Virus record (IMG/VR): IMGVR_UViG_3300009523_000001
Span: 53,666-117,665 of that record
DNA: 64,000 nt
Source: a virus
Direction: 5' to 3' (one strand)
A model generated the notes under the pieces. The model saw only the letters and a list, made by a program, of their open reading frames with translations, did no database searches and had not been told where the DNA came from. Made by a program: the position numbers and the translations under genes. Below, piece by piece: positions 1 through 64,000 of the stretch (the stretch's first letter is position 1; each line of letters opens with the position of its first letter).

Positions 1-1456
1 TCTGGTTGAAGCTATTTCCGGTACCGGTCGAACCACCGCCGAACGACAGGGGACCGTTCGTGAGAAGCGTGGACGCCCACGCGGCGGCGCCGAATGAGTT
101 GTAGAAGTTGCCACCTGAGTTGGCGTTCATGGAGTAAAGGCCCCACTCGGAGTTGCTATTCAGGACAACCGTTCCGTTCTCCTCCACATTGAATTGGCCC
201 GCTCCCATGTATACGCCGGCGTAGGATGCGACACACCCCAACGTACTGGCGGACACGGAAGAACTCGGCAGTAGGATCGTCTGGCCATTGACGGCAGTTG
301 TGCCGGATGTGCAGACAAACTCCGACCGAGAGGCCCCTGCGACGAATCCTGTATTGCCGGAGACCGCGGTGACTATCCCGGTCACGTCTGTACCTTCGGC
401 CTGCGCGATGCCCGTTCCGCCCCGAATGTTCAATGTGCCGCTTACATTGGACAGGACAAGCAGAGATGAGAGCGCATAGTTCGTGAAGCTGTAGTTGCCA
501 CTGATCTGGGCCATCGCGACGGCCGAGACTCCAACGTTGCCATGACCGGACCACTCTCCGACGTTGGCCAAGGACGGGTTCTCCAGTACGATCGTATCGC
601 CTTGCGCCCACGAGCTGTTGGTGCTCACGCCTAGAGACGGCGGAACGAAGTTCAGTGGCTGCTCCACGGTCGCCGATCCAGCGTCGACGGACAGAATGTA
701 CGCGTAGGATTGGCGGCCGGCGGCGGTCGTGTTCTCGAGGAGCTGGCCAGGTGCCGCGCCATCCGGCATACCGGCAACCGTGAGCAGAGTTCCGCCCTCG
801 ACGATGACTGGCTGCGTGACCACCCCTGCCTCGAATGTCGTGACCGTCTGCGGCGTCACGAAGAGAGCGGATCCACCTAGGGTGGAGGCATCTTGGCTCG
901 TTGCGTAATTTGGCGTGAAGAAGATGACGTCGGTGTTCGGGATCTGGGGCGTCAGGAGGTAGAATGCCGTGAACTGCAGCAACGTCGGCGACTGCGTACC
1001 CAGTCTATGGGTAATGATTTCGCCGAACGTCGCGCACGGCAGCGCGATCGTCGTGCATGGGTTGGTGTCCGACCCGGTGGAGGCAACGTACCACGCGGAG
1101 ATTCCCCAGGCGGGCGGGAAGATCGGATTGAAGGCGCCAGCAGATCGCGGGCGCAGCGGCTTGGGCTTCTTGCATCTCCATTTCCCGTCAAATGCAATGC
1201 ACGCGTCGTAGTCGATGACCGTCTGCGGGCGTTGGTCGACGTACGGTGCGGCCTCGGATTCGACCAACGCCCCCTGCGAGAGTCGGTAGATCCTAGCAAA
1301 CACCGCATTCGGCGCGTCGGCCAGGATTCCGGCGTCGGACACCTGTGCTTCCGCCGATTTCTGAGCGTCGGACGACTCAGTGACTGGACTGCACGCGAGG
1401 AGCGCGAGGGACACGAGCGCAACAAAAGTGCGGGACATCAACCGATTTTCTTCCAT
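1..1456 (-). CDS. Large secreted lipoprotein, 3' end outside the window
   Basis: The frame is open from the ATG at 1456 to the left edge (about 485 codons), so the protein is partial. The N-terminus has a hydrophobic stretch ending in a lipobox (LLAC) about 23 residues in. The rest is low in charge and rich in Ser, Thr, Gly, Asn and Val, as in beta-solenoid or adhesin surfaces. A TACATT -10 box ends 6 nt before the ATG at 1456, which favours this start over the ATG at 1438. I do not recognise a family. Probably an outer-membrane or cell-surface protein of the lysogenised host, or a decoration protein. Confidence 0.75.
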   Translation of the reverse strand, partial: MEENRLMSRTFVALVSLALLACSPVTESSDAQKSAEAQVSDAGILADAPNAVFARIYRLSQGALVESEAAPYVDQRPQTVIDYDACIAFDGKWRCKKPKPLRPRSAGAFNPIFPPAWGISAWYVASTGSDTNPCTTIALPCATFGEIITHRLGTQSPTLLQFTAFYLLTPQIPNTDVIFFTPNYATSQDASTLGGSALFVTPQTVTTFEAGVVTQPVIVEGGTLLTVAGMPDGAAPGQLLENTTAAGRQSYAYILSVDAGSATVEQPLNFVPPSLGVSTNSSWAQGDTIVLENPSLANVGEWSGHGNVGVSAVAMAQISGNYSFTNYALSSLLVLSNVSGTLNIRGGTGIAQAEGTDVTGIVTAVSGNTGFVAGASRSEFVCTSGTTAVNGQTILLPSSSVSASTLGCVASYAGVYMGAGQFNVEENGTVVLNSNSEWGLYSMNANSGGNFYNSFGAAAWASTLLTNGPLSFGGGSTGTGNSFNQ

Positions 1457-1462
1457 CGCCCG

Positions 1463-1468
1463 AATGTA
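1463..1468 (-). promoter_or_regulatory. -10 element, leaderless promoter of the 1456 lipoprotein
   Basis: TACATT on the minus strand, 6 nt before the ATG. No convincing -35 box is visible. Confidence 0.45.
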
Positions 1469-1621
1469 CTCTCGCGCGTACCGTCTGCGATCGATGACGT
1501 AGCTCATCCGGCTCCGTCTGGTAGTTTCGCAGTGCGCCCTTGACGGGTCAAGTGCGAGTTTTCCCAGCTAGAACACTGTTGCCGCGCAAGGCACGGAGCA
1601 TCCGACAGTCTAGCGGATGCT

Positions 1622-1826
1622 TCAGTGCGCGTGCTGCGAACAGTCTCCGCACCGTCCGCATACGACGCAGACGAGCACCTGCAGGCCGTTCGCTTGGTTC
1701 TGGCAGTCATCGCCCGAGCACGCCGCGACGATGGGGTCGACGAGCCCCTGGGGTCGTGCACGCAACCAACGGTGAGAACTCCGTAAGGAGCACCAGTACA
1801 AACCATCTCACAAAATGACTGCCCAT
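1622..1826 (-). pseudogene. Small Cys-rich lipoprotein with a one-base frameshift
   Basis: An ATG at 1826 with a good ribosome site (GGAGG, 6 nt upstream) starts a signal peptide ending in a lipobox (LVAC). The frame stops after 39 residues. Removing one G from the GGGG or CCCC run at 1745-1753 opens a 67-residue product whose last half carries six Cys, ending in CGRCGDCSQHAH. This may be a real mutation, a sequencing error in a homopolymer, or a programmed slip. Confidence 0.4.
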
Positions 1827-1951
1827 CCGACACCTCCCGCATTCACGGTTCCTGTTGCCACACGTGCGGTCCGTCCTCGGTCCATGATGCGGCTCATGGT
1901 GCGGTACTCAGGCTACCACTAGGATCCGTGACCGGACTAAGTAATACCTGA

Positions 1952-1969
1952 GACATACTTAGGTATGTC
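1952..1969. promoter_or_regulatory. Palindromic operator, copy 1
   Basis: GACATAC-TTAG-GTATGTC, a perfect 7-bp inverted repeat, followed by GGTTACGG and preceded by AATACC. The same element recurs at 18162 and 30911. It lies between the 3' end of the glycosyltransferase operon and the lipoprotein genes that read leftward. Confidence 0.55.
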
Positions 1970-1992
1970 GGTTACGGTCTGGATTGCCAGCG

Positions 1993-4900
1993 TCAAGTCT
2001 GGGTCGAGATGAGGCGATCGACGGCGGCTGAATCGAAGAACGCCAGGTGCGCCGAGGCGTCGTTCACCCCGAAGCTGACCACCAACCGATCGCCGTCGCG
2101 AGCCAACCCGGCGGCGAATTCGATGCCCTTGCGCTCGAAGTAAAACGGCTCGGAGATGCTCCGGATCTCGAGCTTCTCGGTCAGCCGGACGAACCGGTGA
2201 AGGTAGATCCGTCCAGGGGTGTGGACGACCTCGTGCACGAGGCAGAGGAAACTGTCTCCGTGCGGGATGACCTGCGATCCGCCGCGCAGCTCAGTCAGAT
2301 TTTCGTCAAGATCGGTGATGCGGAACCGCTCGGTGGTTTTCTCCGGCGCGCAGTCGATCACGATCGTTGGGTCGCACAGGTAGAGGAAACTGCCGGGTTG
2401 CCCGAGGATCGGCATCCAGTTCTTCTGCGCGCGGTCGTGCTCGTAGTCGCGAATGACGCGGACGTCCGTGATCTTCCACTCGTGGTCGATCGTGAGAATG
2501 CACTGTTCGCATCGTCCATCGCCTAGATCGCGGACGACGGCCGACGCGCGAAACTTGTCGCCGTCGAGCCAGAGCCGGCAGTCCTCGAACCCTTCGACCG
2601 GGTAGCTCGTACGCGGGAGGCCTGTCGCGTCGGTCAGGAGTGTGGGCGATCCGGTCGGCTTCCACGTCTTGTTCATCTCGAGGATCCAGTTTTTGGTGCG
2701 GATGATGCCGCTGCCGTCGATCGTGGGGTACTGCCCCTCGGCGACCGTGTAGTTCACGGTGCGGACCAGCACGAGCCGCCGGTCGCCCACGACGAGCACC
2801 GACGGGTTCATCGGCGCGTACCCATCGTCCGATTTCCAGTCGATCGCGCGCAGCTCGGCGCCGCAGAGCTCGCGCGCGGTCTTGACGTAGTGAACGAAAT
2901 TCCCTCGGGCCTCGCCGCGCACGTTGGCGTCCCGGTCGATGGTCAGTCGGGCGCACGCGTCGTAGCCGGCCTGCCGGCGCGCGGGGAGCTTGCTGTAGAA
3001 CCCGCTGATGGCGACATCGGGCGCGTTTTTGCGTTCGTAGACATCCTTCTCGACGAAGAGGATTTCGTCCGGGCAGGGCATCCGTGCGACCTGTTCGGCG
3101 AGGAGGATCGCCGCATCGCTCTTGCCGTGCTCGCGCCACCACCGCGCGAGCAGCGCCAGCGGTTCCGCGCGGGTGGGTCGGAAGTTGTAGGCGTCGAAGC
3201 AGGCGAGGACGAGCGCCGGCTCGTCGTTCAACGCGGCATGGCTGCGCGCGATGCCGTAGTGCGATGCCCAGACTTCTTCGTCCCACCCGCCGGCGGCAAT
3301 CCGGCGCGTGTACCACTGGATGGCCTCCTGCTGCCGTCCCATCTCGCGGTAGGTGTTCGCGAGGTAGAACATATAACGGGCGTTGTCCGGCTCCCGGGTG
3401 AGGCCGTCCATGAGCAGGCGGATGTCCCGATCGCCCTTGTCGCCCTTCGACCCGCCGTCGTTGCGGTCGTCGATGGAGCACGAGTCGAGGTTCGGCGGGG
3501 TGTCGCCGGGAACAGAGAGAAACTCGTGAGTGACGCCGACGTACTGCGCGACCACGTCGCGCCGAACGAGCCGCGTATTCCAGTAGTGAAGGGCTCCGGT
3601 CAACTGCTGGAGCCGGTACGCGGGCGCGGTGAGCGCCCGCTTGTCCAGCGACCCCCGGAGCACCATGTCGGCGTCGATAAGCAGGGCGTAGTCCCATCCG
3701 TCGTACGCTCGTGCTGCCTCGAGCGACTCGTTTCTGGCCTGGGCGAAGTTCTTGAACGTGGTGCGGACCAATTTGCCGGGGACTTGGTGCTCTTTGAAAA
3801 ACCGCTGGATCGTCTCGAATGTCCCGTCGGTCGATCCGGTGTCGGTGATGACCCACTTGTCGATGAAGGGCAGCGCGGCCGAGAGGCACCGCTCGATGAT
3901 GGCGCTCTCGTTCTTGACGATCATCACGAGGCAGATCCGGGTGACCGTCGATTTCTCCTCCTTGTGCTTGCCGCGGGCGGCGGTGGCACGGCGTTCAAGC
4001 CGATTCATGGGGGTGTCTCCGTCACGTGGAATATCGATGATGCTGTCGTCGTGGTCGGCCTGGTACCAGTCGAACCGCTGGCCCTCTCGTTCCATCTCAG
4101 CCCAGGTGTTGACCTCCCAGGTGATCTGCTGCATCCGCCGGAAAACGGCGTGGTAGCGCTCGACGAGCTCGGGGATCGATTCGCGGTCGACGAGCAGAAA
4201 GCCACCGCAGAATCGCCAGTTCACGTCGTCGTCGGTCGCGCGCGCTGCGGCGGTCTCCTTATTCCAGCAGCCCGGTGCAAGTACGCATACAGACGGGGGA
4301 TGGAGCGCACGCAGTCGGTCGAGGAAGCTCGCCGGATTCTTGACGACCTTCATCACCGCGAAGTCGATCCAGGCGAAATGCGAAGAGGAGTCGTCGAGCT
4401 CGCGGGCGAGCGCAAGGAGATCGAGCTTGGCGTTGATGAGCAAGAGGGAACCGCGCGCGTCCTTTTCTGACGAGCGGGTGCCCGGAAGCGTTCGGGTGCC
4501 GTCGTCGTGCTGGAACGGCCACAACGATTCGAGGTCGGTCAGTTCCACTTGAACGTTCGGGTGCTTGGGCGCTCGCTCGGCGAGCTGCCGGTCGAGAAAG
4601 AGGAGGATCGGCAGGCCGCTCGCGGCGAGCTCGGAGAACCATCGAAAATACGCGTCTTCGTCCACGGTTCGATCCCGCAGCCGGAAGAACGCTGAGACAA
4701 AACGGGTGCTGGAGATCGGACGTTTCAGCAGGGTGAGCACATCATCCATCCGGGTCGGTCTTTCGGGACGTTTCTTCTGAGACGATCCGCGCTCTCTGGC
4801 GAGTGCGTGGAGCCGCTCGTTCCACTCAACGCCCTCGCGGGTCACCATCTCCGCGAGCTCCGGCAGCCGACTCGAGCTGACCTTTTCCGCGTGCCATGCG

Positions 4901-6693
4901 ACGACGTCGCGCAACGTGACCGATTGGAAGCCCGCTTCGGCGAGCACGGTTTGGATCCACGTGTCGCCGTACCAGAGGCGCAGCTCCGGCGGGATCGGGA
5001 ACGCGATCGTGACCGCTTCCCGTGTCAGGGCGAAAAACGCTCCGGCCGTGTGCTTTGGGTCGTTGGTCGATTCTCCGGACGGCCGCACGGCGCCGGCGGC
5101 TTCGGCTTCGGTGCCGACCCGTCGACCCACCCAGACCTCTCGCCGGCCGCGCGCGCGGTCGAACCGCTGGAGCAGCGATGAAGACCATCCTGGACTGACG
5201 ACGAGGTCGGCGTTCGCAATGACGAGGATCTCGGCGTTCGACTCGAGAAACCGTGCGGCAAGCTGATTCCAGGCGGGGTTGACGTAGACGTTCTCCGGAT
5301 TGCGCAGGACCGTAATGGTGGCCCCCATTTCGTCGAGCGCCGATTTGACAGCCGGCGCGCCGCCGTTGTCGATCGCCACGACGTCGACCCCCGGCTCGCA
5401 GAACGACCGGAGCGCGCGCACGAGGAGATCGTGATCCTCCGCGAAGCACGGTACGCCGAGTACGATGCGGGTGCGCTGGGTGCGCGTCAGCACCGTGAGG
5501 CCGTTGTTGTTGTGCAGGCGGACCTCGATCCCCCATTCCGGATGCGCCGCAATGAATTCTTCGACCGCGGGCCAGAGGCCGGGACCGACGTCGCCCTCGT
5601 CGCGGGTGCCGTAGGTCTCCGTGTCGTGCAGCACGATGTGCTTGCGTACTTTCGGTCCGTGCAGGGCGAGCTCCTGCCGGAGCTGCGCGTAGGTGTGGAT
5701 CGTGTCGATGAACAGAAGATCGGTCTCGTCGATGCCGACCGACAGCGAGCTCACTCGCTGGAAATCAAAATCGATCCCCGCTTCTGTGGCCACCTTCTTC
5801 TGAAGATTCACCTTGTCCCGGATGTCGTAACAGCGCATCCGCTTCGGCCGGCCGTGGAGCAGACCCCATGTCGACAGACCGACCCCCAACTCCGTCACGC
5901 GTTCGCAGTCTTTGGCGTACATCGAGAGCATCGGGATGTGCTCGTGGATGTCCGACGGGGTGTCCCGGGCAGCGACGTACTGGCGTTCGATCTCTCCAAG
6001 ACTTCTGCAGGCTTTGCTGAGCCGAGACCACGCAACCCGGTCGTGCGCCGTCATGGAATGAAACTCGGGCACGTGGCCGCCGCTGACGAATCCCTCGTGC
6101 CACACGGCCATGCCGTAAAGCGTTCGCTGCCGAAAGCCAGCCTCCGAGAGCAGCGAATGGATCCAGTCATCGCCGCAGTGGATGAGCAGCTCCGGCGGGA
6201 TCGGGAACGCGATGGACACCGCCTCCCGCGTCATTGCAAAGAAGGCGCCGCTGACCGATCGGCCCGACGAACCATCGACCGTATCGATGGATGCGGTCTG
6301 CGCGCGCGAGGCTTCGTTCACGCTCGAGAGGGCTCGTCCGAACCAGAACTCTCGGTCGCCCTTGGACCGCGAGTGGTCGCGGCGCAGCAGCAGGGAGGCG
6401 GACCAGTGAGGGGCTGCGATGAGGTCCGCGTTCGCGAGGACGAGGATCTCCGAGTCGGATGCGAGGAAATGCGCGGCAAGCTGGTTCCACGCCGGGTTCA
6501 CGTAGATGTTCGTTGGGTTGCGGAGGATTTCGATGGACGGTTCCATTTCGGCCAGCACGGCCTTCACGTCGGTCGCCGCACCGTTGTCCACGGCCACGAC
6601 GGCGACCTCGTCCTCCAGGAAGGATCGAAGGGCGCGCGTCAGCAGCTCGCGAGGCTCCGCGAAGCAGGGGACACCCAGCAAGATGCGCGGCAT
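1993..6693 (-). CDS. Multi-domain glycosyltransferase with methyltransferase-like and GH130-like modules
   Basis: A 1566-residue cytoplasmic protein with about six modules in a row: GT2-type domain (about 1-225), a methyltransferase-like or similar domain (about 255-400), a second GT2-type domain nearly identical in layout to the first (about 405-645), a domain resembling HtrL/YibB glycosyltransferases (about 655-905), a classical GT2 domain with VKNE and TGSTDGT motifs followed by TPR-like helices (about 930-1240), and a C-terminal beta-propeller-like domain resembling GH130/DUF377 (about 1270-1566). The start is the ATG at 6693, overlapping the upstream stop (ATGA). It probably builds a complex surface glycan or glycosylates spike proteins. 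Substrates are not predictable. Domain names beyond GT2 are by resemblance. Confidence 0.85.
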   Translation of the reverse strand: MPRILLGVPCFAEPRELLTRALRSFLEDEVAVVAVDNGAATDVKAVLAEMEPSIEILRNPTNIYVNPAWNQLAAHFLASDSEILVLANADLIAAPHWSASLLLRRDHSRSKGDREFWFGRALSSVNEASRAQTASIDTVDGSSGRSVSGAFFAMTREAVSIAFPIPPELLIHCGDDWIHSLLSEAGFRQRTLYGMAVWHEGFVSGGHVPEFHSMTAHDRVAWSRLSKACRSLGEIERQYVAARDTPSDIHEHIPMLSMYAKDCERVTELGVGLSTWGLLHGRPKRMRCYDIRDKVNLQKKVATEAGIDFDFQRVSSLSVGIDETDLLFIDTIHTYAQLRQELALHGPKVRKHIVLHDTETYGTRDEGDVGPGLWPAVEEFIAAHPEWGIEVRLHNNNGLTVLTRTQRTRIVLGVPCFAEDHDLLVRALRSFCEPGVDVVAIDNGGAPAVKSALDEMGATITVLRNPENVYVNPAWNQLAARFLESNAEILVIANADLVVSPGWSSSLLQRFDRARGRREVWVGRRVGTEAEAAGAVRPSGESTNDPKHTAGAFFALTREAVTIAFPIPPELRLWYGDTWIQTVLAEAGFQSVTLRDVVAWHAEKVSSSRLPELAEMVTREGVEWNERLHALARERGSSQKKRPERPTRMDDVLTLLKRPISSTRFVSAFFRLRDRTVDEDAYFRWFSELAASGLPILLFLDRQLAERAPKHPNVQVELTDLESLWPFQHDDGTRTLPGTRSSEKDARGSLLLINAKLDLLALARELDDSSSHFAWIDFAVMKVVKNPASFLDRLRALHPPSVCVLAPGCWNKETAAARATDDDVNWRFCGGFLLVDRESIPELVERYHAVFRRMQQITWEVNTWAEMEREGQRFDWYQADHDDSIIDIPRDGDTPMNRLERRATAARGKHKEEKSTVTRICLVMIVKNESAIIERCLSAALPFIDKWVITDTGSTDGTFETIQRFFKEHQVPGKLVRTTFKNFAQARNESLEAARAYDGWDYALLIDADMVLRGSLDKRALTAPAYRLQQLTGALHYWNTRLVRRDVVAQYVGVTHEFLSVPGDTPPNLDSCSIDDRNDGGSKGDKGDRDIRLLMDGLTREPDNARYMFYLANTYREMGRQQEAIQWYTRRIAAGGWDEEVWASHYGIARSHAALNDEPALVLACFDAYNFRPTRAEPLALLARWWREHGKSDAAILLAEQVARMPCPDEILFVEKDVYERKNAPDVAISGFYSKLPARRQAGYDACARLTIDRDANVRGEARGNFVHYVKTARELCGAELRAIDWKSDDGYAPMNPSVLVVGDRRLVLVRTVNYTVAEGQYPTIDGSGIIRTKNWILEMNKTWKPTGSPTLLTDATGLPRTSYPVEGFEDCRLWLDGDKFRASAVVRDLGDGRCEQCILTIDHEWKITDVRVIRDYEHDRAQKNWMPILGQPGSFLYLCDPTIVIDCAPEKTTERFRITDLDENLTELRGGSQVIPHGDSFLCLVHEVVHTPGRIYLHRFVRLTEKLEIRSISEPFYFERKGIEFAAGLARDGDRLVVSFGVNDASAHLAFFDSAAVDRLISTQT

Positions 6694-7946
6694 CACGAAG
6701 CTCGGAAAATGAGGACGTTGTCCCCGTACCACGGCATTCGAGTGAGTTTCGTCCACTCGGCTTTCACGGCGGCAGTCCTCGTTTCGTCAACCGAGAAGCC
6801 CTCCGCGCCGAACTTCGTGATCCAGTACGTCGGCGGTTGGCAATTGATATGATCGTGGCCCCCTTGGCCGATCGGTGCGGCTGTCAGCAGGATCGAACCA
6901 CCCGGCGCGCATGCCCTGCAGAGCTTGCACACGAGCGTGTCTGCGTCCTCTACCGGCAGGTGCTCGGCCACCTCCATGCACGTCACGAGGTCGTAGGGAG
7001 GCGACGCCCCAAAGGCCGCATCGCCCGCCGTGATGTCCTCCTGCCATAGGTAAAGTCGGACGGCGGCGTCTGCCCGGTCGAAGGCGGCCGTGGAGCCTTC
7101 TAGCCCCCACGCATCCACGCCCAGTTCGCGCAATCGGCCCACGAATTGCCCCGGACCGGCCCCCACGTCGAGGACCCTCTGGGGCGAGAGCAGACGAAAG
7201 ACCATCTCTGCGGCGGTTCGGATGTCCGCTTTCTGGAGACCCTGGTATGCGTCGAAGAAGTGGGCGTCGTAGATGCCGTCCAGGTTGCGGCGCGAACGGT
7301 GGTAACTCGCCAGGCGCGGGTACCTGCGCTTGCTCCGGAAGAACCGATCCGCCGCCAAGGTGGGCGCTCCTCCGGAAGGGTCGGTTCCGGATTCCCCGTA
7401 CATGACCAAGACGTCCTCGACCCACCGCGTGCGGTCCCATCCCGCCATCTCGACCATCGGGAACATCGTGGCGTGATCGACCGCGCGTCCTGTCCATGTG
7501 CCGTCCGGGAGCTTCAGGTCGGAGGGGTCGATGCGCTGGAAGAGGCCTGCCCGGAACGTCTTCAGGTGCGAGCACCGCCACGGGGCCGTACGCACGTCTT
7601 CGTCCGGTGCGTAGGGGGCGTTCGTCGCGTGGGTGCGACCGTCCTCGGTCGCGAAGGACCCGTAGGTGAGCCACACGGCCGGGTCCTCATAGAGGCGGGC
7701 GATTCGCGCCGCAACGGTCGTGTGCGCAAACCAGTCGTCCCCGTCAAGCTGCAAGACAACGGCATCCGGATCGAGGTCAGAAACCGAGTCGACGAGGTTC
7801 TCCGAGTGCGTCTTCGGAGTCGGCTGCGACGCGGCTTCGATGAAGATGTGCCGCACCGGGACCGTCTGGGCTGCGACCGAGTGGCGGCATCGGTCGGTGG
7901 GCGACGCGCGAAAGCAAGTCGAGACGACAACAAGTTGCGCGCTCAT
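6693..7946 (-). CDS. Glycosyltransferase-methyltransferase fusion
   Basis: 417 residues. The N-terminal half looks like a GT2 glycosyltransferase (STCFRA start, LDGDDWF acidic motif). The C-terminal half is a class I SAM methyltransferase with motif I VLDVGAGPGQF and post-motif YDLVTCMEVAEHL. The ATG at 7946 overlaps the preceding stop, making an ATGA junction, and its own stop overlaps the next gene, so translation is likely coupled through the operon. Likely adds and methylates a sugar of the same glycan as its neighbours. Confidence 0.85.
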   Translation of the reverse strand: MSAQLVVVSTCFRASPTDRCRHSVAAQTVPVRHIFIEAASQPTPKTHSENLVDSVSDLDPDAVVLQLDGDDWFAHTTVAARIARLYEDPAVWLTYGSFATEDGRTHATNAPYAPDEDVRTAPWRCSHLKTFRAGLFQRIDPSDLKLPDGTWTGRAVDHATMFPMVEMAGWDRTRWVEDVLVMYGESGTDPSGGAPTLAADRFFRSKRRYPRLASYHRSRRNLDGIYDAHFFDAYQGLQKADIRTAAEMVFRLLSPQRVLDVGAGPGQFVGRLRELGVDAWGLEGSTAAFDRADAAVRLYLWQEDITAGDAAFGASPPYDLVTCMEVAEHLPVEDADTLVCKLCRACAPGGSILLTAAPIGQGGHDHINCQPPTYWITKFGAEGFSVDETRTAAVKAEWTKLTRMPWYGDNVLIFRAS

Positions 7947-8494
7947 GGCACCTCGACGTACCACACCGGGTAATAGAGCCCGTTTGTGAATTGGCTTCCG
8001 CGCCAGATGTTGAAATGATCAAACGCTTCGATAACGGCTCGAACCAGGCCGGGATACTCCCAGGTGAAATCGTGCCCCGCGAGGACCCCGCCCGATTTGA
8101 TCTTCGGACCCCAGGCAACGATGTCATTCTGGACATCCGAATGTTCATGGCCGGCGTCGAGGAACACGAAGTCGAGAGACTTATCGGCGTAGAAGCTGGC
8201 CGCTTCCCAGGATGCGCCGAGATGCACCTGATCGATTGCATGCGCGATCGGATCGAGCGCGCGGCGGATTCCGTCCGTGCCCAGGTCGTTGAACCCCTGA
8301 TCCACGAGATCGAGCGTGGCGCCCTTGTCGGCGCGAGAGAGCTCCACACCGAGAAACGCCGCGCTCCGACCGGCAAAGACCCCCACCTCGACGCAGCGTG
8401 CCTTCTCTGGCACTCGCTTGGCAATCCAGGCGTAGAAGTCTTCGAACGTAAAGTACCCAGGCAGGGTTTTGTAGAAGTGCTCGATCGTTTTCAT
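7943..8494 (-). CDS. Class I SAM methyltransferase (Methyltransf_24 type)
   Basis: 183 residues. It starts with a FYKTLPGYFTF segment, then CVEVGVFAGRSAAFLGVEL as SAM-binding motif I, LDLVDQG, FVFLDAGHEHSDV and a GGVLAGHDFTW segment typical of the cephalosporin-hydroxylase/rhamnosyl-O-methyltransferase-like group. The start at 8494 is set by the ATGA overlap with the upstream gene. It is a close paralogue of the next gene upstream. Likely target: a sugar hydroxyl in the operon's glycan. Confidence 0.8.
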   Translation of the reverse strand: MKTIEHFYKTLPGYFTFEDFYAWIAKRVPEKARCVEVGVFAGRSAAFLGVELSRADKGATLDLVDQGFNDLGTDGIRRALDPIAHAIDQVHLGASWEAASFYADKSLDFVFLDAGHEHSDVQNDIVAWGPKIKSGGVLAGHDFTWEYPGLVRAVIEAFDHFNIWRGSQFTNGLYYPVWYVEVP

Positions 8495-9060
8495 AACCGA
8501 ACGCACCAGCAGGGGAAGAAGTGCCCCTGCATCTGCGCATCTCCACCGTCGGTGATCCCGGGCCAGACCTCGAAGCGGGCGAACCGCTCGTTGACGGCAC
8601 GGACGACGCCGAACTCTGGATTCTGCCAGTGGATGTAGTCGTGTCCGGCGAGCAGGCCACCCTTTTTGACCTTGGGTCGCCATGCGTCAATGTCTCTGGA
8701 GATGCTATCGCGGTCGTGGTTCGCGTCGAGGAAGACGAAGTCGAGCGACTCATCGGGATAACGGGCTGCGACATTCCACGAGCAACCCTTTTGGATTCTC
8801 CACGCCACGGGAATCTTGGCGAGCCGGCCCATCACGGTTTCTGGAGGGCTGTCGTGAAACTGGTCGACGAGATCCACCTGAGCCGAGACGCCTCGGTTGA
8901 CCAGCTCCACCCCCAAGAAGGCGGCGGATTGCCCGTGGTAGATGCCGACCTCCACGAGGTGCGGCGACGGCTTGCCGATCATCTCTCCGGCCACCCACGC
9001 GTAGAAGTCCGGGAACGTGAAGAAGCCCGGGATCTCTTTGAAATAGTGCTCCATGCCCAT
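8491..9060 (-). CDS. Class I SAM methyltransferase, paralogue
   Basis: 189 residues. Same plan as the downstream gene: FKEIPGFFTFPDFYAWVAGE, HLVEVGIYHGQSAAFLGVE, VFLDANHDRDS, GGLLAGHDYIHW. The two probably arose by tandem duplication. The ATG at 9060 overlaps the stop of the epimerase gene (ATGA), which decides between it and the ATG at 9054. Confidence 0.8.
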   Translation of the reverse strand: MGMEHYFKEIPGFFTFPDFYAWVAGEMIGKPSPHLVEVGIYHGQSAAFLGVELVNRGVSAQVDLVDQFHDSPPETVMGRLAKIPVAWRIQKGCSWNVAARYPDESLDFVFLDANHDRDSISRDIDAWRPKVKKGGLLAGHDYIHWQNPEFGVVRAVNERFARFEVWPGITDGGDAQMQGHFFPCWCVRL

Positions 9061-10022
9061 CAGCCTCCGAACACTTCGCGGGCGATCTCGGTTACGGCGA
9101 GCTGCACCGCTTCATCGGACGAGCGAGTCACGCGAAACCCGAGCGCCGCCAACTTGTCCGGCTTCAGGCACGAGTGGGGGACGTCCCCTCGCCACCCTTG
9201 CACGTCCGTGCCGAACGCGATGCGCGCGGACGGGTTCGGCGAGGCCGCAACGCACAGCTCGGCAATCCGCGCCACGCTCGTCGAGTTGGGCGGCGCAATG
9301 TTGTAGATTGCCGGCCGTAGCGCTCCACCCTGTGTGTGATCGAGCACGAAGAGCAAGCCCGCCACGCAGTCGCGGACGTGCAGGTACGGCTTGGACTGGT
9401 GGCCGTCGCCGAGCACGTCGAGATGGTCTGGATGATCCTTGAGCTTCTTGCAGAAATCGAGAAGGACGCCGTGCGTGCCACGCGAGCCCACGACGTTGCC
9501 AAACCGACAGATAACCCCTTCGAGGGCGAAGCACTCCACGAAGGCGGCGAGCATCGCCTCGCTCGCGAGCTTGCTGGCGCCGTAGAGCGAGATGGGCAGG
9601 TGCCCGAGATCCCGTTCTCCGCACGGAACAGAGACGTTGCCGTACACGGTTCCGCTCGACGCGAGCACGAATCGCTTCACGCAGCCGAGGCGGGCGGCCT
9701 CGAGCGCGTTGTACGTGGCGATCGTCCCCTGTTCGAGGTCGAGCCGGGTGTTCGTGAGGCCGTGGCGCGCTTCGGGGTTGGCGGCGAGATGGAAGACGAC
9801 GTCGTGACCCTGCATGGCCACAGCGAGCGCAGGCAAGTCGAGTGCATCCCCGCACACAAGGGTCGCCCGGCCGGAAGCGATCGGTTCGGCGAGAAACGCC
9901 GACTTGCCGACGCTCAGGTTGTCGAACACGGTGACGGGACCGCGCTCGACGAGCTGGTCCACCAGGTGGCTTCCGATGAAGCCGGCGCCGCCGATGACGA
10001 ACGAATGCACTCTTTTACCCAT
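9060..10022 (-). CDS. NAD-dependent nucleotide-sugar epimerase/dehydratase
   Basis: 320 residues, the normal length for an extended short-chain dehydrogenase. Visible are the Rossmann motif GGAGFIG (11-17), the catalytic Ser in LASSGTVYG (about 122-123) and the Tyr-x3-Lys pair (Y147, K151). The family makes activated sugars, for example UDP-glucose 4-epimerase-type reactions. The exact substrate cannot be told. It is the first large gene of a five-gene glycan operon and probably feeds the transferases downstream. Confidence 0.9.
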   Translation of the reverse strand: MGKRVHSFVIGGAGFIGSHLVDQLVERGPVTVFDNLSVGKSAFLAEPIASGRATLVCGDALDLPALAVAMQGHDVVFHLAANPEARHGLTNTRLDLEQGTIATYNALEAARLGCVKRFVLASSGTVYGNVSVPCGERDLGHLPISLYGASKLASEAMLAAFVECFALEGVICRFGNVVGSRGTHGVLLDFCKKLKDHPDHLDVLGDGHQSKPYLHVRDCVAGLLFVLDHTQGGALRPAIYNIAPPNSTSVARIAELCVAASPNPSARIAFGTDVQGWRGDVPHSCLKPDKLAALGFRVTRSSDEAVQLAVTEIAREVFGG

Positions 10023-10077
10023 CGCCGGCCGCGTACGGCGGCTGCATGGCCATCCTCTCGAGGTCCGAACGGCGCAT
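10015..10077 (-). CDS. 20-residue upstream ORF (leader peptide candidate)
   Basis: ATG at 10077 lies 7 nt after a TACGGT -10 box. It encodes MRRSDLERMAMQPPYAAGDG and its TAA overlaps the epimerase ATG by 8 bases. It may couple translation of the epimerase to a leaderless start, or simply be the 5' entry point for ribosomes. Small size makes this tentative. Confidence 0.4.
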   Translation of the reverse strand: MRRSDLERMAMQPPYAAGDG

Positions 10078-10084
10078 TCCGGCT

Positions 10085-10114
10085 ACCGTAAACCGGACTG
10101 TCACCCACCGTCAA
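10085..10114 (-). promoter_or_regulatory. Promoter of the glycan operon
   Basis: Minus strand: TTGACG (10109-10114), 18-nt spacer, TACGGT (10085-10090), then 7 nt to the uORF ATG. Upstream of the -35 lies GTATCTCCCGA, a half-match to the GTATGTC operator. Confidence 0.6.
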
Positions 10115-10182
10115 TCGGGAGATACTTAGCTGCGACCGACGATGAAACTCACCCGATTCCCCAGAGGTGGATAATCACCCGA

Positions 10183-10590
10183 TCACCAGAGGATGTAGGC
10201 TTGCTCGGCGCCGGTTTGGCCCGAGTTGGCGGTGTACTTCCACCGCGCCACTTCGCCGCTCGTGGACAAGGAAACGCTGGTGGCGCTGAAGTCGCCCGGA
10301 GCAGCCGGGTTCTCGATCGTGATCGGCGGGCTCGGGGTAACCACGCACGGGTTGTCCAGGCTGCGCACTTTGATGACGACCACGTCGGCCTCTTGGACGC
10401 TCGCGGCGGAGGGCAGGTTGACGGCGCTCTCCGAGGTGAGCAGGATCCATTGATTCCGTGAGCTCGGTGCGTTGTAGATGTTGGCGTTCGGCCTCGTCCA
10501 CGGGACCGGTCCGGATGAACCGCTTCCACCCGTAGGCGCGGTCGGGTACGTCTCGCTTGCGCGTCGCCCTCGCCCGATGACGAAGCTCAT
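10183..10590 (-). CDS. Spike-cluster protein with shared N-terminal anchor
   Basis: 135 residues. It begins [19 protein letters not shown], nearly the same as the two larger neighbours, then a short Gly/Ser linker and a beta-rich domain of about 100 residues without Gly-rich repeats. It starts 4 bases after the stop of the 1324-residue gene, so the two are translationally linked. The shared N-terminus suggests attachment to the same partner. Function unknown, probably a minor spike or cap. Confidence 0.75.
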   Translation of the reverse strand: MSFVIGRGRRASETYPTAPTGGSGSSGPVPWTRPNANIYNAPSSRNQWILLTSESAVNLPSAASVQEADVVVIKVRSLDNPCVVTPSPPITIENPAAPGDFSATSVSLSTSGEVARWKYTANSGQTGAEQAYILW

Positions 10591-10594
10591 CGAG

Positions 10595-13500
10595 TTAGCC
10601 CACCCACATCAGGACGACGAGACCACTACCCCCATTTCCACCCCCGCCACCCTCACCACCCGCCGAGCTGCCCGATCCTCCGCCGCCACCACCGCCGCCA
10701 CCACTGCCGGAGTTCGCCAGCGCATTGGTTGCATTGGCACCGTCACCGCCTATGGTGCCTGAGACGGCGTTTCCGTTGCCTCCGGCCGCACCGGGCGACG
10801 CGCTGCCGCCGATGAGGTTGCTGCCACCGCCTCCACCACCACCGAGACCGCCCATCTGGCCCGTGGAGGTAGCTCCCGCAGCACCTGCGGCTCCTCCTGA
10901 GCTACCAACCGCGCTATCGAGTCCTGCACCAAAAGGCGAACCACTGCCACCCGTGCCTGGACCGCCTTGCCCGAGGGCAACACTGTAAAAAAGGTATTCT
11001 ACGGTGGCTGCGCCGGAAGTGATGGGGGGTCCACCGCCAGCCACCCCAGGAGCGGAGGTCGCAACGCTTAGCGGGTTGTTGGTCCCGCCAGAAGCGCCAG
11101 GAAATTCGGCGTACGTGGTGGCGTGCGCGACAGAAAAAACGGTTGACACATTGCCACGGCCTCCGTTGGCATTGGAAGCGGCGCCGGCGCCAGCGCCGCC
11201 CGCACCGATGCTGACGGTGAGCACGTCCCCAGGAACGGTCGAAATCATGGGTTCATACTGCGGAGTGGCGGTTCCACCACCGCCACCCCCGTACGACTGG
11301 CTGGTCCCCACTTGACCCGTCGCACCGCAGGCCCCTCCGCCGCCACCGCCGTAGCCCCACGCCTGCATCGTCGTAACGCCGGCCGGGACGGCGAAGGTCC
11401 CTCCCGCGGTGAATATCTGCGACTTGAGTGTCGCCGTCGAGGCTCCCGCTCCGGTCGGACCCGTGGTTCCTTTGGTGCCCGTCGATCCGGTCGGTCCAGT
11501 GACCGTGGATGCCGCACCGGTCGGGCCGGTGACCGACAGACCGGTCGTCCCCGTCGGTCCGGTCACAGTCGAAGCGGCACCCGTCGGACCTGAAGGGCCC
11601 GTCGGTCCGGTGACGGTCGATGCGGCTCCCGTCGGCCCTGTCGATCCTTTGCCCCCTGTCGGGCCTGTGACGAACGATGCAGCCCCCGTCGGCCCGGTTC
11701 CAAGCGCTCCCGTTGGACCGGTGACGGTCGACGCCGCTCCCGTGGGTCCGGTCGAAGTCGCGCCGGTGGCGCCTGTCGGTCCGGTCGCTCCCGTGGCGGA
11801 CGCCGCGCCCGCCGGTCCCGTGGATCCGGTCGATCCCGATGCCCCCGTTGGACCGGTGATTGTTGACGCCGCTCCTGTCGGACCCGTGACGGTGGACGCA
11901 CCCCCTGTTGGCCCCGTGACGATGGACGCTGCTCCGGTGGGGCCGGTGCTTCCGGTCGATGCAGCCCCCGTCGCGCCGGTCGGGCCGGTGACGGTTGATG
12001 CGGCTCCAGCGGCTCCCGTCGGTCCCGTGGCGATGGCGCCGGTGGCGCCCGCCGGTCCGGTCGCACCCGTGGACGATGCACTGCCTGCAGGTCCGGTCGA
12101 CCCCGACGCACCTGTCGGTCCCGTGACTGTGGATGCAGCACCCGTCGGTCCTGACGTTCCCGTCGGGCCGGTTCCAAGCGGTCCTGTTGCACCCGTTGGG
12201 CCGGTGACGGTGGATGTGGCTCCCGTCGGGCCTGTGGACGCGTGGCCGGTGGCGCCCGTCGGTCCGGTGACGGTGGATGCGGCACCGGTCGGACCCGTGA
12301 TCGATGCTCCGGTCGGTCCCGTGACGGTCGACGTTGCACCGGTCGGCCCGATCGGGCCACCGGACGGTCCGGTGGGGCCGGTCATTCCTTGAATGCCGGC
12401 ACCCCACTCGAGGATGATCTCCGCGCTGCCGCCGTTGCCGCCCGTGCCGCCCACGCCGCCCGTGGAACCGTTGCCGCCCGCGCCAGCGCCTCCTCCTCCT
12501 GCGCCGCTGTTGGCGGGCGCGTTGGATCCTGCTGACCCAGCGACACCGGTTCCGGCCGCACCGTTGCCGCCAGCGCCTCCGGCGCCGCCGATCCCCAGCG
12601 GACCGCCGCCGCCGCCGCCGCCGCCGAACCCGCCCGCCTGACCCGAGATGATCGACCCGTTCGCGCCGCCCGCACCCCCGATGTATCCCGCCGGGTTGTC
12701 GTTGCCGAACGAGGCTGTCGCTGTGTTCGTGAATGCGGCCGACCCGCCGTACCCGCCCTGCGCGGGCGCGAGCTGCGCGAGTGGACCGATGTTTACGACC
12801 GTGAGCCCGTCGGCTGTGACGGGAGGACCGCCACCAGGGCCGGTGCCACTGACGAGATCTTGGGCAGCCGACCCGCCGGAGGCCCCGGCCGCCTGCGCGT
12901 AGACCGTGAGGTGTGCGATCGAGGCGACGCTCGAGAGGCCGCCCGGCGATCCGTTCGATCCGGGCAATAGGGCCGCACCACCCACCCCGCCTGCGCCGCC
13001 GAGTCCGACGGTGAGCTGGAGTGTGTCGCCGGGGATGACCGCGATCATCACCTGCGTGGATTCGAGCGCTCCGCCGCCGCCTCCCCCTCCGTTCGATCCG
13101 TCCGCACTGGCGTTGCCGCCGTTGCCGCCCGCGCCTCCACCTCCGGCGGGGACGATCGTCGCGCGCATGGTCGTGATGCCCGGCGGCACGACGAACGGTT
13201 GCGAAGAAGTGGCGACGAAACTCGCTCCCGGGAAGATCGGTCCGGTGGATCCCGTCGGCCCGGTCGATCCCATCGCTCCCGTCGGGCCGGTGGCCCCCGT
13301 GGCGCCTGTATTCGACGCAGTGCCCGCCGGACCGGTGGATCCCGTCGGCCCGCTCGGGCCGGTCGCTCCCGTGTTGGTCGCTGCACCGGACGCTCCGGTT
13401 GGACCCGTACTTCCGGTCGGGCCCGAAGTTCCCGTCGCACCTGTGTTGGTCGCGCTGCCCGCAGGCCCCGTCGATCCCGTCGATCCCGTTGGACCGGTCG

Positions 13501-14569
13501 TCCCGGTGGCGCCGGTGTTCGATGCGGTGCCTGCCGGACCCACTGAACCCGTTGGGCCGGTCGATCCCGTCGCGCCGGTGTTGGTCGCTGCGCCGGACGC
13601 TCCCGTCGGTCCCGTGCTTCCGGTCGGACCTTTGGTTCCCGTCGCGCCGGTGTTGGACGCGGTGCCTGCCGGTCCCGTTGCTCCCGCTCCCGTCGGTCCG
13701 GTGGCGCCGGTGGCGCCGGTGTTGGACGCGGTGCCTGCCGGACCCGTGGATCCCGTCGTGCCGGTCGGTCCCGTCGCACCGGTATTGGTTGCGCTACCTG
13801 CTGGGCCGGTCGCGCCCGATGCGCCCGTGGGTCCCGTGACTGTGGATGCGGCGCCCGTGGTTCCTGTCGGTCCGGTTCCGAGCGGTCCCGTCACCCCGGT
13901 CGCGCCGGTGACGGTGGATGCGGCTCCGGTTGGGCCCGTGCTTCCGGTCGGACCTTTGGTTCCTGTCGCGCCTGTGTTGGTTGCACTGCCTGCGGGCCCG
14001 GTCGATCCCGTCGATCCCGTGGGCCCCGTGACGGTGGATGCGGCTCCCGTCGGCCCAGACGCTCCCGTCGGACCGGTCCCGAGCGCTCCTGTGGCTCCCG
14101 TCGGACCGGTGATGATCGATGCTGCTCCGGTCGGTCCCGTGTTCCCGGTGGCTCCGGTGGATGCCGCCCCTGTCGGGCCTGTCACTGTCGATGCGGCACC
14201 CGTCGCCCCCGTGCTTCCGGTCGGGCCCGTGGTTCCCGTTGCGCCGGTGTTGGTGGCGCTACCCGCCGGTCCCGTGGCGCCCGACGCGCCGGTCGGTCCC
14301 GTGACGGTCGATGCGGCGCCTGTCGCTCCGGTCGGGCCGGTGGTGGACGGACCGGTCGATCCCGTCGGTCCTGTTACGGTGGATGCAGCCCCTGTTGCAC
14401 CGGTCGGGCCTGTGGTGGACGGACCGGTTGCACCCGTCGAACCAGTCGCCCCGGTCATTCCGGTCGGCCCTTGGCTCGGTCCGGTCGGCCCCGTGCCACC
14501 GCCGCCCGATCCCGGTGCGGTCGGGTACGTCTCGCGTGCGGTCCGTCCGCGGCCGATGATGAAACTCAT
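10595..14569 (-). CDS. Collagen-like spike/fibre protein with two Gly-rich domains
   Basis: 1324 residues. Layout: anchor [19 protein letters not shown] (1-19); Gly-x-y repeats of the GPTGATG and [13 protein letters not shown] type (about 25-445); a Gly-rich globular domain starting [20 protein letters not shown] (about 447-725); a second collagen stretch (about 727-1045); a second Gly-rich domain with [20 protein letters not shown] (about 1047-1324). The globular parts resemble Gly-rich receptor-binding domains of phage tail and spike proteins. The ATG at 14569 follows GGGAGA. Likely a trimeric, fibre-forming host-recognition protein. The repeats make it prone to length change. Confidence 0.85.
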
Positions 14570-14582
14570 TCGGATCTCCCTC

Positions 14583-15764
14583 TCACGCGAGCCACGCGAT
14601 GCGCACTCCTCCCGAGCCTCCGTTGCCGCCCGCCCCTCCGGTGCCTGGAGTAACCGTTCCGTTGCCTCCGGCTCCGCCACCCCCGCCACCCGATCCGCTG
14701 TTGGCGACGGCGCTGTTGCCTGGGCTGCCGTTGACCCCCGTGGTCGATCCTCCGTTACCCCCCGCCCCGCCGGTGGCCCCGTCGCCCGCACCGCCGAAGA
14801 TGTTGGGTCCGCACCCACCTCCGCCGCCGCCGAAGCCGGGGGATCCGGGGGATGCAGTGCCGGTCGCGCCCCCGAGGCCGCCATGCTGCCCGGTGCTGTC
14901 GGGATTGTCGTTGCCGTCGAGGGCGGCGGTATTGCCCACGAGCAGCAGGCCCGACCCTCCTCCCGATCCACCCTGAGCGGGTGAAGTGCTCATGGGCAGG
15001 AAGTTCGTGACGGTGGTGGCGCGGGAGGTCACCGGAGGCCCTCCGCCGGGCGCTGCGGATGCGTCGCCCGATCCGATGGCGGTTCCGCCGGACGCGCCCG
15101 CTGCGACGACTAACGTGAGGGCGTGAGCCAGCGAAACGATGGATGACTCTCCGCCGGGCGACCCGTTGGTGTTGGCCGCACCCCCCGCACCCCCCGCACC
15201 CACGGCGATCGTGAGCGAATCGGCGGGAGTCAACCCCGTCATCACCCCGGTGGCGAGCAGCGATCCGCCGCCTCCCCCTCCCCCATTGGATCCGGTTCCG
15301 CTCGTGGCTCCAGCCTGAGCTCCGGCGCCGCCTCCTCCGCCGCCGTAGATTTCGTAGCTGGCCCCCGTCACTCCTGCGGGCACCACCCACGCTCCGGTGG
15401 CTCCCGTAAAATTCAGCACGTGCAACGTGAGACCACCAGCGCCGGTTGGTCCCGTCGATCCGGCACCGGTGGCACCCGTCGCTCCCGTAGCGCCCGTGGA
15501 CGCGGCTCCCGTCGGACCGGTGGCACCCGTGCCCGATGCGGTTCCTGCGGGACCCGTCGCGCCGGTCGGCCCCGTGACGGTGGACGCGGGGCCCGTCGCG
15601 CCGGTGGGCCCGGATCCTGTCGCTCCCGTAGCTCCAGTCGTTCCTGTTGCCCCCGACGGCCCCTGGCTCGGTCCGGTCGGGCCCGTGCCGCCTCCGCCGC
15701 CCGATCCCAGTGCGGTCGGGTACGTCTCGCGTGCGGTCCGTCCGCGGCCGATGACGAAGCTCAT
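14583..15764 (-). CDS. Shorter collagen-like spike protein
   Basis: 393 residues. Anchor [18 protein letters not shown], about 90 residues of GPTGATG-type repeats, then one Gly-rich domain starting near [20 protein letters not shown] and running to the end. It is a one-domain version of the 1324-residue neighbour, 13 bases upstream of it. Probably forms related or mixed fibres, giving alternative receptor tips. Confidence 0.85.
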
Positions 15765-15827
15765 GGTGATGGATTGCCTTGATGACGGTGACTGAGGGGG
15801 TAAAAAAAGGACGCGTAAAGGTAAGAC

Positions 15828-16058
15828 CTATCCCGGAGGAGACTCGTGTTGGTTGGGGGATCGCAGACTGATGGCCTGATCACGAGGACGCGAAGCCCAG
15901 CTCCAGCCGGAGTACTCCGAGTCGTAGACCTTCTGTCCGATCAGGCCCGAGATGTGCGCGAGATGTTCGCGGTACACCGCCTCGTCGAGGAGCTGGCGGG
16001 GTGCGCCGTTCTGGGTAGCACCCGACTTGTTTTTCAGGTTTTTCAATTTTCGGCGCAT
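15828..16058 (-). CDS. Small paralogue A of the MRRK/YREH/SRPRDFAISLR family
   Basis: 76 residues. It starts MRRKLKNLKNKSG, then QNGAPRQLLDEAVYREHL, a variable segment, and YSGWSWASRPRDQAISLR. Two homologues follow upstream in the operon. The start at 16058 is preceded by AGGAGAA. Basic N-terminus, no membrane segment. I do not recognise the family. Its place beside the spike genes hints at a virion or assembly role. Confidence 0.7.
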   Translation of the reverse strand: MRRKLKNLKNKSGATQNGAPRQLLDEAVYREHLAHISGLIGQKVYDSEYSGWSWASRPRDQAISLRSPNQHESPPG

Positions 16059-16077
16059 CGGTTCTCCTTTTTTCGTC

Positions 16078-16299
16078 TCATGACAGCGGCCGTACGTGCC
16101 GCAACGTGATGGCGAAATCGCGCGGGCGGGACGCGTTGCTCCAGCCGCTGAACTGCGCCGGCCAGTGGGTGTCGACGGCGACAAAGTTGCGGTGCTCGCG
16201 GTACGTTGACTCGTCGATGAGCGACCGAGGATGACCGGCGCCGTTGCTGTTCTGCACACCACCGGATTTGCACTTCAAGGTCGTCATTTTTCTACGCAT
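16078..16299 (-). CDS. Small paralogue B of the MRRK/YREH/SRPRDFAISLR family
   Basis: 73 residues: MRRKMTTLKCKSGGVQNSN, PRSLIDESTYREHR, FSGWSNASRPRDFAITLR. The ATG at 16299 is preceded by GGAGAAG and lies inside the 3' end of paralogue C (16-base overlap). Function unknown. Confidence 0.7.
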   Translation of the reverse strand: MRRKMTTLKCKSGGVQNSNGAGHPRSLIDESTYREHRNFVAVDTHWPAQFSGWSNASRPRDFAITLRHVRPLS

Positions 16300-16832
16300 G
16301 GGACTTCTCCTAATTTTGCCGATTCTCGATCTTCGACGACCTTGTTCATGCTGGCCCGCACGGCCGCCGCCTCCTCGGCCGTGAGCTGCAGGGCCATGTG
16401 CACCCAGTGCGCTCCGGCCGGGGTCTGGGGGTTGGCGAGTCGGATGGCCGGGTCCGGCCACAGGCAGCCGCGGCCGCGAACGGCACCCTTCTGGACGGCT
16501 TCGTCGGTTTGCGCTTGGTACCGACGGAGCGCGTCGATCGGGACCCTCTTTGCGAGCTCCGTCCATTCCGTCATCGGGTCGGCGGGAAGCGCATGGGCAA
16601 CGGCCACCGAGGGACCCATGCTCCCGATGTTCTTGATGTTTCGTAAGCTGATGGCGAAATCACGCGGCCGCCTGGCGTTGGTCCAGCCGCTGTACGCTGG
16701 ATCCCAAGGTGCCGCGAAACTATCCTGAACGGCCCGGTGTTCCCGGTACACCGCCAGGTCAATGAGGGCCCTTGGAGCGCCGTTCTGCGAATGCCCCTGC
16801 TTCGCGCGGAGGGTGGTGAGCCGTCGCCTCAT
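16284..16832 (-). CDS. Paralogue C of the same family with C-terminal extension
   Basis: 182 residues. The first 70 match paralogues A and B (MRRRLTTLRAKQGHSQNGAP, LIDLAVYREHR, YSGWTNARRPRDFAISLRN). An extra helical domain of about 110 residues follows, containing WTELAKRVPIDALRRYQAQ and a C-terminal segment starting ALQLTAEEAAAVRASMNKVV. ATG at 16832 follows GAGAAAG and overlaps the upstream stop. Function unknown. Confidence 0.7.
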   Translation of the reverse strand: MRRRLTTLRAKQGHSQNGAPRALIDLAVYREHRAVQDSFAAPWDPAYSGWTNARRPRDFAISLRNIKNIGSMGPSVAVAHALPADPMTEWTELAKRVPIDALRRYQAQTDEAVQKGAVRGRGCLWPDPAIRLANPQTPAGAHWVHMALQLTAEEAAAVRASMNKVVEDRESAKLGEVPCVEK

Positions 16833-17131
16833 GGGACTTTCTCCTCGTCCGGATCGCCGAGCAGCTTCAAGAGCACGGCGTCCGTACCTATCGACAAAAC
16901 ACTGGTCGCCGCCCCCACCAGGACGGCGTCGACGATGCGGCCGACCAAGACGGCATCCACGCCGTGGCCGTGGTCCACCGATGCGATTCCGCTCGCGCCC
17001 GCCGCGAGACCGATCCACATCCCCATGCACTGGCTGCACCGGAAAAGCGCGGGCCACACCCGCTGCAACGGCCGGAAGATCGTGCCGCGCACGAGAATGA
17101 GGGTCAGGCCGACGAGCGCGACGAAGATCAT
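16829..17131 (-). CDS. DUF1360-like integral membrane protein
   Basis: 100 residues. An N-terminal membrane segment (about 2-14), then CSQCMGMWIGLAAGASGI, the Cys-x2-Cys motif at the start of a second membrane segment that marks DUF1360-like proteins often found in phages, and a third hydrophobic stretch near 67-85. Stop and start overlap with both neighbours (ATGA). Role unknown. Confidence 0.75.
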   Translation of the reverse strand: MIFVALVGLTLILVRGTIFRPLQRVWPALFRCSQCMGMWIGLAAGASGIASVDHGHGVDAVLVGRIVDAVLVGAATSVLSIGTDAVLLKLLGDPDEEKVP

Positions 17132-17319
17132 CGCCGCTGCGTCGTCAGGAGGCGGACGAGTCGCTCGGCGGCTTCGGGTCGGAGCTTGATCGTGCCGACC
17201 GAACCGGCCTCAGTGTCGGCATCTATCAGCTCGACGGAGCCGTCGTCGAAGAGCTTCACGGTCGGGCATCGGGCATACCCACAACAAAGTTCTTCTTCGT
17301 GAATCTTATTCGATTCCAT
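17128..17319 (-). CDS. Small acidic protein with Cys cluster
   Basis: 63 residues: ELCCGYARCP near the N-terminus, then an FDDGSVELIDAD segment and a C-terminal helix. The ATG at 17319 has GGAGG 8 nt upstream, better than the earlier in-frame start. First gene of the minus-strand spike operon. Not recognised. Confidence 0.65.
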   Translation of the reverse strand: MESNKIHEEELCCGYARCPTVKLFDDGSVELIDADTEAGSVGTIKLRPEAAERLVRLLTTQRR

Positions 17320-17401
17320 GATACAGACCTCCAGCATTGAAATAGCCCCGCGCCGTGCAACCGGCCGGGGCCTGGCTCGACCTCACGGAAGGAGGCGAAC
17401 G

Positions 17402-18091
17402 ATGGGAACGTACCACGCTTGTCTCGAATGCAACGCGTCGCTGGCTGGGAAACGGGCAGGAACCAGAAGCCCGAGACAGTTCTGCGACAAGAGTTGCGCG
17501 CAGAGTTACCGAAACAGACTTCGGGCTACGCGCACCGCAACTCCACCACCATCGGTTGCCGGTGCTCGATGGATCGCACTGACGAAGAGCATGTTCGCTT
17601 TGGTCGACGAAGCCGATTTTGCCGACGTGTCTCGGTGGAACTGGTGCGCCATTCGTTCGCGCAGCAAAGCGGGCGGTCTTTACTCCTGGTACGCCATCCG
17701 CGGTAGAGCACCAAGTGACGCAGGCGGAAAGAAGGCTCCCGTTTCCTTGCACCGATACCTTCTCGGCGAACCACCCGAAGAGGTAGACCACTGCAACCGA
17801 GACGGTCTGGACAACCGCAGAGAGAACCTTCGTAAGGCGACCACTCAGCAGAACATGATGAACTCGCCGAGTCGTAGAGGTTCGTCGAAGTTCAAGGGTG
17901 TGTCGTGGTGGGTTCGAGATCGAAACTGGCGCGCATCGATCCGATCCGACTACAAAACGATCCACCTCGGACGATTCACCACCGAAGAGGACGCCGCGCT
18001 GGCGTACGACGAGGCCGCGCGCCGACTGCACGGCGAGTTCGCCCGCGTCAACTTCCCTCGTGACGGTGAACGGTCCGCTCTGCATGACTGA
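17402..18091 (+). CDS. HNH endonuclease with AP2 domain (homing type)
   Basis: 229 residues. N-terminal zinc-ribbon-like CLECNASLAGK ... CDKSC segment (about 7-35); HNH region with SLHRYLLGE, VDHCNRDGLDNR and ENLR (about 115-160); C-terminal AP2 DNA-binding domain starting KFKGVSWWVRDRNWRASIR and containing LGRFTTEEDAALAYDEAARR. This is the common AP2-HNH homing endonuclease of phages and their hosts, which cleaves an allele lacking it. GGAGG lies 7 nt before the ATG at 17402. It stands alone and opposite to the flanking operon, as expected for an invading gene. Confidence 0.9.
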   Translation: MGTYHACLECNASLAGKRAGTRSPRQFCDKSCAQSYRNRLRATRTATPPPSVAGARWIALTKSMFALVDEADFADVSRWNWCAIRSRSKAGGLYSWYAIRGRAPSDAGGKKAPVSLHRYLLGEPPEEVDHCNRDGLDNRRENLRKATTQQNMMNSPSRRGSSKFKGVSWWVRDRNWRASIRSDYKTIHLGRFTTEEDAALAYDEAARRLHGEFARVNFPRDGERSALHD

Positions 18092-18161
18092 TCTTCTTGT
18101 CCGTGTCTACGGTACCACGCGGCTCAACCGCGCTACAATCACCGAACTAGGGAATACTCAG

Positions 18162-18179
18162 GACATACTTGGGTATGTC
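18162..18179. promoter_or_regulatory. Palindromic operator, copy 2
   Basis: GACATAC-TTGG-GTATGTC, perfect 7-bp arms, ending 2 nt before the -35 box of the 18218 gene. A repressor or activator bound here would touch the polymerase site. GGAATAC lies just upstream, giving a third ATAC half site. Confidence 0.65.
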
Positions 18180-18181
18180 CG

Positions 18182-18211
18182 TTGACGATTCGCTGAGTCC
18201 CGCGCTACCGT
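18182..18211 (+). promoter_or_regulatory. Promoter of the 18218 gene
   Basis: TTGACG, 18-nt spacer, TACCGT, then 6 nt to the ATG: a leaderless transcript is predicted. Confidence 0.65.
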
Positions 18212-18217
18212 GACGGA

Positions 18218-18631
18218 ATGCTCGCAACCGCCCTGGAGTTCGCCCCCGGAACGACCCCCGACTGCAAGCGCCTCGTGACGCGACTCTTCCAAGAGCCCGG
18301 CGCGGTGCTCGGCGCGTACCGCGCGGCGCGTCAGCAGTTTCGAACCGGTGACATCGTCCTCGAGACCGCGGAGTACGATCCGTCCGGGTTCAAGGCGATG
18401 CCGCGCGCACGCTACGTCGACACCAAACGGAGCGATCCCAACGGCGCCAAAATTATCAACGCCCTCACGATCGCGCACCAGTCAGCCCACAAGGTCGCGA
18501 GCCTGCCGTGGGAGGCGGACGCCTTCTGGCTCGTGATCAACCTGCGCGACGACATGCCGGTGATGATCGCCCTCTTCGCGGCTCCGTACGCGACCGGTCG
18601 CGACGCGCGCGAGCCGATGATCCTGAGCTAA
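18218..18631 (+). CDS. Unknown 137-residue protein
   Basis: Soluble, mixed alpha/beta, no recognised motif. Segments worth noting: LVTRLFQEPGAVLGAYRAAR and LPWEADAFWLVINLRDDMPV. It has its own strong promoter and operator copy 2, so it may be an early or regulated gene. Two bases of the possible functional link are its position just upstream of the toxin-antitoxin locus, and its separate promoter argues against co-transcription. Confidence 0.65.
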   Translation: MLATALEFAPGTTPDCKRLVTRLFQEPGAVLGAYRAARQQFRTGDIVLETAEYDPSGFKAMPRARYVDTKRSDPNGAKIINALTIAHQSAHKVASLPWEADAFWLVINLRDDMPVMIALFAAPYATGRDAREPMILS

Positions 18632-18648
18632 ACCTCACCGGTCTCGAC

Positions 18649-18677
18649 TTGACCTAGACCTCAAACGCGACTACATT
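18649..18677 (+). promoter_or_regulatory. Promoter of the toxin-antitoxin locus
   Basis: TTGACC, 17-nt spacer, TACATT, then 6 nt to the ATG at 18684. Confidence 0.65.
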
Positions 18678-18683
18678 TGCGGC

Positions 18684-19031
18684 ATGCAGTTGACCATCGA
18701 GTTCGACCGTGAGGGAGGTCGGTACGTCGCTGACGTGCGGGAATTGCCCGGTTGCCATGCCTATGGCCACACACGGGCCGAGGCGGACGCACGTGTGCGC
18801 GTGTTGGCGCTGCGCATTCTTGCCGATGATGTAGAGCGAGGGGCGCTGCGAACGGAGGACATCGAAGAACTGTTCTTCGGTACAGCCAGTCTCCCCGGTC
18901 GAAGACCTCGCCTCTTCGAGGCGGCGAACGTACCCAATGCCAAGACGATCGCGGCGATGCGCGAGCCGCGTCGAGGGCCGCGTTTCGCCAGCATCGAGGA
19001 GCTTCTGGCGGATCTGCATGCGGAAGATTGA
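18684..19031 (+). CDS. HicB-like antitoxin
   Basis: 115 residues. The N-terminal half is a degraded RNase H-fold HicB domain: LTIEFDREGGRYVADVRELP, GCHAYGHTRAEADARVRVLAL. In this family the domain sequesters a toxin, and an attached or C-terminal segment binds the operator. The C-terminal part (about 65-115) lacks an obvious helix-turn-helix. Overlaps the toxin start by 14 bases, as usual for antitoxin-first loci. Confidence 0.8.
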   Translation: MQLTIEFDREGGRYVADVRELPGCHAYGHTRAEADARVRVLALRILADDVERGALRTEDIEELFFGTASLPGRRPRLFEAANVPNAKTIAAMREPRRGPRFASIEELLADLHAED

Positions 19032-19302
19032 GCGAACCACCGCGTTCAAGCGTGACTTCAAGCGAGAGATGCGGGGACAGCATGGGCCAACTCTCGATCA
19101 GCGACTCGCAGCGATCTTGGTCCCATTGTCGAACGACGCGCTGTTGCCTGAGTCCTGCAGAGACCACGCGCTGAGTGGCGAGTGGTCCGGTCACCGTGAA
19201 TGTCACGTGCGGCCAGACCTGCTGCTCGTCTACGACAAGCCAGACAAGAACACGCTGCTACTCGAACGCCTTGGGTCGCACGCGGAACTGTTCGGCAAAT
19301 GA
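19018..19302 (+). CDS. YafQ/RelE-type mRNA interferase toxin
   Basis: 94 residues, normal for the family. It starts RTTAFKRDFKREMRG, and the C-terminal half has the YafQ signature HALSGEWSGHRECHVRPDLL and LVYDKPD, with the His, Glu-Cys-His and Asp that shape the ribosome-dependent RNase site. YafQ toxins normally pair with DinJ. Here the partner upstream is HicB-like. Confidence 0.85.
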   Translation: MRKIERTTAFKRDFKREMRGQHGPTLDQRLAAILVPLSNDALLPESCRDHALSGEWSGHRECHVRPDLLLVYDKPDKNTLLLERLGSHAELFGK

Positions 19303-19499
19303 AGACGGTTCCTCGGACAATGGCGCTGCGCGAGGTGAAGACTCGTCTCAGCGAGGCGGTCGACTCTTCACAAGGCAGTTACGTGCTGGTGACCAGGCAC
19401 GGGCGACCTGTCGCGGTCCTTGTTGGCGTCGAGGGGATTGACCTGACCGAGGTGGCTACGCTCGGTGCCACGCTGGCTTCTCTCTACCCCGTCAAGTAA
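19299..19499 (+). CDS. Phd/YefM-type antitoxin
   Basis: 66 residues: MALREVKTRLSEAVDSSQ, YVLVTRHGRPVAVLVGVEG. This is the Phd N-terminal fold that binds operator DNA. ATG overlaps the toxin stop (ATGA). It is short at the C-terminus, where Phd proteins grip their toxin. It could be a second antitoxin or an autoregulator for the locus. Confidence 0.8.
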   Translation: MKTVPRTMALREVKTRLSEAVDSSQGSYVLVTRHGRPVAVLVGVEGIDLTEVATLGATLASLYPVK

Positions 19500-19508
19500 A
19501 ACAAGGGA

Positions 19509-19811
19509 CTACTTTACGACGGCGCCGACGACGCCGCCCGCGACCGCGGTGGCAGCGAGGATTTTCCAGTTGCGCTGCAGGCGCGTGGCGACGCCGCGGA
19601 CGCCGCCGAGGTTGGTCCCCTCCCCGAAGAACGTCGTCGCAAAGGCGGCGGCGGCGGCGGACATCGCGGCGCCGCCGACGAAGGCCCCCACCTTGCCAGC
19701 GGGCACGGAGAGGATGCTCGATTCCGCCGCAGGTTTGGCGAAAGTGCTCTGCGGCGCGAGGCCCACGCCGAACCCGGGAGCCGGTCGGCCGCCGAACTGG
19801 ATGCGTTCCAT
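19509..19811 (-). CDS. Short tagged membrane protein 1
   Basis: 100 residues. N-terminal tag IQFGGRPAPGFGVG, then two hydrophobic Ala/Gly/Val-rich stretches (about 40-60 and 83-99). Its own leaderless promoter precedes it. One of at least eight proteins here with this tag. Probably a virion or host-membrane protein, exact role unknown. Confidence 0.7.
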   Translation of the reverse strand: MERIQFGGRPAPGFGVGLAPQSTFAKPAAESSILSVPAGKVGAFVGGAAMSAAAAAFATTFFGEGTNLGGVRGVATRLQRNWKILAATAVAGGVVGAVVK

Positions 19812-19818
19812 GCCCTCG

Positions 19819-19847
19819 AGCGTACGACGGTTCGGCGAGCGCGTCTA
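19819..19847 (-). promoter_or_regulatory. Promoter of tagged membrane protein 1
   Basis: Minus strand: TAGACG (19842-19847), 17-nt spacer, TACGCT (19819-19824), 7 nt, ATG. Confidence 0.6.
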
Positions 19848-20417
19848 CGCAGTCGCGCGGGTGCGGGCGGCCGCCGCCAGCGCCACGCCTCCAACGACGA
19901 CGACGGCACCGCTCACAAGCAGGACGGTGGTCGTGTTCTCCGCGAACCAATCGAGAAAGCCGCCCTGCTGGGGCGCATCGGATGCAGGGGGAGACCCTCC
20001 CGGCAGTCTCGGAGGCGGCGCGGATCCTCTCGGCACCGTCTTTGATGCGAGAGACGCCGCAAGGCTCGCTGCCTGCTGGTAGGCGTCGATCATGTCGTGG
20101 ACGATCCCCTTCGCCATCTCCACGTCCGAACCGGTAGCCCCCGTGATGTTCGCGAGCTCTCCGTTCTTCTGCCACACGAGCTGCGTCCTCTTCATGACGT
20201 CGGGGCTGCCGCCGGACAGCGCGTCGATGGCGGGACCCACGACACTGACCGCCGCGTTTCCCGCCGCCTGCAGGTCGGCGACTGCTTTGTTCGGATTGGT
20301 GATTCTCGGGCTGCGGTACTGCGCGAACGCAGCCTGCAGCGCTGCGATGCCCGGACCGATGACATCGGGCGCGCCCACGCCGAACCAGGCCACCGGTCGG
20401 CCGTTGAACTGGAGCAT
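19845..20417 (-). CDS. Short tagged membrane protein 2
   Basis: 190 residues. Tag LQFNGRPVAWFGVG at the very start, a helical soluble region (about 25-125), a Pro/Ser linker (about 130-150), and one membrane segment (about 163-182) with an Arg-rich tail. This topology would place the helical part on one face of a membrane. Function unknown. Confidence 0.75.
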   Translation of the reverse strand: MLQFNGRPVAWFGVGAPDVIGPGIAALQAAFAQYRSPRITNPNKAVADLQAAGNAAVSVVGPAIDALSGGSPDVMKRTQLVWQKNGELANITGATGSDVEMAKGIVHDMIDAYQQAASLAASLASKTVPRGSAPPPRLPGGSPPASDAPQQGGFLDWFAENTTTVLLVSGAVVVVGGVALAAAARTRATA

Positions 20418-20424
20418 GCGGACC

Positions 20425-20453
20425 AGCGTACGCCGCTTCAGGCGGCTGGTCTA
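20425..20453 (-). promoter_or_regulatory. Promoter of tagged membrane protein 2
   Basis: Minus strand: TAGACC (20448-20453), 17-nt spacer, TACGCT (20425-20430), 7 nt, ATG. Confidence 0.6.
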
Positions 20454-21154
20454 CGCGGCGGCAGGTACGCGGCGGCTGCGACAGGAGCGAGTTTGACCGC
20501 CGCGACGACACCGCCGACCACCACCACCCCGACCACGACCCAGAGCTGCCACGGGATCAGGTTGCTGGCAGCTTTCCCCGCCGCTGCTGCGGCCCCTTCG
20601 AGGGCTTCGGTCGCGATGTTCCCGATTTTCTGGAGTCCCCGTGAACCGACCAGGCCAAGGATCCCGAGAAAGTCCGCATCGATGGCCACAGACTGCAGGT
20701 CGGTGAGCACCTTGCGTTGCACGTCCGGCGACGGTGGATCCGGCCATTTCATGCCGGGCGCGAACTTGTCGACCTTTTCGTCGGCGGCGAGGTTGCTGAT
20801 CCGCGTAATCGTGTCTTCCCAGGACTTGAGAATGATGCCGGATTGTTCTTCGATCCGGTTCGGCGTCAGCCCGGCGAACTGGTTCCACGCCGCGAGCATG
20901 GTCTGCGCCTGATTGCGGTACGCGGCGCCCAGCTTCTTCAGCTCGTCGGTGGTGAATCCGGTCGGTGGGTGAGCCGCCACCATGTCGAACGAGTCGGCCA
21001 CGGTCGTCATGTTTCGGAGCATTCCGAGGACGTACGGATCCCACGCGCCGCGGTACGCGAGGACTGCGGCGACGACCGCGGACTGCGGCGGCGCGGCGGC
21101 TCCGAGAAAGCCAGCAACGGCACGGCCGCGGAATCGAATCGATTCGGTGATCAT
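20438..21154 (-). CDS. Short tagged membrane protein 3
   Basis: 238 residues. Tag IRFRGRAVAGFLGAAAP, a helical body (about 25-190) and one C-terminal membrane segment (about 203-222) followed by a basic tail. ATG at 21154 follows GGAGGAA and overlaps the stop of protein 4 (ATGA). Plan as in protein 2. Confidence 0.75.
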   Translation of the reverse strand: MITESIRFRGRAVAGFLGAAAPPQSAVVAAVLAYRGAWDPYVLGMLRNMTTVADSFDMVAAHPPTGFTTDELKKLGAAYRNQAQTMLAAWNQFAGLTPNRIEEQSGIILKSWEDTITRISNLAADEKVDKFAPGMKWPDPPSPDVQRKVLTDLQSVAIDADFLGILGLVGSRGLQKIGNIATEALEGAAAAAGKAASNLIPWQLWVVVGVVVVGGVVAAVKLAPVAAAAYLPPRRPAA

Positions 21155-21540
21155 TTTCGCTTCCTCCGAAACGTCCGCCGAGCAATTTCTTCGAGGGCCC
21201 ATCCGGTCGCCGTAGAGACGAGGCTCATGACCAGGGCGTACTTCCACGGCGACGGGTGGGGAGGCGCAGCCGTCGCCGGCGCATCGAGGTGCCCCACTCC
21301 AGTGCTCATCCGTCCGCGCAAGAGATTCGCCATCTCGAGCGCGGTGCGCTGCGTGGGCACGATCCCGCCGCCCGGTTCGGTGCAGCCGCCCCCGTCGACC
21401 AGCGCGTCCCCTCGCCCAGAAGCGATGAGGCGATCCATGTCCTGGAGCTTGTTGCGCGTCGCGACCCACTCGGGCAGCGGCATCGATCCGAGGCCGAACC
21501 CGATGACCAGCCGCCCGTTGCGGTGGATGCCGTCTTGCAC
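21151..21540 (-). CDS. Short tagged membrane protein 4
   Basis: 129 residues from a GTG at 21540. Tag HRNGRLVIGFGLGSMPLP, a short soluble part, one membrane segment (about 100-116) and a strongly basic end (RRTFRRKRK). The GTG is chosen over the TTG at 21549 because a TACGTT -10 box ends 7 nt before it. Confidence 0.7.
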   Translation of the reverse strand: MQDGIHRNGRLVIGFGLGSMPLPEWVATRNKLQDMDRLIASGRGDALVDGGGCTEPGGGIVPTQRTALEMANLLRGRMSTGVGHLDAPATAAPPHPSPWKYALVMSLVSTATGWALEEIARRTFRRKRK

Positions 21541-21547
21541 GCCGTTC

Positions 21548-21553
21548 AACGTA
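21548..21553 (-). promoter_or_regulatory. -10 element of tagged membrane protein 4
   Basis: TACGTT on the minus strand, 7 nt before the GTG. The -35 region is weak. Confidence 0.45.
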
Positions 21554-21560
21554 CCACGGG

Positions 21561-22187
21561 CTAGTCCGGGAGTGTCGGAGGGTCGTTGCGGAGCTGCGCG
21601 GTGAGGCAGAACTCAATGAGATGCTGCAGGCGTGACACGTCGATGACTCCGGAGGCCCAAGCGCGATCAGCGGCTTCCAGCGCTCGGACGTATGCAATGG
21701 GAGCGTACTTGATTCGCTGCGGTACGGGACTTTCGCCACCGAGTTCCTTGCCGAGTCTCTGGCACATGATCAAGTAGGATACGGCCCTGGCGGTTCGACC
21801 GTTGCCGTCGTCGAACGGATGAATCCACGCGATCTTCCACATGACGAAGGCAGCGAGAAACATCGCTTCACTCTCGTCCTCGGCATCGTACTCGTTGACG
21901 AAGGTGCACACGTCTTGCACAAGACGGTCGACGTCCACATACGGCGGAGGCTCATGGTGCGATCCGAAGATTTCGACGTCGCTTGTTCTCCATCGACCGG
22001 CGTTCGGAAGAATATCCTGCATTGCAACTTGATGAAGGCGGAGGATCATCCGCGGCGTCAGCGTTCGGTACGCAGGTGACCGTAGAGATTGACGCATCCA
22101 CTGTCGTACCATCCGCAGTTGCTCAAGGCCGCCTTCGGCCTCACGGATCTCGGGTTCGTCCGAATCGTCGTCGTACCCCCACCCCAC
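21561..22187 (-). CDS. Fic-domain toxin (AMPylase)
   Basis: 208 residues. The complete catalytic motif HPFDDGNGRTAR lies at 123-134, matching HxFx(D/E)GNGRxxR. The flap region (about 65-85) and surrounding helices fit class I Fic proteins, which adenylylate targets such as gyrase or topoisomerase IV using ATP. GTG start at 22187 overlaps the TAG of the antitoxin ORF by one base. Probably held inactive by that protein. Confidence 0.9.
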   Translation of the reverse strand: MGWGYDDDSDEPEIREAEGGLEQLRMVRQWMRQSLRSPAYRTLTPRMILRLHQVAMQDILPNAGRWRTSDVEIFGSHHEPPPYVDVDRLVQDVCTFVNEYDAEDESEAMFLAAFVMWKIAWIHPFDDGNGRTARAVSYLIMCQRLGKELGGESPVPQRIKYAPIAYVRALEAADRAWASGVIDVSRLQHLIEFCLTAQLRNDPPTLPD

Positions 22188-22366
22188 TAGCCGGACATGC
22201 GGCGGCGTTCGCGCAACCTCTCCGCTGCGATGTCGACGATCTCACGCGTTACCCGAGGATTCTCCAGGCCGATGTTTCCGACGACGAAGTTGCGCGACTG
22301 CTCTTCGCGCTCCGCCTCGGTCATCGGGCGCGACTCTCGAATCAGTCGGGCGAGTTCGCGGGTCAT
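22187..22366 (-). CDS. Small Fic antitoxin (VbhA/YhfG-like)
   Basis: 59 residues starting MTRELARLIRESRPMTEAER. The helix RNFVVGNIGLENPRV carries the inhibitory Glu-Asn of the family's (S/T)xxxE(G/N) motif, but Asn sits where Ser/Thr is usual. In this family the Glu blocks productive ATP binding in the Fic pocket. Start at 22366 is followed by the toxin with a one-base overlap, and it is preceded by a promoter. Confidence 0.8.
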   Translation of the reverse strand: MTRELARLIRESRPMTEAEREEQSRNFVVGNIGLENPRVTREIVDIAAERLRERRRMSG

Positions 22367-22374
22367 GGTCGTCT

Positions 22375-22403
22375 AGTGTAGCGGCTGCATAATTCTAGCG
22401 CAA
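22375..22403 (-). promoter_or_regulatory. Promoter of the Fic toxin-antitoxin pair
   Basis: Minus strand: TTGCGC (22398-22403), 17-nt spacer, TACACT (22375-22380), 8 nt, ATG. Confidence 0.55.
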
Positions 22404-22414
22404 ATGCCGGAAAA

Positions 22415-22615
22415 TCACCGTATTCGCGCTGCCGCTGCTGTCTGTGTCTCGGATCCGTTCTTGGCTGCCTGGTACGCGCCCACGGCCTTTCTCGCCCGCT
22501 CGCCGGCCATCCCACGCACGCTCCCGGGTTCGCGCAGCTCGCGCAAGATCGATCGGGGGTCGACGTCGTGCGTGGCGGAGAGGCGGCGGAGGGTCGCGGC
22601 GGGGATGGTGGGCAT
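22415..22615 (-). CDS. Small DNA-binding regulator candidate
   Basis: 66 residues from MPTIPAATLRRLSATHDVDP, followed by RSILRELREPGSVRGMAGE and a basic helix. The pattern suggests a minimal helix-turn-helix of the kind common in accessory elements. The frame stays open upstream to 22768 and the segment before the ATG (IASWKHELQKP) could be coding, so the start is uncertain. A GGTGT-N2-ACACC inverted repeat lies just upstream. Confidence 0.55.
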   Translation of the reverse strand: MPTIPAATLRRLSATHDVDPRSILRELREPGSVRGMAGERARKAVGAYQAAKNGSETQTAAAARIR

Positions 22616-22748
22616 CGGTTTCTGGAGTTCATGTTTCCACGATGCGATCACGGTGTCTACACCATGCGAAGAATCGTGCGTGGACGCTCGTCGATCGATT
22701 GACGAGGTCACACGCACTACCGCAGAGTTCCCGGCGTAGGTCCGAGGG

Positions 22749-22958
22749 ATGTCATCGCGAGCCATCATCTATACCGAGGTTGCGACGATCAAAATGACCC
22801 CCGAACAGCGGCGGCTTATCAGCCAACGTGCGAAGCACTGCGGCGTGCGCGTCTCCGTGTGGATGCGATCGGTGCTCCTGCAGGCGGCGCAGTCCGCGGC
22901 CAGGCAGCCGAGCGATGGCTACATTCGAATCCGCGAACCGGACGGAGTGACCACATGA
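22749..22958 (+). CDS. Ribbon-helix-helix-type DNA-binding protein
   Basis: 69 residues. Segment VATIKMTPEQRRLISQRAKH and CGVRVSVWMRSVLL fit a beta-strand followed by two helices, as in MobC- or CopG-like proteins. It heads a plus-strand operon linked by overlapping stops and starts, so it may regulate it. Confidence 0.65.
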   Translation: MSSRAIIYTEVATIKMTPEQRRLISQRAKHCGVRVSVWMRSVLLQAAQSAARQPSDGYIRIREPDGVTT

Positions 22959-23404
22959 ACCGTTCGCAGCACATGATGGGGTTCGGCCCTGAACCGCGCA
23001 CCACCGTCGACAATCGGGTCTGGTTCGGCCAGAAGCTCGCGCTCTGGAAGAGCAAGGTCGCCCTGGAGATTGCCGGCAAGCAAGCGGCCGAGATCCTCGC
23101 GCGCTGCGCGCACATGACGGGCTGCCCCGCCGAATCGGTCGAGACCGAGTCCTGCCTGCCCGACTGCCCCGATCGCGAGATCCGGATGTCGGCGCTCGTG
23201 ATCCTCAGCGCCGCCCACCAGTTGGCACCGCCCGTCGCCTCCAAGCTCGCGCAGCCGTACACGGCGCCGAGCCGGGAAACCTTCTCGGCCATCGTCGCGG
23301 ATCTCGCGGCATGCCAGGCGGAGCTCGAAACCCTGCGCGGCGCCGCGGTGACGATGCCGCCTTTCGACGACCCCACCCCAAAGCTCAAGGAGAAAGCCCC
23401 ATGA
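22955..23404 (+). CDS. Unknown helical protein
   Basis: 149 residues, ATGA overlap with the upstream gene. It has six Cys/His scattered in CAHMTGCPAESVETESCLPD, possibly metal-binding, then helices. No family recognised. Confidence 0.6.
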   Translation: MNRSQHMMGFGPEPRTTVDNRVWFGQKLALWKSKVALEIAGKQAAEILARCAHMTGCPAESVETESCLPDCPDREIRMSALVILSAAHQLAPPVASKLAQPYTAPSRETFSAIVADLAACQAELETLRGAAVTMPPFDDPTPKLKEKAP

Positions 23405-23784
23405 AGTTCGAACCCCGACGCGGTCAGGCGATCGGCCGCATCGTCGTCCGGCCCCCCTCCTCGTCCATCGTGCGGACGGACGAGACGAAGGAGACGACGA
23501 AATTCATGCTGCTCGACGCCGTCGGTTCTGATTTTGAGGAGAGAGGGCTGCGGGCGGGCGACGTGGTGCTGCCAAGGAAGATCCACATCATCCAGATGGA
23601 CGGAGGAACCTCGGTTCGACCGTTCGTCGAAGAGGACGACGTTGTGCTCATCGTCCGAGACTGGACCAGCCTCGACGATTTCTACGTGCAGACCGAGAAC
23701 GGCAAGGCGTACGTGCCGTTCGACGACCCGCGGGCGGCGCCGTCGCTCGGAATTGTCGTCGAGCGCGCGGCAGCGGCGGCGTGA
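23401..23784 (+). CDS. GroES-like co-chaperonin
   Basis: 127 residues. AIGRIVVRPP at the start, DAVGSDFEERGLRAGDVVL in the middle and RPFVEEDDVVLIVRDW near the end follow the Cpn10 beta-barrel pattern (GRVLVRP ... VGxG ... GDxV ... VxExDV). A mobile-loop-like segment falls at about 24-35. Phage GroES analogues (T4 gp31 type) replace the host lid so GroEL can fold large capsid proteins. The assignment is by pattern only. No GroEL is present here. Confidence 0.55.
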   Translation: MKFEPRRGQAIGRIVVRPPSSSIVRTDETKETTKFMLLDAVGSDFEERGLRAGDVVLPRKIHIIQMDGGTSVRPFVEEDDVVLIVRDWTSLDDFYVQTENGKAYVPFDDPRAAPSLGIVVERAAAAA

Positions 23785-24491
23785 GGGGACCCATGATTAC
23801 CCGGAGCGCGTACGACCCGTCGGCGATCAGCCGCCTGCGGCGCGGGTGCGCCTGCCACGAGCCGGCGTTGGCGCGAACCCTCGCCGAGCGCGCGGTGCGA
23901 TCCAGTCAACGAACTGGCCGGCGTCCCCGGATGAAGGACGACGCCCACGAGGTTGCACTCGCGGACGCGGGAGCCGACCCGGTGGTCCTTGGAGCCGGCA
24001 ACGGATCGAAGTGCCGCCCGTTTCTGACGGTCCAGAAGGACCAAGAGCGGTTCGCGGCCTGCAACGCACTCGCCGACTCGATCGGACCGCTCGATGATCC
24101 GAAAAAAGCGTTCAAGCTAATCCGCGAGGCCATCGGTGACGAGGTCAACGAGGTCTTCGGGATCGTCACCCTCGATCTGCATCTGAGGATGAAGAGCATC
24201 GCCGAGACCGGTCGAGGGGAACCGTCCGCCGTGATGGCGCCAATGGTGCCGACGCTGCAGGCAGCACTTATTGACGGTGCGCACGCCATCATCCTCTGCC
24301 ACTGCCACCCCTCTGGGGTGCCGGCCGAGCCGAGCGACGCGGACAAGGAGACGACCGAGGCGTTCGCAGACGCGTGCGAGGTCATCAACGTCCACCTGAT
24401 GGACCACATCATCGTGGGTGGGACTGTAGAGAAACCGTCGTACTTCAGTTTTGTTGAGGCGGGTCTTCTGCAACCACCCGAGGATTTGTGA
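23781..24491 (+). CDS. RadC-like JAB-domain protein
   Basis: 236 residues from a GTG overlapping the upstream stop (or 232 from the ATG at 23793). The JAB/MPN motif is clear: HCHPSG at 174-179 with SDAD at 185-188 and an upstream acidic EVFGIVTLD. RadC proteins of mobile elements carry this metal site. Their biological role is not settled. The first 70 residues lack any recognised domain. Confidence 0.8.
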   Translation: MRGPMITRSAYDPSAISRLRRGCACHEPALARTLAERAVRSSQRTGRRPRMKDDAHEVALADAGADPVVLGAGNGSKCRPFLTVQKDQERFAACNALADSIGPLDDPKKAFKLIREAIGDEVNEVFGIVTLDLHLRMKSIAETGRGEPSAVMAPMVPTLQAALIDGAHAIILCHCHPSGVPAEPSDADKETTEAFADACEVINVHLMDHIIVGGTVEKPSYFSFVEAGLLQPPEDL

Positions 24492-24530
24492 AGTTCGTCT
24501 GCACCCATTTCCCACGGAGCCAAACTTTCC

Positions 24531-24974
24531 ATGCCGCCTAGCAACCTCCCCCGCGATGTCGGTCCGTCCATCCTCCCGGTCGAACGTCTCTTGCCGCAAC
24601 CGAGCCCGGACGCGACGGCGCTGGTCCGGTTGGTCACCGCTTCGCTCACCGCGGATGGAGACAAAGAGCTCACGGTGTGGATCCTGAACCATCCGCACCC
24701 GCTCGCGACCGAGGCCAAGATCGTGCGGATGTACTCCCGCGAAGACGGCGGGATTGAGGTGTACTCGAGCGACGGCAAGATGTTCGTGCGCACGGTCATT
24801 CCGGAACGCTGCATTCGATTCTTCGACGAGGCCATGAGCGAGGACACCTTCGTCGAGTTCATTACGATCGCCGAGGAAGACGAAGATGAGCCGGAACCGG
24901 AGGAACCGGAGCCGGAGCCGGAGCCGGAGCCCGCACCGACCCCAGGCACCAACGGTCCGAGCGCAACGACGTAG
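24531..24974 (+). CDS. Unknown protein with acidic Pro-Glu tail
   Basis: 147 residues. A compact alpha/beta domain (about 25-115) with KIVRMYSREDGGIEVYSSDG, then a tail of repeated Glu-Pro. Such tails are flexible and may bind basic partners. Not recognised. Confidence 0.6.
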   Translation: MPPSNLPRDVGPSILPVERLLPQPSPDATALVRLVTASLTADGDKELTVWILNHPHPLATEAKIVRMYSREDGGIEVYSSDGKMFVRTVIPERCIRFFDEAMSEDTFVEFITIAEEDEDEPEPEEPEPEPEPEPAPTPGTNGPSATT

Positions 24975-24983
24975 GGGCCCACC

Positions 24984-26837
24984 ATGCCGCCGCCGGACGA
25001 TCGCGACGAAGACAATCCTGAAGAAGAGGAGGAGGAAGAGGACCCGGACGAGACGGAAGATGACGCCGTCACGTCCACGACCGATCAGAGGCTGGTGCGA
25101 CTTCCTCGTCGCCGACCCGATCCGCCGACGAACGACTCCGGCGAGCCCGCCAACCGACCTCCAGCACCTCCCGATCGGCGACCTCGCCGCCGCCTCGACG
25201 CCCCCAACAACGCCGCTCCACCGCCTCGCCGTCGTCGTGCACCGCCCCCCGCGCCGCCACCCTCTCCCGACCCGATCCTCCCCATGAACACACCCGCTCC
25301 GCCCGCTGCCGGTCCGCCGCCCGCTCTGGCTATCCCGCCCGCGTCGCACGCCGCCGACGGCAACATCCTGCTCGCGTTCGAAGAGACGATCCGGCTCTTC
25401 CCGGCAGCAGCGCAGACCATTGCCGTCGAGAGAAAGACCGGCACGCCGGCGCAGTGGATGATCACCAGCCGCCCGCGCACGGCCAACGAGCTGTACGACG
25501 CGATCAAACTCTTGCACGGCCGAGCGGGAGAGACCACCTACGAGGTCACCTTCCGCGACGGGGCCGGCCACGGCAACGGGGGGCAAGTCTCGATGCCGAG
25601 CACGCTGGGCGACCCCTTGCCGCCCGGCGCTCCTGCTGTGCCCCAGCCCTATCCACCGCCGTACGCGCCGCCGTACGCGCAGATGCCCACGGCGTACGCG
25701 GCGCCCCCGATGCCTCCTGCCGCTCCTATAGCCGGCGCGCCGTTCGACGCGAACACGCTGCTCACCATGCAGCGCCAGCTCTTCGAGATGATGCAGGCGA
25801 TGGCTCCGAAGCCCGTGACCGCTCCGCCGCCCATGCCGCCTGCAGCTCCTCCCCAGGCACCGGTCGATCAGGCGACCCCGCTGCTCGCGATGCAGAAGCA
25901 ACTGTTCGAGATGATGCAAGCAATGCAGGCGACGGCCGCCGGGCACGCGCCGCCGCCACCGCCGCCGCCCCAACCGATGGCTCCGCCGCCACCGGCGACC
26001 GCCCCGCCCGACCCGGCGGCGGCGATGCTCGCGATGCAGAAGCAACTGTTCGAGATGATGCAAGCGATGCAGGCGACAGCGGCCGGGCACGCGCGACCGG
26101 CGCATCCCGCGACGCCGCCGGTGTTCGTCGCTCCACCGCCAGCGACGGACCCGACCACGGCGATGCTGACGATGCAGAAGCAGATGTTCGAGATGATGCT
26201 GACGATGATGCAGACGGCCCAGCGCGGAGCCGGCGCATCGCCCGCGGGCGGACCGTACTACCGGCCGCGCTACCCGGGTCCGTCCGATCCGCGCGACCCG
26301 AATGCGCCGCCGTACGATCCCCGATCGCCCTATTCACCGCCCGCGCGCCCGCAGACGCCATCCCAGCAGCTCCGCGAAGCGGCCAGTGTCTTCCGCGACA
26401 CGATCGAAGTCGCGCGCGAATTCGGGTTCGGTGGCGCAGCCGCCGAACCGCCACCGCCCGAGGACGACGACAGCCCCGTCCGCGTCATCGACATGGGGCC
26501 GGCCAAGGGGGTCATCAACCGGGAGGACGGAAGCCTGCGCGGCGTCGAGACGTTCATGGCCAATCTGCCCGACATCCTCAAGTGGGTCGGCGAGCAGCGG
26601 GCGGAGATCCGCAAGGCCAACGAGAAACGGCAAGAGCAGCAGCAGTTGCCGCCCGGCTACGTCAGGGTAGGACCCGGCTACGAACCGCCGGAGGGCTTCG
26701 TCGCGGTCCCGGTCGACCAGATCCCATCGTCTGCGCAGGAGGCGTTGCCCGAACCGCCGGCCGAGATGCCGCCACCGATCGCAGAACCGCCGCCCGCAGC
26801 CGCACCGCCGAAGCGGGCGTGGGGGATGCCGCGGTGA
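24984..26837 (+). CDS. Large Pro-rich protein with four amphipathic repeats
   Basis: 617 residues. An acidic start (runs of Glu), an Arg/Pro-rich part, a folded domain around 115-200, then four copies of a helix of the form MLAMQKQLFEMMQAMQA separated by Pro/Ala linkers (about 250-420), and a second folded domain near 470-560. The repeated Met/Phe/Leu helices look like docking or coiled-coil sites. Possibly a scaffold. No homologous family recognised. Confidence 0.7.
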   Translation: MPPPDDRDEDNPEEEEEEEDPDETEDDAVTSTTDQRLVRLPRRRPDPPTNDSGEPANRPPAPPDRRPRRRLDAPNNAAPPPRRRRAPPPAPPPSPDPILPMNTPAPPAAGPPPALAIPPASHAADGNILLAFEETIRLFPAAAQTIAVERKTGTPAQWMITSRPRTANELYDAIKLLHGRAGETTYEVTFRDGAGHGNGGQVSMPSTLGDPLPPGAPAVPQPYPPPYAPPYAQMPTAYAAPPMPPAAPIAGAPFDANTLLTMQRQLFEMMQAMAPKPVTAPPPMPPAAPPQAPVDQATPLLAMQKQLFEMMQAMQATAAGHAPPPPPPPQPMAPPPPATAPPDPAAAMLAMQKQLFEMMQAMQATAAGHARPAHPATPPVFVAPPPATDPTTAMLTMQKQMFEMMLTMMQTAQRGAGASPAGGPYYRPRYPGPSDPRDPNAPPYDPRSPYSPPARPQTPSQQLREAASVFRDTIEVAREFGFGGAAAEPPPPEDDDSPVRVIDMGPAKGVINREDGSLRGVETFMANLPDILKWVGEQRAEIRKANEKRQEQQQLPPGYVRVGPGYEPPEGFVAVPVDQIPSSAQEALPEPPAEMPPPIAEPPPAAAPPKRAWGMPR

Positions 26838-27502
26838 AGTTCAGCGTAAATATGGAGGTGACCGACGACGAGCTGAAGGAGTACGCGGCCGACGTGCTCC
26901 TGAAAGTACTCGGTGCCGCGTGGCGTAGCATGGAGGGCGCGCTTACCGACCCGCAGGCCGCCGCGTTCGCGATGAACCTGTTCCAGCAAGGCATGCAGGC
27001 TGGCAGCCGGGTGGTGATGCAGCAGCAGCAGCAACGCAAGCGCGGTCCGGTTCCCACGCACCCGCCTGGGTACGGACCGGGATTCGGTCCGGGGATGGCA
27101 CCCATTGGGTTTGGGTACCCACCCCCAGGTCCCTACGGGCCTGGGGCACCCCCAGGTCCCTACGGGCCTGGGGCACCCCCAGGTCCCTACGGGCCTGGGG
27201 CAGTGCCGTACGGGACTCCTGGCGCGAACGGTCCGGCCAGTCCAGGCAACGTGCAGGGCATCCGCTCCGGTGGCACCAATGGAATCGAGCGATGCTTCCC
27301 CATCGAGGGGACTCGGCAGACCGAGGAGGGGGTCGGTTGCTGCCAGTGCGCGACGTTCAATGGGTTGCAGCGCACCGTCTGCCGGTACTGCGGGCACACG
27401 CTCTGTCACGAGAGAGAGCAGCCGCCGATCGTCACACCGCCGCCGATTCGCACGCCAGGGCCTGGGATGGGTGGATCGCCACCTCCCAACGAGGGGGCGT
27501 GA
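26834..27502 (+). CDS. Pro/Gly-rich protein with C-terminal zinc-ribbon motif
   Basis: 222 residues from a GTG overlapping the upstream stop (GTGA). An N-terminal helical domain, a Gln run, then three exact 9-residue repeats PGPYGPGAP, and a C-terminal zinc-ribbon CCQCATFNGLQRTVCRYCG. The ribbon suggests binding to nucleic acid or protein. Not recognised. Confidence 0.7.
   Translation: MKFSVNMEVTDDELKEYAADVLLKVLGAAWRSMEGALTDPQAAAFAMNLFQQGMQAGSRVVMQQQQQRKRGPVPTHPPGYGPGFGPGMAPIGFGYPPPGPYGPGAPPGPYGPGAPPGPYGPGAVPYGTPGANGPASPGNVQGIRSGGTNGIERCFPIEGTRQTEEGVGCCQCATFNGLQRTVCRYCGHTLCHEREQPPIVTPPPIRTPGPGMGGSPPPNEGA
27125..27205 (+). repeat. 27-bp tandem repeat, three copies
   Basis: Near-identical units beginning CCAGGTCCCTACGGGCCTGG inside the zinc-ribbon gene. 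They keep frame, so copy number can change without stopping translation. Confidence 0.85.
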
Positions 27503-27678
27503 TGCGGTTCACGATCTTTATGAAGGTCTCCGTCGACGCGACTGGCTCGCAGCAGGCGGTCGACTGGGCAAAGAGGCTCGAGAAGCTCCTCAAGGATCCG
27601 ATGGCGAAGACGGCGATCGTGGCCGAGGGCATCAAGATGGTCGGCGACCCGGTGGCGCTGCAACCGAAGCCGGAGTAG
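27502..27678 (+). CDS. 58-residue protein of unknown function
   Basis: MRFTIFMKVSVDATGSQQAV, then a helix with VDWAKRLEKLLKDP. Start overlaps the upstream stop by one base (TGATG). A single strand-helix unit. Not recognised. Confidence 0.55.
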   Translation: MRFTIFMKVSVDATGSQQAVDWAKRLEKLLKDPMAKTAIVAEGIKMVGDPVALQPKPE

Positions 27679-27748
27679 CTCCTTCCCATGAACCACCGTC
27701 GTCCGCCGTACGCAGCGAGGGCGCGACGAGCGCAGGATGGACGAAGGC

Positions 27749-27777
27749 TAGACGCTCCGATGGGTCGCGCGTAGGCT
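27749..27777 (+). promoter_or_regulatory. Promoter of the LysM protein
   Basis: TAGACG, 17-nt spacer, TAGGCT, 7 nt, GTG at 27785. Confidence 0.6.
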
Positions 27778-27784
27778 ACGAGCT

Positions 27785-28873
27785 GTGAGGACGTACGTCG
27801 TACAACATGGCGACTCACCGGCGAGCATCGCGGCGAAGGATTTTATGGCCGGGTGCCCGAAGTGCTCGATCGAGCTTGGACGCGTGAACGTCCACAAGCC
27901 AACGATTGTTCATCCAAACGGTTACGTCACTTTCAAAGAGCTCCGCGTCGGCGAGACTTTGCTGTTGCCCGACGAGTGGTTCCACCCGGCTCGCGAGAGC
28001 CTGCCGCCGACCTACTACAAGATCCTCCCCCACCACGACGGAGTCACGCGGGGGTCGCTCAGTGGTATGCTCGACGGATCCCCCGAGCTCGACGTGGCCG
28101 TGCCCGCGGTCGCCCAGCTCGCGGCGCTCGGTGACACCGCGTTCACTCAAGCCGTGGGCGACGCGGGCGCGAAGATCGACGCAGCGGTGAAGGAAGCAGT
28201 CGGTTCGACGTCGGCGGATGCCGCCGCCAAGGCGAAGGCCGTCCAGGACGCGACGCAGTGGGCCTGGCAACGCAATCGCGACCTCGCAGCCGCCGTCGCA
28301 GCGAACGACAGAGCCACCGTCACCCGCGCGCGACTCGACATCCAGAACGCCCTCTCGACCGCACTCGGCAACGCGCACCTGGCGATCCAGGCGCATGCCC
28401 CGTCTGCGTCTCCTGTGCCGAGCAGTTTGCAAGCGGCCGCGAAAGCCGCGGTGGCCGCCCTCTCGGCCGACCCGAATTATTGCACTTCGGTCACCCATCC
28501 CGGGACTCCGGTCAATGCCGCGGTGCACCGCTTCAAGTTGGCGTGGAACGCTTCGCAGTCTCCGAAGGTCCCCGTCGGTACGGGCACCTACGAAGTGGCC
28601 ACGACGGTGGCGCTCGCGCAGGTGGTCGGCCAGGCCCCGTCGGCGTGCGGTGCGGGTCAACGCCCGATGCCCGCACCGAAACCACCCCCACCGATCCCGT
28701 CGCCGAAGCAGGAAGCGATCACGCCGCCGAGCGATGAGAGCGGCGGCTGGTCCTCTTGGACGATTGCTGCAGCCACGGTGCTCGGAGTGGTGGCCGTAGG
28801 CGGTGTCGCGTACGTGGCGACGAGACCGAGCAAGCCCGCACGCCGATCGAGTTTCGCGCCGGAGCCCGCATGA
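27785..28873 (+). CDS. LysM-like protein with C-terminal membrane anchor
   Basis: 362 residues. An N-terminal LysM-like module (YVVQHGDSPASIAAKDF ... LRVGETLLLPDEW, about 4-68), a helical region, a segment VHRFKLAWNASQSPKVPVGT plus TYEVATTVALAQ resembling a peptidoglycan-binding repeat (about 240-275), a Pro linker, and one membrane segment (about 322-342). It probably touches peptidoglycan from a membrane. The same PG-binding pattern occurs in two proteins of the 38-44 kb cluster. Confidence 0.7.
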   Translation: MRTYVVQHGDSPASIAAKDFMAGCPKCSIELGRVNVHKPTIVHPNGYVTFKELRVGETLLLPDEWFHPARESLPPTYYKILPHHDGVTRGSLSGMLDGSPELDVAVPAVAQLAALGDTAFTQAVGDAGAKIDAAVKEAVGSTSADAAAKAKAVQDATQWAWQRNRDLAAAVAANDRATVTRARLDIQNALSTALGNAHLAIQAHAPSASPVPSSLQAAAKAAVAALSADPNYCTSVTHPGTPVNAAVHRFKLAWNASQSPKVPVGTGTYEVATTVALAQVVGQAPSACGAGQRPMPAPKPPPPIPSPKQEAITPPSDESGGWSSWTIAAATVLGVVAVGGVAYVATRPSKPARRSSFAPEPA

Positions 28874-30069
28874 TCCGGGCATTTCGTTACCCACTTCGTC
28901 CAACGAAAGCGCAGGAAGCGACGCTTGAAGCATGGCTTACGGCGAGTTGCACACTTTACAACGCTGCTCTGCAAGAACGACGAGATGCGTGGAGCAAACA
29001 GCATGTGCGAATCAGTCGCTTCGATCAGCAGAAGGAACTAACTGAACTTCGGGCCACGGATCCAGAATGGGAGATGATCCCACTCTTGGTTCAGCGCAGT
29101 GCACTACGACGTCTTGACCGAGCGTTTCTGGCGTTCTTCCGACACGTAAAGCGCGGTGAAAAAAAAGGATACCCGCGCTTTCGGTCGCGCGACCGTTATG
29201 ACTCATTTACTCTGCCTCCGCTTTTCGGGGTGCGCGCTGAAGGCGACCATGTACGCTTACCAAAACTAGGCCTGGTGAAGTTTCACCAGTACCGCGAGAT
29301 GCGTGGCCGGATGAAGCAGGTCACGGTGGGTCGCAGCAGTACGCGCGGCTGGTACGTATCGTTCGTCTGCGACCTCGGCGAAGCGCCAACGAAAATCGCG
29401 GTCCGATCGGCTATCGGCATTGATGTCGGCCTGGAAGCGTTCGCTACGCTCTCTAACGGTGAGCGTGTCGAAAATCCGCGCTTCTTCCGCGCGTCGGAGA
29501 AGACGCTAGCGCGGCGCCAGCAGTTGCTCGCTCGCAAGCAACGTGGATCGAACAGTCGACGTCAAGCTCGTACACTGGTTGCTCGTACCTACGAGCACAT
29601 TCGCAATCAGCGTCTGGATTTTGCCCGCAAGTTCGCGTGTGCGATCTTCAACCGGTTCGACCTCGTAGCGCACGAGAATCTAGAAATCGCCCGCATGATG
29701 CGCGGACATTTATCAAAATCCATTCGTGACGCCGCGTGGGGCGTCGCCATCAAAGCACTCAACTGCAAGGCGGAGGGTGCCGGCAAGTGGGTGGTGGCGA
29801 CGGATCCGCGGCGTAGCAGTATCGACTGCTCAGGCTGCGGTGAACCAGTCCCGAAGGACTTGTCGCAACGTGAGCACCGATGCCCGCAATGCGGACTCAT
29901 TCTCCATCGAGATGAGAACGCTGCGCGGAACGTTTTGGCGCGCGGCTTGCGCGCGGGGTCGTTGACCGAAGCCGTTACAACGGTAGGGCCGGAGTTTATG
30001 GCGTCGTTGACCGAAGCCGTTACAACGGTAGGGCCGGAGTTTATGGCCACTCTTGGAGCTTGCCAATGA
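28870..30069 (+). CDS. tnpB: TnpB RNA-guided nuclease (IS605/IS607-type orfB)
   Basis: 399 residues, full length. RuvC residues are present: D185 in IGIDVG, E269 in AHENLE, D348 in HRDENAARN. The zinc finger is intact (C320-x2-C323 and C338-x2-C341). TnpB cuts DNA guided by an omega-RNA copied from the element's 3' end. No TnpA lies nearby. The ATG overlaps the upstream stop and its own stop overlaps the next start, so it sits neatly inside the operon. Two copies of SLTEAVTTVGPEFMA near the end come from a 45-bp duplication. Confidence 0.9.
   Translation: MIRAFRYPLRPTKAQEATLEAWLTASCTLYNAALQERRDAWSKQHVRISRFDQQKELTELRATDPEWEMIPLLVQRSALRRLDRAFLAFFRHVKRGEKKGYPRFRSRDRYDSFTLPPLFGVRAEGDHVRLPKLGLVKFHQYREMRGRMKQVTVGRSSTRGWYVSFVCDLGEAPTKIAVRSAIGIDVGLEAFATLSNGERVENPRFFRASEKTLARRQQLLARKQRGSNSRRQARTLVARTYEHIRNQRLDFARKFACAIFNRFDLVAHENLEIARMMRGHLSKSIRDAAWGVAIKALNCKAEGAGKWVVATDPRRSSIDCSGCGEPVPKDLSQREHRCPQCGLILHRDENAARNVLARGLRAGSLTEAVTTVGPEFMASLTEAVTTVGPEFMATLGACQ
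29959..30048 (+). repeat. 45-bp tandem duplication at the tnpB 3' end
   Basis: Two copies, 29959-30003 and 30004-30048, starting TCGTTGACCGAAGCCGTTAC. This is where the omega-RNA scaffold would be encoded. CCGTT-AC-AACGG can form a small hairpin in each copy. Confidence 0.8.
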
Positions 30070-30740
30070 TCATCATCGACAAGCCCGTAGAAGGTGTGAA
30101 GACGGACGTACGTTCGCACCCAGCCGGTCGTGATGGGTCGCTTCTCTCACTCAAGGAGGTTGCCGAGCGCGCGTGGAAGAGTCGTATGTCTCCGCGCCTG
30201 CGCGCGTGGACAACGCAGAAACTCGCCGAGGTGGGCGTATCGACGGGGTCGCGCCGGCAGAAGGGGCAAGCAGTTCTCGACGCGTTCCGCAAGAAGGTGC
30301 CGTATGTTGCTGACCCAGTTCTTGGCGAGTTCATGGAAACTCCGGAACAGACGCTCTGCTTGGACGAGGGAGGTCTTTGCTTCATCGGCACGGACTGCGA
30401 CGGTGCAAGCATCTCGCTCGCCGCCGCGATGATGTCGATCGGCATCCCCGCGATGATCATCGGCTCGTCGCACAAGCACCCGCACGACGTGCCGACGCAC
30501 GTCTTCATGGCCTTCCAGGACGAGCAGGACGACTGGGTCCGCATGGACGGCACTACGAAGCATCCGGTCGGTCGCGTCGCGCCGCACAAGCGCGAGTGGT
30601 GGTTCGAGCCGGGCGCGGAAGCGAAGAACCGCGGCGAAGGAGACTTCGTCGGGATGTCGGGCGGCAGCGAGGTCGGTGTCAGCGGAAGCGTCCGTGGGCT
30701 GGCGAGCGTGCTCGATCTGCTCTACCCGTCGATCCGGTAA
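30066..30740 (+). CDS. Transglutaminase-like cysteine protease candidate
   Basis: 224 residues. A core of the transglutaminase-like fold: catalytic Cys in GTDCDGASISLAAAMMSIG (C111), His in PTHVFMAFQ (H145) and Asp in WVRMDGTTKHP (D161). Phages encode relatives of unproved function. As it lies just before the structural operon it may process virion proteins or cut host peptides. Start at 30066 overlaps the tnpB stop (ATGA). Confidence 0.7.
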   Translation: MIIIDKPVEGVKTDVRSHPAGRDGSLLSLKEVAERAWKSRMSPRLRAWTTQKLAEVGVSTGSRRQKGQAVLDAFRKKVPYVADPVLGEFMETPEQTLCLDEGGLCFIGTDCDGASISLAAAMMSIGIPAMIIGSSHKHPHDVPTHVFMAFQDEQDDWVRMDGTTKHPVGRVAPHKREWWFEPGAEAKNRGEGDFVGMSGGSEVGVSGSVRGLASVLDLLYPSIR

Positions 30741-30805
30741 GTTCTCGGATTGCACGCTGGCGCGTGGCGCCGCTGCATGGAGAAGCATCGGGCGCGCGTG
30801 CGCGA

Positions 30806-30875
30806 ATGCAACCCCGATGCAACCGTTGCATCGGATGCAGCATGCAACGCCGTTGCATCGAGAGCACCATGCAAC
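30806..30875. repeat. ATGCAAC inverted-repeat array
   Basis: ATGCAAC at 30806; a perfect 10-bp-armed palindrome at 30814-30834 (CCGATGCAAC, C, GTTGCATCGG); an 8-bp-armed one at 30842-30858 (ATGCAACG, C, CGTTGCAT); another ATGCAAC at 30869. Looks like multiple sites for a dimeric DNA-binding protein. Confidence 0.7.
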
Positions 30876-30910
30876 CGGCGATGTCTCTCATCCAAATAGG
30901 GAATACCCGA

Positions 30911-30928
30911 GACATACCTGAGTATGCC
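30911..30928. promoter_or_regulatory. Palindromic operator, copy 3
   Basis: GACATAC-CTGA-GTATGCC, one mismatch to a perfect inverted repeat, preceded by GGGAATACCCGA and followed by GTTTACG, as in copy 2. Confidence 0.6.
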
Positions 30929-31208
30929 GTTTACGAGATGCGGATCGGGTGCGTGATCGAAATCGGATGAGCCGAACGGCGCACTGTTCTCGACGTGCAA
31001 TACGGTTCGTTCGTCGCGCTCGGGCGCGCAGCGCAAGTCATTGACTTGATGCGGGTTTAGTTCAATCGCCGGCACGCCCTCCCGATCGGCCAACTCCCCC
31101 TCGGCTCCCCCGGTGCGCACACGCGGATTGGAGTCCGAATCACGCGTGCCAGAAATCACTTGTTGACGCTGCAAGAGCGCATTGTGAATCTTGAAAAACG
31201 TTGAAGAC

Positions 31209-34200
31209 ATGGGCGTGTACCACTCCCGTCTCGCCGAGCTCTCCGCCGCGCACGAACGCGGTCAACGGCTTGGCGCAGGACGTCGACCTTCCCGGCCTCC
31301 CTATCGGCAATCGCTCCGCCCGGCGCCGCCCGGCCGCCGTGAGGTCCGCATCGGCACGGTCATCCCAAGCACGTACGTTCCGCCGCCCTACTCTCCCCCT
31401 CCCCCTCCTCCTCCGGATCCGGACTCGTTCGTTGAAGCCAAGCGCAAGGCCATGCAGGCGCAGTCGCTGCTTTTCGATCGCAGCGCCGGTTGGACCGTCG
31501 AGAAAGCGAAGCAGTGGGCCAAAAGTCACGGCTACAAATCCGGCAAGGTGGACGTTACCGACCGGTACGTTCGCCTGCGGCAGCAAGACCCGAAGGGGTT
31601 CGCAGTCAAACGAACGGTTCCGTTCGGCAAGGGCATTCGCGCAGTAGTCGCTCGTGAGGAGACCATGAAAAAGAAGACGAAGACGACCCGTCGTCCTGCT
31701 CGCAAGTCCGCGGCCAAGCCCAAGGCGGCCCATCGAGCCTCTCCGAAGCGCCGAACCGCGCCGAAGCGCCGAGCGGCGCCGAAGTCCAAAACGAGCGTCG
31801 TCACCGCGCGCCGGCGTCCGCGCCATGCGCGAGAAGTGAGACGAACCGCGACCGAGTCGCGGCGCCGTCCGCGCCGCATGCGGGAGACTCCCGTGGTTGC
31901 CGAGGCGCGCCGCCGTCCGAAGCACCGCAAGCCCACCCACCGCAAGCCCACCCATCGCAAATCGACCCACCGCAAGCGGCCGTCGAGCTACGTGATGGCG
32001 AAACGTCGTCCGCACCACCACCGCAAGGTGTCGGCGTGGCGTGGCGACAGCGCAGGCCACAGCAAGGCTGCGAAGAAGGGGTGGCGAACGCGCAAGGGCG
32101 GCAAGACGACCAGGAAGGCCGCCGAGTCGCGGCGTCGCCCGCGTCGGCACGCTCGCGAGACGACGACCGTTCAGGCCCGTCGGCGCCCGCGTCGTCGTGT
32201 CCACGAGCCGATGACCGTGCAGGCCCGTCGCCGTCCGAAGCATCGGCGCGCTCGTGAGACGAAAGTCGTCCAGGCCCGTCGGCGCCCGCGCAAGTACACC
32301 CGAGAGACGACGACCGTTCAGGCGCGTCGGCGTCCGCGTCGTCATGCTCGCGAGACGAAGGTCGTCCAGGCCCGTCGCCGTCCGAAGCATCGGCGCGCCC
32401 GCGAGACGAAAGTCGTTCGATCCTACCGCGCGCACAAGGTCCGCGCGCCGAGCTTCGGCAGTATGGCCCGCACGGCGGGCAACATGGCCCTCGAAGTGGG
32501 GACCGCCGCCGCCGCCTTCCTGGCCGCGGACGCCATCGATCGGTTCCTCGCGGGCTACGATCCATCGGCCGCGAACAAGCCGGCGAACAAGTTCACTTCG
32601 GACGGGGTCGGTACGCTAGCCAATGCGCTCAACGTCGCGTCGGCGCCCGACCTGTGGCGCTACGGCAGCCTAGGAGTCCTGACCTTCGGACCGCTCATCG
32701 GCTCGCTCTTCATCAAGAAGGCTGCAATTCGATCGTCGGTCGAGGGGATGGGGGTCGGAGCCGGAATCAAGTTCGCCGCGACGCTCTGGTCGAGCGTGCT
32801 GATGCCGCTGCTCATCGGCAAGGACACGAGCACACCGGCGCTGCAGAAGAGCTGGATCGCGCGCCTGTACCCTGCCGAGGTCTCGGCGGCCCTCAACATG
32901 AAGAGCGGAACCGCTGCTGTCTCGAGCGGCGGCGCCGCCAGCAAGGCCGGCACGCTCTCGGACGGATCCGAGCAAACCGGCGTCGGAAAGGACGCCGGCC
33001 CATTCGCGCTCGCCGACCGCTTCGGCCGCCACCGCGAGTGGGTCACGCCCTCTTCGTGGACGCCGCCCGCCATCCCTGGCGTTCCGGGGTACAACGATCC
33101 GGGTCCGACGGAGATGATTGTCGACGACGACGATCAACCCGCTCCCCCCGTTCAGTCGGCATGGCCGCCCCGCTGGGGTCATTGGCACCGCTGGGGCCTG
33201 CGCGGCGTCGGCGACGCGGTGCAGGACATGGCGCACACCATCGCGGCGAAGACCGGCGTGCACCCGGCGCACGCCGTCAACGCGGCGATGCACGCGGTGG
33301 CCGAACCGCACGACCTCACGCAGGCGTTGCAGCGCGCGCTGCCGCACCTGCGTCGCGAGCTCCTCATCGAGTGCGCGCGGCACGTGCATCCGCACGTGGT
33401 CCGAATGCACGCGCACGCCAGGTATCCGCGCGAGCACGAAGAGTGGACCGGCGCGCGGGCAGCCGAAGGGTTGCCGGCGCCCGAACACGACGCGCCCGAG
33501 AGCGAGTGGCGCGAGTGGCATGGCAAGCGGGCGTCCGCCGGATTGCCGTACGCTCCCCCACCGCCCGATCTGCCGGCGTCGACGCCCGCGCACTTGCGCG
33601 AGCGCCACGAATGGCACCCGAATTACGAACGAGAGATCGCCTACGACCGGTACCCGACCGTTCAGCAGGTGATGGGGATCGGCGCCGGGGGGCCCGCAAC
33701 GGGCGGCAATCCAGGGCAGCCTGGACTCGGCGAAGTGTTTTCGAACGCCGTGCAGGCTGCAGGAGCTTCGATCCCGGGCATACCGCTCGAGAACGCCGTC
33801 ACCACGACCGCGTACGCAGCGGCCGAACCGTTCAACTGCACGCGGGCGATCGAACGCGCGATGCCGCTCATCCGGAGTGAGCTCGCACGCTACTGCGCCG
33901 AGAACATGAGTCCGTACATCCAGCAACTGCACGCGCAGACGGGGGTTCCGGTGACCACCGCAGCGGTGCCCACTCCGCCCGTACCGGCACCACCTCTGTC
34001 CGTCATCGAGTTCGTGCCGTCTCCACCGCCCCCGAGCTGGACACGCGGTGAAGCGGAATGGCACACGCAAGAACGCCAAGACTGGGATCGCACACACGGC
34101 AAAGCCACGCCGGCCGTGGAGGCCGCCGCCACGCACGCCGCAAAAGAGGCGGCTGCTCCGCATGCGGACGCCAAGAAGCCTGCCGTGGCCGCTGCCGTCC

Positions 34201-34577
34201 AGGCTGCAGCAACCGGAGCGGCGACCGCCGCATCCGCCGCTCCGCCCGGCACGCCCACTCCGGTCGTGCATCAGATCGCCAAGGAAGGGGCGCAAGCCGC
34301 CGCGGACGCACACGGTCCCGTGGCTGACCACCCTGCCGTTCAAGCGGCCGTCGTGGCAGCCGCACCGGCGGCGGCGGCGGCCCACGCCGCCGCACCGCAC
34401 GCAGGCACCTCGGGCGTCGGGAACCCACCCAGGAACCTCCCCGTCGGCCCCCCCAAGCTGCCGCATCCGGGACCGCAACCGCTGCAGTCGGAGTGCGGTT
34501 GCCTGGACGACAGCCCGTACCTCGGCTTCATCGGGGACGAAGTCGAGCAAGACCTGCTCTGGAACGCGGCCGAGTAA
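31209..34577 (+). CDS. Giant Arg/Lys-repeat protein, virion DNA-binding candidate
   Basis: 1122 residues. An N-terminal short domain (about 85-140) with WTVEKAKQWAKSHGYKSGKV and RLRQQDPKGF, a module I associate with small phage proteins; a very basic region (about 153-410) built of units such as RETTTVQARRRPRRHA and RETKVVQARRRPKHRRA; two hydrophobic stretches (about 425-440 and 490-505); then helical His/Trp-rich and Ala/Pro-rich parts. The basic repeats resemble histone H1-like or protamine-like DNA condensers. It is the first gene of the structural operon. ATG at 31209 chosen over the upstream TTG. A second in-frame ATG at 31665 follows GAGGAG and starts right at the basic part. Confidence 0.8.
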   Translation: MGVYHSRLAELSAAHERGQRLGAGRRPSRPPYRQSLRPAPPGRREVRIGTVIPSTYVPPPYSPPPPPPPDPDSFVEAKRKAMQAQSLLFDRSAGWTVEKAKQWAKSHGYKSGKVDVTDRYVRLRQQDPKGFAVKRTVPFGKGIRAVVAREETMKKKTKTTRRPARKSAAKPKAAHRASPKRRTAPKRRAAPKSKTSVVTARRRPRHAREVRRTATESRRRPRRMRETPVVAEARRRPKHRKPTHRKPTHRKSTHRKRPSSYVMAKRRPHHHRKVSAWRGDSAGHSKAAKKGWRTRKGGKTTRKAAESRRRPRRHARETTTVQARRRPRRRVHEPMTVQARRRPKHRRARETKVVQARRRPRKYTRETTTVQARRRPRRHARETKVVQARRRPKHRRARETKVVRSYRAHKVRAPSFGSMARTAGNMALEVGTAAAAFLAADAIDRFLAGYDPSAANKPANKFTSDGVGTLANALNVASAPDLWRYGSLGVLTFGPLIGSLFIKKAAIRSSVEGMGVGAGIKFAATLWSSVLMPLLIGKDTSTPALQKSWIARLYPAEVSAALNMKSGTAAVSSGGAASKAGTLSDGSEQTGVGKDAGPFALADRFGRHREWVTPSSWTPPAIPGVPGYNDPGPTEMIVDDDDQPAPPVQSAWPPRWGHWHRWGLRGVGDAVQDMAHTIAAKTGVHPAHAVNAAMHAVAEPHDLTQALQRALPHLRRELLIECARHVHPHVVRMHAHARYPREHEEWTGARAAEGLPAPEHDAPESEWREWHGKRASAGLPYAPPPPDLPASTPAHLRERHEWHPNYEREIAYDRYPTVQQVMGIGAGGPATGGNPGQPGLGEVFSNAVQAAGASIPGIPLENAVTTTAYAAAEPFNCTRAIERAMPLIRSELARYCAENMSPYIQQLHAQTGVPVTTAAVPTPPVPAPPLSVIEFVPSPPPPSWTRGEAEWHTQERQDWDRTHGKATPAVEAAATHAAKEAAAPHADAKKPAVAAAVQAAATGAATAASAAPPGTPTPVVHQIAKEGAQAAADAHGPVADHPAVQAAVVAAAPAAAAAHAAAPHAGTSGVGNPPRNLPVGPPKLPHPGPQPLQSECGCLDDSPYLGFIGDEVEQDLLWNAAE

Positions 34578-34672
34578 GGCCGAGAGAAACCAACCACGAG
34601 AGAACGTTTTAGCCACACACAACCCCCCGCGGCGGACCAGGGAAACGGCGGGGATCGAAAGAGAGCGCGATC

Positions 34673-35989
34673 ATGGCAAGGAACCTGCTGCAGAAGAAGT
34701 CGATCAAGTACGGCGGCGAGAGCCGCGAGAAGGTGATGCGCGTGCCGTTCGGCCTGGGCGCTCCGCCCGGCGACGAGAAGGCCGCAGAGAAGTGCCTGCG
34801 ATGCGGGTTCGGCAACGTGCCCGTCGTCGAGGAGGTGGTCTGGACGATCCCCTTGCCGCTGACCGCGGAGCAGGCGCAGACGACGTTCGGCGACACGGTC
34901 AACCCGCTCAGCGGGTCGTCCGCGGTGCCCGGCGTCGCGAGCATCGACAGCACGTTCCTCATCAACGGTATCCTGCAGACGGATATCCTCGCCCAGGGCA
35001 TCGGCGTGCACGTCTTCTGCGAGCCGATGTCGTTCTCCACGATCGGCAACGCGTTCATCGCCCCGACCCAGCAGCTCGCCACCGGCTCCCCTCCGAGCCC
35101 GGACGTCTGGACGGCCAACGACTACGCAAACGGCGCCTTCGGGTCCTACGTGACTGGTCCCGATCAGGTGACCCCCGCGGTTTTCGAGTTCGGCGCGGCA
35201 ACCTGGCGCGCAGGCTGGAACTTCATCAACGCCTACCAGTTCCAGTGGAAGACGTCGCAGCGTGAGCTCGTGCTCAACGAGCTTGCGGCCGACATCTCGT
35301 ACTTCGGATCGTTCGCTGACGCCGAAGCGAGCGGCACGAGCGAGCTACCGGTCATCGACTACGTCGCGCTCGTCAACGCGCAGTACCGCGCGCAGGGTTC
35401 CGACACGATCTTCCTGCCGGTCAACTTCCGGCGGGTCGGCAGCTTCACCCCGTCGGGAGCATCGACCGGCGTCAACATCGGCATCTTCCACCCGACGCGC
35501 GACTTCGACCTCGCGCCGGTCACCTGGGGAGGCCTGCGGTGGCAGGGGTACGGCTGCCGCGGACAGATGTACCGACCGGTCGAGAGCCCGTGCTTTCTCG
35601 AGCGCGGAATCCCCATCGGGATGATCTTCATCGCGCAGGACGCCGTGCACCAGGCGCAGATGATCGAGGCGCTCACGATCGACAACGAGCCGTTCGGGAT
35701 CAACGTCCTTCCGGACGTCAACCTGGCCGCCGTCACCTCTGGAGGCAGCACCAGCCTCAGCTCGGCCGCCGTGCTCGCTCTCCTGCCTACGCTGGCCCTG
35801 CCGATGATGGAGCAGACACTCGACGGGACGGCGCTTTACGCGTCGCAGGTCGTCAACGACAGCCGCCAAATCTTCAAGGGCGGCATCCTCAAGCTCGGCA
35901 TCAAGATCAAGGGCTGGGAGATGCCTGGCGGATGGAAGTCGTACTGCTCGGAAAAGTACCCGAGCATGATGCGAGCCCACGCGGCCTGA
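34673..35989 (+). CDS. Major capsid protein candidate
   Basis: 438 residues, beta-rich, no membrane segment, well-conserved-looking composition. Notable stretches: DTIFLPVNFRRVGSFTPSG, NIGIFHPTRDFDLAPVTWGG, MPGGWKSYCSEKYP. The size fits a double-jelly-roll coat protein (about 270-400 residues or more), and a stem-loop terminator directly follows, as for a gene made in excess. An HK97-type coat cannot be excluded, but no prohead protease, portal or terminase is near. Confidence 0.5.
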   Translation: MARNLLQKKSIKYGGESREKVMRVPFGLGAPPGDEKAAEKCLRCGFGNVPVVEEVVWTIPLPLTAEQAQTTFGDTVNPLSGSSAVPGVASIDSTFLINGILQTDILAQGIGVHVFCEPMSFSTIGNAFIAPTQQLATGSPPSPDVWTANDYANGAFGSYVTGPDQVTPAVFEFGAATWRAGWNFINAYQFQWKTSQRELVLNELAADISYFGSFADAEASGTSELPVIDYVALVNAQYRAQGSDTIFLPVNFRRVGSFTPSGASTGVNIGIFHPTRDFDLAPVTWGGLRWQGYGCRGQMYRPVESPCFLERGIPIGMIFIAQDAVHQAQMIEALTIDNEPFGINVLPDVNLAAVTSGGSTSLSSAAVLALLPTLALPMMEQTLDGTALYASQVVNDSRQIFKGGILKLGIKIKGWEMPGGWKSYCSEKYPSMMRAHAA

Positions 35990-36012
35990 TCTCGATCACC
36001 GCGTAGTGGATC

Positions 36013-36059
36013 AACGAGAGGCGTGGTCGCGAGAGCGCCGCGCCTCTCGTTTCAATTTT
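36013..36059 (+). terminator. Intrinsic terminator after the capsid candidate
   Basis: An 11-bp perfect stem, AACGAGAGGCG (36013-36023) with CGCCTCTCGTT (36041-36051), followed by TCAATTTT. Partial termination would set the high capsid to minor-protein ratio. Confidence 0.8.
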
Positions 36060-36086
36060 GAGGTACGTTGATTCCGGAGGAAGCTC

Positions 36087-36683
36087 ATGCAGCCGCGAGA
36101 CCACGACATCCGCAACCTTGCCCTCTATGCCCCACGGATCGCGTATGGGATGGTCGCGGGCGTTCCTCGGGTGCCGTTCGTCGCGGACCTCCCGATCCAG
36201 TTCACGTCGAGCGTAGTCGATGCTCCCGCGATCATCACGAGCTTCGACAACAACCTCGTCTCGGACACCGTCATCGACAACGTGTCGTTTACGCTGTTCC
36301 AGCAGAACTCGTTCCCTGGGAGCCCGTTCCAGAGCCTGTACTTCGCGTACCTCAAGGCCCAGACCGGCGTCGGCATCAAGCTCGACGTTTACGGGGGGCC
36401 GAAGTACGCCATCAGCGACGGACCCGTCGAGCTCGCAAACCTGTTTGACGTGATCAAGCTCACGTGGCCGTCTGGCTGGGTGATTTTCAAACAAAGTAAC
36501 ATCAAAATCGCCGCGGTCCTTTTCCAGACGCCGGTGAGCGTACCGTACGACGTACACATTTTGTTCAACGGGTTCCAATTCCTCGACAAGGTGATGGACG
36601 ACATGAGCGATACCGACGCACGCTGCCGGCTGAGAAAGCTCGGCATCGAGTCCCCCGATCTGGCCGAGCTGCTCAAACCGTAA
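36087..36683 (+). CDS. Minor structural protein candidate
   Basis: 198 residues, beta-rich, with PFVADLPIQFTSSVVDAPAI and YDVHILFNGFQFLDKVMDDM. GGAGGAA precedes the ATG by 5 nt. Sandwiched between the capsid candidate and another beta-rich protein. A penton- or vertex-type single jelly roll is possible but unproved. Confidence 0.55.
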   Translation: MQPRDHDIRNLALYAPRIAYGMVAGVPRVPFVADLPIQFTSSVVDAPAIITSFDNNLVSDTVIDNVSFTLFQQNSFPGSPFQSLYFAYLKAQTGVGIKLDVYGGPKYAISDGPVELANLFDVIKLTWPSGWVIFKQSNIKIAAVLFQTPVSVPYDVHILFNGFQFLDKVMDDMSDTDARCRLRKLGIESPDLAELLKP

Positions 36684-36695
36684 GGGGATGAGCGG

Positions 36696-37682
36696 ATGCG
36701 CGACGACCAGGCGGCGGAGCTAACCGATCTGCAGGCCGAACCCATCGGGGTCGGTCAGCACGGGACAGACCCCAAAGCCATCGTGCCGCCGTCGAGGGGG
36801 CGGCGCGGCGACTTGGAGGTGAGGCTACTCGACCTGCAGCGCGACCCGAACGGGGTCGGCTATGGAGTCCGCACGCGCCTCTGGTCCGGTCGCCACGAGA
36901 TCGTCCCCGCGACGATCGATCCGTTTGTCTCGCTGCTCGGCAGCGACCCGTGGGGATCGCCCGTCGGTACCGGCGTCCTCGTCCCCTCCACGCCAACGGC
37001 CACGCTCGTTCCGACCGGAGCACCCCCGTCGCAGTACCGGTACCTCTTCTTGCTCGCTCGCGAGCAGTTCAATTCCGGCGAGCAGGGGGTGCGACTGACA
37101 GGCATCCGGATGTACGCGGAGCTCACCGCAACCGTTTCGGATGTCGGGACCTTCCGTAAGGAGATCATGAGTCCACTCTGGCATCCGCCCGACGGGAACA
37201 TCTCCTGGCACATCGTGATGATCCCGAAGACCTGGATGCTGACTCGCAACGTCCAGAACGCGGACAGTCTGAAGTTCCGCGACGCCTACGGGCCGTGCAT
37301 GCTCTACGAAACGATCGCAGGCCCGCAGTTCGCGCCGACCGCGTACAAGCCCCCGAACGCCGGCCGGCCGTGGGGCAAGCCGCTTGGGAGCGTGAGCCTC
37401 GGCAACATGCACGACATGCGGTACCGCTGGCGTACCGGCTACCTCGAACAGATGCTCGACATCCCGGTGCCGCTGCCGTGCGACATCGCGTTCTTCGCGA
37501 GCGTCCGGCAGAACGACCCGTCGACCAACCCGGCCGCGAGCGACCTGTCGGCCAATCAGTTTACGGCGCTCGGCACAGGGTCCGAAGACCAGTTTCTGAC
37601 CGCCTTCAACACGACCGCGCAGTACGGCCGGATTGCGGGGTCGCTCGTCTTCGACGAGAATCTGGGAGAGGACGTGCCCTGA
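36696..37682 (+). CDS. Structural protein candidate
   Basis: 328 residues. Beta-rich middle with YRYLFLLAREQFNSGEQGVR and WHIVMIPKTWMLTRNVQNAD. No membrane segment. Its stop overlaps the next start (TGATG). Could be a second coat or a spike-base protein. No family recognised. Confidence 0.55.
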   Translation: MRDDQAAELTDLQAEPIGVGQHGTDPKAIVPPSRGRRGDLEVRLLDLQRDPNGVGYGVRTRLWSGRHEIVPATIDPFVSLLGSDPWGSPVGTGVLVPSTPTATLVPTGAPPSQYRYLFLLAREQFNSGEQGVRLTGIRMYAELTATVSDVGTFRKEIMSPLWHPPDGNISWHIVMIPKTWMLTRNVQNADSLKFRDAYGPCMLYETIAGPQFAPTAYKPPNAGRPWGKPLGSVSLGNMHDMRYRWRTGYLEQMLDIPVPLPCDIAFFASVRQNDPSTNPAASDLSANQFTALGTGSEDQFLTAFNTTAQYGRIAGSLVFDENLGEDVP

Positions 37683-38680
37683 TGACGAAGACAACCGGAG
37701 TCGGCGGGTGCGGAGGCGGATGCAGCGAGTTTCCGCGGATCCTGGTCCCCAAGGCCTGCGTCCTCGAACCGGGATCGCCAACGCCCCGGCAAGCCGCTCA
37801 GATCATGCACGACGACGGCACCTACGGCGATTGGATCGACGATGTCCCCATCCAAGGACCGACCGACCGCGACATTCGCAAGGCCGACTGCTGGTGGAAA
37901 GACAACGTCCTCGATAAGGCCACTGACAACGCAGGGCGCATCGTGCCGCAGTGGACGCAGAACTCGCTCTGCATCGGCAACCGGTTCATGAGCTCCGGCA
38001 TTGGCGGCATCGGCGAGACGGTCCGTCGTAGCGGCACGCTCGGGCAGGCACCGGCAGCCGCCGCAGGACCAGGAATCAAGCTCTCCGACGCCGAGGCGCA
38101 GTGGGTGCTGTCCACCCTCACGCAGCTCAACGCGCTTATCCTCAAGGCCGGGAGCAAGCCCTGCGCAACCTGGCCATCGGACCCGACCAAGGCGCAGCCC
38201 GCGGCGGTCGCGTGCTTCCAAGGCTGGTTCAACACGAACGTGAACCCGGGCCTGCGCACCGACGGGATGCTCGACCGCGACACGCTCTGCGCGCTCCTGA
38301 CCGTCACAAGGCAGCACGCGACCGACTTCCCGACGCCGTACCCCGGCACCGTATTTTGCTTGTCGGCTCTGTCGACCCTGCCCATGCCCATGAAGATCGG
38401 CATCGGCGTCGCGGCAGCGGCGGTGGTCGGTGGGACCGTGGCGGCGATCGCGGGGGCGTACGGCAAGAAGAAGCCGCGAACCGCACTGCCTGCGGCCAGC
38501 GAGGCGCGACGCGTAATCGGGTACCAAGTACTCGTCTTCAACCAGGGGTCTTCGCATCCAGAAGTGGTCGCGCCCGCGAACACCCAAGCGGAAGCAGAGA
38601 GGCTCAAGGATCACTACGAGAAGCAAGCCGACCGACGCGGCTGGAACAAGCGCGTCGAAATCAGACCCGTGAGGGGCTGA
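37682..38680 (+). CDS. PG-binding-like membrane protein
   Basis: 332 residues. A Gly/Cys-rich start (GVGGCGGGCSEFP), a soluble part, a peptidoglycan-binding-like segment VACFQGWFNTNVNPGLRTDG then LDRDTLCALL (about 180-210), one membrane segment (about 238-256), and a C-terminal domain (about 275-332) outside it. It may be the wall-contacting partner of the transglycosylase that follows. Confidence 0.6.
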   Translation: MTKTTGVGGCGGGCSEFPRILVPKACVLEPGSPTPRQAAQIMHDDGTYGDWIDDVPIQGPTDRDIRKADCWWKDNVLDKATDNAGRIVPQWTQNSLCIGNRFMSSGIGGIGETVRRSGTLGQAPAAAAGPGIKLSDAEAQWVLSTLTQLNALILKAGSKPCATWPSDPTKAQPAAVACFQGWFNTNVNPGLRTDGMLDRDTLCALLTVTRQHATDFPTPYPGTVFCLSALSTLPMPMKIGIGVAAAAVVGGTVAAIAGAYGKKKPRTALPAASEARRVIGYQVLVFNQGSSHPEVVAPANTQAEAERLKDHYEKQADRRGWNKRVEIRPVRG

Positions 38681-38694
38681 AAAGGGGTTGACGG

Positions 38695-39492
38695 ATGCAC
38701 GTCAGCTCGTGGGAAGACGTCGCCCCGCCGCGGACGCTCATCAGTTGCGTCGTCCCGCCCCCGGGCCTCGGGAACTGGTGGAGCGGCAGCAAAGGTGGCG
38801 AAGAAACGCTCCCCGCCTTCCCAGGCATCAAGAAGCTCTCCGTAAGCGAACTGCAGTCCATCACCGAGACGGCCAACACTATCGGCATTGAACCGGACTG
38901 GCTCGCCACCATCATCAACTTCGAGACCGGCGGAACGTTCTCCCCGACCCAGAAGAACGCGGCCGGGTCGGGAGCAACGGGCCTCATTCAGTTCATGCCA
39001 AAGACGGCCCAGAACCTCCTCGGCACGTCCACGCCGGAAGAGGCGATCCGGCAGCTCGAAGCGATGAGCTTCCCCCAGCAGATGAAGCTGGTCGAGCGCT
39101 ACTTCGCGCCCCACGCGGGCAAGATGAAGAGCCTTTCGGACGCTTACCTGGCCGTCCTCTACCCCGCGTTCATCGGAGCGTCCGACGACGCAGTGATGGG
39201 CCGGACAGGAAGCGCCATCTACACGCAAAACGCCGGATTCGACAGCACGCACAAGGGCTACATCACGAAGGCGGACATCACCGGCAAAATCAACGCCATG
39301 CTCGACGGCACGAAGGAACGGGTCGCGACCGGGATCCCGCTCGTCCGTCGACCGATCAAGCTGCGACCGATCCTGACGGGGATCGCGATCGTGGCCGCTG
39401 CCGGAGTCGTGGCCTGGGGAGCGGTCACCCTGACTAGCCGACCCGCGCGACGCGTGCCGGCACTGCAACGCGTACCTGCGGCGGCGACGTAA
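38695..39492 (+). CDS. Membrane-anchored lytic transglycosylase (GH23-like)
   Basis: 265 residues. Catalytic Glu at about 77 in INFETGG, followed by NAAGSGATGLIQFMPKTAQN, the SLT-family core that cuts the MurNAc-GlcNAc bond. A membrane segment (about 222-242) and an Arg-rich tail close the protein. PRD1 P7 has a similar combination, used to pierce the wall during DNA entry. ATG at 38695 follows AAGGGG. Confidence 0.85.
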   Translation: MHVSSWEDVAPPRTLISCVVPPPGLGNWWSGSKGGEETLPAFPGIKKLSVSELQSITETANTIGIEPDWLATIINFETGGTFSPTQKNAAGSGATGLIQFMPKTAQNLLGTSTPEEAIRQLEAMSFPQQMKLVERYFAPHAGKMKSLSDAYLAVLYPAFIGASDDAVMGRTGSAIYTQNAGFDSTHKGYITKADITGKINAMLDGTKERVATGIPLVRRPIKLRPILTGIAIVAAAGVVAWGAVTLTSRPARRVPALQRVPAAAT

Positions 39493-39502
39493 GAGGAACG
39501 TG

Positions 39503-40378
39503 ATGCACCTCGCAGAATCCATCTCGTTCGCCGGAAACCGAACCGTCGGCTTCGGTCTTGATGAAGTGACGCCGCATCTCTTTGTCATCGGCGACTCGCA
39601 GGCATGCGGCGCCACCGGTGCCCCGAACCTGACCACCAAAACCATCGATCTCAACGGCACGCCCGCGCGCGTCCACTGCAAGGTCGGGGCACACACGTCC
39701 GAGTTCGCGGCCATCGTGCCGACGCTCGGCATTTCGAGAGGCGATACTGTGATCGTCTTCCTCGGCTCGAACGACTACGACAGCAAGCCCGACCCGACCG
39801 CGATCGTGAAAGCCATCGAGGCCGCCGGTGCGTCGACCCTCTGGGTGGGACCGCCGTCGATTCGCGGGAAGGACGGCGCAGCACCGGCCCATCTCCAGTC
39901 CGTGCTAGGCGATCGGTACTTCGACTCGCGCACGCTCAACCTGCAGCTCCGCGACGGGATCCACCCGACCGCGAGTGAGTTCGCGCGGTGGAGAGCGGCC
40001 GTGCTCTCCGAGATCGCGAGCAAGCCGCCGATCGCCCCGACGACCCCTGTGAGCAGTGTGCTCGAGACGCTCCAGCGGCCGGCGGTTGCGGCGGCTGCCG
40101 CGTTGGGGATCCTCGCACTCGGCGGATCGATCTACTGGATCGCCACGATGAGACGCGCACCGCAGCGCCTGTCGGCGGTCCGAGAAGGGGAAGGCAAAAC
40201 TGTTAGCGCCAAAGATCTGAAGCCAGGCGATCTCGTTCGAGGCGAGAAGGGATCTCGTCGTTACCGTATCCTTTCGGTGAGACGCGTTGAAGGAGCGCGA
40301 TCCGTTGAGGTTCAAGTTCAAAGCCAGGGGACGTGGCACTTCAAGCCAAACGATTCCGTAGAGGTCTTTCGATCATGA
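39503..40378 (+). CDS. Tagged SGNH hydrolase with membrane segment
   Basis: 291 residues. Starts with a divergent tag SISFAGNRTVGFGLDE. SGNH blocks: GDSQ (S32), GSND (about 93) and DGIHPT (about 154), so probably an esterase/deacetylase, perhaps for a glycan or peptidoglycan. A membrane segment (about 196-214) is followed by a small C-terminal beta domain (LKPGDLVRGEKGSRRYRILS). AGAGGAA precedes the ATG. Confidence 0.75.
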   Translation: MHLAESISFAGNRTVGFGLDEVTPHLFVIGDSQACGATGAPNLTTKTIDLNGTPARVHCKVGAHTSEFAAIVPTLGISRGDTVIVFLGSNDYDSKPDPTAIVKAIEAAGASTLWVGPPSIRGKDGAAPAHLQSVLGDRYFDSRTLNLQLRDGIHPTASEFARWRAAVLSEIASKPPIAPTTPVSSVLETLQRPAVAAAAALGILALGGSIYWIATMRRAPQRLSAVREGEGKTVSAKDLKPGDLVRGEKGSRRYRILSVRRVEGARSVEVQVQSQGTWHFKPNDSVEVFRS

Positions 40379-40689
40379 ACACCATCTCGCGCGGTGGCCG
40401 ACCCGTCGCCGGCTTCGCTCTTGGCCAGCCTCCCGAATGCCCTGCCGCGCTGCCGTCCGGCTCGAGTGCCGCTGCCCTGGTCGGCGGCGACCTCAGCGCG
40501 TTGCCGATCGCCGTCGGACACACGCTCGTCCGTGCGGCGCTTGTCGGAACGGGACTGCTCATCGCCGGCGAACGCGAGCACGTAATCAGAAACGCGGTTG
40601 CTGGCTCACTCGCGATCGAGGCGTTTGTCCTCGGTTGGGCTGCGTGGCTTCAACGGGGCCTCGGCAACAACGCCGAGGATCGCTCATAA
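40375..40689 (+). CDS. Tagged two-segment membrane protein
   Basis: 104 residues. Tag SRGGRPVAGFALGQPPECP, then two hydrophobic segments (about 52-66 and 73-88). ATGA overlap with the hydrolase. Same style as the 19-21 kb proteins. Confidence 0.7.
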   Translation: MNTISRGGRPVAGFALGQPPECPAALPSGSSAAALVGGDLSALPIAVGHTLVRAALVGTGLLIAGEREHVIRNAVAGSLAIEAFVLGWAAWLQRGLGNNAEDRS

Positions 40690-40724
40690 GGTTTTGCATC
40701 GCGGGAGACTGCCCGCAAAAAACC
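40690..40724. other. Hairpin between operon segments
   Basis: GCGGG (40701-40705) pairs with CCCGC (40712-40716), with outer GGTTTTGC/GCAAAAAACC arms. No T run in either direction, so it is not a standard terminator. Confidence 0.5.
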
Positions 40725-40765
40725 GCTGACCTTCACTGTAGCAAAAAGGTACCATAAAGAACGCC

Positions 40766-42160
40766 ATGATCGCCAAACAGCCGCAGAAAACGTACAAGTT
40801 CGGCGACTCCCTGCCCCCCATCCCCGGCCCCGTTGCTTCCTGGCCGTGGCCCGGATCGGCCGCGCTCACGAAATGGAGCATCGACATGCTCCACTACCCG
40901 CTCGGGACCATCATCACCGACGTCGTCGACGGTCATCCCGTCATCGCACAAATTCAAACACACTCTTGGTACGGCGCCCACCCCGACTGGCCCTCGACGC
41001 CTCACAAGGGGACCAGCGTATTTGTTCCGACCACGGTCAACGCGACCGGCAAGAAGATCCCCGTCGCCGATCCACCGGACGGGTGGGGGGAGGAATCACC
41101 GTCCGTGGCCGGCGTGGGGTCCAACGGGAAACCCGCAACCCCATGCGCGCCGGGAGATCCTCTCTGCACCGACCTTCCCGACGAATCTGCGCCGCACCCC
41201 ACCAAGGAGTATTCAATGGACACAGTCTTCCTAAACGGCCGTCCCGTCTCGTTCGGCGTGGGTGAGAACTTTTGCCCAACCCTTCCGTACGTGTGTCCGC
41301 CTCGCCCGTGGGGACCGGATCCGGGCCCGCGCGCCTCGATCGCGGATCGCCTCGGCACCGGCGACCGCGACGTGGGCGTCAGCGGATGCTGCCCGCGGCA
41401 ATGGGAGCCCGATCCGGGCCAAACCCTCAGCGGGGTCGGCGACGTCGCTCCCCCAGCCCCCACGAACGTGGCGCAGATCCACAATGCGGCGCAGGCGGCC
41501 GTCAAAGGGCGCCCGCAGGCGCCGCATCCCGCCGTGCAGGGCTCGATCCAAGCCGCCGCGACCGGTGCCGCGCGCGTCGTCGCACCCCCCGGAACGCCCC
41601 CCGCTCAAGTGCACAGACTCGCGCGGCTCGGCGCCGAAGCCTCCGTGCTTCGCGCCGGCTCCCGGTTTGCTCACCCTCGTCACCCTGTAGTCTCCACCGC
41701 CATCCGCGCCGCCGCCCACGAAGCGGTCCTCGCGCACGCGTGGCGGCCCGAGTGGGGCACCCGGCCCGCAGGGTTCGGCGCCACCCAATGGCGGCCCGAG
41801 TGGGGCGCTCGACCCGTGTGGTTCGGGGCCCGTCGATGGAGACGCGAGTGGGGATTTCAGCCCGCGTGGTGGGCAGCGCATCAGACCGTGATGGACACGC
41901 CCCAACCGGACGATTCCACCACTCCGTCGGACGGTTCGCCCGCTTCGTCCGATGGTTCTCCCGCTCCGACGGACGGTTCCGCTCCGGCGGACGGTTCTCA
42001 GTCGCCCACAACGACAGCCCCCTCGGGCGGTCTATCCACCCTCGCGAAGGTCGGCATCGGCGTCGCGGTGGTGGCGGTGGTCGGGGGGACGGTCGCAGCG
42101 ATCTCGGCGAACGGCGGAAAGAAAAAGAAGTCCTCGCCGGCGGCAGGAACGTCGCCATGA
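40766..42160 (+). CDS. Tagged membrane protein with N-terminal extension
   Basis: 464 residues. The first 150 form a small domain with no tag. At residue 151 an in-frame ATG (41216), preceded by AAGGAG 6 nt upstream, begins DTVFLNGRPVSFGVGENFCP, the shared tag. The rest has an Ala-rich region, three repeats of RPEWGxRPxxFGA (about 328-375), a Ser/Asp/Pro linker and a membrane segment (about 430-450) with a Lys-rich tail. Either one fusion or two products from one frame. Ala-rich HNAAQAAVKGRPQAPHPAVQ resembles the 1122-residue protein's C-terminal segment. Confidence 0.7.
   Translation: MIAKQPQKTYKFGDSLPPIPGPVASWPWPGSAALTKWSIDMLHYPLGTIITDVVDGHPVIAQIQTHSWYGAHPDWPSTPHKGTSVFVPTTVNATGKKIPVADPPDGWGEESPSVAGVGSNGKPATPCAPGDPLCTDLPDESAPHPTKEYSMDTVFLNGRPVSFGVGENFCPTLPYVCPPRPWGPDPGPRASIADRLGTGDRDVGVSGCCPRQWEPDPGQTLSGVGDVAPPAPTNVAQIHNAAQAAVKGRPQAPHPAVQGSIQAAATGAARVVAPPGTPPAQVHRLARLGAEASVLRAGSRFAHPRHPVVSTAIRAAAHEAVLAHAWRPEWGTRPAGFGATQWRPEWGARPVWFGARRWRREWGFQPAWWAAHQTVMDTPQPDDSTTPSDGSPASSDGSPAPTDGSAPADGSQSPTTTAPSGGLSTLAKVGIGVAVVAVVGGTVAAISANGGKKKKSSPAAGTSP
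41216..42160 (+). CDS. Internal in-frame start: tagged 314-residue form
   Basis: ATG at 41216 with a good ribosome site. All sibling tags sit at the very N-terminus, which supports separate translation from here. Cannot be decided from sequence. Confidence 0.5.
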   Translation: MDTVFLNGRPVSFGVGENFCPTLPYVCPPRPWGPDPGPRASIADRLGTGDRDVGVSGCCPRQWEPDPGQTLSGVGDVAPPAPTNVAQIHNAAQAAVKGRPQAPHPAVQGSIQAAATGAARVVAPPGTPPAQVHRLARLGAEASVLRAGSRFAHPRHPVVSTAIRAAAHEAVLAHAWRPEWGTRPAGFGATQWRPEWGARPVWFGARRWRREWGFQPAWWAAHQTVMDTPQPDDSTTPSDGSPASSDGSPAPTDGSAPADGSQSPTTTAPSGGLSTLAKVGIGVAVVAVVGGTVAAISANGGKKKKSSPAAGTSP

Positions 42161-42564
42161 GCGAGGGTGCCGTCATTGCGGTGGCCGTGCTGGGAATCGC
42201 TGCGGTCGGAGGGGGGATCTACTGGATGGCCACCCGACCCACAGGCAGCTCGTCTCCTGCGCCTGCGGGATTGCTACCTCCCGCACCGGCACCCGCAGCG
42301 ACCGCACCGGCACCCCACCCTGCGACTGCCGCACCGGCGCCGGCGCCGGCGCCGACACCCAAGCCGGTGACCGCAGCGCCTGCCCCGGCGCCCGCCCCCA
42401 ACGTGGTCAACACCGCCTCGAACGCTGTCAAACTCGCCTCGAACGTCGCCACCACCGCCTCGGAGATCAGCAGCCTCTTCGGCGGCGGGAGCGGCAGTCT
42501 CTTCGGCGTTGGCGGCGCGATTCGACGGAGCGGCCGATCGGTTCCTGGATGGGGGCTGCAATGA
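42157..42564 (+). CDS. N-terminal membrane protein with Ala/Pro linker
   Basis: 135 residues. One membrane segment (about 5-22), a long Ala/Pro stretch like PAPAPAATAPAPHPATA, then an amphipathic helix SNAVKLASNVATTASEISSL and a Gly-rich end. Untagged. Overlaps both neighbours by ATGA. Confidence 0.65.
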   Translation: MSEGAVIAVAVLGIAAVGGGIYWMATRPTGSSSPAPAGLLPPAPAPAATAPAPHPATAAPAPAPAPTPKPVTAAPAPAPAPNVVNTASNAVKLASNVATTASEISSLFGGGSGSLFGVGGAIRRSGRSVPGWGLQ

Positions 42565-44063
42565 ACATCGCCAGGCATGGCCGCCCCATCGCGTTCGGCA
42601 TGGGCGAGCGCGTCTGCCCTCCAGGCCAGTGCGAGTGGTGGGACCCCGATCCGGGTCGGCTCGGCGCGCCCCCGGACGTATCCCCTGTCCTCGGCGGAAC
42701 GCTCGACTCCGGCCAATCGCTGACGATCGGACAACCGCTGGCCAACCCGTCGAGGACGGCCGTTTTCATCGTTCAGGCGGCGGATTCGAACCCGGTCCTT
42801 TACGACATACGCAACCCGAGCAACATCAAGCCAATCTGGTCGGCGTACACCCTCTGGAAGGGGTTTGCGACGCGCGCCACGATGCAGCCGGACGGAAACT
42901 TCGTCGTCTACGAGGACCCCGCGTACGCCACGGACGACGTGGCCCCAGGCAACAAGCTCTCGTCGAGACAGGTACTGGCCGGGAAAAAATTGAGAGCGTT
43001 GTGGTCTACGAGCACGAGCGGTCACCCCGGTGCCCGACTCGTGCTCCAGGACGACGGGAATCTCGTCGTCGTCCAAGGGACGAAGACGTTGTGGTCATCG
43101 CGCACGGACGGGTTCAAGGACAGGACCGAGATTGGACCGCACTGGGTCCACGCGTTTCAGGCCGTCTTGGAGGGGTCGATCATCCCCATCCGAAACGTCA
43201 TCTTGGTCGGGTGGCTGAATTTATTTGGCGCCGGAGCGGCTGCCAAAAGAATTGAATCCCGCCTACCTGGCACCAACACCAGTGGTGTCCCCCATGTCGA
43301 AACGCGCACCCCCCCATCGCTGGACAGTTTGAATCTCCAGAAATCGCAAACAGCGACACCCTCCGAGGCACCCATGCCCACATCACCGACCAGTGGATAC
43401 GGACCCTACCCGCAGCCCGCCGGAACGACCGCGGGCGTCGGCGACCTCGATCACGGCGGTCACGGTGGGGGCGGTCACGGGGGCGGAGGTCGTGGTGGAG
43501 GACGAGGGGGCTGGCACGGCGGCGGTCGACCCTTCCGCGGCTGGGGCGGAGGGCGAGGCTGGGGCGGTCCGTGGTGGCCCTATATCGTCGTGGCACCAAG
43601 CGAGGTCGCGTGCGCGAGCTGGGGAGATCCGATCAGTTTCCCAGCGCAGCTCCGAGCAGCGGCGCAGGCCACCCTCAGCCAATCCGGTGGCGGCCCGGTT
43701 GCGATTCGCGGCGCCGACGGGGGCCTGTACCTGCTCAATCTCGAGCGAGCGATGCCGATCGGCGGGCCTATCAGCAACCTCGTCACGGTGCGACCGTGCG
43801 TCGGAATGCTCGGAGTCGGCAACTCGGACGACGATGTGCTCCGGGCGATGGCGCTCGATCTTCTCGGATCCTTGCGGCGCACGGGGGCACCGCAGTACGC
43901 GACGCGGTCCGTGAAGAACTTCGCGCAGGCGTGGAACGCGGCGAGCGCCGACACGCAGATCGACACCAGCGGCAAGTACACGCGCGAGACCGAGGCGGCG
44001 CTCAACGCGGCCTTGAGCGCGCTCGCGCCGGGGTCAGGAACGGCGCCGGCAGCCGTGCTCTGA
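42561..44063 (+). CDS. Tagged protein with B-lectin, Gly/His-rich and PG-binding-like parts
   Basis: 500 residues. Tag ARHGRPIAFGMGERVCPPGQ; a bulb-type mannose-binding lectin domain (about 40-180) with MQPDGNFVVYEDPA and VLQDDGNLVVVQGTKTLWSS; a short hydrophobic stretch (about 210-222); a Gly/His/Arg-rich segment (about 295-335); and a C-terminal PG-binding-like unit VKNFAQAWNAASADTQIDTS then YTRETEAALNAAL. Probably a sugar-binding, wall-facing protein. Confidence 0.7.
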   Translation: MNIARHGRPIAFGMGERVCPPGQCEWWDPDPGRLGAPPDVSPVLGGTLDSGQSLTIGQPLANPSRTAVFIVQAADSNPVLYDIRNPSNIKPIWSAYTLWKGFATRATMQPDGNFVVYEDPAYATDDVAPGNKLSSRQVLAGKKLRALWSTSTSGHPGARLVLQDDGNLVVVQGTKTLWSSRTDGFKDRTEIGPHWVHAFQAVLEGSIIPIRNVILVGWLNLFGAGAAAKRIESRLPGTNTSGVPHVETRTPPSLDSLNLQKSQTATPSEAPMPTSPTSGYGPYPQPAGTTAGVGDLDHGGHGGGGHGGGGRGGGRGGWHGGGRPFRGWGGGRGWGGPWWPYIVVAPSEVACASWGDPISFPAQLRAAAQATLSQSGGGPVAIRGADGGLYLLNLERAMPIGGPISNLVTVRPCVGMLGVGNSDDDVLRAMALDLLGSLRRTGAPQYATRSVKNFAQAWNAASADTQIDTSGKYTRETEAALNAALSALAPGSGTAPAAVL

Positions 44064-44106
44064 AGGAAGGCAGCAGCCGTACGACGCGCTAGATGTACAC
44101 AATAGC

Positions 44107-44134
44107 TTGCACGGACCATCCAACGATGTACACT
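44107..44134 (+). promoter_or_regulatory. Promoter of the MntA/HepT locus with direct repeats
   Basis: TTGCAC, 16-nt spacer, TACACT, 5 nt, ATG at 44140. The octamer ATGTACAC occurs at 44093 and 44127, overlapping the -10 box: a likely self-repression operator. Confidence 0.6.
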
Positions 44135-44139
44135 TTGGC

Positions 44140-44637
44140 ATGGCCCGATCACTGCCCCAGGTAGACGCGAGCTCACTGCGCCGCGAACTGTTCACCGTCC
44201 TGCGCACCCTCGACGCGGACGGCCCGATCGAGGTTCTGCGCAACGGTCGCGTCGTCGCGGTCCTGTCGACACCGACCGCGTCTCCGAAGAAGGGCCAGAC
44301 ACCGAAGCCACGCGTCGACCCGCGACGCCTCGCGCGCATCTGCAAGAAGCACCACATCAAGCGGCTGTCGCTCTTCGGGTCCGTCGTGCGCGACGACTTC
44401 GGGCCGCAGAGCGACGTAGACATCCTGTACGAACGCGAACCAGGGCATCACGAAACGCTAAAAAGCTTCACGGAAGCGAACGACGCTTTCGCGGACCTGT
44501 TCGGGCACCGCGTAGACTTCATCAAGCGTTCCCTGATCGAGAACAGCAAGAATCCGCACCGGAAGCAGTCCATCCTCGAAGACGAGCGCGTGATTTACGA
44601 AAATGGTCGCGCGAGACTCGCCGGGGTGCTCGCGTGA
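44140..44637 (+). CDS. MntA-type nucleotidyltransferase antitoxin with N-terminal Phd-like domain
   Basis: 165 residues. The N-terminal part (about 8-45) matches Phd (SSLRRELFTVLRTLDADGPI, EVLRNGRVVAVLST). The C-terminal part is a minimal nucleotidyltransferase: G80-S81 and DVD (D92, D94). MntA proteins AMPylate HepT on a Tyr and silence it. The added Phd domain would give direct operator binding. ATG at 44140 matches the promoter. Confidence 0.85.
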   Translation: MARSLPQVDASSLRRELFTVLRTLDADGPIEVLRNGRVVAVLSTPTASPKKGQTPKPRVDPRRLARICKKHHIKRLSLFGSVVRDDFGPQSDVDILYEREPGHHETLKSFTEANDAFADLFGHRVDFIKRSLIENSKNPHRKQSILEDERVIYENGRARLAGVLA

Positions 44638-45041
44638 AACGAACCGATGAGGCGTTCGTCGACGACATCTTGATCGCGGCGGACAGTATCCGCGAATACA
44701 CTCGCGGCGTAGCCAAGGACGATTTTCTCAGCAAACGGGACGCGATGATCCAGGACGCGGTCATCCGTCAGGTCGGCATCGTGGGTGAGGCTGCATCGCA
44801 GTTGTCGCCGTCCTTCCGCGCGAAGTACCCGACGATCCCCTGGAATCAGATCATCGGGATGAGACACATCGTGATCCACCAGTACTGGGACGTGGATCTC
44901 GACGTGGTGTGGGAAGCCGCTACGGAAGACGTCCCAGCGCTTGTGAGGCAATTGCGTGCGGTGCCGAGCGACGATGAAGTCAGCGAAGATCTCGCGTCGA
45001 GATCGACATTACGTGGACGTCGATCACGAAGCCGTCGGTGA
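44634..45041 (+). CDS. HepT-like RNase toxin
   Basis: 135 residues. The RX4HXY site is R77-x4-H82-x-Y84 in MRHIVIHQYWD, which is the HEPN RNase centre whose Tyr is AMPylated by MntA. ATGA overlap with the antitoxin. The last 25 residues are Arg/Ser-rich and could be an over-read extension. Confidence 0.85.
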   Translation: MKRTDEAFVDDILIAADSIREYTRGVAKDDFLSKRDAMIQDAVIRQVGIVGEAASQLSPSFRAKYPTIPWNQIIGMRHIVIHQYWDVDLDVVWEAATEDVPALVRQLRAVPSDDEVSEDLASRSTLRGRRSRSRR

Positions 45042-45116
45042 GGGTGGCGCCACTGCTTGCCGTGCCTCGTCAACGAGCACGTAGCTGCCCTGCGACGAGG
45101 CAATCACCTCGGTACC

Positions 45117-45473
45117 TCAGTCGAGCGGCTCGCCGTCGAGCGTGATCGTGAGCTCCGCCTCCTCGGGCAGCCATCGACGCAGGACTTCCGCAGCCCGCCG
45201 CGCTCCCTCAACCGGGTCGTTGCCGAACCCCTGCAGGTAGATGTTGGCGAGAGGAACGTCGAACCCCATCTCGCCGAGCGGGGCGACCCCTCGCTCGGCA
45301 TCGCCGGGGTGCGACTTGATGATCCGGCCGAACTGCACGAAGCGCTTCGAGAGCGGCTCGTCGACGATGACGAACGGCCGGCGCCGGAGCTCCATCGTGC
45401 GGAGCTCCTCGAGCACGGCGGGGAGGTCGGTCTCGAGGGCGGCGAGCGTCGTGCGGCGGATGGTGATGGTCAC
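45117..45473 (-). CDS. Unknown small protein (TY-Chap-like?)
   Basis: 118 residues from a GTG. Segment LRRRPFVIVDEPLSKRFVQF then IYLQGFGNDPVEGARRAAEV and LPEEAELTITLDGE. The layout recalls TY-Chap-type domains, but only loosely. It lies 12 bases downstream of the next gene, so it is probably co-transcribed with the integrase operon. Confidence 0.55.
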   Translation of the reverse strand: MTITIRRTTLAALETDLPAVLEELRTMELRRRPFVIVDEPLSKRFVQFGRIIKSHPGDAERGVAPLGEMGFDVPLANIYLQGFGNDPVEGARRAAEVLRRWLPEEAELTITLDGEPLD

Positions 45474-45485
45474 GGCAGCCGCGCT

Positions 45486-45914
45486 TCAGGCGACTACCGA
45501 AGACGATTGCATGATCTCACGACCGTACTGCGAAATCGTGTACCAACCGCATAAATCGCCATTGTGCTCTGGCATCTTGGACGTGAACGTTAGCAAGCCG
45601 AGCCGGAACAGGCTGTCGCACGCGGACAACCGCTCCGCGTTGTAGATCGACGCCTCCGCGGTCCATCGTGGGTCGGTCGGGAAGTCCCACGGGAAAACGG
45701 CGCCAGCACTGCCGTCGTAGCTGCCTGCTGCTCGCAAGAGGACATGCTGCTGCGCGGCGTCAAGCGAATCCCACTGAACTTCTGGAAGCTGTCCCGTCTT
45801 GTGGCTGTTCGCAAGCGCCGGGTGCCGCTGGATCGGCGAGACCGGAGCGTACCTGGTGCGCAGTCGGGCGAGCGGGGCGAACAGCAGCGAGGCGAGGAGG
45901 GACCGACGGTTCAT
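45486..45914 (-). CDS. Unknown protein with signal-like N-terminus
   Basis: 142 residues. The first 22 (MNRRSLLASLLFAPLARL) resemble a signal peptide. The C-terminal half (CDSLFRLGLLTFTSKMPEHN, WYTISQYGREI) looks like the winged helix of the upstream gene. Its ATG overlaps the upstream stop (ATGA). Function unknown. Confidence 0.55.
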   Translation of the reverse strand: MNRRSLLASLLFAPLARLRTRYAPVSPIQRHPALANSHKTGQLPEVQWDSLDAAQQHVLLRAAGSYDGSAGAVFPWDFPTDPRWTAEASIYNAERLSACDSLFRLGLLTFTSKMPEHNGDLCGWYTISQYGREIMQSSSVVA

Positions 45915-46156
45915 GCGGTCGACTTTAGCAGAGCCTGCAAACCCGCGTCGGTGATGCGGTACCGGTTATCCTCACCGTCTGGGCCGCAACGGGTCAAGTA
46001 CAGGTACCCGCGAGCGTGCAGGTCGTCGACGATACGGATCGTTCGCTGATCGTCGATCGTCCTCTCACCCACTCGATGGACGACGACCCACGACGTCCCT
46101 GGACCTAGCGCCAAAGTCAACATCCGTACCTCTTCTCGGTTCAGGCGAGCGCTCAC
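45911..46156 (-). CDS. Small winged-helix-like protein
   Basis: 81 residues from a GTG overlapping the integrase stop. DDQRTIRIVDDLHARGYLYL and YRITDAGLQALL form a typical winged-helix ending. Could act as an excisionase or a regulator, by position only. Confidence 0.6.
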   Translation of the reverse strand: MSARLNREEVRMLTLALGPGTSWVVVHRVGERTIDDQRTIRIVDDLHARGYLYLTRCGPDGEDNRYRITDAGLQALLKSTA

Positions 46157-47052
46157 AACAGTCCGTCCGCCGCGTTGTCTTGCCAGACCGTGGCCGTCCG
46201 GATGTACCCGAGGGCGACGCGCTCGGACTTGTGTCCGGTCTGCTTCATAATGCTCGCGAGGGACTTGCCCTTGATCGCCGCAGTCGTCGCGAAGCCCGAT
46301 CGGAGCGAGTGACCAGACACGCGGTCGGCATCGAGGCCGGCGCCTTTCGCCAAACGCTTGACGATCTCCGAGGCGGTCCGATCCGAGATCGGGAAGATCC
46401 GACCCTCGGTGATCCCTGTCTCGGCAAGGTACTTCCAGAGCGCACGGACCGGGCAGAGCGGTCCGCGCCCCATCGGGACGCCGCGAGTCCTCCCCTCCCC
46501 CTCCTGGTCCGTCTTCGAGTTCCGCAGCGTGACCATCAGACCGCTCGGGCTGAACGCGACGTCGCTGACGACCAGGGCGACGAGTTCGGACCGACGAAGG
46601 GCGGCGGCCCAGCCCAAGAGTACGAGCGCTCGATCGCGCTCGCTGGCCCCAGCAAGCATCGCCGCGAGGTCGGTGTCCTGCAGCGGCGTGGCCTTGCGCT
46701 GCGCCGTACGGAGCCGCCGGCGGAGCCCTTTGAGCGTCTCGCGGATCGCGAGGTGATCCGGCCATTCCACAGCCGCGTCCTTGTGCGCCCGGCGGAGAGC
46801 GGCGACCGCTCGATCGATGGTCGCCATCTTGTGGCCCAGGCTCAGGTGGGCAAGGTACGCCACAATCGTCTCCGGACGGGCCGGAAGAGGCTCAAGGCCA
46901 TGTGTGGCCGCCCACGCCTCGAAGGCCCGCCAGTCGGCCGCATAGCCCCGGCGAGTGGCGCGAGCGGTCCTGTCCTCCGCCACTTCGGCGGCGAGGGCGA
47001 GGAGGGATGGGAAAGAGTGTGTGGAAACAAGCGCATTCACCTTGTCGACCAT
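46153..47052 (-). CDS. int: Tyrosine recombinase (integrase)
   Basis: 299 residues, XerC/D-like. N-terminal SAM-like core-binding domain (about 10-115). All active-site residues are visible: R153 (ALRRSEL), K180, H248-x2-R251 (GHSLRSGF), H274 (TGHKSERV) and Y283 (LGYIR). No arm-binding domain is apparent. It would integrate or excise the element, or resolve dimers. First gene of a small minus-strand operon. Confidence 0.9.
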   Translation of the reverse strand: MVDKVNALVSTHSFPSLLALAAEVAEDRTARATRRGYAADWRAFEAWAATHGLEPLPARPETIVAYLAHLSLGHKMATIDRAVAALRRAHKDAAVEWPDHLAIRETLKGLRRRLRTAQRKATPLQDTDLAAMLAGASERDRALVLLGWAAALRRSELVALVVSDVAFSPSGLMVTLRNSKTDQEGEGRTRGVPMGRGPLCPVRALWKYLAETGITEGRIFPISDRTASEIVKRLAKGAGLDADRVSGHSLRSGFATTAAIKGKSLASIMKQTGHKSERVALGYIRTATVWQDNAADGLL

Positions 47053-47055
47053 TGC

Positions 47056-47080
47056 TTCCGATAATGGTCTGTTATCGGAA
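47056..47080. other. Candidate recombinase core site
   Basis: TTCCGATAA-TGGTCTG-TTATCGGAA: perfect 9-bp inverted arms around a 7-nt centre, 4 bases upstream of the integrase ATG. Arms and spacing fit a tyrosine-recombinase core. It could instead be an operator. Confidence 0.55.
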
Positions 47081-47197
47081 AAACCGCCAGTCCGTCATCA
47101 TGTAGTACAAGGTGCGCCACGATAATGCCCCTTTTCGTGCTCCGCAACGCCGCCGGCACCCAAAAACACCCGACTCAGATGAGCCGCCGCGATCGGT

Positions 47198-47203
47198 TAG
47201 CAT
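47198..47203 (+). promoter_or_regulatory. -10 element of the 47210 gene
   Basis: TAGCAT, 6 nt, ATG. The -35 is not clear. Confidence 0.4.
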
Positions 47204-47209
47204 GACCGC

Positions 47210-47596
47210 ATGAGAAACCCGCGAAGTGGACCTGGAGAAGAGCGGAAGAAAACGGCGGTCGAGGAGATCGAGCGCATCACCAACGACATCAAGATGCGCG
47301 TCGCCACGGTCGCTGACGCGCTGAGCGATCTCGAGCAGGCGCGTGTGCTCTACAAAGAAGGCCGCAAAGACGAAGCCTTCGACTACCTCGTCAGCATCAT
47401 CGAGCTCCACGTTCGGATGGTGGATCTTCGAAGCGGAATCGCCGTCTTCAAGGACGTCGTCGCCAACGATGGCACCGTCTACCCCGCGGGTGAGGACGCA
47501 CTGGTCCGCGAGCACCTTTACCGCGCAGACCTCGGTCCGCGGCCTCCGCGCCCGATGCGGGTTGTGCCTGAAAGCCCGTCAAAACCGAACACCTGA
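47210..47596 (+). CDS. Unknown helical protein
   Basis: 128 residues. Helices VEEIERITNDIKMRVATVAD and SDLEQARVLYKEGRKDEAFD, the second TPR-like. Convergent with a small membrane-protein gene, overlapping it by 18 bases. Not recognised. Confidence 0.65.
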   Translation: MRNPRSGPGEERKKTAVEEIERITNDIKMRVATVADALSDLEQARVLYKEGRKDEAFDYLVSIIELHVRMVDLRSGIAVFKDVVANDGTVYPAGEDALVREHLYRADLGPRPPRPMRVVPESPSKPNT

Positions 47597-47884
47597 TCGC
47601 AGTCCAGCGCCCGACCCGTGTGTTATGGCCGGCGCGACCAGCGGCGGTGCGATAGCCCCCGCCGCGCGCCGACGGCGGCGCCGCCTCCGGTCGTCGTCAT
47701 CGTCGCGGTGGTGGACGCGCTCGAAGAGAACGCGAAATGCGGCGTAGAGGGTCCACCACCACGGGTCGAAGAACACGCCCGGACGCCAGAAAGGCAGGCA
47801 GATCCGGCAGGCGAGCTCCGCGCAGAGGCCAGCGGCCAACGCACACCACCAGCACGGCCACCGGGGCTTCCTAGAAGGGGTCAC
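47579..47884 (-). CDS. Small Trp/Cys-rich membrane protein
   Basis: 101 residues from a GTG overlapping the upstream stop (GTGA). WPCWWCALAAGLCAELACRI and FFDPWWWTLYAAFRVLFE are two hydrophobic stretches, followed by an Asp/Arg-rich tail. Possibly membrane-disruptive, holin-like, but there is no direct evidence. Confidence 0.5.
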   Translation of the reverse strand: MTPSRKPRWPCWWCALAAGLCAELACRICLPFWRPGVFFDPWWWTLYAAFRVLFERVHHRDDDDDRRRRRRRRAAGAIAPPLVAPAITHGSGAGLRSGVRF

Positions 47885-48675
47885 GCGAGCCCCGCATTGA
47901 CCCGCTGACGATGAATCCGTGCGCGGATGTCCTCCGGGTCGACCCAACCCGCCGGCGCTCCTGCGGGGCGCCAAAAGCCCGGCGTCGCGACGAACCCGTC
48001 CTCGATGCGAATCCAGGCTCCCGCGCGCGGCACATCGGGGGGTTGACCCGATTGGGTCCACTTCAAAAAGAGTGCTCGCGCCCCCTCCGCCGGCGAGAGG
48101 CCGACGAGCATCTGTGCACCGCAGGGGAGGTAAACGTTCATGCTCTCGCCTGAAAGCACAACGAGTCCGCAGGCTTCAACAAGCGCACCGTCGAGCGCGA
48201 TCGATCGGATCCGGATGTCGCCGAACGCGGCGTCGTGCGTGACGGTCGGCACCGATTCGGCCGCTTGATGAACAAGCCGCCCGAGCCGCAATCGTTCCGC
48301 CTGTGAATCCTGCAACGCGTCCGGCGAATGCCGCGGGAGATGATTCGTTGGTCCGTTGGTGGGGCCACCCGGCAGACCATTCGGCAGACCATTCGTGTAC
48401 GGATCCGCGAAACCGTTCGCAGAATGACTGGCAGATCCGTTCGCGGAGAATTGGCGGATCGTCCAGAGATCGCCCACGCGATCCACGTACGCAAGGGTAA
48501 GGAGTCGGCGCAGAAAGGCGTGACCGGCGTGGGACTGCTGGCTGTGCGAACGCTCGCCGCCCTCGTCGTTTCGACGGTCTGGCCACATCCGAGCCGCGAA
48601 TTGAGCCGCCGTCAGAGGGCCGGCACGAAGGATGTCGATGGCACGGGCGAGGTGCGCCTGCTTGACCTCGTACAT
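47881..48675 (-). CDS. Unknown protein with N-terminal winged-helix-like domain
   Basis: 264 residues. HLARAIDILRAGPLTAAQFA and LRRLLTLAYVDRVGDLWTI suggest a DNA-binding winged helix (about 5-75). A linker with repeated Asn-Gly-Leu-Pro and Gly-Pro-Thr-Asn units follows, then a C-terminal domain (about 140-264). Possibly a regulator. Confidence 0.65.
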   Translation of the reverse strand: MYEVKQAHLARAIDILRAGPLTAAQFAARMWPDRRNDEGGERSHSQQSHAGHAFLRRLLTLAYVDRVGDLWTIRQFSANGSASHSANGFADPYTNGLPNGLPGGPTNGPTNHLPRHSPDALQDSQAERLRLGRLVHQAAESVPTVTHDAAFGDIRIRSIALDGALVEACGLVVLSGESMNVYLPCGAQMLVGLSPAEGARALFLKWTQSGQPPDVPRAGAWIRIEDGFVATPGFWRPAGAPAGWVDPEDIRARIHRQRVNAGLA

Positions 48676-48703
48676 TCGTCGCCGAGGGTATCACACCAGT
48701 CGC

Positions 48704-49111
48704 TCATGGGCGCGACCGCGCCGCCACCCCCGCCCGCACCCCCTGGGTCACGAGCGTCAGTTCCTTCGGGGTCAACGTCGCACACGTTTTGATGAGCCGG
48801 GTGACCAGCCGATCGCTCACCGCCGACCCGGGCCGCTGCGCGTGAACCGTCGCCGGCGGCAGACTGGGCATGGGCGGCAACTGGGTCTCGTCGATGCTGC
48901 CGGCCCCGTCGTGTGGCACCGAGACTTTGAAGGTACCCTCCGCGATCCCGGCGCGGACTTCAGCGGTCACCCGCGTGAGTTCGGCGGGCGTCAATGCGAG
49001 TGCCTGCGCAACGCAGTGCGAAACAACACTGAGATCGACGTCATCTTTGCGAGCGGTCTTCTTCGACCGGATCGCTTCTCGAAAAGCAGCAACGATGGCG
49101 GAAACAGGCAT
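48704..49111 (-). CDS. Unknown protein with two internal repeats
   Basis: 135 residues from the ATG at 49111. Two related helical units, LTPAELTRVTAEVRAGIAEG (about 45-64) and LTPKELTLVTQGVRAGVAA (about 112-130), joined by a Pro linker. A TACCTT -10 box lies 7 nt before the ATG. Confidence 0.65.
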   Translation of the reverse strand: MPVSAIVAAFREAIRSKKTARKDDVDLSVVSHCVAQALALTPAELTRVTAEVRAGIAEGTFKVSVPHDGAGSIDETQLPPMPSLPPATVHAQRPGSAVSDRLVTRLIKTCATLTPKELTLVTQGVRAGVAARSRP

Positions 49112-49118
49112 GGCCCGG

Positions 49119-49124
49119 AAGGTA
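49119..49124 (-). promoter_or_regulatory. -10 element of the 49111 gene
   Basis: TACCTT on the minus strand, 7 nt before the ATG. The -35 is weak. Confidence 0.4.
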
Positions 49125-49309
49125 CCACCCAACCCTCCGGGCCAAAAGCCTCACCTGCCCAGCCGAACCACCGCCGAACCCTGTCGCGTCGTGGGTAGGT
49201 GGCGGGCGGTGCTTCGTGGGCTCCGTCCCGAAGTATCGGTCTTTTTGGGACGACGGCAGCTCCCGCGGTGCATAACGACGCCAAAGCTCGTCGAGGCCGA
49301 GGACGGGCG

Positions 49310-49337
49310 TTGACACCACCGGCCACGCCCTTACGTT
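49310..49337 (+). promoter_or_regulatory. Promoter of the 49344 gene
   Basis: TTGACA, 16-nt spacer, TACGTT, 6 nt, GTG. Confidence 0.65.
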
Positions 49338-49343
49338 GCCCCC

Positions 49344-49772
49344 GTGGGCGGATTCGACGACGCCGTGCGGGACCTCCTCAGCGCCGCCAAGCGTCAGGAG
49401 GATCAAGCCCTCCGCGAGTGGAGCGCCAACCTGACCGCAAGCGAGCAAGGAGTCGTGGTCGCGCATCTAGCATTCGCACTGCTGCACGGGTTGCTCGCCA
49501 ACGCCGCCACGCGGATGCGCGAATCCGGGAGAGACTGCACCCTGCAGCTCTACGGACCGACGCTGCAAGTTGATGCGCCCGGGCGCCAAGTCGTCTGCAC
49601 CTGCATGCTTCAGGACGATTCGATCCTCATCGACTTCTACGGGCACGGCGTCGAAGGCCGCCGTGAAGTCTGGCGCCCACCGGTCAAGGACATGACGCAG
49701 TTCGCGGGACTGTTCGCATCCGTCCAGGACCTCTCGCTGCGCGTCGTGAAGCACCTCGTCGGCGTCGCCTAG
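49344..49772 (+). CDS. Unknown 142-residue protein
   Basis: GTG start placed by the promoter. Soluble, helical first half (LREWSANLTASEQGVVVAHL) and a beta-rich second half (CTCMLQDDSILIDFYGHG). Not recognised. Confidence 0.65.
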   Translation: MGGFDDAVRDLLSAAKRQEDQALREWSANLTASEQGVVVAHLAFALLHGLLANAATRMRESGRDCTLQLYGPTLQVDAPGRQVVCTCMLQDDSILIDFYGHGVEGRREVWRPPVKDMTQFAGLFASVQDLSLRVVKHLVGVA

Positions 49773-49823
49773 CTGACGTGATCCCCAACGTCTTGCCGAC
49801 TCAATCTGCTCAGTCGCTCGATT

Positions 49824-49832
49824 CCTTTGGTC
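49824..49832. repeat. Target-site duplication, left copy
   Basis: CCTTTGGTC, identical to 53666-53674, directly next to the transposon end. Confidence 0.9.
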
Positions 49833-49885
49833 GGCTTTGCACAATGATTGCCCTTCCCGACCCGTTCGTTGTGCAGCGGCGCGAA

Positions 49886-50155
49886 TCATTGTGCAGCCGC
49901 GTCAATGGTGGCGGCATGCCCACAGTGGGCGCAGACCCCAGCGGGCGGGTACTTCCCGGTGAGAACGTCGTCCACGCCGACGCCCACAAGCCGCGCCAGC
50001 CGGAAGGCCAGGATGGGCGTGGGCGCCCTCTTGGCCGTCGAGACGTCGACGTGCAGCGCTTTGGCGACGTTGAGCCAACCGCCCATGCTGGCTCGCAGGA
50101 ACCGCGCAGCCGTCCGCACGTTCACCGCTTCCTTCGGGCTCAGGGTGAAGTTCAC
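49886..50155 (-). CDS. Small XRE-like regulator
   Basis: 89 residues. The middle (GGWLNVAKALHVDVSTAKRA then LARLVGVGVDDVLTGKYPP) fits a helix-turn-helix, and the end has CAHCGH. ATGA overlap with the transposase, so it may tune transposition. Confidence 0.65.
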   Translation of the reverse strand: MNFTLSPKEAVNVRTAARFLRASMGGWLNVAKALHVDVSTAKRAPTPILAFRLARLVGVGVDDVLTGKYPPAGVCAHCGHAATIDAAAQ

Positions 50156-51381
50156 GACGCCACCGCCAGCGTGCGCGTGCCTGAGAACGTCGGCTCGACG
50201 CCAAGTTGGTGCATCGCATGAACGAGGCAGGACAGGTCATACGCGAGTACCTTGCAGAGCACTTCGTTCACTTGCGCGACGAAGCCCTTGCTGCGCACGG
50301 ATGGCCCAAACTTCCGCTTGATCGCGCTGAACGCGGACTCGGAGAGCGAGCGCTTGTGGTACTCGGCCGCGAAGTCGGCTTGCCGGTACATGAAGAGGCC
50401 CCACATGCGGCGCCACGCTTCCGAGCCCGTCGATCCGCTGTTCGACTTGAACGGGATGTAGGGCACAGCGCCGACGCTTTCGATCTTCGCAAGGTTCGCG
50501 TGCGAGAGGTACGCCTTGTCGGCCGAGACGGCGCGCATGTCGAAGCCGTTGGCGGCGACCGACTCGACGAGCGCAGGAAGCTCGGGGCAGTCGTTGGCGT
50601 CCGAGTCGGTCACGTGCACGGCAGCGATTACGTTGCTCGTACAGCCTACGATCGCGTGAGCCTTGAGCCATGTGGCCCGCTTCATCTCGCGCCCGTACTT
50701 CTGGTCGTACCATCGGTGATACGTCACGGTGCCAAAGCCGGTGGAGTCCACGGCGAAGCGCGTGTCGATGCTCGTGAGCGGCGTGGCGCAGTCCTGGATG
50801 AGCGCGGAGAGGAGCAGCGTCATCTCGGGCTTCTCGAAGTAGTTGAGGATCGAGTTGAAGTGCGGCGCCTTCGTCATGTGGCCCGCATCCGCGCAGGCTC
50901 GTATGTCGCTCGTCGCGCGTCGGGCGGAAAGGCCCGTCCACGACTTCATCACCATGCCGTAAACCGCGTCGGAGAGCGGGATGGGCTTGGGGCCCCGTCC
51001 GGGGTGCGGAGGCGTCACGATGCCGTCGCAGAGCGAGCGAAGGAGCGTCTGGACGGTCTCCTTCTCGGCGCACTGCGCGGCGTTGTAGTGCGTCCAGTCT
51101 TGGCCGTACGTCTTTCGGATGGTCGTGGTCTGCGTGACCGTGCGCGATCCGTCCGCGCCCTCTTCCACGGTGACCGTCTGCGAAAGCTCGACGGCCCACA
51201 TGTGCTTGCACTTGACCATGCGCTCTTCGTGGTCCGGGCACGAGCACGTCGAGGCCAGGACGTTCACGAGGTAGCCGCCCGCGTTCTTCGTCTGCGACGG
51301 GACGAACCAGAGAGCGCTCTCGACCCGCTTTATCCGCTTGTCCTGGGCCAGTGTCTTGCCGCGTTCCTCTCTTGCGTTCAT
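50152..51381 (-). CDS. DDE transposase with SWIM zinc finger
   Basis: 409 residues. An N-terminal SWIM motif CSCPDHEERMVKCKH (about 50-65), a helical DNA-binding part, and a DDE-type core including FAVDSTGFGTVTYHRW with the first Asp, AVSADKAYLSHANL with the second, and SESAFSAIKRKFG with the Glu. The family number is not assigned here. It is the only transposase between the repeats. Confidence 0.85.
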   Translation of the reverse strand: MNAREERGKTLAQDKRIKRVESALWFVPSQTKNAGGYLVNVLASTCSCPDHEERMVKCKHMWAVELSQTVTVEEGADGSRTVTQTTTIRKTYGQDWTHYNAAQCAEKETVQTLLRSLCDGIVTPPHPGRGPKPIPLSDAVYGMVMKSWTGLSARRATSDIRACADAGHMTKAPHFNSILNYFEKPEMTLLLSALIQDCATPLTSIDTRFAVDSTGFGTVTYHRWYDQKYGREMKRATWLKAHAIVGCTSNVIAAVHVTDSDANDCPELPALVESVAANGFDMRAVSADKAYLSHANLAKIESVGAVPYIPFKSNSGSTGSEAWRRMWGLFMYRQADFAAEYHKRSLSESAFSAIKRKFGPSVRSKGFVAQVNEVLCKVLAYDLSCLVHAMHQLGVEPTFSGTRTLAVAS

Positions 51382-51387
51382 ATATAC

Positions 51388-51416
51388 ACTGTAACTACGT
51401 TTGCTCCGCTCGTCAA
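51388..51416 (-). promoter_or_regulatory. Promoter of the transposase
   Basis: Minus strand: TTGACG (51411-51416), 17-nt spacer, TACAGT (51388-51393), 6 nt, ATG at 51381. It faces the next promoter, and both share TACAGTGT next to the -10 box. Confidence 0.7.
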
Positions 51417-51420
51417 GCGC

Positions 51421-51449
51421 TTGACATGGACATACAGCGTCTATACAGT
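51421..51449 (+). promoter_or_regulatory. Promoter of the ribbon-helix-helix and methyltransferase genes
   Basis: TTGACA, 17-nt spacer, TACAGT, 7 nt, ATG at 51457. Divergent from the transposase promoter, so one repressor at the TACAGTGT sites could control both. Confidence 0.7.
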
Positions 51450-51456
51450 GTCTCGC

Positions 51457-51627
51457 ATGGGTGCGAAGCGTAAGAAGGCGAGGTCAGCCAAAGGTGAGCA
51501 GGTACTCATCCGCGTGACGGCGGAAGAAAAAGAGGCGTGGACGCGGGCGGCTGAGAAGGACGATCGCGGTGGCCTGAGCGGATGGCTACGCCACTTGGCC
51601 AACGAAGCGGCCAGGAAGTCGGGCTAG
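51457..51627 (+). CDS. Small ribbon-helix-helix protein
   Basis: 56 residues: EQVLIRVTAEEKEAWTRAAE then GGLSGWLRHLANEA, a strand followed by two helices as in CopG/Arc-type repressors. Likely represses the two divergent promoters and so limits transposition and methyltransferase expression. Confidence 0.7.
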   Translation: MGAKRKKARSAKGEQVLIRVTAEEKEAWTRAAEKDDRGGLSGWLRHLANEAARKSG

Positions 51628-51629
51628 CT

Positions 51630-52697
51630 GTGGATAAGGCCAGTGGAAAAGCCGTGTGTGTTCAGGTGGGGGCAGACTGTGGGAACGCGCGCTCAGTGCG
51701 CCAGAAAAAGGCGCCTGTGGAGAGCCGTTCTGGCCGCAGAGTCGTCGGCACGGTGCATCAGACGAAGCTAAAGCTGGTGCTCGATGTTGAGCGACATCGA
51801 GGTGACGCCAGCGGGTCGGTGTTGCATGGCGATGCCTACGATCTCGGCGCCGCACTTGTCCCGAAGAGCGTTGACCTTGTGATCACCAGCCCACCGTACT
51901 GGGGGCATCGAGCCTACGGCGGCGAGCACGATTGGAAGATCCTTGACACGTGGAAGGCGGCAGGCGGCTCGGTCGAGAGTCCGCCTCCGTATGCCTGGTA
52001 TCGAGAACACGGCGGGCTTCTTGGCTTGGAGCCGGTACCCGAATGGTACGTAGCTCACCTCGTTGAAATCCTCGGGCGGATCCGCCACGCCTTGAAGCCG
52101 CGCGCGAGCGTGTGGGTCAACATCGGCGACACGTATTTCGCGCGCTGGGCCAGCATCCGAGAGAACGGGCGTCAGGGCCTCGGGAACAATCCTCGCGTCC
52201 GTCGTCGCACTCCGATGGGCGGCTACCGTCAGGAGAAACAGCTTTTGCAGGTCCCGGCGCGCTTTGCCATCGGCATGCAGGACGATCGATGGATCCTTCG
52301 CAACGACCTGATCTGGTTCAAGCCGAACGTCCCACCCCGGCCCGAGACAGATCGGCTCCGGCTTGCTCACGAACACTTCTACCACTTCGCGCTTCGCCCA
52401 AAGGAGGGTCGCGCGAGCTACTTCTACAATATGCAGGCCGTCGAGCCAGGTGCGCTCGACGTCGTGACCTACAACGTGCGGGCCGGGCGCGATGGACACT
52501 CGGCCACGTTCCCAGAGGATCTCATACGTCCCCGCATCCTCAGCTCGTGCCCCTCAGGCGGCACCGTGCTCGATCCGTTCTGCGGCACCGGAAGTGCCCT
52601 CAAGGTGGCGGTCGAGTCGGGGCGCAATGCAATCGGTTTTGACTTGTCGCCGGAGTTTGCTCAGTGCGCCAGCGAGGCGATCCAAGAGGGCGCGTGA
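51630..52697 (+). CDS. DNA methyltransferase (N4-cytosine/N6-adenine, beta class)
   Basis: 355 residues from a GTG 2 bases after the regulator stop (start uncertain). TSPPYW motif IV at about 86-91 and, at the C-terminal end, motif I DPFCGTGSALKVAVESGRN with GFDLSPEFAQCA, the order of the beta class. TSPPY favours N4-cytosine or N6-adenine transfer. It should protect the element's host from the endonuclease encoded opposite. Confidence 0.85.
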   Translation: MDKASGKAVCVQVGADCGNARSVRQKKAPVESRSGRRVVGTVHQTKLKLVLDVERHRGDASGSVLHGDAYDLGAALVPKSVDLVITSPPYWGHRAYGGEHDWKILDTWKAAGGSVESPPPYAWYREHGGLLGLEPVPEWYVAHLVEILGRIRHALKPRASVWVNIGDTYFARWASIRENGRQGLGNNPRVRRRTPMGGYRQEKQLLQVPARFAIGMQDDRWILRNDLIWFKPNVPPRPETDRLRLAHEHFYHFALRPKEGRASYFYNMQAVEPGALDVVTYNVRAGRDGHSATFPEDLIRPRILSSCPSGGTVLDPFCGTGSALKVAVESGRNAIGFDLSPEFAQCASEAIQEGA

Positions 52698-52702
52698 GCG
52701 AG

Positions 52703-53554
52703 CTACAGCCCAGCCTTGCGACGAACGCGGTCCAAGAAGTCGGCTCTAGCCGTTTCCGACACCTCAAGGGTGGCGGACATTGCCGCGACGTACTTGTCCA
52801 GCGTCGTCCGTACGACCTGACGCACGGGGAACTCGTAGCTTCCGTCCGGCTGGCGAGCGCCGTAATCGAACGTCATGAACGTGATCTCCCACGGTCCGGT
52901 CACGGTCTCGAATGGGATCCGCGTGTGGAGGTACTCGAACGGCCGATCCTGCATCAGGACGTAGAAGGGAACGTCACCGACGTTTTTGAGATAGGTGCCC
53001 TTCGTGGCGACCTGCAAACCGAGGCGCTTGTAGATGTTCGCCATGTTGACCCCGTAGGCCACGGTGTCCCTCCGGTTCTCAGCGAGCGACGCCGCAGTGA
53101 AGTACGAGCGCCATTCGTCGACCTTGCTGTCCTCCCACGCCTTCCACGCCGGGCCGACACCGCCGCCCCGCATGTCGATGGCCTGCGTCTCGATGGCGAT
53201 GATGTTCTCGATGCAGCCCACCTCGAACGCCACATAATCGAACGAGGTGCGCGGGCTCGTAAGCACGATCTCGGGGACGAGCCGGCTCTCCGTCGCGCCG
53301 AAGTGGTCGCGTTGGGCCAGCCCGATCGGTTCGCCGTCGAGCCGATGGTCGCACACGGCGTAGGTGCGCTGGGCGCCCATGTCGCCCGCCGCCGCGTAGG
53401 TCACGGAGCAGTTGCCGTACCCGTATTGGCGGTACTTCTCGCACGGTGTCCCCGTGAAGCGACACCAGCGCCGCGCCCGCGCGTCCAACGCCTCAGGGGT
53501 GGCGGCGTCAGCCGCGTAGCCGAACGCCTCGATGATCGGGAACGGCTTTGGCAC
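52703..53554 (-). CDS. NotI-family restriction endonuclease
   Basis: 283 residues from a GTG. The early Cys arrangement CRFTGTPCEKYRQYGYGNCS followed by YAVCDH fits the metal-binding Cys cluster of NotI-like enzymes. Further on, EVGCIENIIAIETQAID contains the PD-(D/E)XK-type acidic/Gln site, and GGGVGPAWKAWED, YGVNMANIYKRL and VATKGTYL match my memory of the family. Recognition site unknown (NotI itself reads GCGGCCGC). Tail to tail with the methyltransferase. Confidence 0.75.
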   Translation of the reverse strand: MPKPFPIIEAFGYAADAATPEALDARARRWCRFTGTPCEKYRQYGYGNCSVTYAAAGDMGAQRTYAVCDHRLDGEPIGLAQRDHFGATESRLVPEIVLTSPRTSFDYVAFEVGCIENIIAIETQAIDMRGGGVGPAWKAWEDSKVDEWRSYFTAASLAENRRDTVAYGVNMANIYKRLGLQVATKGTYLKNVGDVPFYVLMQDRPFEYLHTRIPFETVTGPWEITFMTFDYGARQPDGSYEFPVRQVVRTTLDKYVAAMSATLEVSETARADFLDRVRRKAGL

Positions 53555-53612
53555 GCCACCCGATGCTCGCGCGTGGGTACGCCAGGGCCAAGTTTCCTAA
53601 CGCGTCGCGCAA

Positions 53613-53834
53613 TTATTGTGCAGCCTCCCGAATCGTTGTGCGGGCGCTCTTTATTGTGCAAAGCCCCTTTGGTCCCTCGATCGCGCCACCAGCGCGCCCA
53701 CCGGCGCGTCGTGCGACGCCCGTCGCTCGGACGACAGCGATCGTGGCCATCGTCGTGAGTGCGATCGCGCTCGCCACGGCCACCACCGCGCCGACGTACA
53801 CGCGGCGGCCGAGGAACCGAACCGACGGGGGCAT
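53613..53834 (-). CDS. Small membrane protein, 3' end disrupted by the transposon
   Basis: As it stands 73 residues, the last 17 read into the transposon end. Joining the two flanks across one copy of CCTTTGGTC gives a 60-residue protein ending EGPKESSD, stop at 49810. VRFLGRRVYVGAVVAVASAI is a loose version of the GR-x-V-x-G tag run into a membrane segment. An antisense frame is also open, so orientation is likely but not certain. Confidence 0.5.
   Translation of the reverse strand: MPPSVRFLGRRVYVGAVVAVASAIALTTMATIAVVRATGVARRAGGRAGGAIEGPKGLCTIKSARTTIREAAQ
53666..53674. repeat. Target-site duplication, right copy
   Basis: CCTTTGGTC, directly after the right inverted repeat. Confidence 0.9.
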
Positions 53835-54020
53835 TGCCCGACGCCGGCACCCCTCGCGGCCCGCAGCAGAGACTGAAGCGGCGGCCGAATGCCTCGGCCG
53901 CGATGGCGAGTAGCGCCCTCGCGCCTTGCGTAGAGCGAACGGGAATCGACGGCCGGCCTACGCCGGCAGCGGGCCTGGCCCGGTAGTGTATTTTCGGGAC
54001 GAGTGGGTCGGTGCGGATCG

Positions 54021-54842
54021 TCACGACGTCGATTGTGCGGGGGCCGGCGCCGCGGGCGCCTTACCGCCGCCGACTTTGAACGGATGGACGACGGTGCGGT
54101 CCTCGTTCGCCGCAGCGGCGAGGGGTACGAAGTCTTTGACGTTGGTGGTGGCAAGCTGGCTCCCCACGGCTGACTCACAAACGATCACGGCGTCGCTCAG
54201 CGCGTACCAGCATCGCTTCCCCCTCGGGGGCTTGTCCTCGCTGACAACCTCTTTGGCCGCCTTGCTCGCAGCGTTGACGTGCTTGGGCACACCCTTGCCA
54301 GCAGTCGTTGCAATCACTTGAAGGTGGTGTTTCCGGTCCGTCCAGAATTCGTCGATCGCACACGGCTGACGCTCTTCGAGCGTGCACTTCGCCCGAAAGC
54401 GATAGAAGCCGTTGCTGTCTCGCTGGGGGGTCGCGCTTGCCCAGCAGCACTTCGTAGCGTCGGTGAGCAGGAGACCACGATCAAACTTTTTGAGGATCTC
54501 GACCTCGATCCAACGCGCCAGCGTCGCGATCATCGCGTTCACCGGCTCGTTACGACGCATCAAGGCGATCATGACTTTGCGAGCTTTCTGACCTTGTTTT
54601 TCTTGAACAGGGTATGTGTCAAGCGCTTCAAGCGCATCGGGGATGTCGCCGGTCTCTTTGAGCTTGTTGTGCGCCAATACCGCCGCGGAGAGAAACGTCG
54701 CCTTGAATTGCTGCCGAACGTAGCTCGACGAAGTCGCTCCGGGCTGCTTGACCAGGGCGTCCGCGAGGCGACGCATCTCGGCCCTTCCGAACACTCGCTC
54801 GACGAACACGGGCGTATCCAAATGGATGGGACTTGCTGCCAT
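54021..54842 (-). CDS. PIN-domain-like protein candidate, cassette gene 3
   Basis: 273 residues. The C-terminal segment YALSDAVIVCESAVGSQLAT then TNVKDFVPL resembles the end of PIN RNases (D, then LxTxNxxDF). The N-terminal part is helical and the middle has CTLEERQPCAIDEFWTDRKH. ATGA overlap with the next gene. If PIN-like it would cut RNA. The call is by pattern only. Confidence 0.5.
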   Translation of the reverse strand: MAASPIHLDTPVFVERVFGRAEMRRLADALVKQPGATSSSYVRQQFKATFLSAAVLAHNKLKETGDIPDALEALDTYPVQEKQGQKARKVMIALMRRNEPVNAMIATLARWIEVEILKKFDRGLLLTDATKCCWASATPQRDSNGFYRFRAKCTLEERQPCAIDEFWTDRKHHLQVIATTAGKGVPKHVNAASKAAKEVVSEDKPPRGKRCWYALSDAVIVCESAVGSQLATTNVKDFVPLAAAANEDRTVVHPFKVGGGKAPAAPAPAQSTS

Positions 54843-55618
54843 CAGACCGGCTCGGCCTCCACCTCGTCATCACGCTCCTCCTCGTCCGGCAGGGGAGGAG
54901 GTGCGACTTCGAACCCACCGGCTTCGAGGATCTCACGCACGTTCATGAAGTCTTCGTCCGACACCGTCGGCGCGGAGGCGAGATCGACGGCGCGCGCGAG
55001 CTCATGGAGGGCTGTCGCGTTGATCTCGAGTGCCTCCGTCCAACCCATCGCGTCGTAGATCAGACCAAGAGCAAACTCGCGCATGCGATCTGTCGCGGCG
55101 GCGTGCACGCGGTCCCGCTCCTTGGCCACGGACGTCCGGAGACTCGCGTAGCAGGCGTGGCGGTCCACGACATCGCCCGCGGCTTCGGAGAGGTCCCGGA
55201 CCTTCTGGCGCAGATTCTCGGACGCCAGCTCCGCCACTGGTGGCTGATCGAGCAGCAGATGAGGATTCACATAGGGATTCGATGCCATCCGCGTACCAAA
55301 CATCGCCCGTAGCTCGTCGATCTGCTTCTGCTGTCCCCGCAGCGACTTGCCGACGGACTCTTCAATCCGAAAGGCCGTCACGTCCATCTCATCCAGCAGC
55401 GATTCTTCAAGGACCCGTAGGGTGTCCTCGTCGACCTGTCGGTGTTCGAACCGTGTGACCCCAACAACGTGCCAGAGCAACGTCGTCCATTGGTGGTCGA
55501 GGACGGGAGCCAGGCTGGGACGCTCTTTGGGCCCCGTGGAGAGCGGCTCAAGCGGAGCAGGCTGCCGCTCCGGCAACGCAGCCTTGCGCGAGGCCGGCGG
55601 TTTGGTGTCGCCAGCCAT
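54842..55618 (-). CDS. Unknown helical protein, cassette gene 2
   Basis: 258 residues. A Pro-rich start, then long helices (LRVLEESLLDEMDVTAFRIE, KSLRGQQKQIDELRAMFGTR) and an acidic tail. Its ATG comes directly after the stop of gene 1 (TAAATG) and its stop overlaps gene 3. Not recognised. Confidence 0.6.
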   Translation of the reverse strand: MAGDTKPPASRKAALPERQPAPLEPLSTGPKERPSLAPVLDHQWTTLLWHVVGVTRFEHRQVDEDTLRVLEESLLDEMDVTAFRIEESVGKSLRGQQKQIDELRAMFGTRMASNPYVNPHLLLDQPPVAELASENLRQKVRDLSEAAGDVVDRHACYASLRTSVAKERDRVHAAATDRMREFALGLIYDAMGWTEALEINATALHELARAVDLASAPTVSDEDFMNVREILEAGGFEVAPPPLPDEEERDDEVEAEPV

Positions 55619-56314
55619 TTACGTCGTCCCCCCTCCCGCGGGAGCACCTAGGCGGCGAAGGTTGTCCCGAAGGATGCCAAGTTCGCGGATGAGCGCCTCA
55701 AGATCCTCAACGTGGAAGTCGAACGAGATGGCGTCCGGGGGCGGGCTGAACATCCGGCGCAACTGTAGCGGGGGAAACCCCGCGGGGAGGGCTGCCGAGA
55801 AGGTCAGCTCGATCTTGGCGTACGCAACGTCAGCGACCGGACCCTCGATCAGATCATGCTTCTTCACGCTGATGTCCCAGGTGAGGTTCTCAAGCGCCGA
55901 GCCCTTGCACGTTCTTCGGAGGATCGCGCGCTCCCGGAACTCGCGCGTCGCAAAGACCTCATGCACCTTCGCAACTCGACTGCGGACGTCCTCGACGAAC
56001 GCCGGAGGCATGGCACTCATCTTCACGCGCGGCTCAACGTTAGTAAACGCCTGGGACAGCTCGTAGTCGAGCGCGATTATGTCTAACGCCCAAACGATCT
56101 CGCGGTTGAGCACCCGTTCGAAAACGCGGCGCTTCTTGTCGTCCTTGATGCGCTCCTGGACCATCTGCCGGTCCAGCCGGGGCTCCACGCCGGTCGACGA
56201 AAGACGCCACCAGAGTGCCTTCGCATCAAGCAGCTCCTTCGCCTGCCCTAGGGTCTCGTCGAACTGGGCCCGTGGAACGAAGTGTGCCTGCGCGCGATCC
56301 TCGAACTCGCTCAT
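55619..56314 (-). CDS. Unknown protein, cassette gene 1
   Basis: 231 residues from ATG 56314, preceded by GGAG 7 nt upstream. Helical N-terminal half (QAKELLDAKALWWRL, ERVLNREIVWALDIIALDYE), then a beta-rich part (LENLTWDISVKKHDLIEG, YAKIELTFSAALPAG). Head of a three-gene operon. Not recognised. Confidence 0.6.
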   Translation of the reverse strand: MSEFEDRAQAHFVPRAQFDETLGQAKELLDAKALWWRLSSTGVEPRLDRQMVQERIKDDKKRRVFERVLNREIVWALDIIALDYELSQAFTNVEPRVKMSAMPPAFVEDVRSRVAKVHEVFATREFRERAILRRTCKGSALENLTWDISVKKHDLIEGPVADVAYAKIELTFSAALPAGFPPLQLRRMFSPPPDAISFDFHVEDLEALIRELGILRDNLRRLGAPAGGGTT

Positions 56315-56638
56315 GAGAGATCTCCTCGCACTAGACGAACGTACAGCTCGAAGGAAAGCACGTGCGCCTCGCGTCATAGTACGGATCGGGCTCAGGCGAT
56401 CAATTCCGTGAAATGGGCTCTTGTCCCGTCTCCCGGCCGGGCGCCTCTCATGGGAACCGTCGCGAAGCGTAGCGGAGCGCGGAGGCCAGCCGGGCCCCCC
56501 CCCCTCGCTACGCAGCCGCGGCCCGCTCGGCCGCCTCGGCAGCGAGGGCCGCTCGGACCAAGGCCCACGAGCCCCCCGACCCCGACCTGCGCGGTTTTGC
56601 ACACTCCAGTGCGAGTAGCTACGCTGAACCGGGCGCGC
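56315..56638. other. Non-coding stretch
   Basis: About 320 bases. I see no convincing gene on either strand. At its right end TTGCAC, a 17-nt spacer and TACGCT (56597-56625) form a likely promoter for the 56639 gene, with a short leader. Confidence 0.5.
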
Positions 56639-56839
56639 ATGGCCAAGATGAAGACCATCCACACGAAGCAGAAACGGCTCGTGCCCGGGAAACGGCGCAG
56701 GGTCGGTCCGAAGATGCGCAAGATGCTCCGGGCCGAAGTTGGGCTACTCGAGAAGAAGTCGCTGCGGCGCGCCCCATTGGACAAGGCAGGCGACTGCCTG
56801 CCCGAAGGCGCCAGTCCGTGGAAGCCCATCCAATTCTGA
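56639..56839 (+). CDS. Small basic protein
   Basis: 66 residues, MAKMKTIHTKQKRLVPGKRR then a KMLRAEVGLLEKK helix. Strongly basic N-terminus, so nucleic-acid binding is plausible. Lies opposite the end of a minus-strand frame. Not recognised. Confidence 0.55.
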   Translation: MAKMKTIHTKQKRLVPGKRRRVGPKMRKMLRAEVGLLEKKSLRRAPLDKAGDCLPEGASPWKPIQF

Positions 56840-57043
56840 ACGCCCAAGCGCCATCGACACGACCTGCTCCAGCCGCACCCGCATGCGTTCGCGGCGCTCG
56901 AACGACGGCACCGACATCGCCGCCTGGGCGGCGGGCTGGTCCGTAGCTACGGCGGCGCCGCCGTGAGCGCGCGCAACGTCAGCTCGGTATCGCTGGCGGT
57001 GTACCAGAGCCAGAGCGCCGCTCCCGGAACACGTCGCACGCAC
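56744..57043 (-). pseudogene. Partial paralogue of the 57471-57950 gene
   Basis: The segment VPSFERRERMRVRLEQVV matches the C-terminus of the 57950 gene (VLSFENNERMRVRLNQVV), and the DNA (56852-56910 against 57483-57541) is clearly related. No good upstream start or N-terminal match. Probably a truncated duplicate, or a living short homologue. Confidence 0.4.
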
Positions 57044-57213
57044 GCCGGCAGTGACGGCGGGATGAGCCCCTCAATGTCCCCGGGCAGCGGTAGCCTTGGC
57101 GCACGCGCCAGCTCACGGATCGTGGCGTTCAGCTTCTGGCTCGTCGTGCTGCCGCCGGGAACAAGGCGCGCGACGCAGCGCGCGTACCCTCGGGTCAACC
57201 GGATCAGTCGCAC
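56947..57213 (-). CDS. Unknown 88-residue protein
   Basis: GTG start at 57213 overlaps the upstream stop. KLNATIRELARAPRLPLPGD and ALWLWYTASDTELTLRAL suggest a small folded domain. Not recognised. Confidence 0.45.
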   Translation of the reverse strand: MRLIRLTRGYARCVARLVPGGSTTSQKLNATIRELARAPRLPLPGDIEGLIPPSLPACVRRVPGAALWLWYTASDTELTLRALTAAPP

Positions 57214-57401
57214 TGCTCGCGACGGCGAGGGAACGGTTCACCTTCGCCGGTCTCAAGCCATCGGAGGTGGCCCTCGACGTCCACATCGTCGAGAACCTCG
57301 TGTGCGCCCTCGGCCTCTTCCGGCGGCAGCACGGGGCGCCCGCTAGCGTCGCGTTGCGGCGTGGGATGAGGCTTCGGACGCGGTCCCATGCACGAAATCA
57401 T
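57204..57401 (-). CDS. Unknown 65-residue protein
   Basis: A Pro/Arg-rich start and an acidic DDVDVEGHLRWLETGEGEP segment. A TTGACA, 16-nt spacer, TACGCG promoter-like pair lies upstream (about 57413-57440). Not recognised. Confidence 0.45.
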   Translation of the reverse strand: MISCMGPRPKPHPTPQRDASGRPVLPPEEAEGAHEVLDDVDVEGHLRWLETGEGEPFPRRREQCD

Positions 57402-57470
57402 AGCGCCCAGCGCGCGTACTTCAACGGGTTACGTTGTCAATCATCGTACTCGCCGGATCCTGCGACTGGC

Positions 57471-57950
57471 TCACGCCGCGACGTCGAACACCACCTGGTT
57501 CAGCCGCACCCGCATCCGTTCGTTATTCTCGAACGACAGCACCCAGGTCGCGCCTTGCGCCGGCGGGCGGTAGAGCATCGCGATCGTCTCCGGGCGAACA
57601 CACGGCACGTCGTCGAAGAGACCGTCCGTCACCTCGGCGCGCGGCACGACGGTGAACACGTCCTGACCCCCGCGCAAGTCGCGGAGGCGAAGCACCACCA
57701 CGTCGCCGTCATGCTCCCGCTGCTTCTCGACGAGCAGGGGCGGTGGCTTGGGCTTCAGCTTCGGCGTCCACCGCGAGTTGCGCAGCGCTCGCATCCCCTT
57801 GGCGTGCATGGCGGCGACCGTGGACTCGGTATCGACGGTGACCATCGACATCTCGCCGATGACGCCGCAGTGCTCGCAGTGGTCAGGGAGCTTGGGTTCC
57901 TCGATCCACTGAGCTACGAGGGTCGAACAGGAAGCTACAGCTTGCTGCAA
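57471..57950 (-). CDS. Unknown protein with zinc-knuckle motif
   Basis: Up to 159 residues; start uncertain (TTG at 57950, or later). HCEHCG looks like half a zinc site. A beta-rich second half follows with VVVLRLRDLRGGQDVFTV and the SFENNERMRVRLNQVVF ending shared with a neighbouring fragment. TTGACA, 17 nt, TAGCTT lies near 57928-57956. Confidence 0.5.
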   Translation of the reverse strand: MQQAVASCSTLVAQWIEEPKLPDHCEHCGVIGEMSMVTVDTESTVAAMHAKGMRALRNSRWTPKLKPKPPPLLVEKQREHDGDVVVLRLRDLRGGQDVFTVVPRAEVTDGLFDDVPCVRPETIAMLYRPPAQGATWVLSFENNERMRVRLNQVVFDVAA

Positions 57951-57992
57951 CTTGTGTCAAGTTGCATTTGCCCATCCCGCACCGAAACCGGC

Positions 57993-57998
57993 TACGCT
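57993..57998 (+). promoter_or_regulatory. -10 element of the 58006 gene
   Basis: TACGCT, 7 nt, ATG at 58006. The -35 is weak. Confidence 0.45.
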
Positions 57999-58005
57999 GC
58001 CGGGC

Positions 58006-59751
58006 ATGGCGGCCCCGAACCAGATCACCCTCGCCTTCTCCGTCGCGACGACCAACACCATCTACACGCCCACGCAGGCCGCCGCGAAGCTCGCCGCGGT
58101 TCCGCTCTACTCGTCCGACGGGACAGACCAAGTGCTCGGGCAAGCGTTCGGGCTCACCGTCGGGAGCGACGTCGTCTCGATCGGCGGCGTGACGGTCACG
58201 GGGGAGGCGGGCCATTTTGTGCCCGGCGAGACCGTCACAGACGCACCGGGTGGTGGAACCGCCACGGTTGCCGTCGACGAAGAGAACGGGACGCTCTACT
58301 TCGTCGAAGGAACCGTCGTCGGCCTATTCGCGCACGGCGACACAATCACCGGCGGCACGTCGGGCGCGACGGCGACCGTCAACAACGCGGCGGCTGGCGG
58401 CGGCCCCACCCCCACGACTCCGGGAGCCACACGCGTGCTCGTTCTCACCATGACGAGCGTGCTGGGAGCCCCCACCGCCCCGCCGCCGTTTCTGTGTCGG
58501 CCGACCGGCCCCCTGACGCCGCCACCAGCCGGTCAACCCGTCCTGCCGTACACGTTGACCGAGACCACCATCGACCGGTACACGCGCTTGCCCGTCACGA
58601 GCCCGGCGCCCGCCGCAATCGCAGCGTTCTACTCGACCAGCGATCTCGACACCGATGGCGTCGCGACGACCCCCGCGATTCCAGCCGGCAGCGGCGCGCA
58701 GATCATGACGCTCACCTACCGCGACTCGACCGGAGCCGGTCCATTTACGGTCCACACGAAGCTGATGGGCAAGTACCCGGCTCAGGTCACGCTCGCCGGC
58801 GGCAGCATCGACATCGCCGAGATCGTCGTGTGCTTCATCGAACAGACCGGAGCCTTCGAGAACTCCGTCGGTCAGATCACGCTCGCCGCGCTCGAGGCCG
58901 TCCTGCCGCCTATCCCCTCCCGCGCCACGCCCGCGGACTTCCCGGCGCTCACCGACGCCGCGCAGATGACGATCACGAGGCCCCTCATCTACCTGCCGCC
59001 GAGCTATTTCGCGCTCTCGCAGCAGCAGAACAGCGCTCCCCAGCTCGCCGGGGACTTCTGGGTCAAGAAGGACTCTTCGGTTGTGCTGACGACGGTGAGC
59101 CAGATCGGTATCATCGCATCGACCAATACCGTCGAATTCGCCGCGCAACTGGGAACGATCTATGAAATCGCAGCGGTCAGCGAGACGTTCGTCGAGCTTA
59201 CGACGCCGTATACCGGCCTCACGCGCCCGGAGATCGCCCCCGCAGCGGAGAAGCACCGCTACGCGCAGTCGGTGAACGAGGAGGCCGATGCGGTCACAAC
59301 CTCGGCGGTCCTCGTGTCTCCCGCCGCAGCAGGCGGCGGCCCCACGCAGGCGGCGCCACCGGACAACGCGCACCTCATGACGCTGCTCGCGGAGTTCACG
59401 TTGCCGCAAACGACGGCGCCGGCGCTGACGTACGTCGACGTCGCAGGTGGACCGTTCACGCCGGGCGAGACCGTGAAGGGACAGAAGAGCACCGGGTCGG
59501 CCACAGTGCTTTACGATGATCCAGGTGTCGACGAGTCGGGAATGCTCGCTTTCAATTCCGGCTCGGTCCAGAAGGGCTTCGTCAAGGGAGAGACCGTGAC
59601 CGGACAGACGTCTGGTGCGACCGCCACGGTGGTCGTGCCCCGCACGCTGGCGTCGAATCCGCTACCAACCAAGCTCTCCGGCCTCTACGCGCGCACGCTG
59701 TCGCTTGTCTTGGGGGCGCCGGTTGTTTCGCAACCGATTACGCTGGTGTAA
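58006..59751 (+). CDS. Adhesin-like or structural protein with repeated GETV...GATATV units
   Basis: 581 residues, beta-rich, no signal peptide. Repeated segments such as FVPGETVTDAPGGGTATV, GDTITGGTSGATATV, GETVKGQKSTGSATV and GETVTGQTSGATATV occur near both ends (about 70-130 and 490-560), a pattern seen in phage fibre/baseplate adhesins. The middle has no recognised domain. Start at 58006 follows the -10 box by 7 nt. Probably surface-exposed on the particle. Confidence 0.65.
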   Translation: MAAPNQITLAFSVATTNTIYTPTQAAAKLAAVPLYSSDGTDQVLGQAFGLTVGSDVVSIGGVTVTGEAGHFVPGETVTDAPGGGTATVAVDEENGTLYFVEGTVVGLFAHGDTITGGTSGATATVNNAAAGGGPTPTTPGATRVLVLTMTSVLGAPTAPPPFLCRPTGPLTPPPAGQPVLPYTLTETTIDRYTRLPVTSPAPAAIAAFYSTSDLDTDGVATTPAIPAGSGAQIMTLTYRDSTGAGPFTVHTKLMGKYPAQVTLAGGSIDIAEIVVCFIEQTGAFENSVGQITLAALEAVLPPIPSRATPADFPALTDAAQMTITRPLIYLPPSYFALSQQQNSAPQLAGDFWVKKDSSVVLTTVSQIGIIASTNTVEFAAQLGTIYEIAAVSETFVELTTPYTGLTRPEIAPAAEKHRYAQSVNEEADAVTTSAVLVSPAAAGGGPTQAAPPDNAHLMTLLAEFTLPQTTAPALTYVDVAGGPFTPGETVKGQKSTGSATVLYDDPGVDESGMLAFNSGSVQKGFVKGETVTGQTSGATATVVVPRTLASNPLPTKLSGLYARTLSLVLGAPVVSQPITLV

Positions 59752-59784
59752 AAAAGGCTCGCCAAGGTCACATACACACCTTGG
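59750..59784 (-). terminator. Terminator of the 59768-60271 lipoprotein gene
   Basis: On the minus strand CCAAGGT and ACCTTGG form a 7-bp stem, followed by CGAGCC and a run of six T. It overlaps the stop codon. Confidence 0.65.
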
Positions 59785-60271
59785 TAGTGCCGTAGTACTC
59801 CAACACGAACGGCGCCTGGGAAGAGACGACTTCACAGGCAGACCCGATCCCGCGGCACGTCACGCCCGGGTTGCCGCACTTATTCGGGAGCACGGAGTTC
59901 GATTGAAAGCAACAGAGACTCGTCCCGGCGTCGTCACCACCGGAATCGGCGCCCGAGGACGAATCGAGGCTCGAAAACGGGCTGTCCACCTCACCCGAGT
60001 CTGAACCGCCCGACGACGATCCGGACGCTTGACCCGCATCCACTCCCGCCTCCGCATCCACTCCAGCATCCGGAGTGACCGCCGGAGTAACCGGGGTCGC
60101 ATCCCCGGCACCGTGGTCCACCGGCTGGCTGCCACTTTCCTCGTCACCACGAGCCACTGGCTGGGCACCGCCATCGCCGGTCTCACCGGCGCCGAGCGTG
60201 TACGGTGCTCCACCGCAGCCTGCCAACATGACCACCATCGCGACCCACTTTGTGCTCATTCGGACGCTCAT
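59768..60271 (-). CDS. Lipoprotein with Asp-Ala-Gly linker and Cys-rich end
   Basis: 167 residues. Signal peptide MVVMLAGCGG with a lipobox, an Asp/Ala/Gly/Ser linker typical of Myxococcota surface lipoproteins, and a C-terminal part with seven Cys (LCCFQSNSVLPNKCGNPGVT, CRGIGSACEVV). ATG at 60271 lies 6 nt after the -10 box. Confidence 0.75.
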   Translation of the reverse strand: MSVRMSTKWVAMVVMLAGCGGAPYTLGAGETGDGGAQPVARGDEESGSQPVDHGAGDATPVTPAVTPDAGVDAEAGVDAGQASGSSSGGSDSGEVDSPFSSLDSSSGADSGGDDAGTSLCCFQSNSVLPNKCGNPGVTCRGIGSACEVVSSQAPFVLEYYGTTKVCM

Positions 60272-60277
60272 GATCCA

Positions 60278-60305
60278 ATGGTAGCCCATCGTCACTCATT
60301 GTCAA
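60278..60305 (-). promoter_or_regulatory. Promoter of the 60271 lipoprotein
   Basis: Minus strand: TTGACA (60300-60305), 16-nt spacer, TACCAT (60278-60283), 6 nt, ATG. Confidence 0.65.
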
Positions 60306-60338
60306 TCAGTAGATAGCTACTACCTCCAGGGGCTGGAA

Positions 60339-60650
60339 TCAGCCTCCACCGTCCACCGGGAAGCACACGCACACAGTCGCGCCGCGCGGCGTGCATGCCT
60401 GACCGGACGGACACGGGCCGCCGCAAACTTTGGCCGCGTTGAACCCGCAGAACGGCGATCCCCCGTCGGCCGTCACGCAGGCGCAGACTGTTGGGCTTGG
60501 CGACGAGCACTGCTGGTTCGAGGGGCAGGTTCCGCCGCACACCCCCGCTTTGTCGAAGCCGCACGTGACGGGCGGCTGCACCGGCGACGTCGGGGGGCAT
60601 CCGATGACGCCGAGAAGCACGATCGCGAGAACGGTGAACTTGTGGCTCAT
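60339..60650 (-). CDS. Cys-rich lipoprotein with two repeats
   Basis: 103 residues. LLGVIGCPP lipobox, then two copies of CGF-x2-A-x-VCGG-x-CPS-x-Q-x-C followed by VCxCV-x-DGG. Six conserved Cys per copy point to disulphide-rich extracellular modules. Its ATG overlaps the upstream stop. Confidence 0.75.
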   Translation of the reverse strand: MSHKFTVLAIVLLGVIGCPPTSPVQPPVTCGFDKAGVCGGTCPSNQQCSSPSPTVCACVTADGGSPFCGFNAAKVCGGPCPSGQACTPRGATVCVCFPVDGGG

Positions 60651-61177
60651 GGTTCGACTCCGTGAATCTTCGGCACCGCGTTGGAGGTGCCGGTCTTGAT
60701 GATCGCGTGCGCGCAGTCGCGAAGAAAGTATCCGGCCGCGAGCAACGCGCCGGCAGCAATAAGCGCAGCCACCGCCGTCGCTGCCCCCTTGCGCAGCCCC
60801 TCGCGAAATACGCTCTTGAGCCCGTCGATGAGCCCCATCCACCACGCCACCGCTTGGCGACGCTCAACCGCAGCGAGGGCATTCGGCAGGTCGTGATAGC
60901 TGATGGGCCGATCGCTCGGCGTGATGGCGGCTATCTCTGGCTTGCTTGGCTTTCTTTCGATGATGCCGAGCCGCTGCTCGATCCGCCCCAGGCTCCTTAC
61001 GATCCGTCCTTCCAGATCCGCCAACCGACCGGACGTGCTCTTCACCTGTCCGTCGAGCAGATCCACGTCCTGTCTGGTCTCCCACGCCAGCCGCACGGCG
61101 TTCTCAGCTACCACGATCGGACTCCCGAACAGGTGGTGACGCAGTTCAGGCGGATCGTCGTCCCGGACGGGCGGCAT
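60647..61177 (-). CDS. Coiled-coil protein with membrane segment
   Basis: 176 residues. A heptad-like stretch (TRQDVDLLDGQVKSTSGRLA, DLEGRIVRSLGRIEQRLGII, about 35-75) and a membrane segment (about 131-150, AAVAALIAAGALLAAGYFL). Co-transcribed with the Cys-rich lipoprotein. Possibly a membrane tether. Confidence 0.65.
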   Translation of the reverse strand: MPPVRDDDPPELRHHLFGSPIVVAENAVRLAWETRQDVDLLDGQVKSTSGRLADLEGRIVRSLGRIEQRLGIIERKPSKPEIAAITPSDRPISYHDLPNALAAVERRQAVAWWMGLIDGLKSVFREGLRKGAATAVAALIAAGALLAAGYFLRDCAHAIIKTGTSNAVPKIHGVEP

Positions 61178-61228
61178 AACGCAATCCTTGTCGCTGATTT
61201 GTCTCTAGCCACCGACCAGCAGCTACTC

Positions 61229-61234
61229 TACCAT
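61229..61234 (+). promoter_or_regulatory. -10 element of the 61242 lipoprotein gene
   Basis: TACCAT, 7 nt, ATG. The -35 is weak. Confidence 0.45.
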
Positions 61235-61241
61235 CGTCAGC

Positions 61242-61580
61242 ATGCGTCGTGCCATCCCGTTCGCGTTTTCCCTTGCTGTCGCCATCCCCGCATCCTTCAC
61301 GGTCAGCGGCTGCTCTCCAGCGCAGTCGGCCATGTGGTCGACCATCGCGCAGACCGTCCTGAAGGACATCGAGAACGGCGTGGTGTTCAGCGCGATCGAA
61401 TCCGCCGTCGAGGCGCTGGATCCCGCCATCGCGGGGGACGTTGCCGCCGTGGACAAACTCATCATGGACGTTATCCAGTACCTCGAAGACACGGGGACGA
61501 TTCCGACGCTGTCGGTGGCGTACGCGGACAGCCTCAAAGCGCAAGCGCAGGCGAAGATCGCAGCGAAGGTGACCAAATGA
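61242..61580 (+). CDS. Small lipoprotein
   Basis: 112 residues. Signal peptide ending FTVSGCS (lipobox), then an all-helical mature part (AMWSTIAQTVLKDIENGVVF, KLIMDVIQYLEDTG). First gene of a three-gene operon with the sedolisin. Function unknown. Confidence 0.7.
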   Translation: MRRAIPFAFSLAVAIPASFTVSGCSPAQSAMWSTIAQTVLKDIENGVVFSAIESAVEALDPAIAGDVAAVDKLIMDVIQYLEDTGTIPTLSVAYADSLKAQAQAKIAAKVTK

Positions 61581-62830
61581 CCCCGCGCCCCTACTTCAAG
61601 CGTTCCCGTCGCTCTTTCCGCGAGCACCTCGCGGCGCACGCGACCGGAGGCGGTCCGTGGACGGTGCCGCTGCTCTGCGCGGCCTACGGCTTCCCGAAGG
61701 GCACGGCACCAGGCACCACGAAGCCGCTCGGCATCGTTGAGTGCGGCGGAGGGTTCGCGCTGTCGGACTTGCAAGCGTTCTTCGCAAGCATCGGCCAACC
61801 GATGCCGACCGTGACCTGGGTGACGGTCGACGTCGGCAACACTCCGGGCGGCGACGCCGACGTGGAGGTCGCGCTCGACATCGAGGTGCAGGCCGCTGCC
61901 TACTTCTACTGCACCGGAAAGTTGCCGAGCGAGATTCGAGTCTACGGATCCTCGGACATCGCGAGCGGAGTTCGGCAGGCGACCAAGGACGGCTGCTGCG
62001 TGACGTCGATCTCGTGGGGCGCCAACGAGTCCGCATGGGGGATCTCGAGCGCCCAGGATATGGAAAACGCTGCTTCGGCAGCCCTCGCCGCCAGCAACGA
62101 CGTCTTCGCTGCCTCGGGCGACAACGATGCGGACGACGGGTCGGGATCGATCTCGGTCGACTGCCCGTCGAGCTGCCCCAGCATCGTCGGATGCGGCGGA
62201 ACGACGAAGACCACGACGAGCGAGTCCGTCTGGAACAACTCCCCCGCCAACGATCCGAACGGCGAAGGGACGGGCGGCGGGTTCAGCGCGTACTTCCCGG
62301 TACAGAGCTTCCAGGTTGGCGCGCCCGCTCCGCCGGCGAAGCTCGGTCGAATGGTCCCGGACGTCTCTGGCAACGCAGACCCCAACACGGGGTACGAAAT
62401 CGTCCAAGGCGGCAGCGCGCAGGTCGTCGGCGGAACGTCGGCGGTCGCGCCGCTGATCTCCGGCTTCTGCGCAGCGATCGGCGGCAAAGGGGCTCTTCAC
62501 GCGTTCTGGAAGAACCAGGGGGCGTTCAACGACATCACCCAGGGTACGAACGGCTACTACGACGCCGCCCAGGGCCCGGACGCGTGCAGCGGCATCGGAA
62601 CGCCGATCGGCGCAAAAGTCGCGGCGATCTTCGCGGGGAGTGCACCCCCCGCTCCGACTCCGACCCCCGCACCGCCGAATGCCGGCGTGCTAACGGCCGT
62701 CCAGGTCGCTGCCGTGCAGACCGCGGTGTCCGGCGTGCTCGCGAAGCAGCTCGCGTTGATGGAGAAGGTTCAGGTCGCGCCCCAGCTCGCCGCTGCGGTG
62801 GCGGCACTCGGGCCGGTGGCGTCCTCGTGA
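61577..62830 (+). CDS. Sedolisin-type (S53) serine peptidase
   Basis: 417 residues. E97-x3-D101 (VEVALDIE) and the nucleophile S288 in GGTSAVAP match the Glu-Asp-Ser set of sedolisins, acid-active relatives of subtilisin. The pro-domain and signal peptide normal for the family are missing, and a helical tail (about 355-417) is added after a Pro linker. The product may act inside the cell, be exported by another route, or be virion-bound. ATG overlaps the lipoprotein stop. Confidence 0.85.
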   Translation: MTPRPYFKRSRRSFREHLAAHATGGGPWTVPLLCAAYGFPKGTAPGTTKPLGIVECGGGFALSDLQAFFASIGQPMPTVTWVTVDVGNTPGGDADVEVALDIEVQAAAYFYCTGKLPSEIRVYGSSDIASGVRQATKDGCCVTSISWGANESAWGISSAQDMENAASAALAASNDVFAASGDNDADDGSGSISVDCPSSCPSIVGCGGTTKTTTSESVWNNSPANDPNGEGTGGGFSAYFPVQSFQVGAPAPPAKLGRMVPDVSGNADPNTGYEIVQGGSAQVVGGTSAVAPLISGFCAAIGGKGALHAFWKNQGAFNDITQGTNGYYDAAQGPDACSGIGTPIGAKVAAIFAGSAPPAPTPTPAPPNAGVLTAVQVAAVQTAVSGVLAKQLALMEKVQVAPQLAAAVAALGPVASS

Positions 62831-63096
62831 TTCGTCGGCTCGTCCTCGCGGGGCTCGCCGGCGCGCTGGCAGCTTGCTCGGGATGTCGCACAACGCCTCC
62901 ACCGACCTCTCCACCGACCGCATCCACCCTTGCGGCGGAGCTCGTCGACGCCGGTTGCATCGTCCCGTCGGCCACACTGACGGCGTCCATCCAGATCGAC
63001 GAGCAGAGCGACGCGGCCCCTGCCTGGTTTCGATGCCTCGTCGACGGTGGCACTCCGCGGGCGTGCGGGGTCCCCTGCGGGGACGGCGGTCAGTAA
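62827..63096 (+). CDS. Small lipoprotein
   Basis: 89 residues from a GTG overlapping the sedolisin stop. Signal IRRLVLAGLAGALAACSG with a lipobox, then a Pro/Thr linker and a short domain with four Cys. Function unknown. Confidence 0.7.
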   Translation: MIRRLVLAGLAGALAACSGCRTTPPPTSPPTASTLAAELVDAGCIVPSATLTASIQIDEQSDAAPAWFRCLVDGGTPRACGVPCGDGGQ

Positions 63097-63145
63097 TTCA
63101 GCGTGAGCGAATCGTCCTGCATTGCCGCGATGGCTATAGGCGCGC

Positions 63146-63433
63146 TCACGTACCACCACACACCCGCGCCGACCGCAATTGGGCTTCACGCGCGGCGTCG
63201 ATCAGCTTCTGGCATGCGCCCGTCGGGTCGTTCGTTCCGAGGTCGCCGCACACCGTAACCTGCGTCTGAATGGCGACGTTGCGTTCCTCGAGTGCCTGCT
63301 GGCAACTCTCGCCCGCGTCGACGTACGCGCACGTGTGTCCGCCCCAGCCTTCGGTGCACGGCGGTGCCTGAGCGGGCGGACCGCCGCATGCGATAGTGGC
63401 CAACGCTATTGAGATTGCCTGCGTGATCTTCAA
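63146..63433 (-). CDS. Small Cys-containing lipoprotein
   Basis: 95 residues from a TTG with GGAG 6 nt upstream. Signal ITQAISIALATIACGG with a lipobox. Mature part with CTEGWGGHTCAY, ESCQQALEERN, TVCGDLG. Function unknown. Confidence 0.6.
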   Translation of the reverse strand: MKITQAISIALATIACGGPPAQAPPCTEGWGGHTCAYVDAGESCQQALEERNVAIQTQVTVCGDLGTNDPTGACQKLIDAAREAQLRSARVCGGT

Positions 63434-63455
63434 GTTGGTCTCCTTCGCGCGCACG

Positions 63456-63761
63456 TTACTGCGCCGTTTCTGGTGACACGGGCGCACGCAAACCTACGAA
63501 TTGTCCACTGAGCGACCCACGTTCCCACTCGTGGGTACCACCAAGCCCCCTCGCGACAGCGTCGTAGATTCGGTAACGCTGCTCTATTGGCCAGCCAGCG
63601 GAGATTCCGTTCACGACAGCCCAGAGACCAGCCTCGGCCGCCGCAAGGCGTGTGCGAAGCTCGGCGAGCTGGCATCCCACCTCAACCTCACCTTCGCGGT
63701 GGAGTGGCCCCTCGCAGCCACATCGTGAGCAGGTCCGCTGAGCTTCCTGAGCTGCCGTCAT
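63456..63761 (-). CDS. Unknown protein with N-terminal zinc-ribbon-like motif
   Basis: 101 residues. CSRCGCEGPLHREGEVEVGC at the start could bind zinc. A helix AELRTRLAAAEAGLWAVVNG follows. GAGGGAAAC precedes the ATG. Not recognised. Confidence 0.6.
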   Translation of the reverse strand: MTAAQEAQRTCSRCGCEGPLHREGEVEVGCQLAELRTRLAAAEAGLWAVVNGISAGWPIEQRYRIYDAVARGLGGTHEWERGSLSGQFVGLRAPVSPETAQ

Positions 63762-63805
63762 GTTTCCCTCGTTCTTTCTCGACTCGCGCGCATGCGGGCG
63801 CGCGG

Positions 63806-63979
63806 TTACTTCCCGCGGTTTCGTTCACGCCACTCCAGCGCCGCACGATGTGCTGGGCCCTTCGAGACGTACGACACCTCGTCGAGGAGCGCTCTGAGGA
63901 TTGACCCGCGCTCTTCGGATTCGGCACGAAGTCGTCGAACCTCTGACTCTGCATCTGCTGGCTGCTGGTCGTAGCTCAC
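63806..63979 (-). CDS. Small helical protein
   Basis: 57 residues from a GTG with AAGGAGG upstream. EVRRLRAESEERGSILRALL forms a coiled-coil-like helix. Its start overlaps the stop of a further minus-strand frame that runs off the right edge (only its last codons, ending MRAKEGQ, are in the window). Confidence 0.55.
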   Translation of the reverse strand: MSYDQQPADAESEVRRLRAESEERGSILRALLDEVSYVSKGPAHRAALEWRERNRGK

Positions 63980-64000
63980 TGGCCCTCCTTTGCGCGCATG

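Follow-up and report, generated by a model that had tools for sequence, protein, structure and literature searches.

The stretch of DNA analysed here, a window of 64,000 nt (positions 53,666-117,665 of IMG/VR record IMGVR_UViG_3300009523_000001), raises the question of how a restriction-modification (R-M) gene pair came to lie beside a transposase in a virus-like genome, and whether these genes form a single mobile unit. The record, 117,665 bp in length, is listed as a virus in IMG/VR and carries a phage-type integrase and a lytic transglycosylase; "virus-like" is the fitting term because neither a capsid protein nor a terminase was identified. In our judgement the locus is very probably an IS903-like cargo transposon carrying a type II R-M pair that has inserted into this genome, and we infer from it transposition, regulation, the activity and specificity of the R-M enzymes and a selective role.

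The original prediction placed a complete transposon at 49824-53674. A real element does lie there, although that span counts in both target duplications, and the element proper occupies 49833-53665 (3833 bp), with five open frames between its inverted ends. These ends, proposed as 13-bp repeats, are perfect: GGCTTTGCACAAT stands at 49833-49845 on the plus strand and at 53653-53665 on the minus strand and nowhere else in the window, and a search with <=1 mismatch again returns 2 sites, as compared to 0.02 in shuffled sequence. The target duplication is an exact 9 bp as claimed, with CCTTTGGTC at 49824-49832 and again at 53666-53674. Subterminal TTGTGCAG sites were found at 49869, 49889 and 53616, alongside a variant, TTGTGCGG, at 53635; they sit within a 32-nt direct repeat that is present at both ends with 81% identity, the left copy (49869-49900, plus strand) holding two TTGTGCAG sites and the right copy (53616-53647, plus strand) holding TTGTGCAG and TTGTGCGG. 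The count of the TTGTGCAG 8-mer in the window (4 vs 1.28 expected) is by itself unremarkable and it is the placement that is remarkable. The perfect ends, the exact duplication and the gene content together support the view that the transposon is complete.

The closest parallel among known elements is with IS903, which carries GGCTTTGTTGAATAAATC at both ends and makes 9-bp duplications (PMC9769513). The window element likewise has GGCTTTG ends, a 9-bp target duplication and a homologous DDE domain, that of IS903 scoring 64 bits against the family profile. The terminal repeats diverge from those of IS903 after GGCTTTG, however, the DDE parts are ~26% identical, and IS903 has a shorter transposase without a SWIM finger, no HTH partner and no cargo. 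Compared with the IS5/IS903 group as a whole, the ends and the duplication agree, while the transposase scores 127.2 bits against NCBIfam transpos_IS5_2, below the cut-off of 140, and the element carries five genes where the group is cargo-free. Judged from its sequence, we regard the element as a unit transposon that belongs to the IS5 superfamily, in a lineage akin to IS903.

The predicted SWIM-DDE transposase was borne out by Pfam and a motif check: the 409-aa product of 50152-51381 (minus strand) has an N-terminal SWIM zinc finger (4e-5) and an IS5/IS903-like DDE domain (DDE_Tnp_1, E 1.5e-18), both above the Pfam cut-offs, and the catalytic residues D212, D288 and E348 are present. The transposase stop is overlapped by 4 nt by the frame of an 89-aa HTH-like protein with a C-terminal CxxCG (49886-50155, minus strand). 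Homologues of this protein adjoin further transposases of the family, the same 4-nt overlap is seen in 8/9 compared, and the protein is predicted to be the coupled partner of the transposase. The window copy of this partner is without ~6 residues in the HTH region as compared to eight homologues. Divergent from the transposase lies a gene for a 56-aa ribbon-helix-helix-like protein of the NikA/MobC type (51457-51627, plus strand); a family-library search found no match of its own, and it is named for its likeness to the proteins of two related loci, L060 (where the protein matches NikA-like) and L066, in which a similar small protein is likewise divergent. In some other copies the place of this gene is taken by one for a small zinc-ribbon protein. 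Both small DNA-binding genes accompany the transposase in related transposons whose cargo is different, and this conservation makes them look like transposon genes.

A divergent promoter pair is predicted at 51388-51449 (TTGACG-17-TACAGT on the minus strand and TTGACA-17-TACAGT on the plus strand). These are the only two sigma-70-like sites found in 4.1 kb, they face away from each other, and each -10 TACAGT lies inside TACAGTGT. The TACAGTGT pair is a possible candidate for a shared operator, a function that we infer, and it is plausible that the shared repressor of the original prediction, acting at 51388-51449, would restrain the transposase and the R-M genes together. As for movement, the transposase might bind the repeated subterminal motifs and act on the GGCTTTGC ends, insertion occurring by a 9-bp staggered cut. 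The HTH protein of the overlapping frame may regulate or assist this process, and the divergent ribbon-helix-helix protein probably does so too.

When the two flanks are joined, a membrane-protein-like frame of ~59 codons ending GAIEGPKESSD* is restored; the insertion lies in the final codons of this small gene. An independent assembly bears on this junction: IMG/VR record 3300009700_000002 (G600, L096) matches the 2,833 bp on the left side of the element with 100% identity, and its first letters are precisely the duplicated 9 bp, the match stopping at 49832. Alleles with and without the element, if both were present, would produce such a break, since they part at this point in a de Bruijn assembly; with a repeat present elsewhere, one would rather find part of the element on the contig. 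The break is indirect evidence that the insertion is polymorphic, and the insertion is probably recent. Searches of IMG/VR for empty-site and right-flank patterns found neither. The transposase is present in 0/26 related virus-like records, and its absence from all of these points to a single insertion.

The alternative that survives best, and one we nevertheless consider unlikely, is that the element is decayed and no longer moves, and that its R-M pair may or may not persist as an R-M system of the usual chromosomal type. The residues missing from the HTH region in the 89-aa protein could be read in this way, as could the fact that no further copy of the element was found in the IMG/VR record. 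Against this, nothing is lost from the DDE and SWIM motifs, from the two enzymes or from the 13-bp ends, the 9-bp duplication has no mismatch, and the independent assembly breaks at the junction as it would at a site that is still polymorphic. The HTH-region deletion also counts against our preferred reading of a cargo transposon, as do the IS5 score below its cut-off, the lack of empty-site and right-flank patterns in IMG/VR, the absence of the transposase from the 26 related records, the absence of the R-M pair from other elements and the C5 methylase partners of the endonuclease's nearest homologues.

The endonuclease of the proposed cargo is a predicted 283-aa restriction enzyme of the NotI/EagI family (52703-53554, minus strand), recognised by homologues, profiles and predicted fold. 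The Cys cluster that had been noticed is in place (Cys31/38/49/68), together with D106/E122/Q124. Eight relatives with 51-63% identity were collected from bacterial genomes, and in an alignment of 9 sequences C31, C38, C49, C68, D106, E122 and Q124 are invariant. The D106/E122/Q124 triad aligns with D160/E182/Q184 of NotI (in a sequence that agrees with PDB 3BVQ), residues that are themselves invariant in NotI, a Nonomuraea homologue and plasmid enzymes which NCBI annotates as NotI family. In NotI these three residues form the metal site, and the enzyme binds iron through Cys4. The suggested check against a NotI-family profile gave a clear match (hhalign, 97.4%, E 1.3e-11), and the predicted structure, with a pLDDT of 71.6, matched NotI in Foldseek (3c25/3bvq, E 6.6e-8 to 7.5e-6, prob 1.00), NotI being the sole PDB match at E<=0.001. 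The endonuclease and NotI (PDB 3BVQ/3C25) thus share a fold, Cys4 and the equivalents of D160/E182/Q184, whereas they have ~18% identity and the window protein is 100 residues shorter, being without the middle segment of NotI. Alignment and structure model alike indicate that the endonuclease is related to NotI with its active site and Cys cluster intact; with catalytic residues retained in both enzymes, the original prediction came through its own test.

General libraries are of little help with this family, as no Pfam or NCBIfam model matches the endonuclease, nor NotI itself, and the PADLOC model REase_II PDLC03465 matches the two alike with a weak 18.7 bits. The eight-base site of the original prediction (GCGGCCGC or another) is one possibility for the window enzyme, but the NotI family also includes EagI-like enzymes. 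PDLC03465 is an EagI-type model; what we take to be the EagI sequence, checked only against this model, scores 715.9 bits, and EagI is distant from the window endonuclease. Counts of CGGCCG, GCGGCCGC and other words in the window were uninformative for deducing a recognition site by word avoidance. No close relative of the endonuclease was found in viral contigs, plasmids or phages, and its profile matched two partial sequences and nothing else in 379 Myxococcota genomes. In a Nonomuraea locus (L013, 4420-5643 and 5962-7949) a true NotI homologue with 41% identity adjoins an endonuclease-methylase pair of the window type, placing two NotI-fold endonucleases side by side.

The TSPPY methyltransferase was likewise recovered as a beta-class DNA methyltransferase (51582-52697, plus strand; Pfam N6_N4_Mtase, 9.8e-32; PADLOC MTase_II, 1.6e-146), its true start being uncertain as homology begins at ~51810. 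The motif order is TSPPYW and then DPFCGTGS; beta-class N4-cytosine methylases usually have TSPPYW as their motif IV, and the window enzyme is probably of the N4-cytosine type. Its gene lies tail-to-tail with that of the endonuclease, and the tail-to-tail pair recurs in four actinobacteria (L010-L013) with a methylase 67-68% identical to that of the window. At four further loci (L006-L009, from Myxococcota, Pseudomonadota and Planctomycetota) the tail-to-tail neighbour of the endonuclease is a C5 cytosine methylase, identified from the motifs FSGAGG and GPPCQGFS. In a tree the window endonuclease groups with L006-L009 (split 100/99) while its methylase is of the actinobacterial type, and the partners have therefore been exchanged at least once. 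As the endonuclease's closest homologues have a C5 methylase for a partner, it is the actinobacterial pairs that suggest a cognate specificity for the pair in the window. These proteins appear to represent a new branch of NotI-like enzymes, the endonuclease of which is found with unrelated methylases in different bacteria.

This variation in the methylase, C5 in L006-L009, lends something to a second alternative, namely that the endonuclease is a NotI-fold Cys4 nuclease with another role, in transposition or against the host, and that the methylase is solitary. We hold this to be very unlikely, as the active site and Cys4 are conserved, a methylase stands beside the endonuclease, tail-to-tail, in the relatives examined, and plasmid NotI-family enzymes adjoin methylases too. 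Returning to the R-M reading, the adjacent genes and the intact TSPPYW, DPFCGTGS and D/E/Q motifs are those of a type II system, and the two genes form an apparently intact, predicted NotI-family type II R-M pair. The space from the transposase to the right end would then serve as a variable cargo bay, occupied here by this pair, and the endonuclease and methylase together would attack unmodified DNA and be lethal to cells or genomes from which they are lost. The pair may serve in defence; stabilisation of the element by killing cells that lose the pair is an equally good account of its use.

R-M genes on transposons have already been reported, and for PaeR7I the IS-linked movement of R-M genes with selection by the endonuclease has been demonstrated (PMC3031569). 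In IS-linked and composite-transposon systems of this kind R-M genes likewise move with insertion sequences, but those systems have separate IS copies on either side or co-integrate, whereas in the window the R-M genes lie between a single pair of ends served by a single transposase. While R-M systems spread horizontally, it is rare to see so clean a case of one transposon holding both genes between intact ends together with its own transposase.

The transposase also allows the element to be placed in a family. A genome scan with the single sequence gave no match; relatives with 40-60% identity came from a search of Myxococcota genomes, the phylum being taken from L006/G001. The surroundings of these relatives yielded nine complete copies besides that of the window, of 3.8 to 9.3 kb, all of which start with GGCTTTGC (in one of them GGCGTTGC) and are flanked by exact duplications of 9 bp, or 10 bp in one case. 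A strict search for a 9-bp direct repeat with inverted ends around the transposase succeeded at 9/13 family loci as compared to 2/325 Markov controls. Repeated motifs lie directly internal to the ends and vary from element to element, as expected if each transposase recognises its own sites. All ten copies hold further genes beyond the transposase, and the cargo varies by copy (N6_N4 methylase, PemK/MazF toxin, exonuclease, NYN, RadC); for instance, one copy carries a PemK/MazF toxin with a P63C protein, and another a PolB-like exonuclease with an NYN protein. The suggestion that ends and cargo be sought in other genomes thus led to GGCTTTGC-type ends in nine copies, while none of the other elements carries the R-M pair. 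That the boundaries are mere chance, with a fortuitous inverted repeat around R-M genes and a transposase that are simply neighbours, might be argued from R-M pairs outside the window lying away from this transposase, yet it can be set aside as exceedingly improbable given that homologous transposases elsewhere lie, with different genes, between ends of this kind and 9-bp duplications, and that the predicted boundary is exactly where an independent assembly stops.

No copy of the transposase was found in the genomes of the endonuclease relatives, and viral contigs, plasmids and phages hold only distant IS5 types. A sister transposon (L042, 6023-11007) has a decayed transposase and carries as cargo a methylase and an XRE regulator, the methylase being a 591-aa protein of the N6/N4 type with a weak Mrr-like C-terminal match. 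The literature held nothing on point for the family, for SWIM-IS5 elements or for NotI/EagI homologues, in a comparison made without ISfinder and REBASE; neither the transposon family nor the present combination seems to have been described, and the component parts are of known kinds. We tentatively speculate that an undescribed cargo-transposon family carries R-M, toxin and nuclease genes from one myxobacterial chromosome to another and also into viruses, and that here a polymorphic NotI-type insertion in a virus population arms the virus or prophage against competitors, a reading we hold as possible, with the balance slightly against it. The family is definable and its cargo replaceable, and its ends allow other passengers to be found directly. 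When it travels in a transposon, an R-M pair can both shield its carrier against unmodified DNA and penalise loss.

Other features of the window concern the virus-like genome itself. A 438-aa protein (34673-35989) has 29 relatives in IMG/VR with 44-100% identity and no PHROG match, and may be the chief virion protein in a group not yet described; its structure model (pLDDT 42) was unusable. A TnpB-like gene of the IS200/IS605 kind at 28756-30069, judged by eye, marks a possible second mobile element, and 10595-15764 encodes collagen-like proteins with Gly-X-Thr repeats that are probably fibre proteins.
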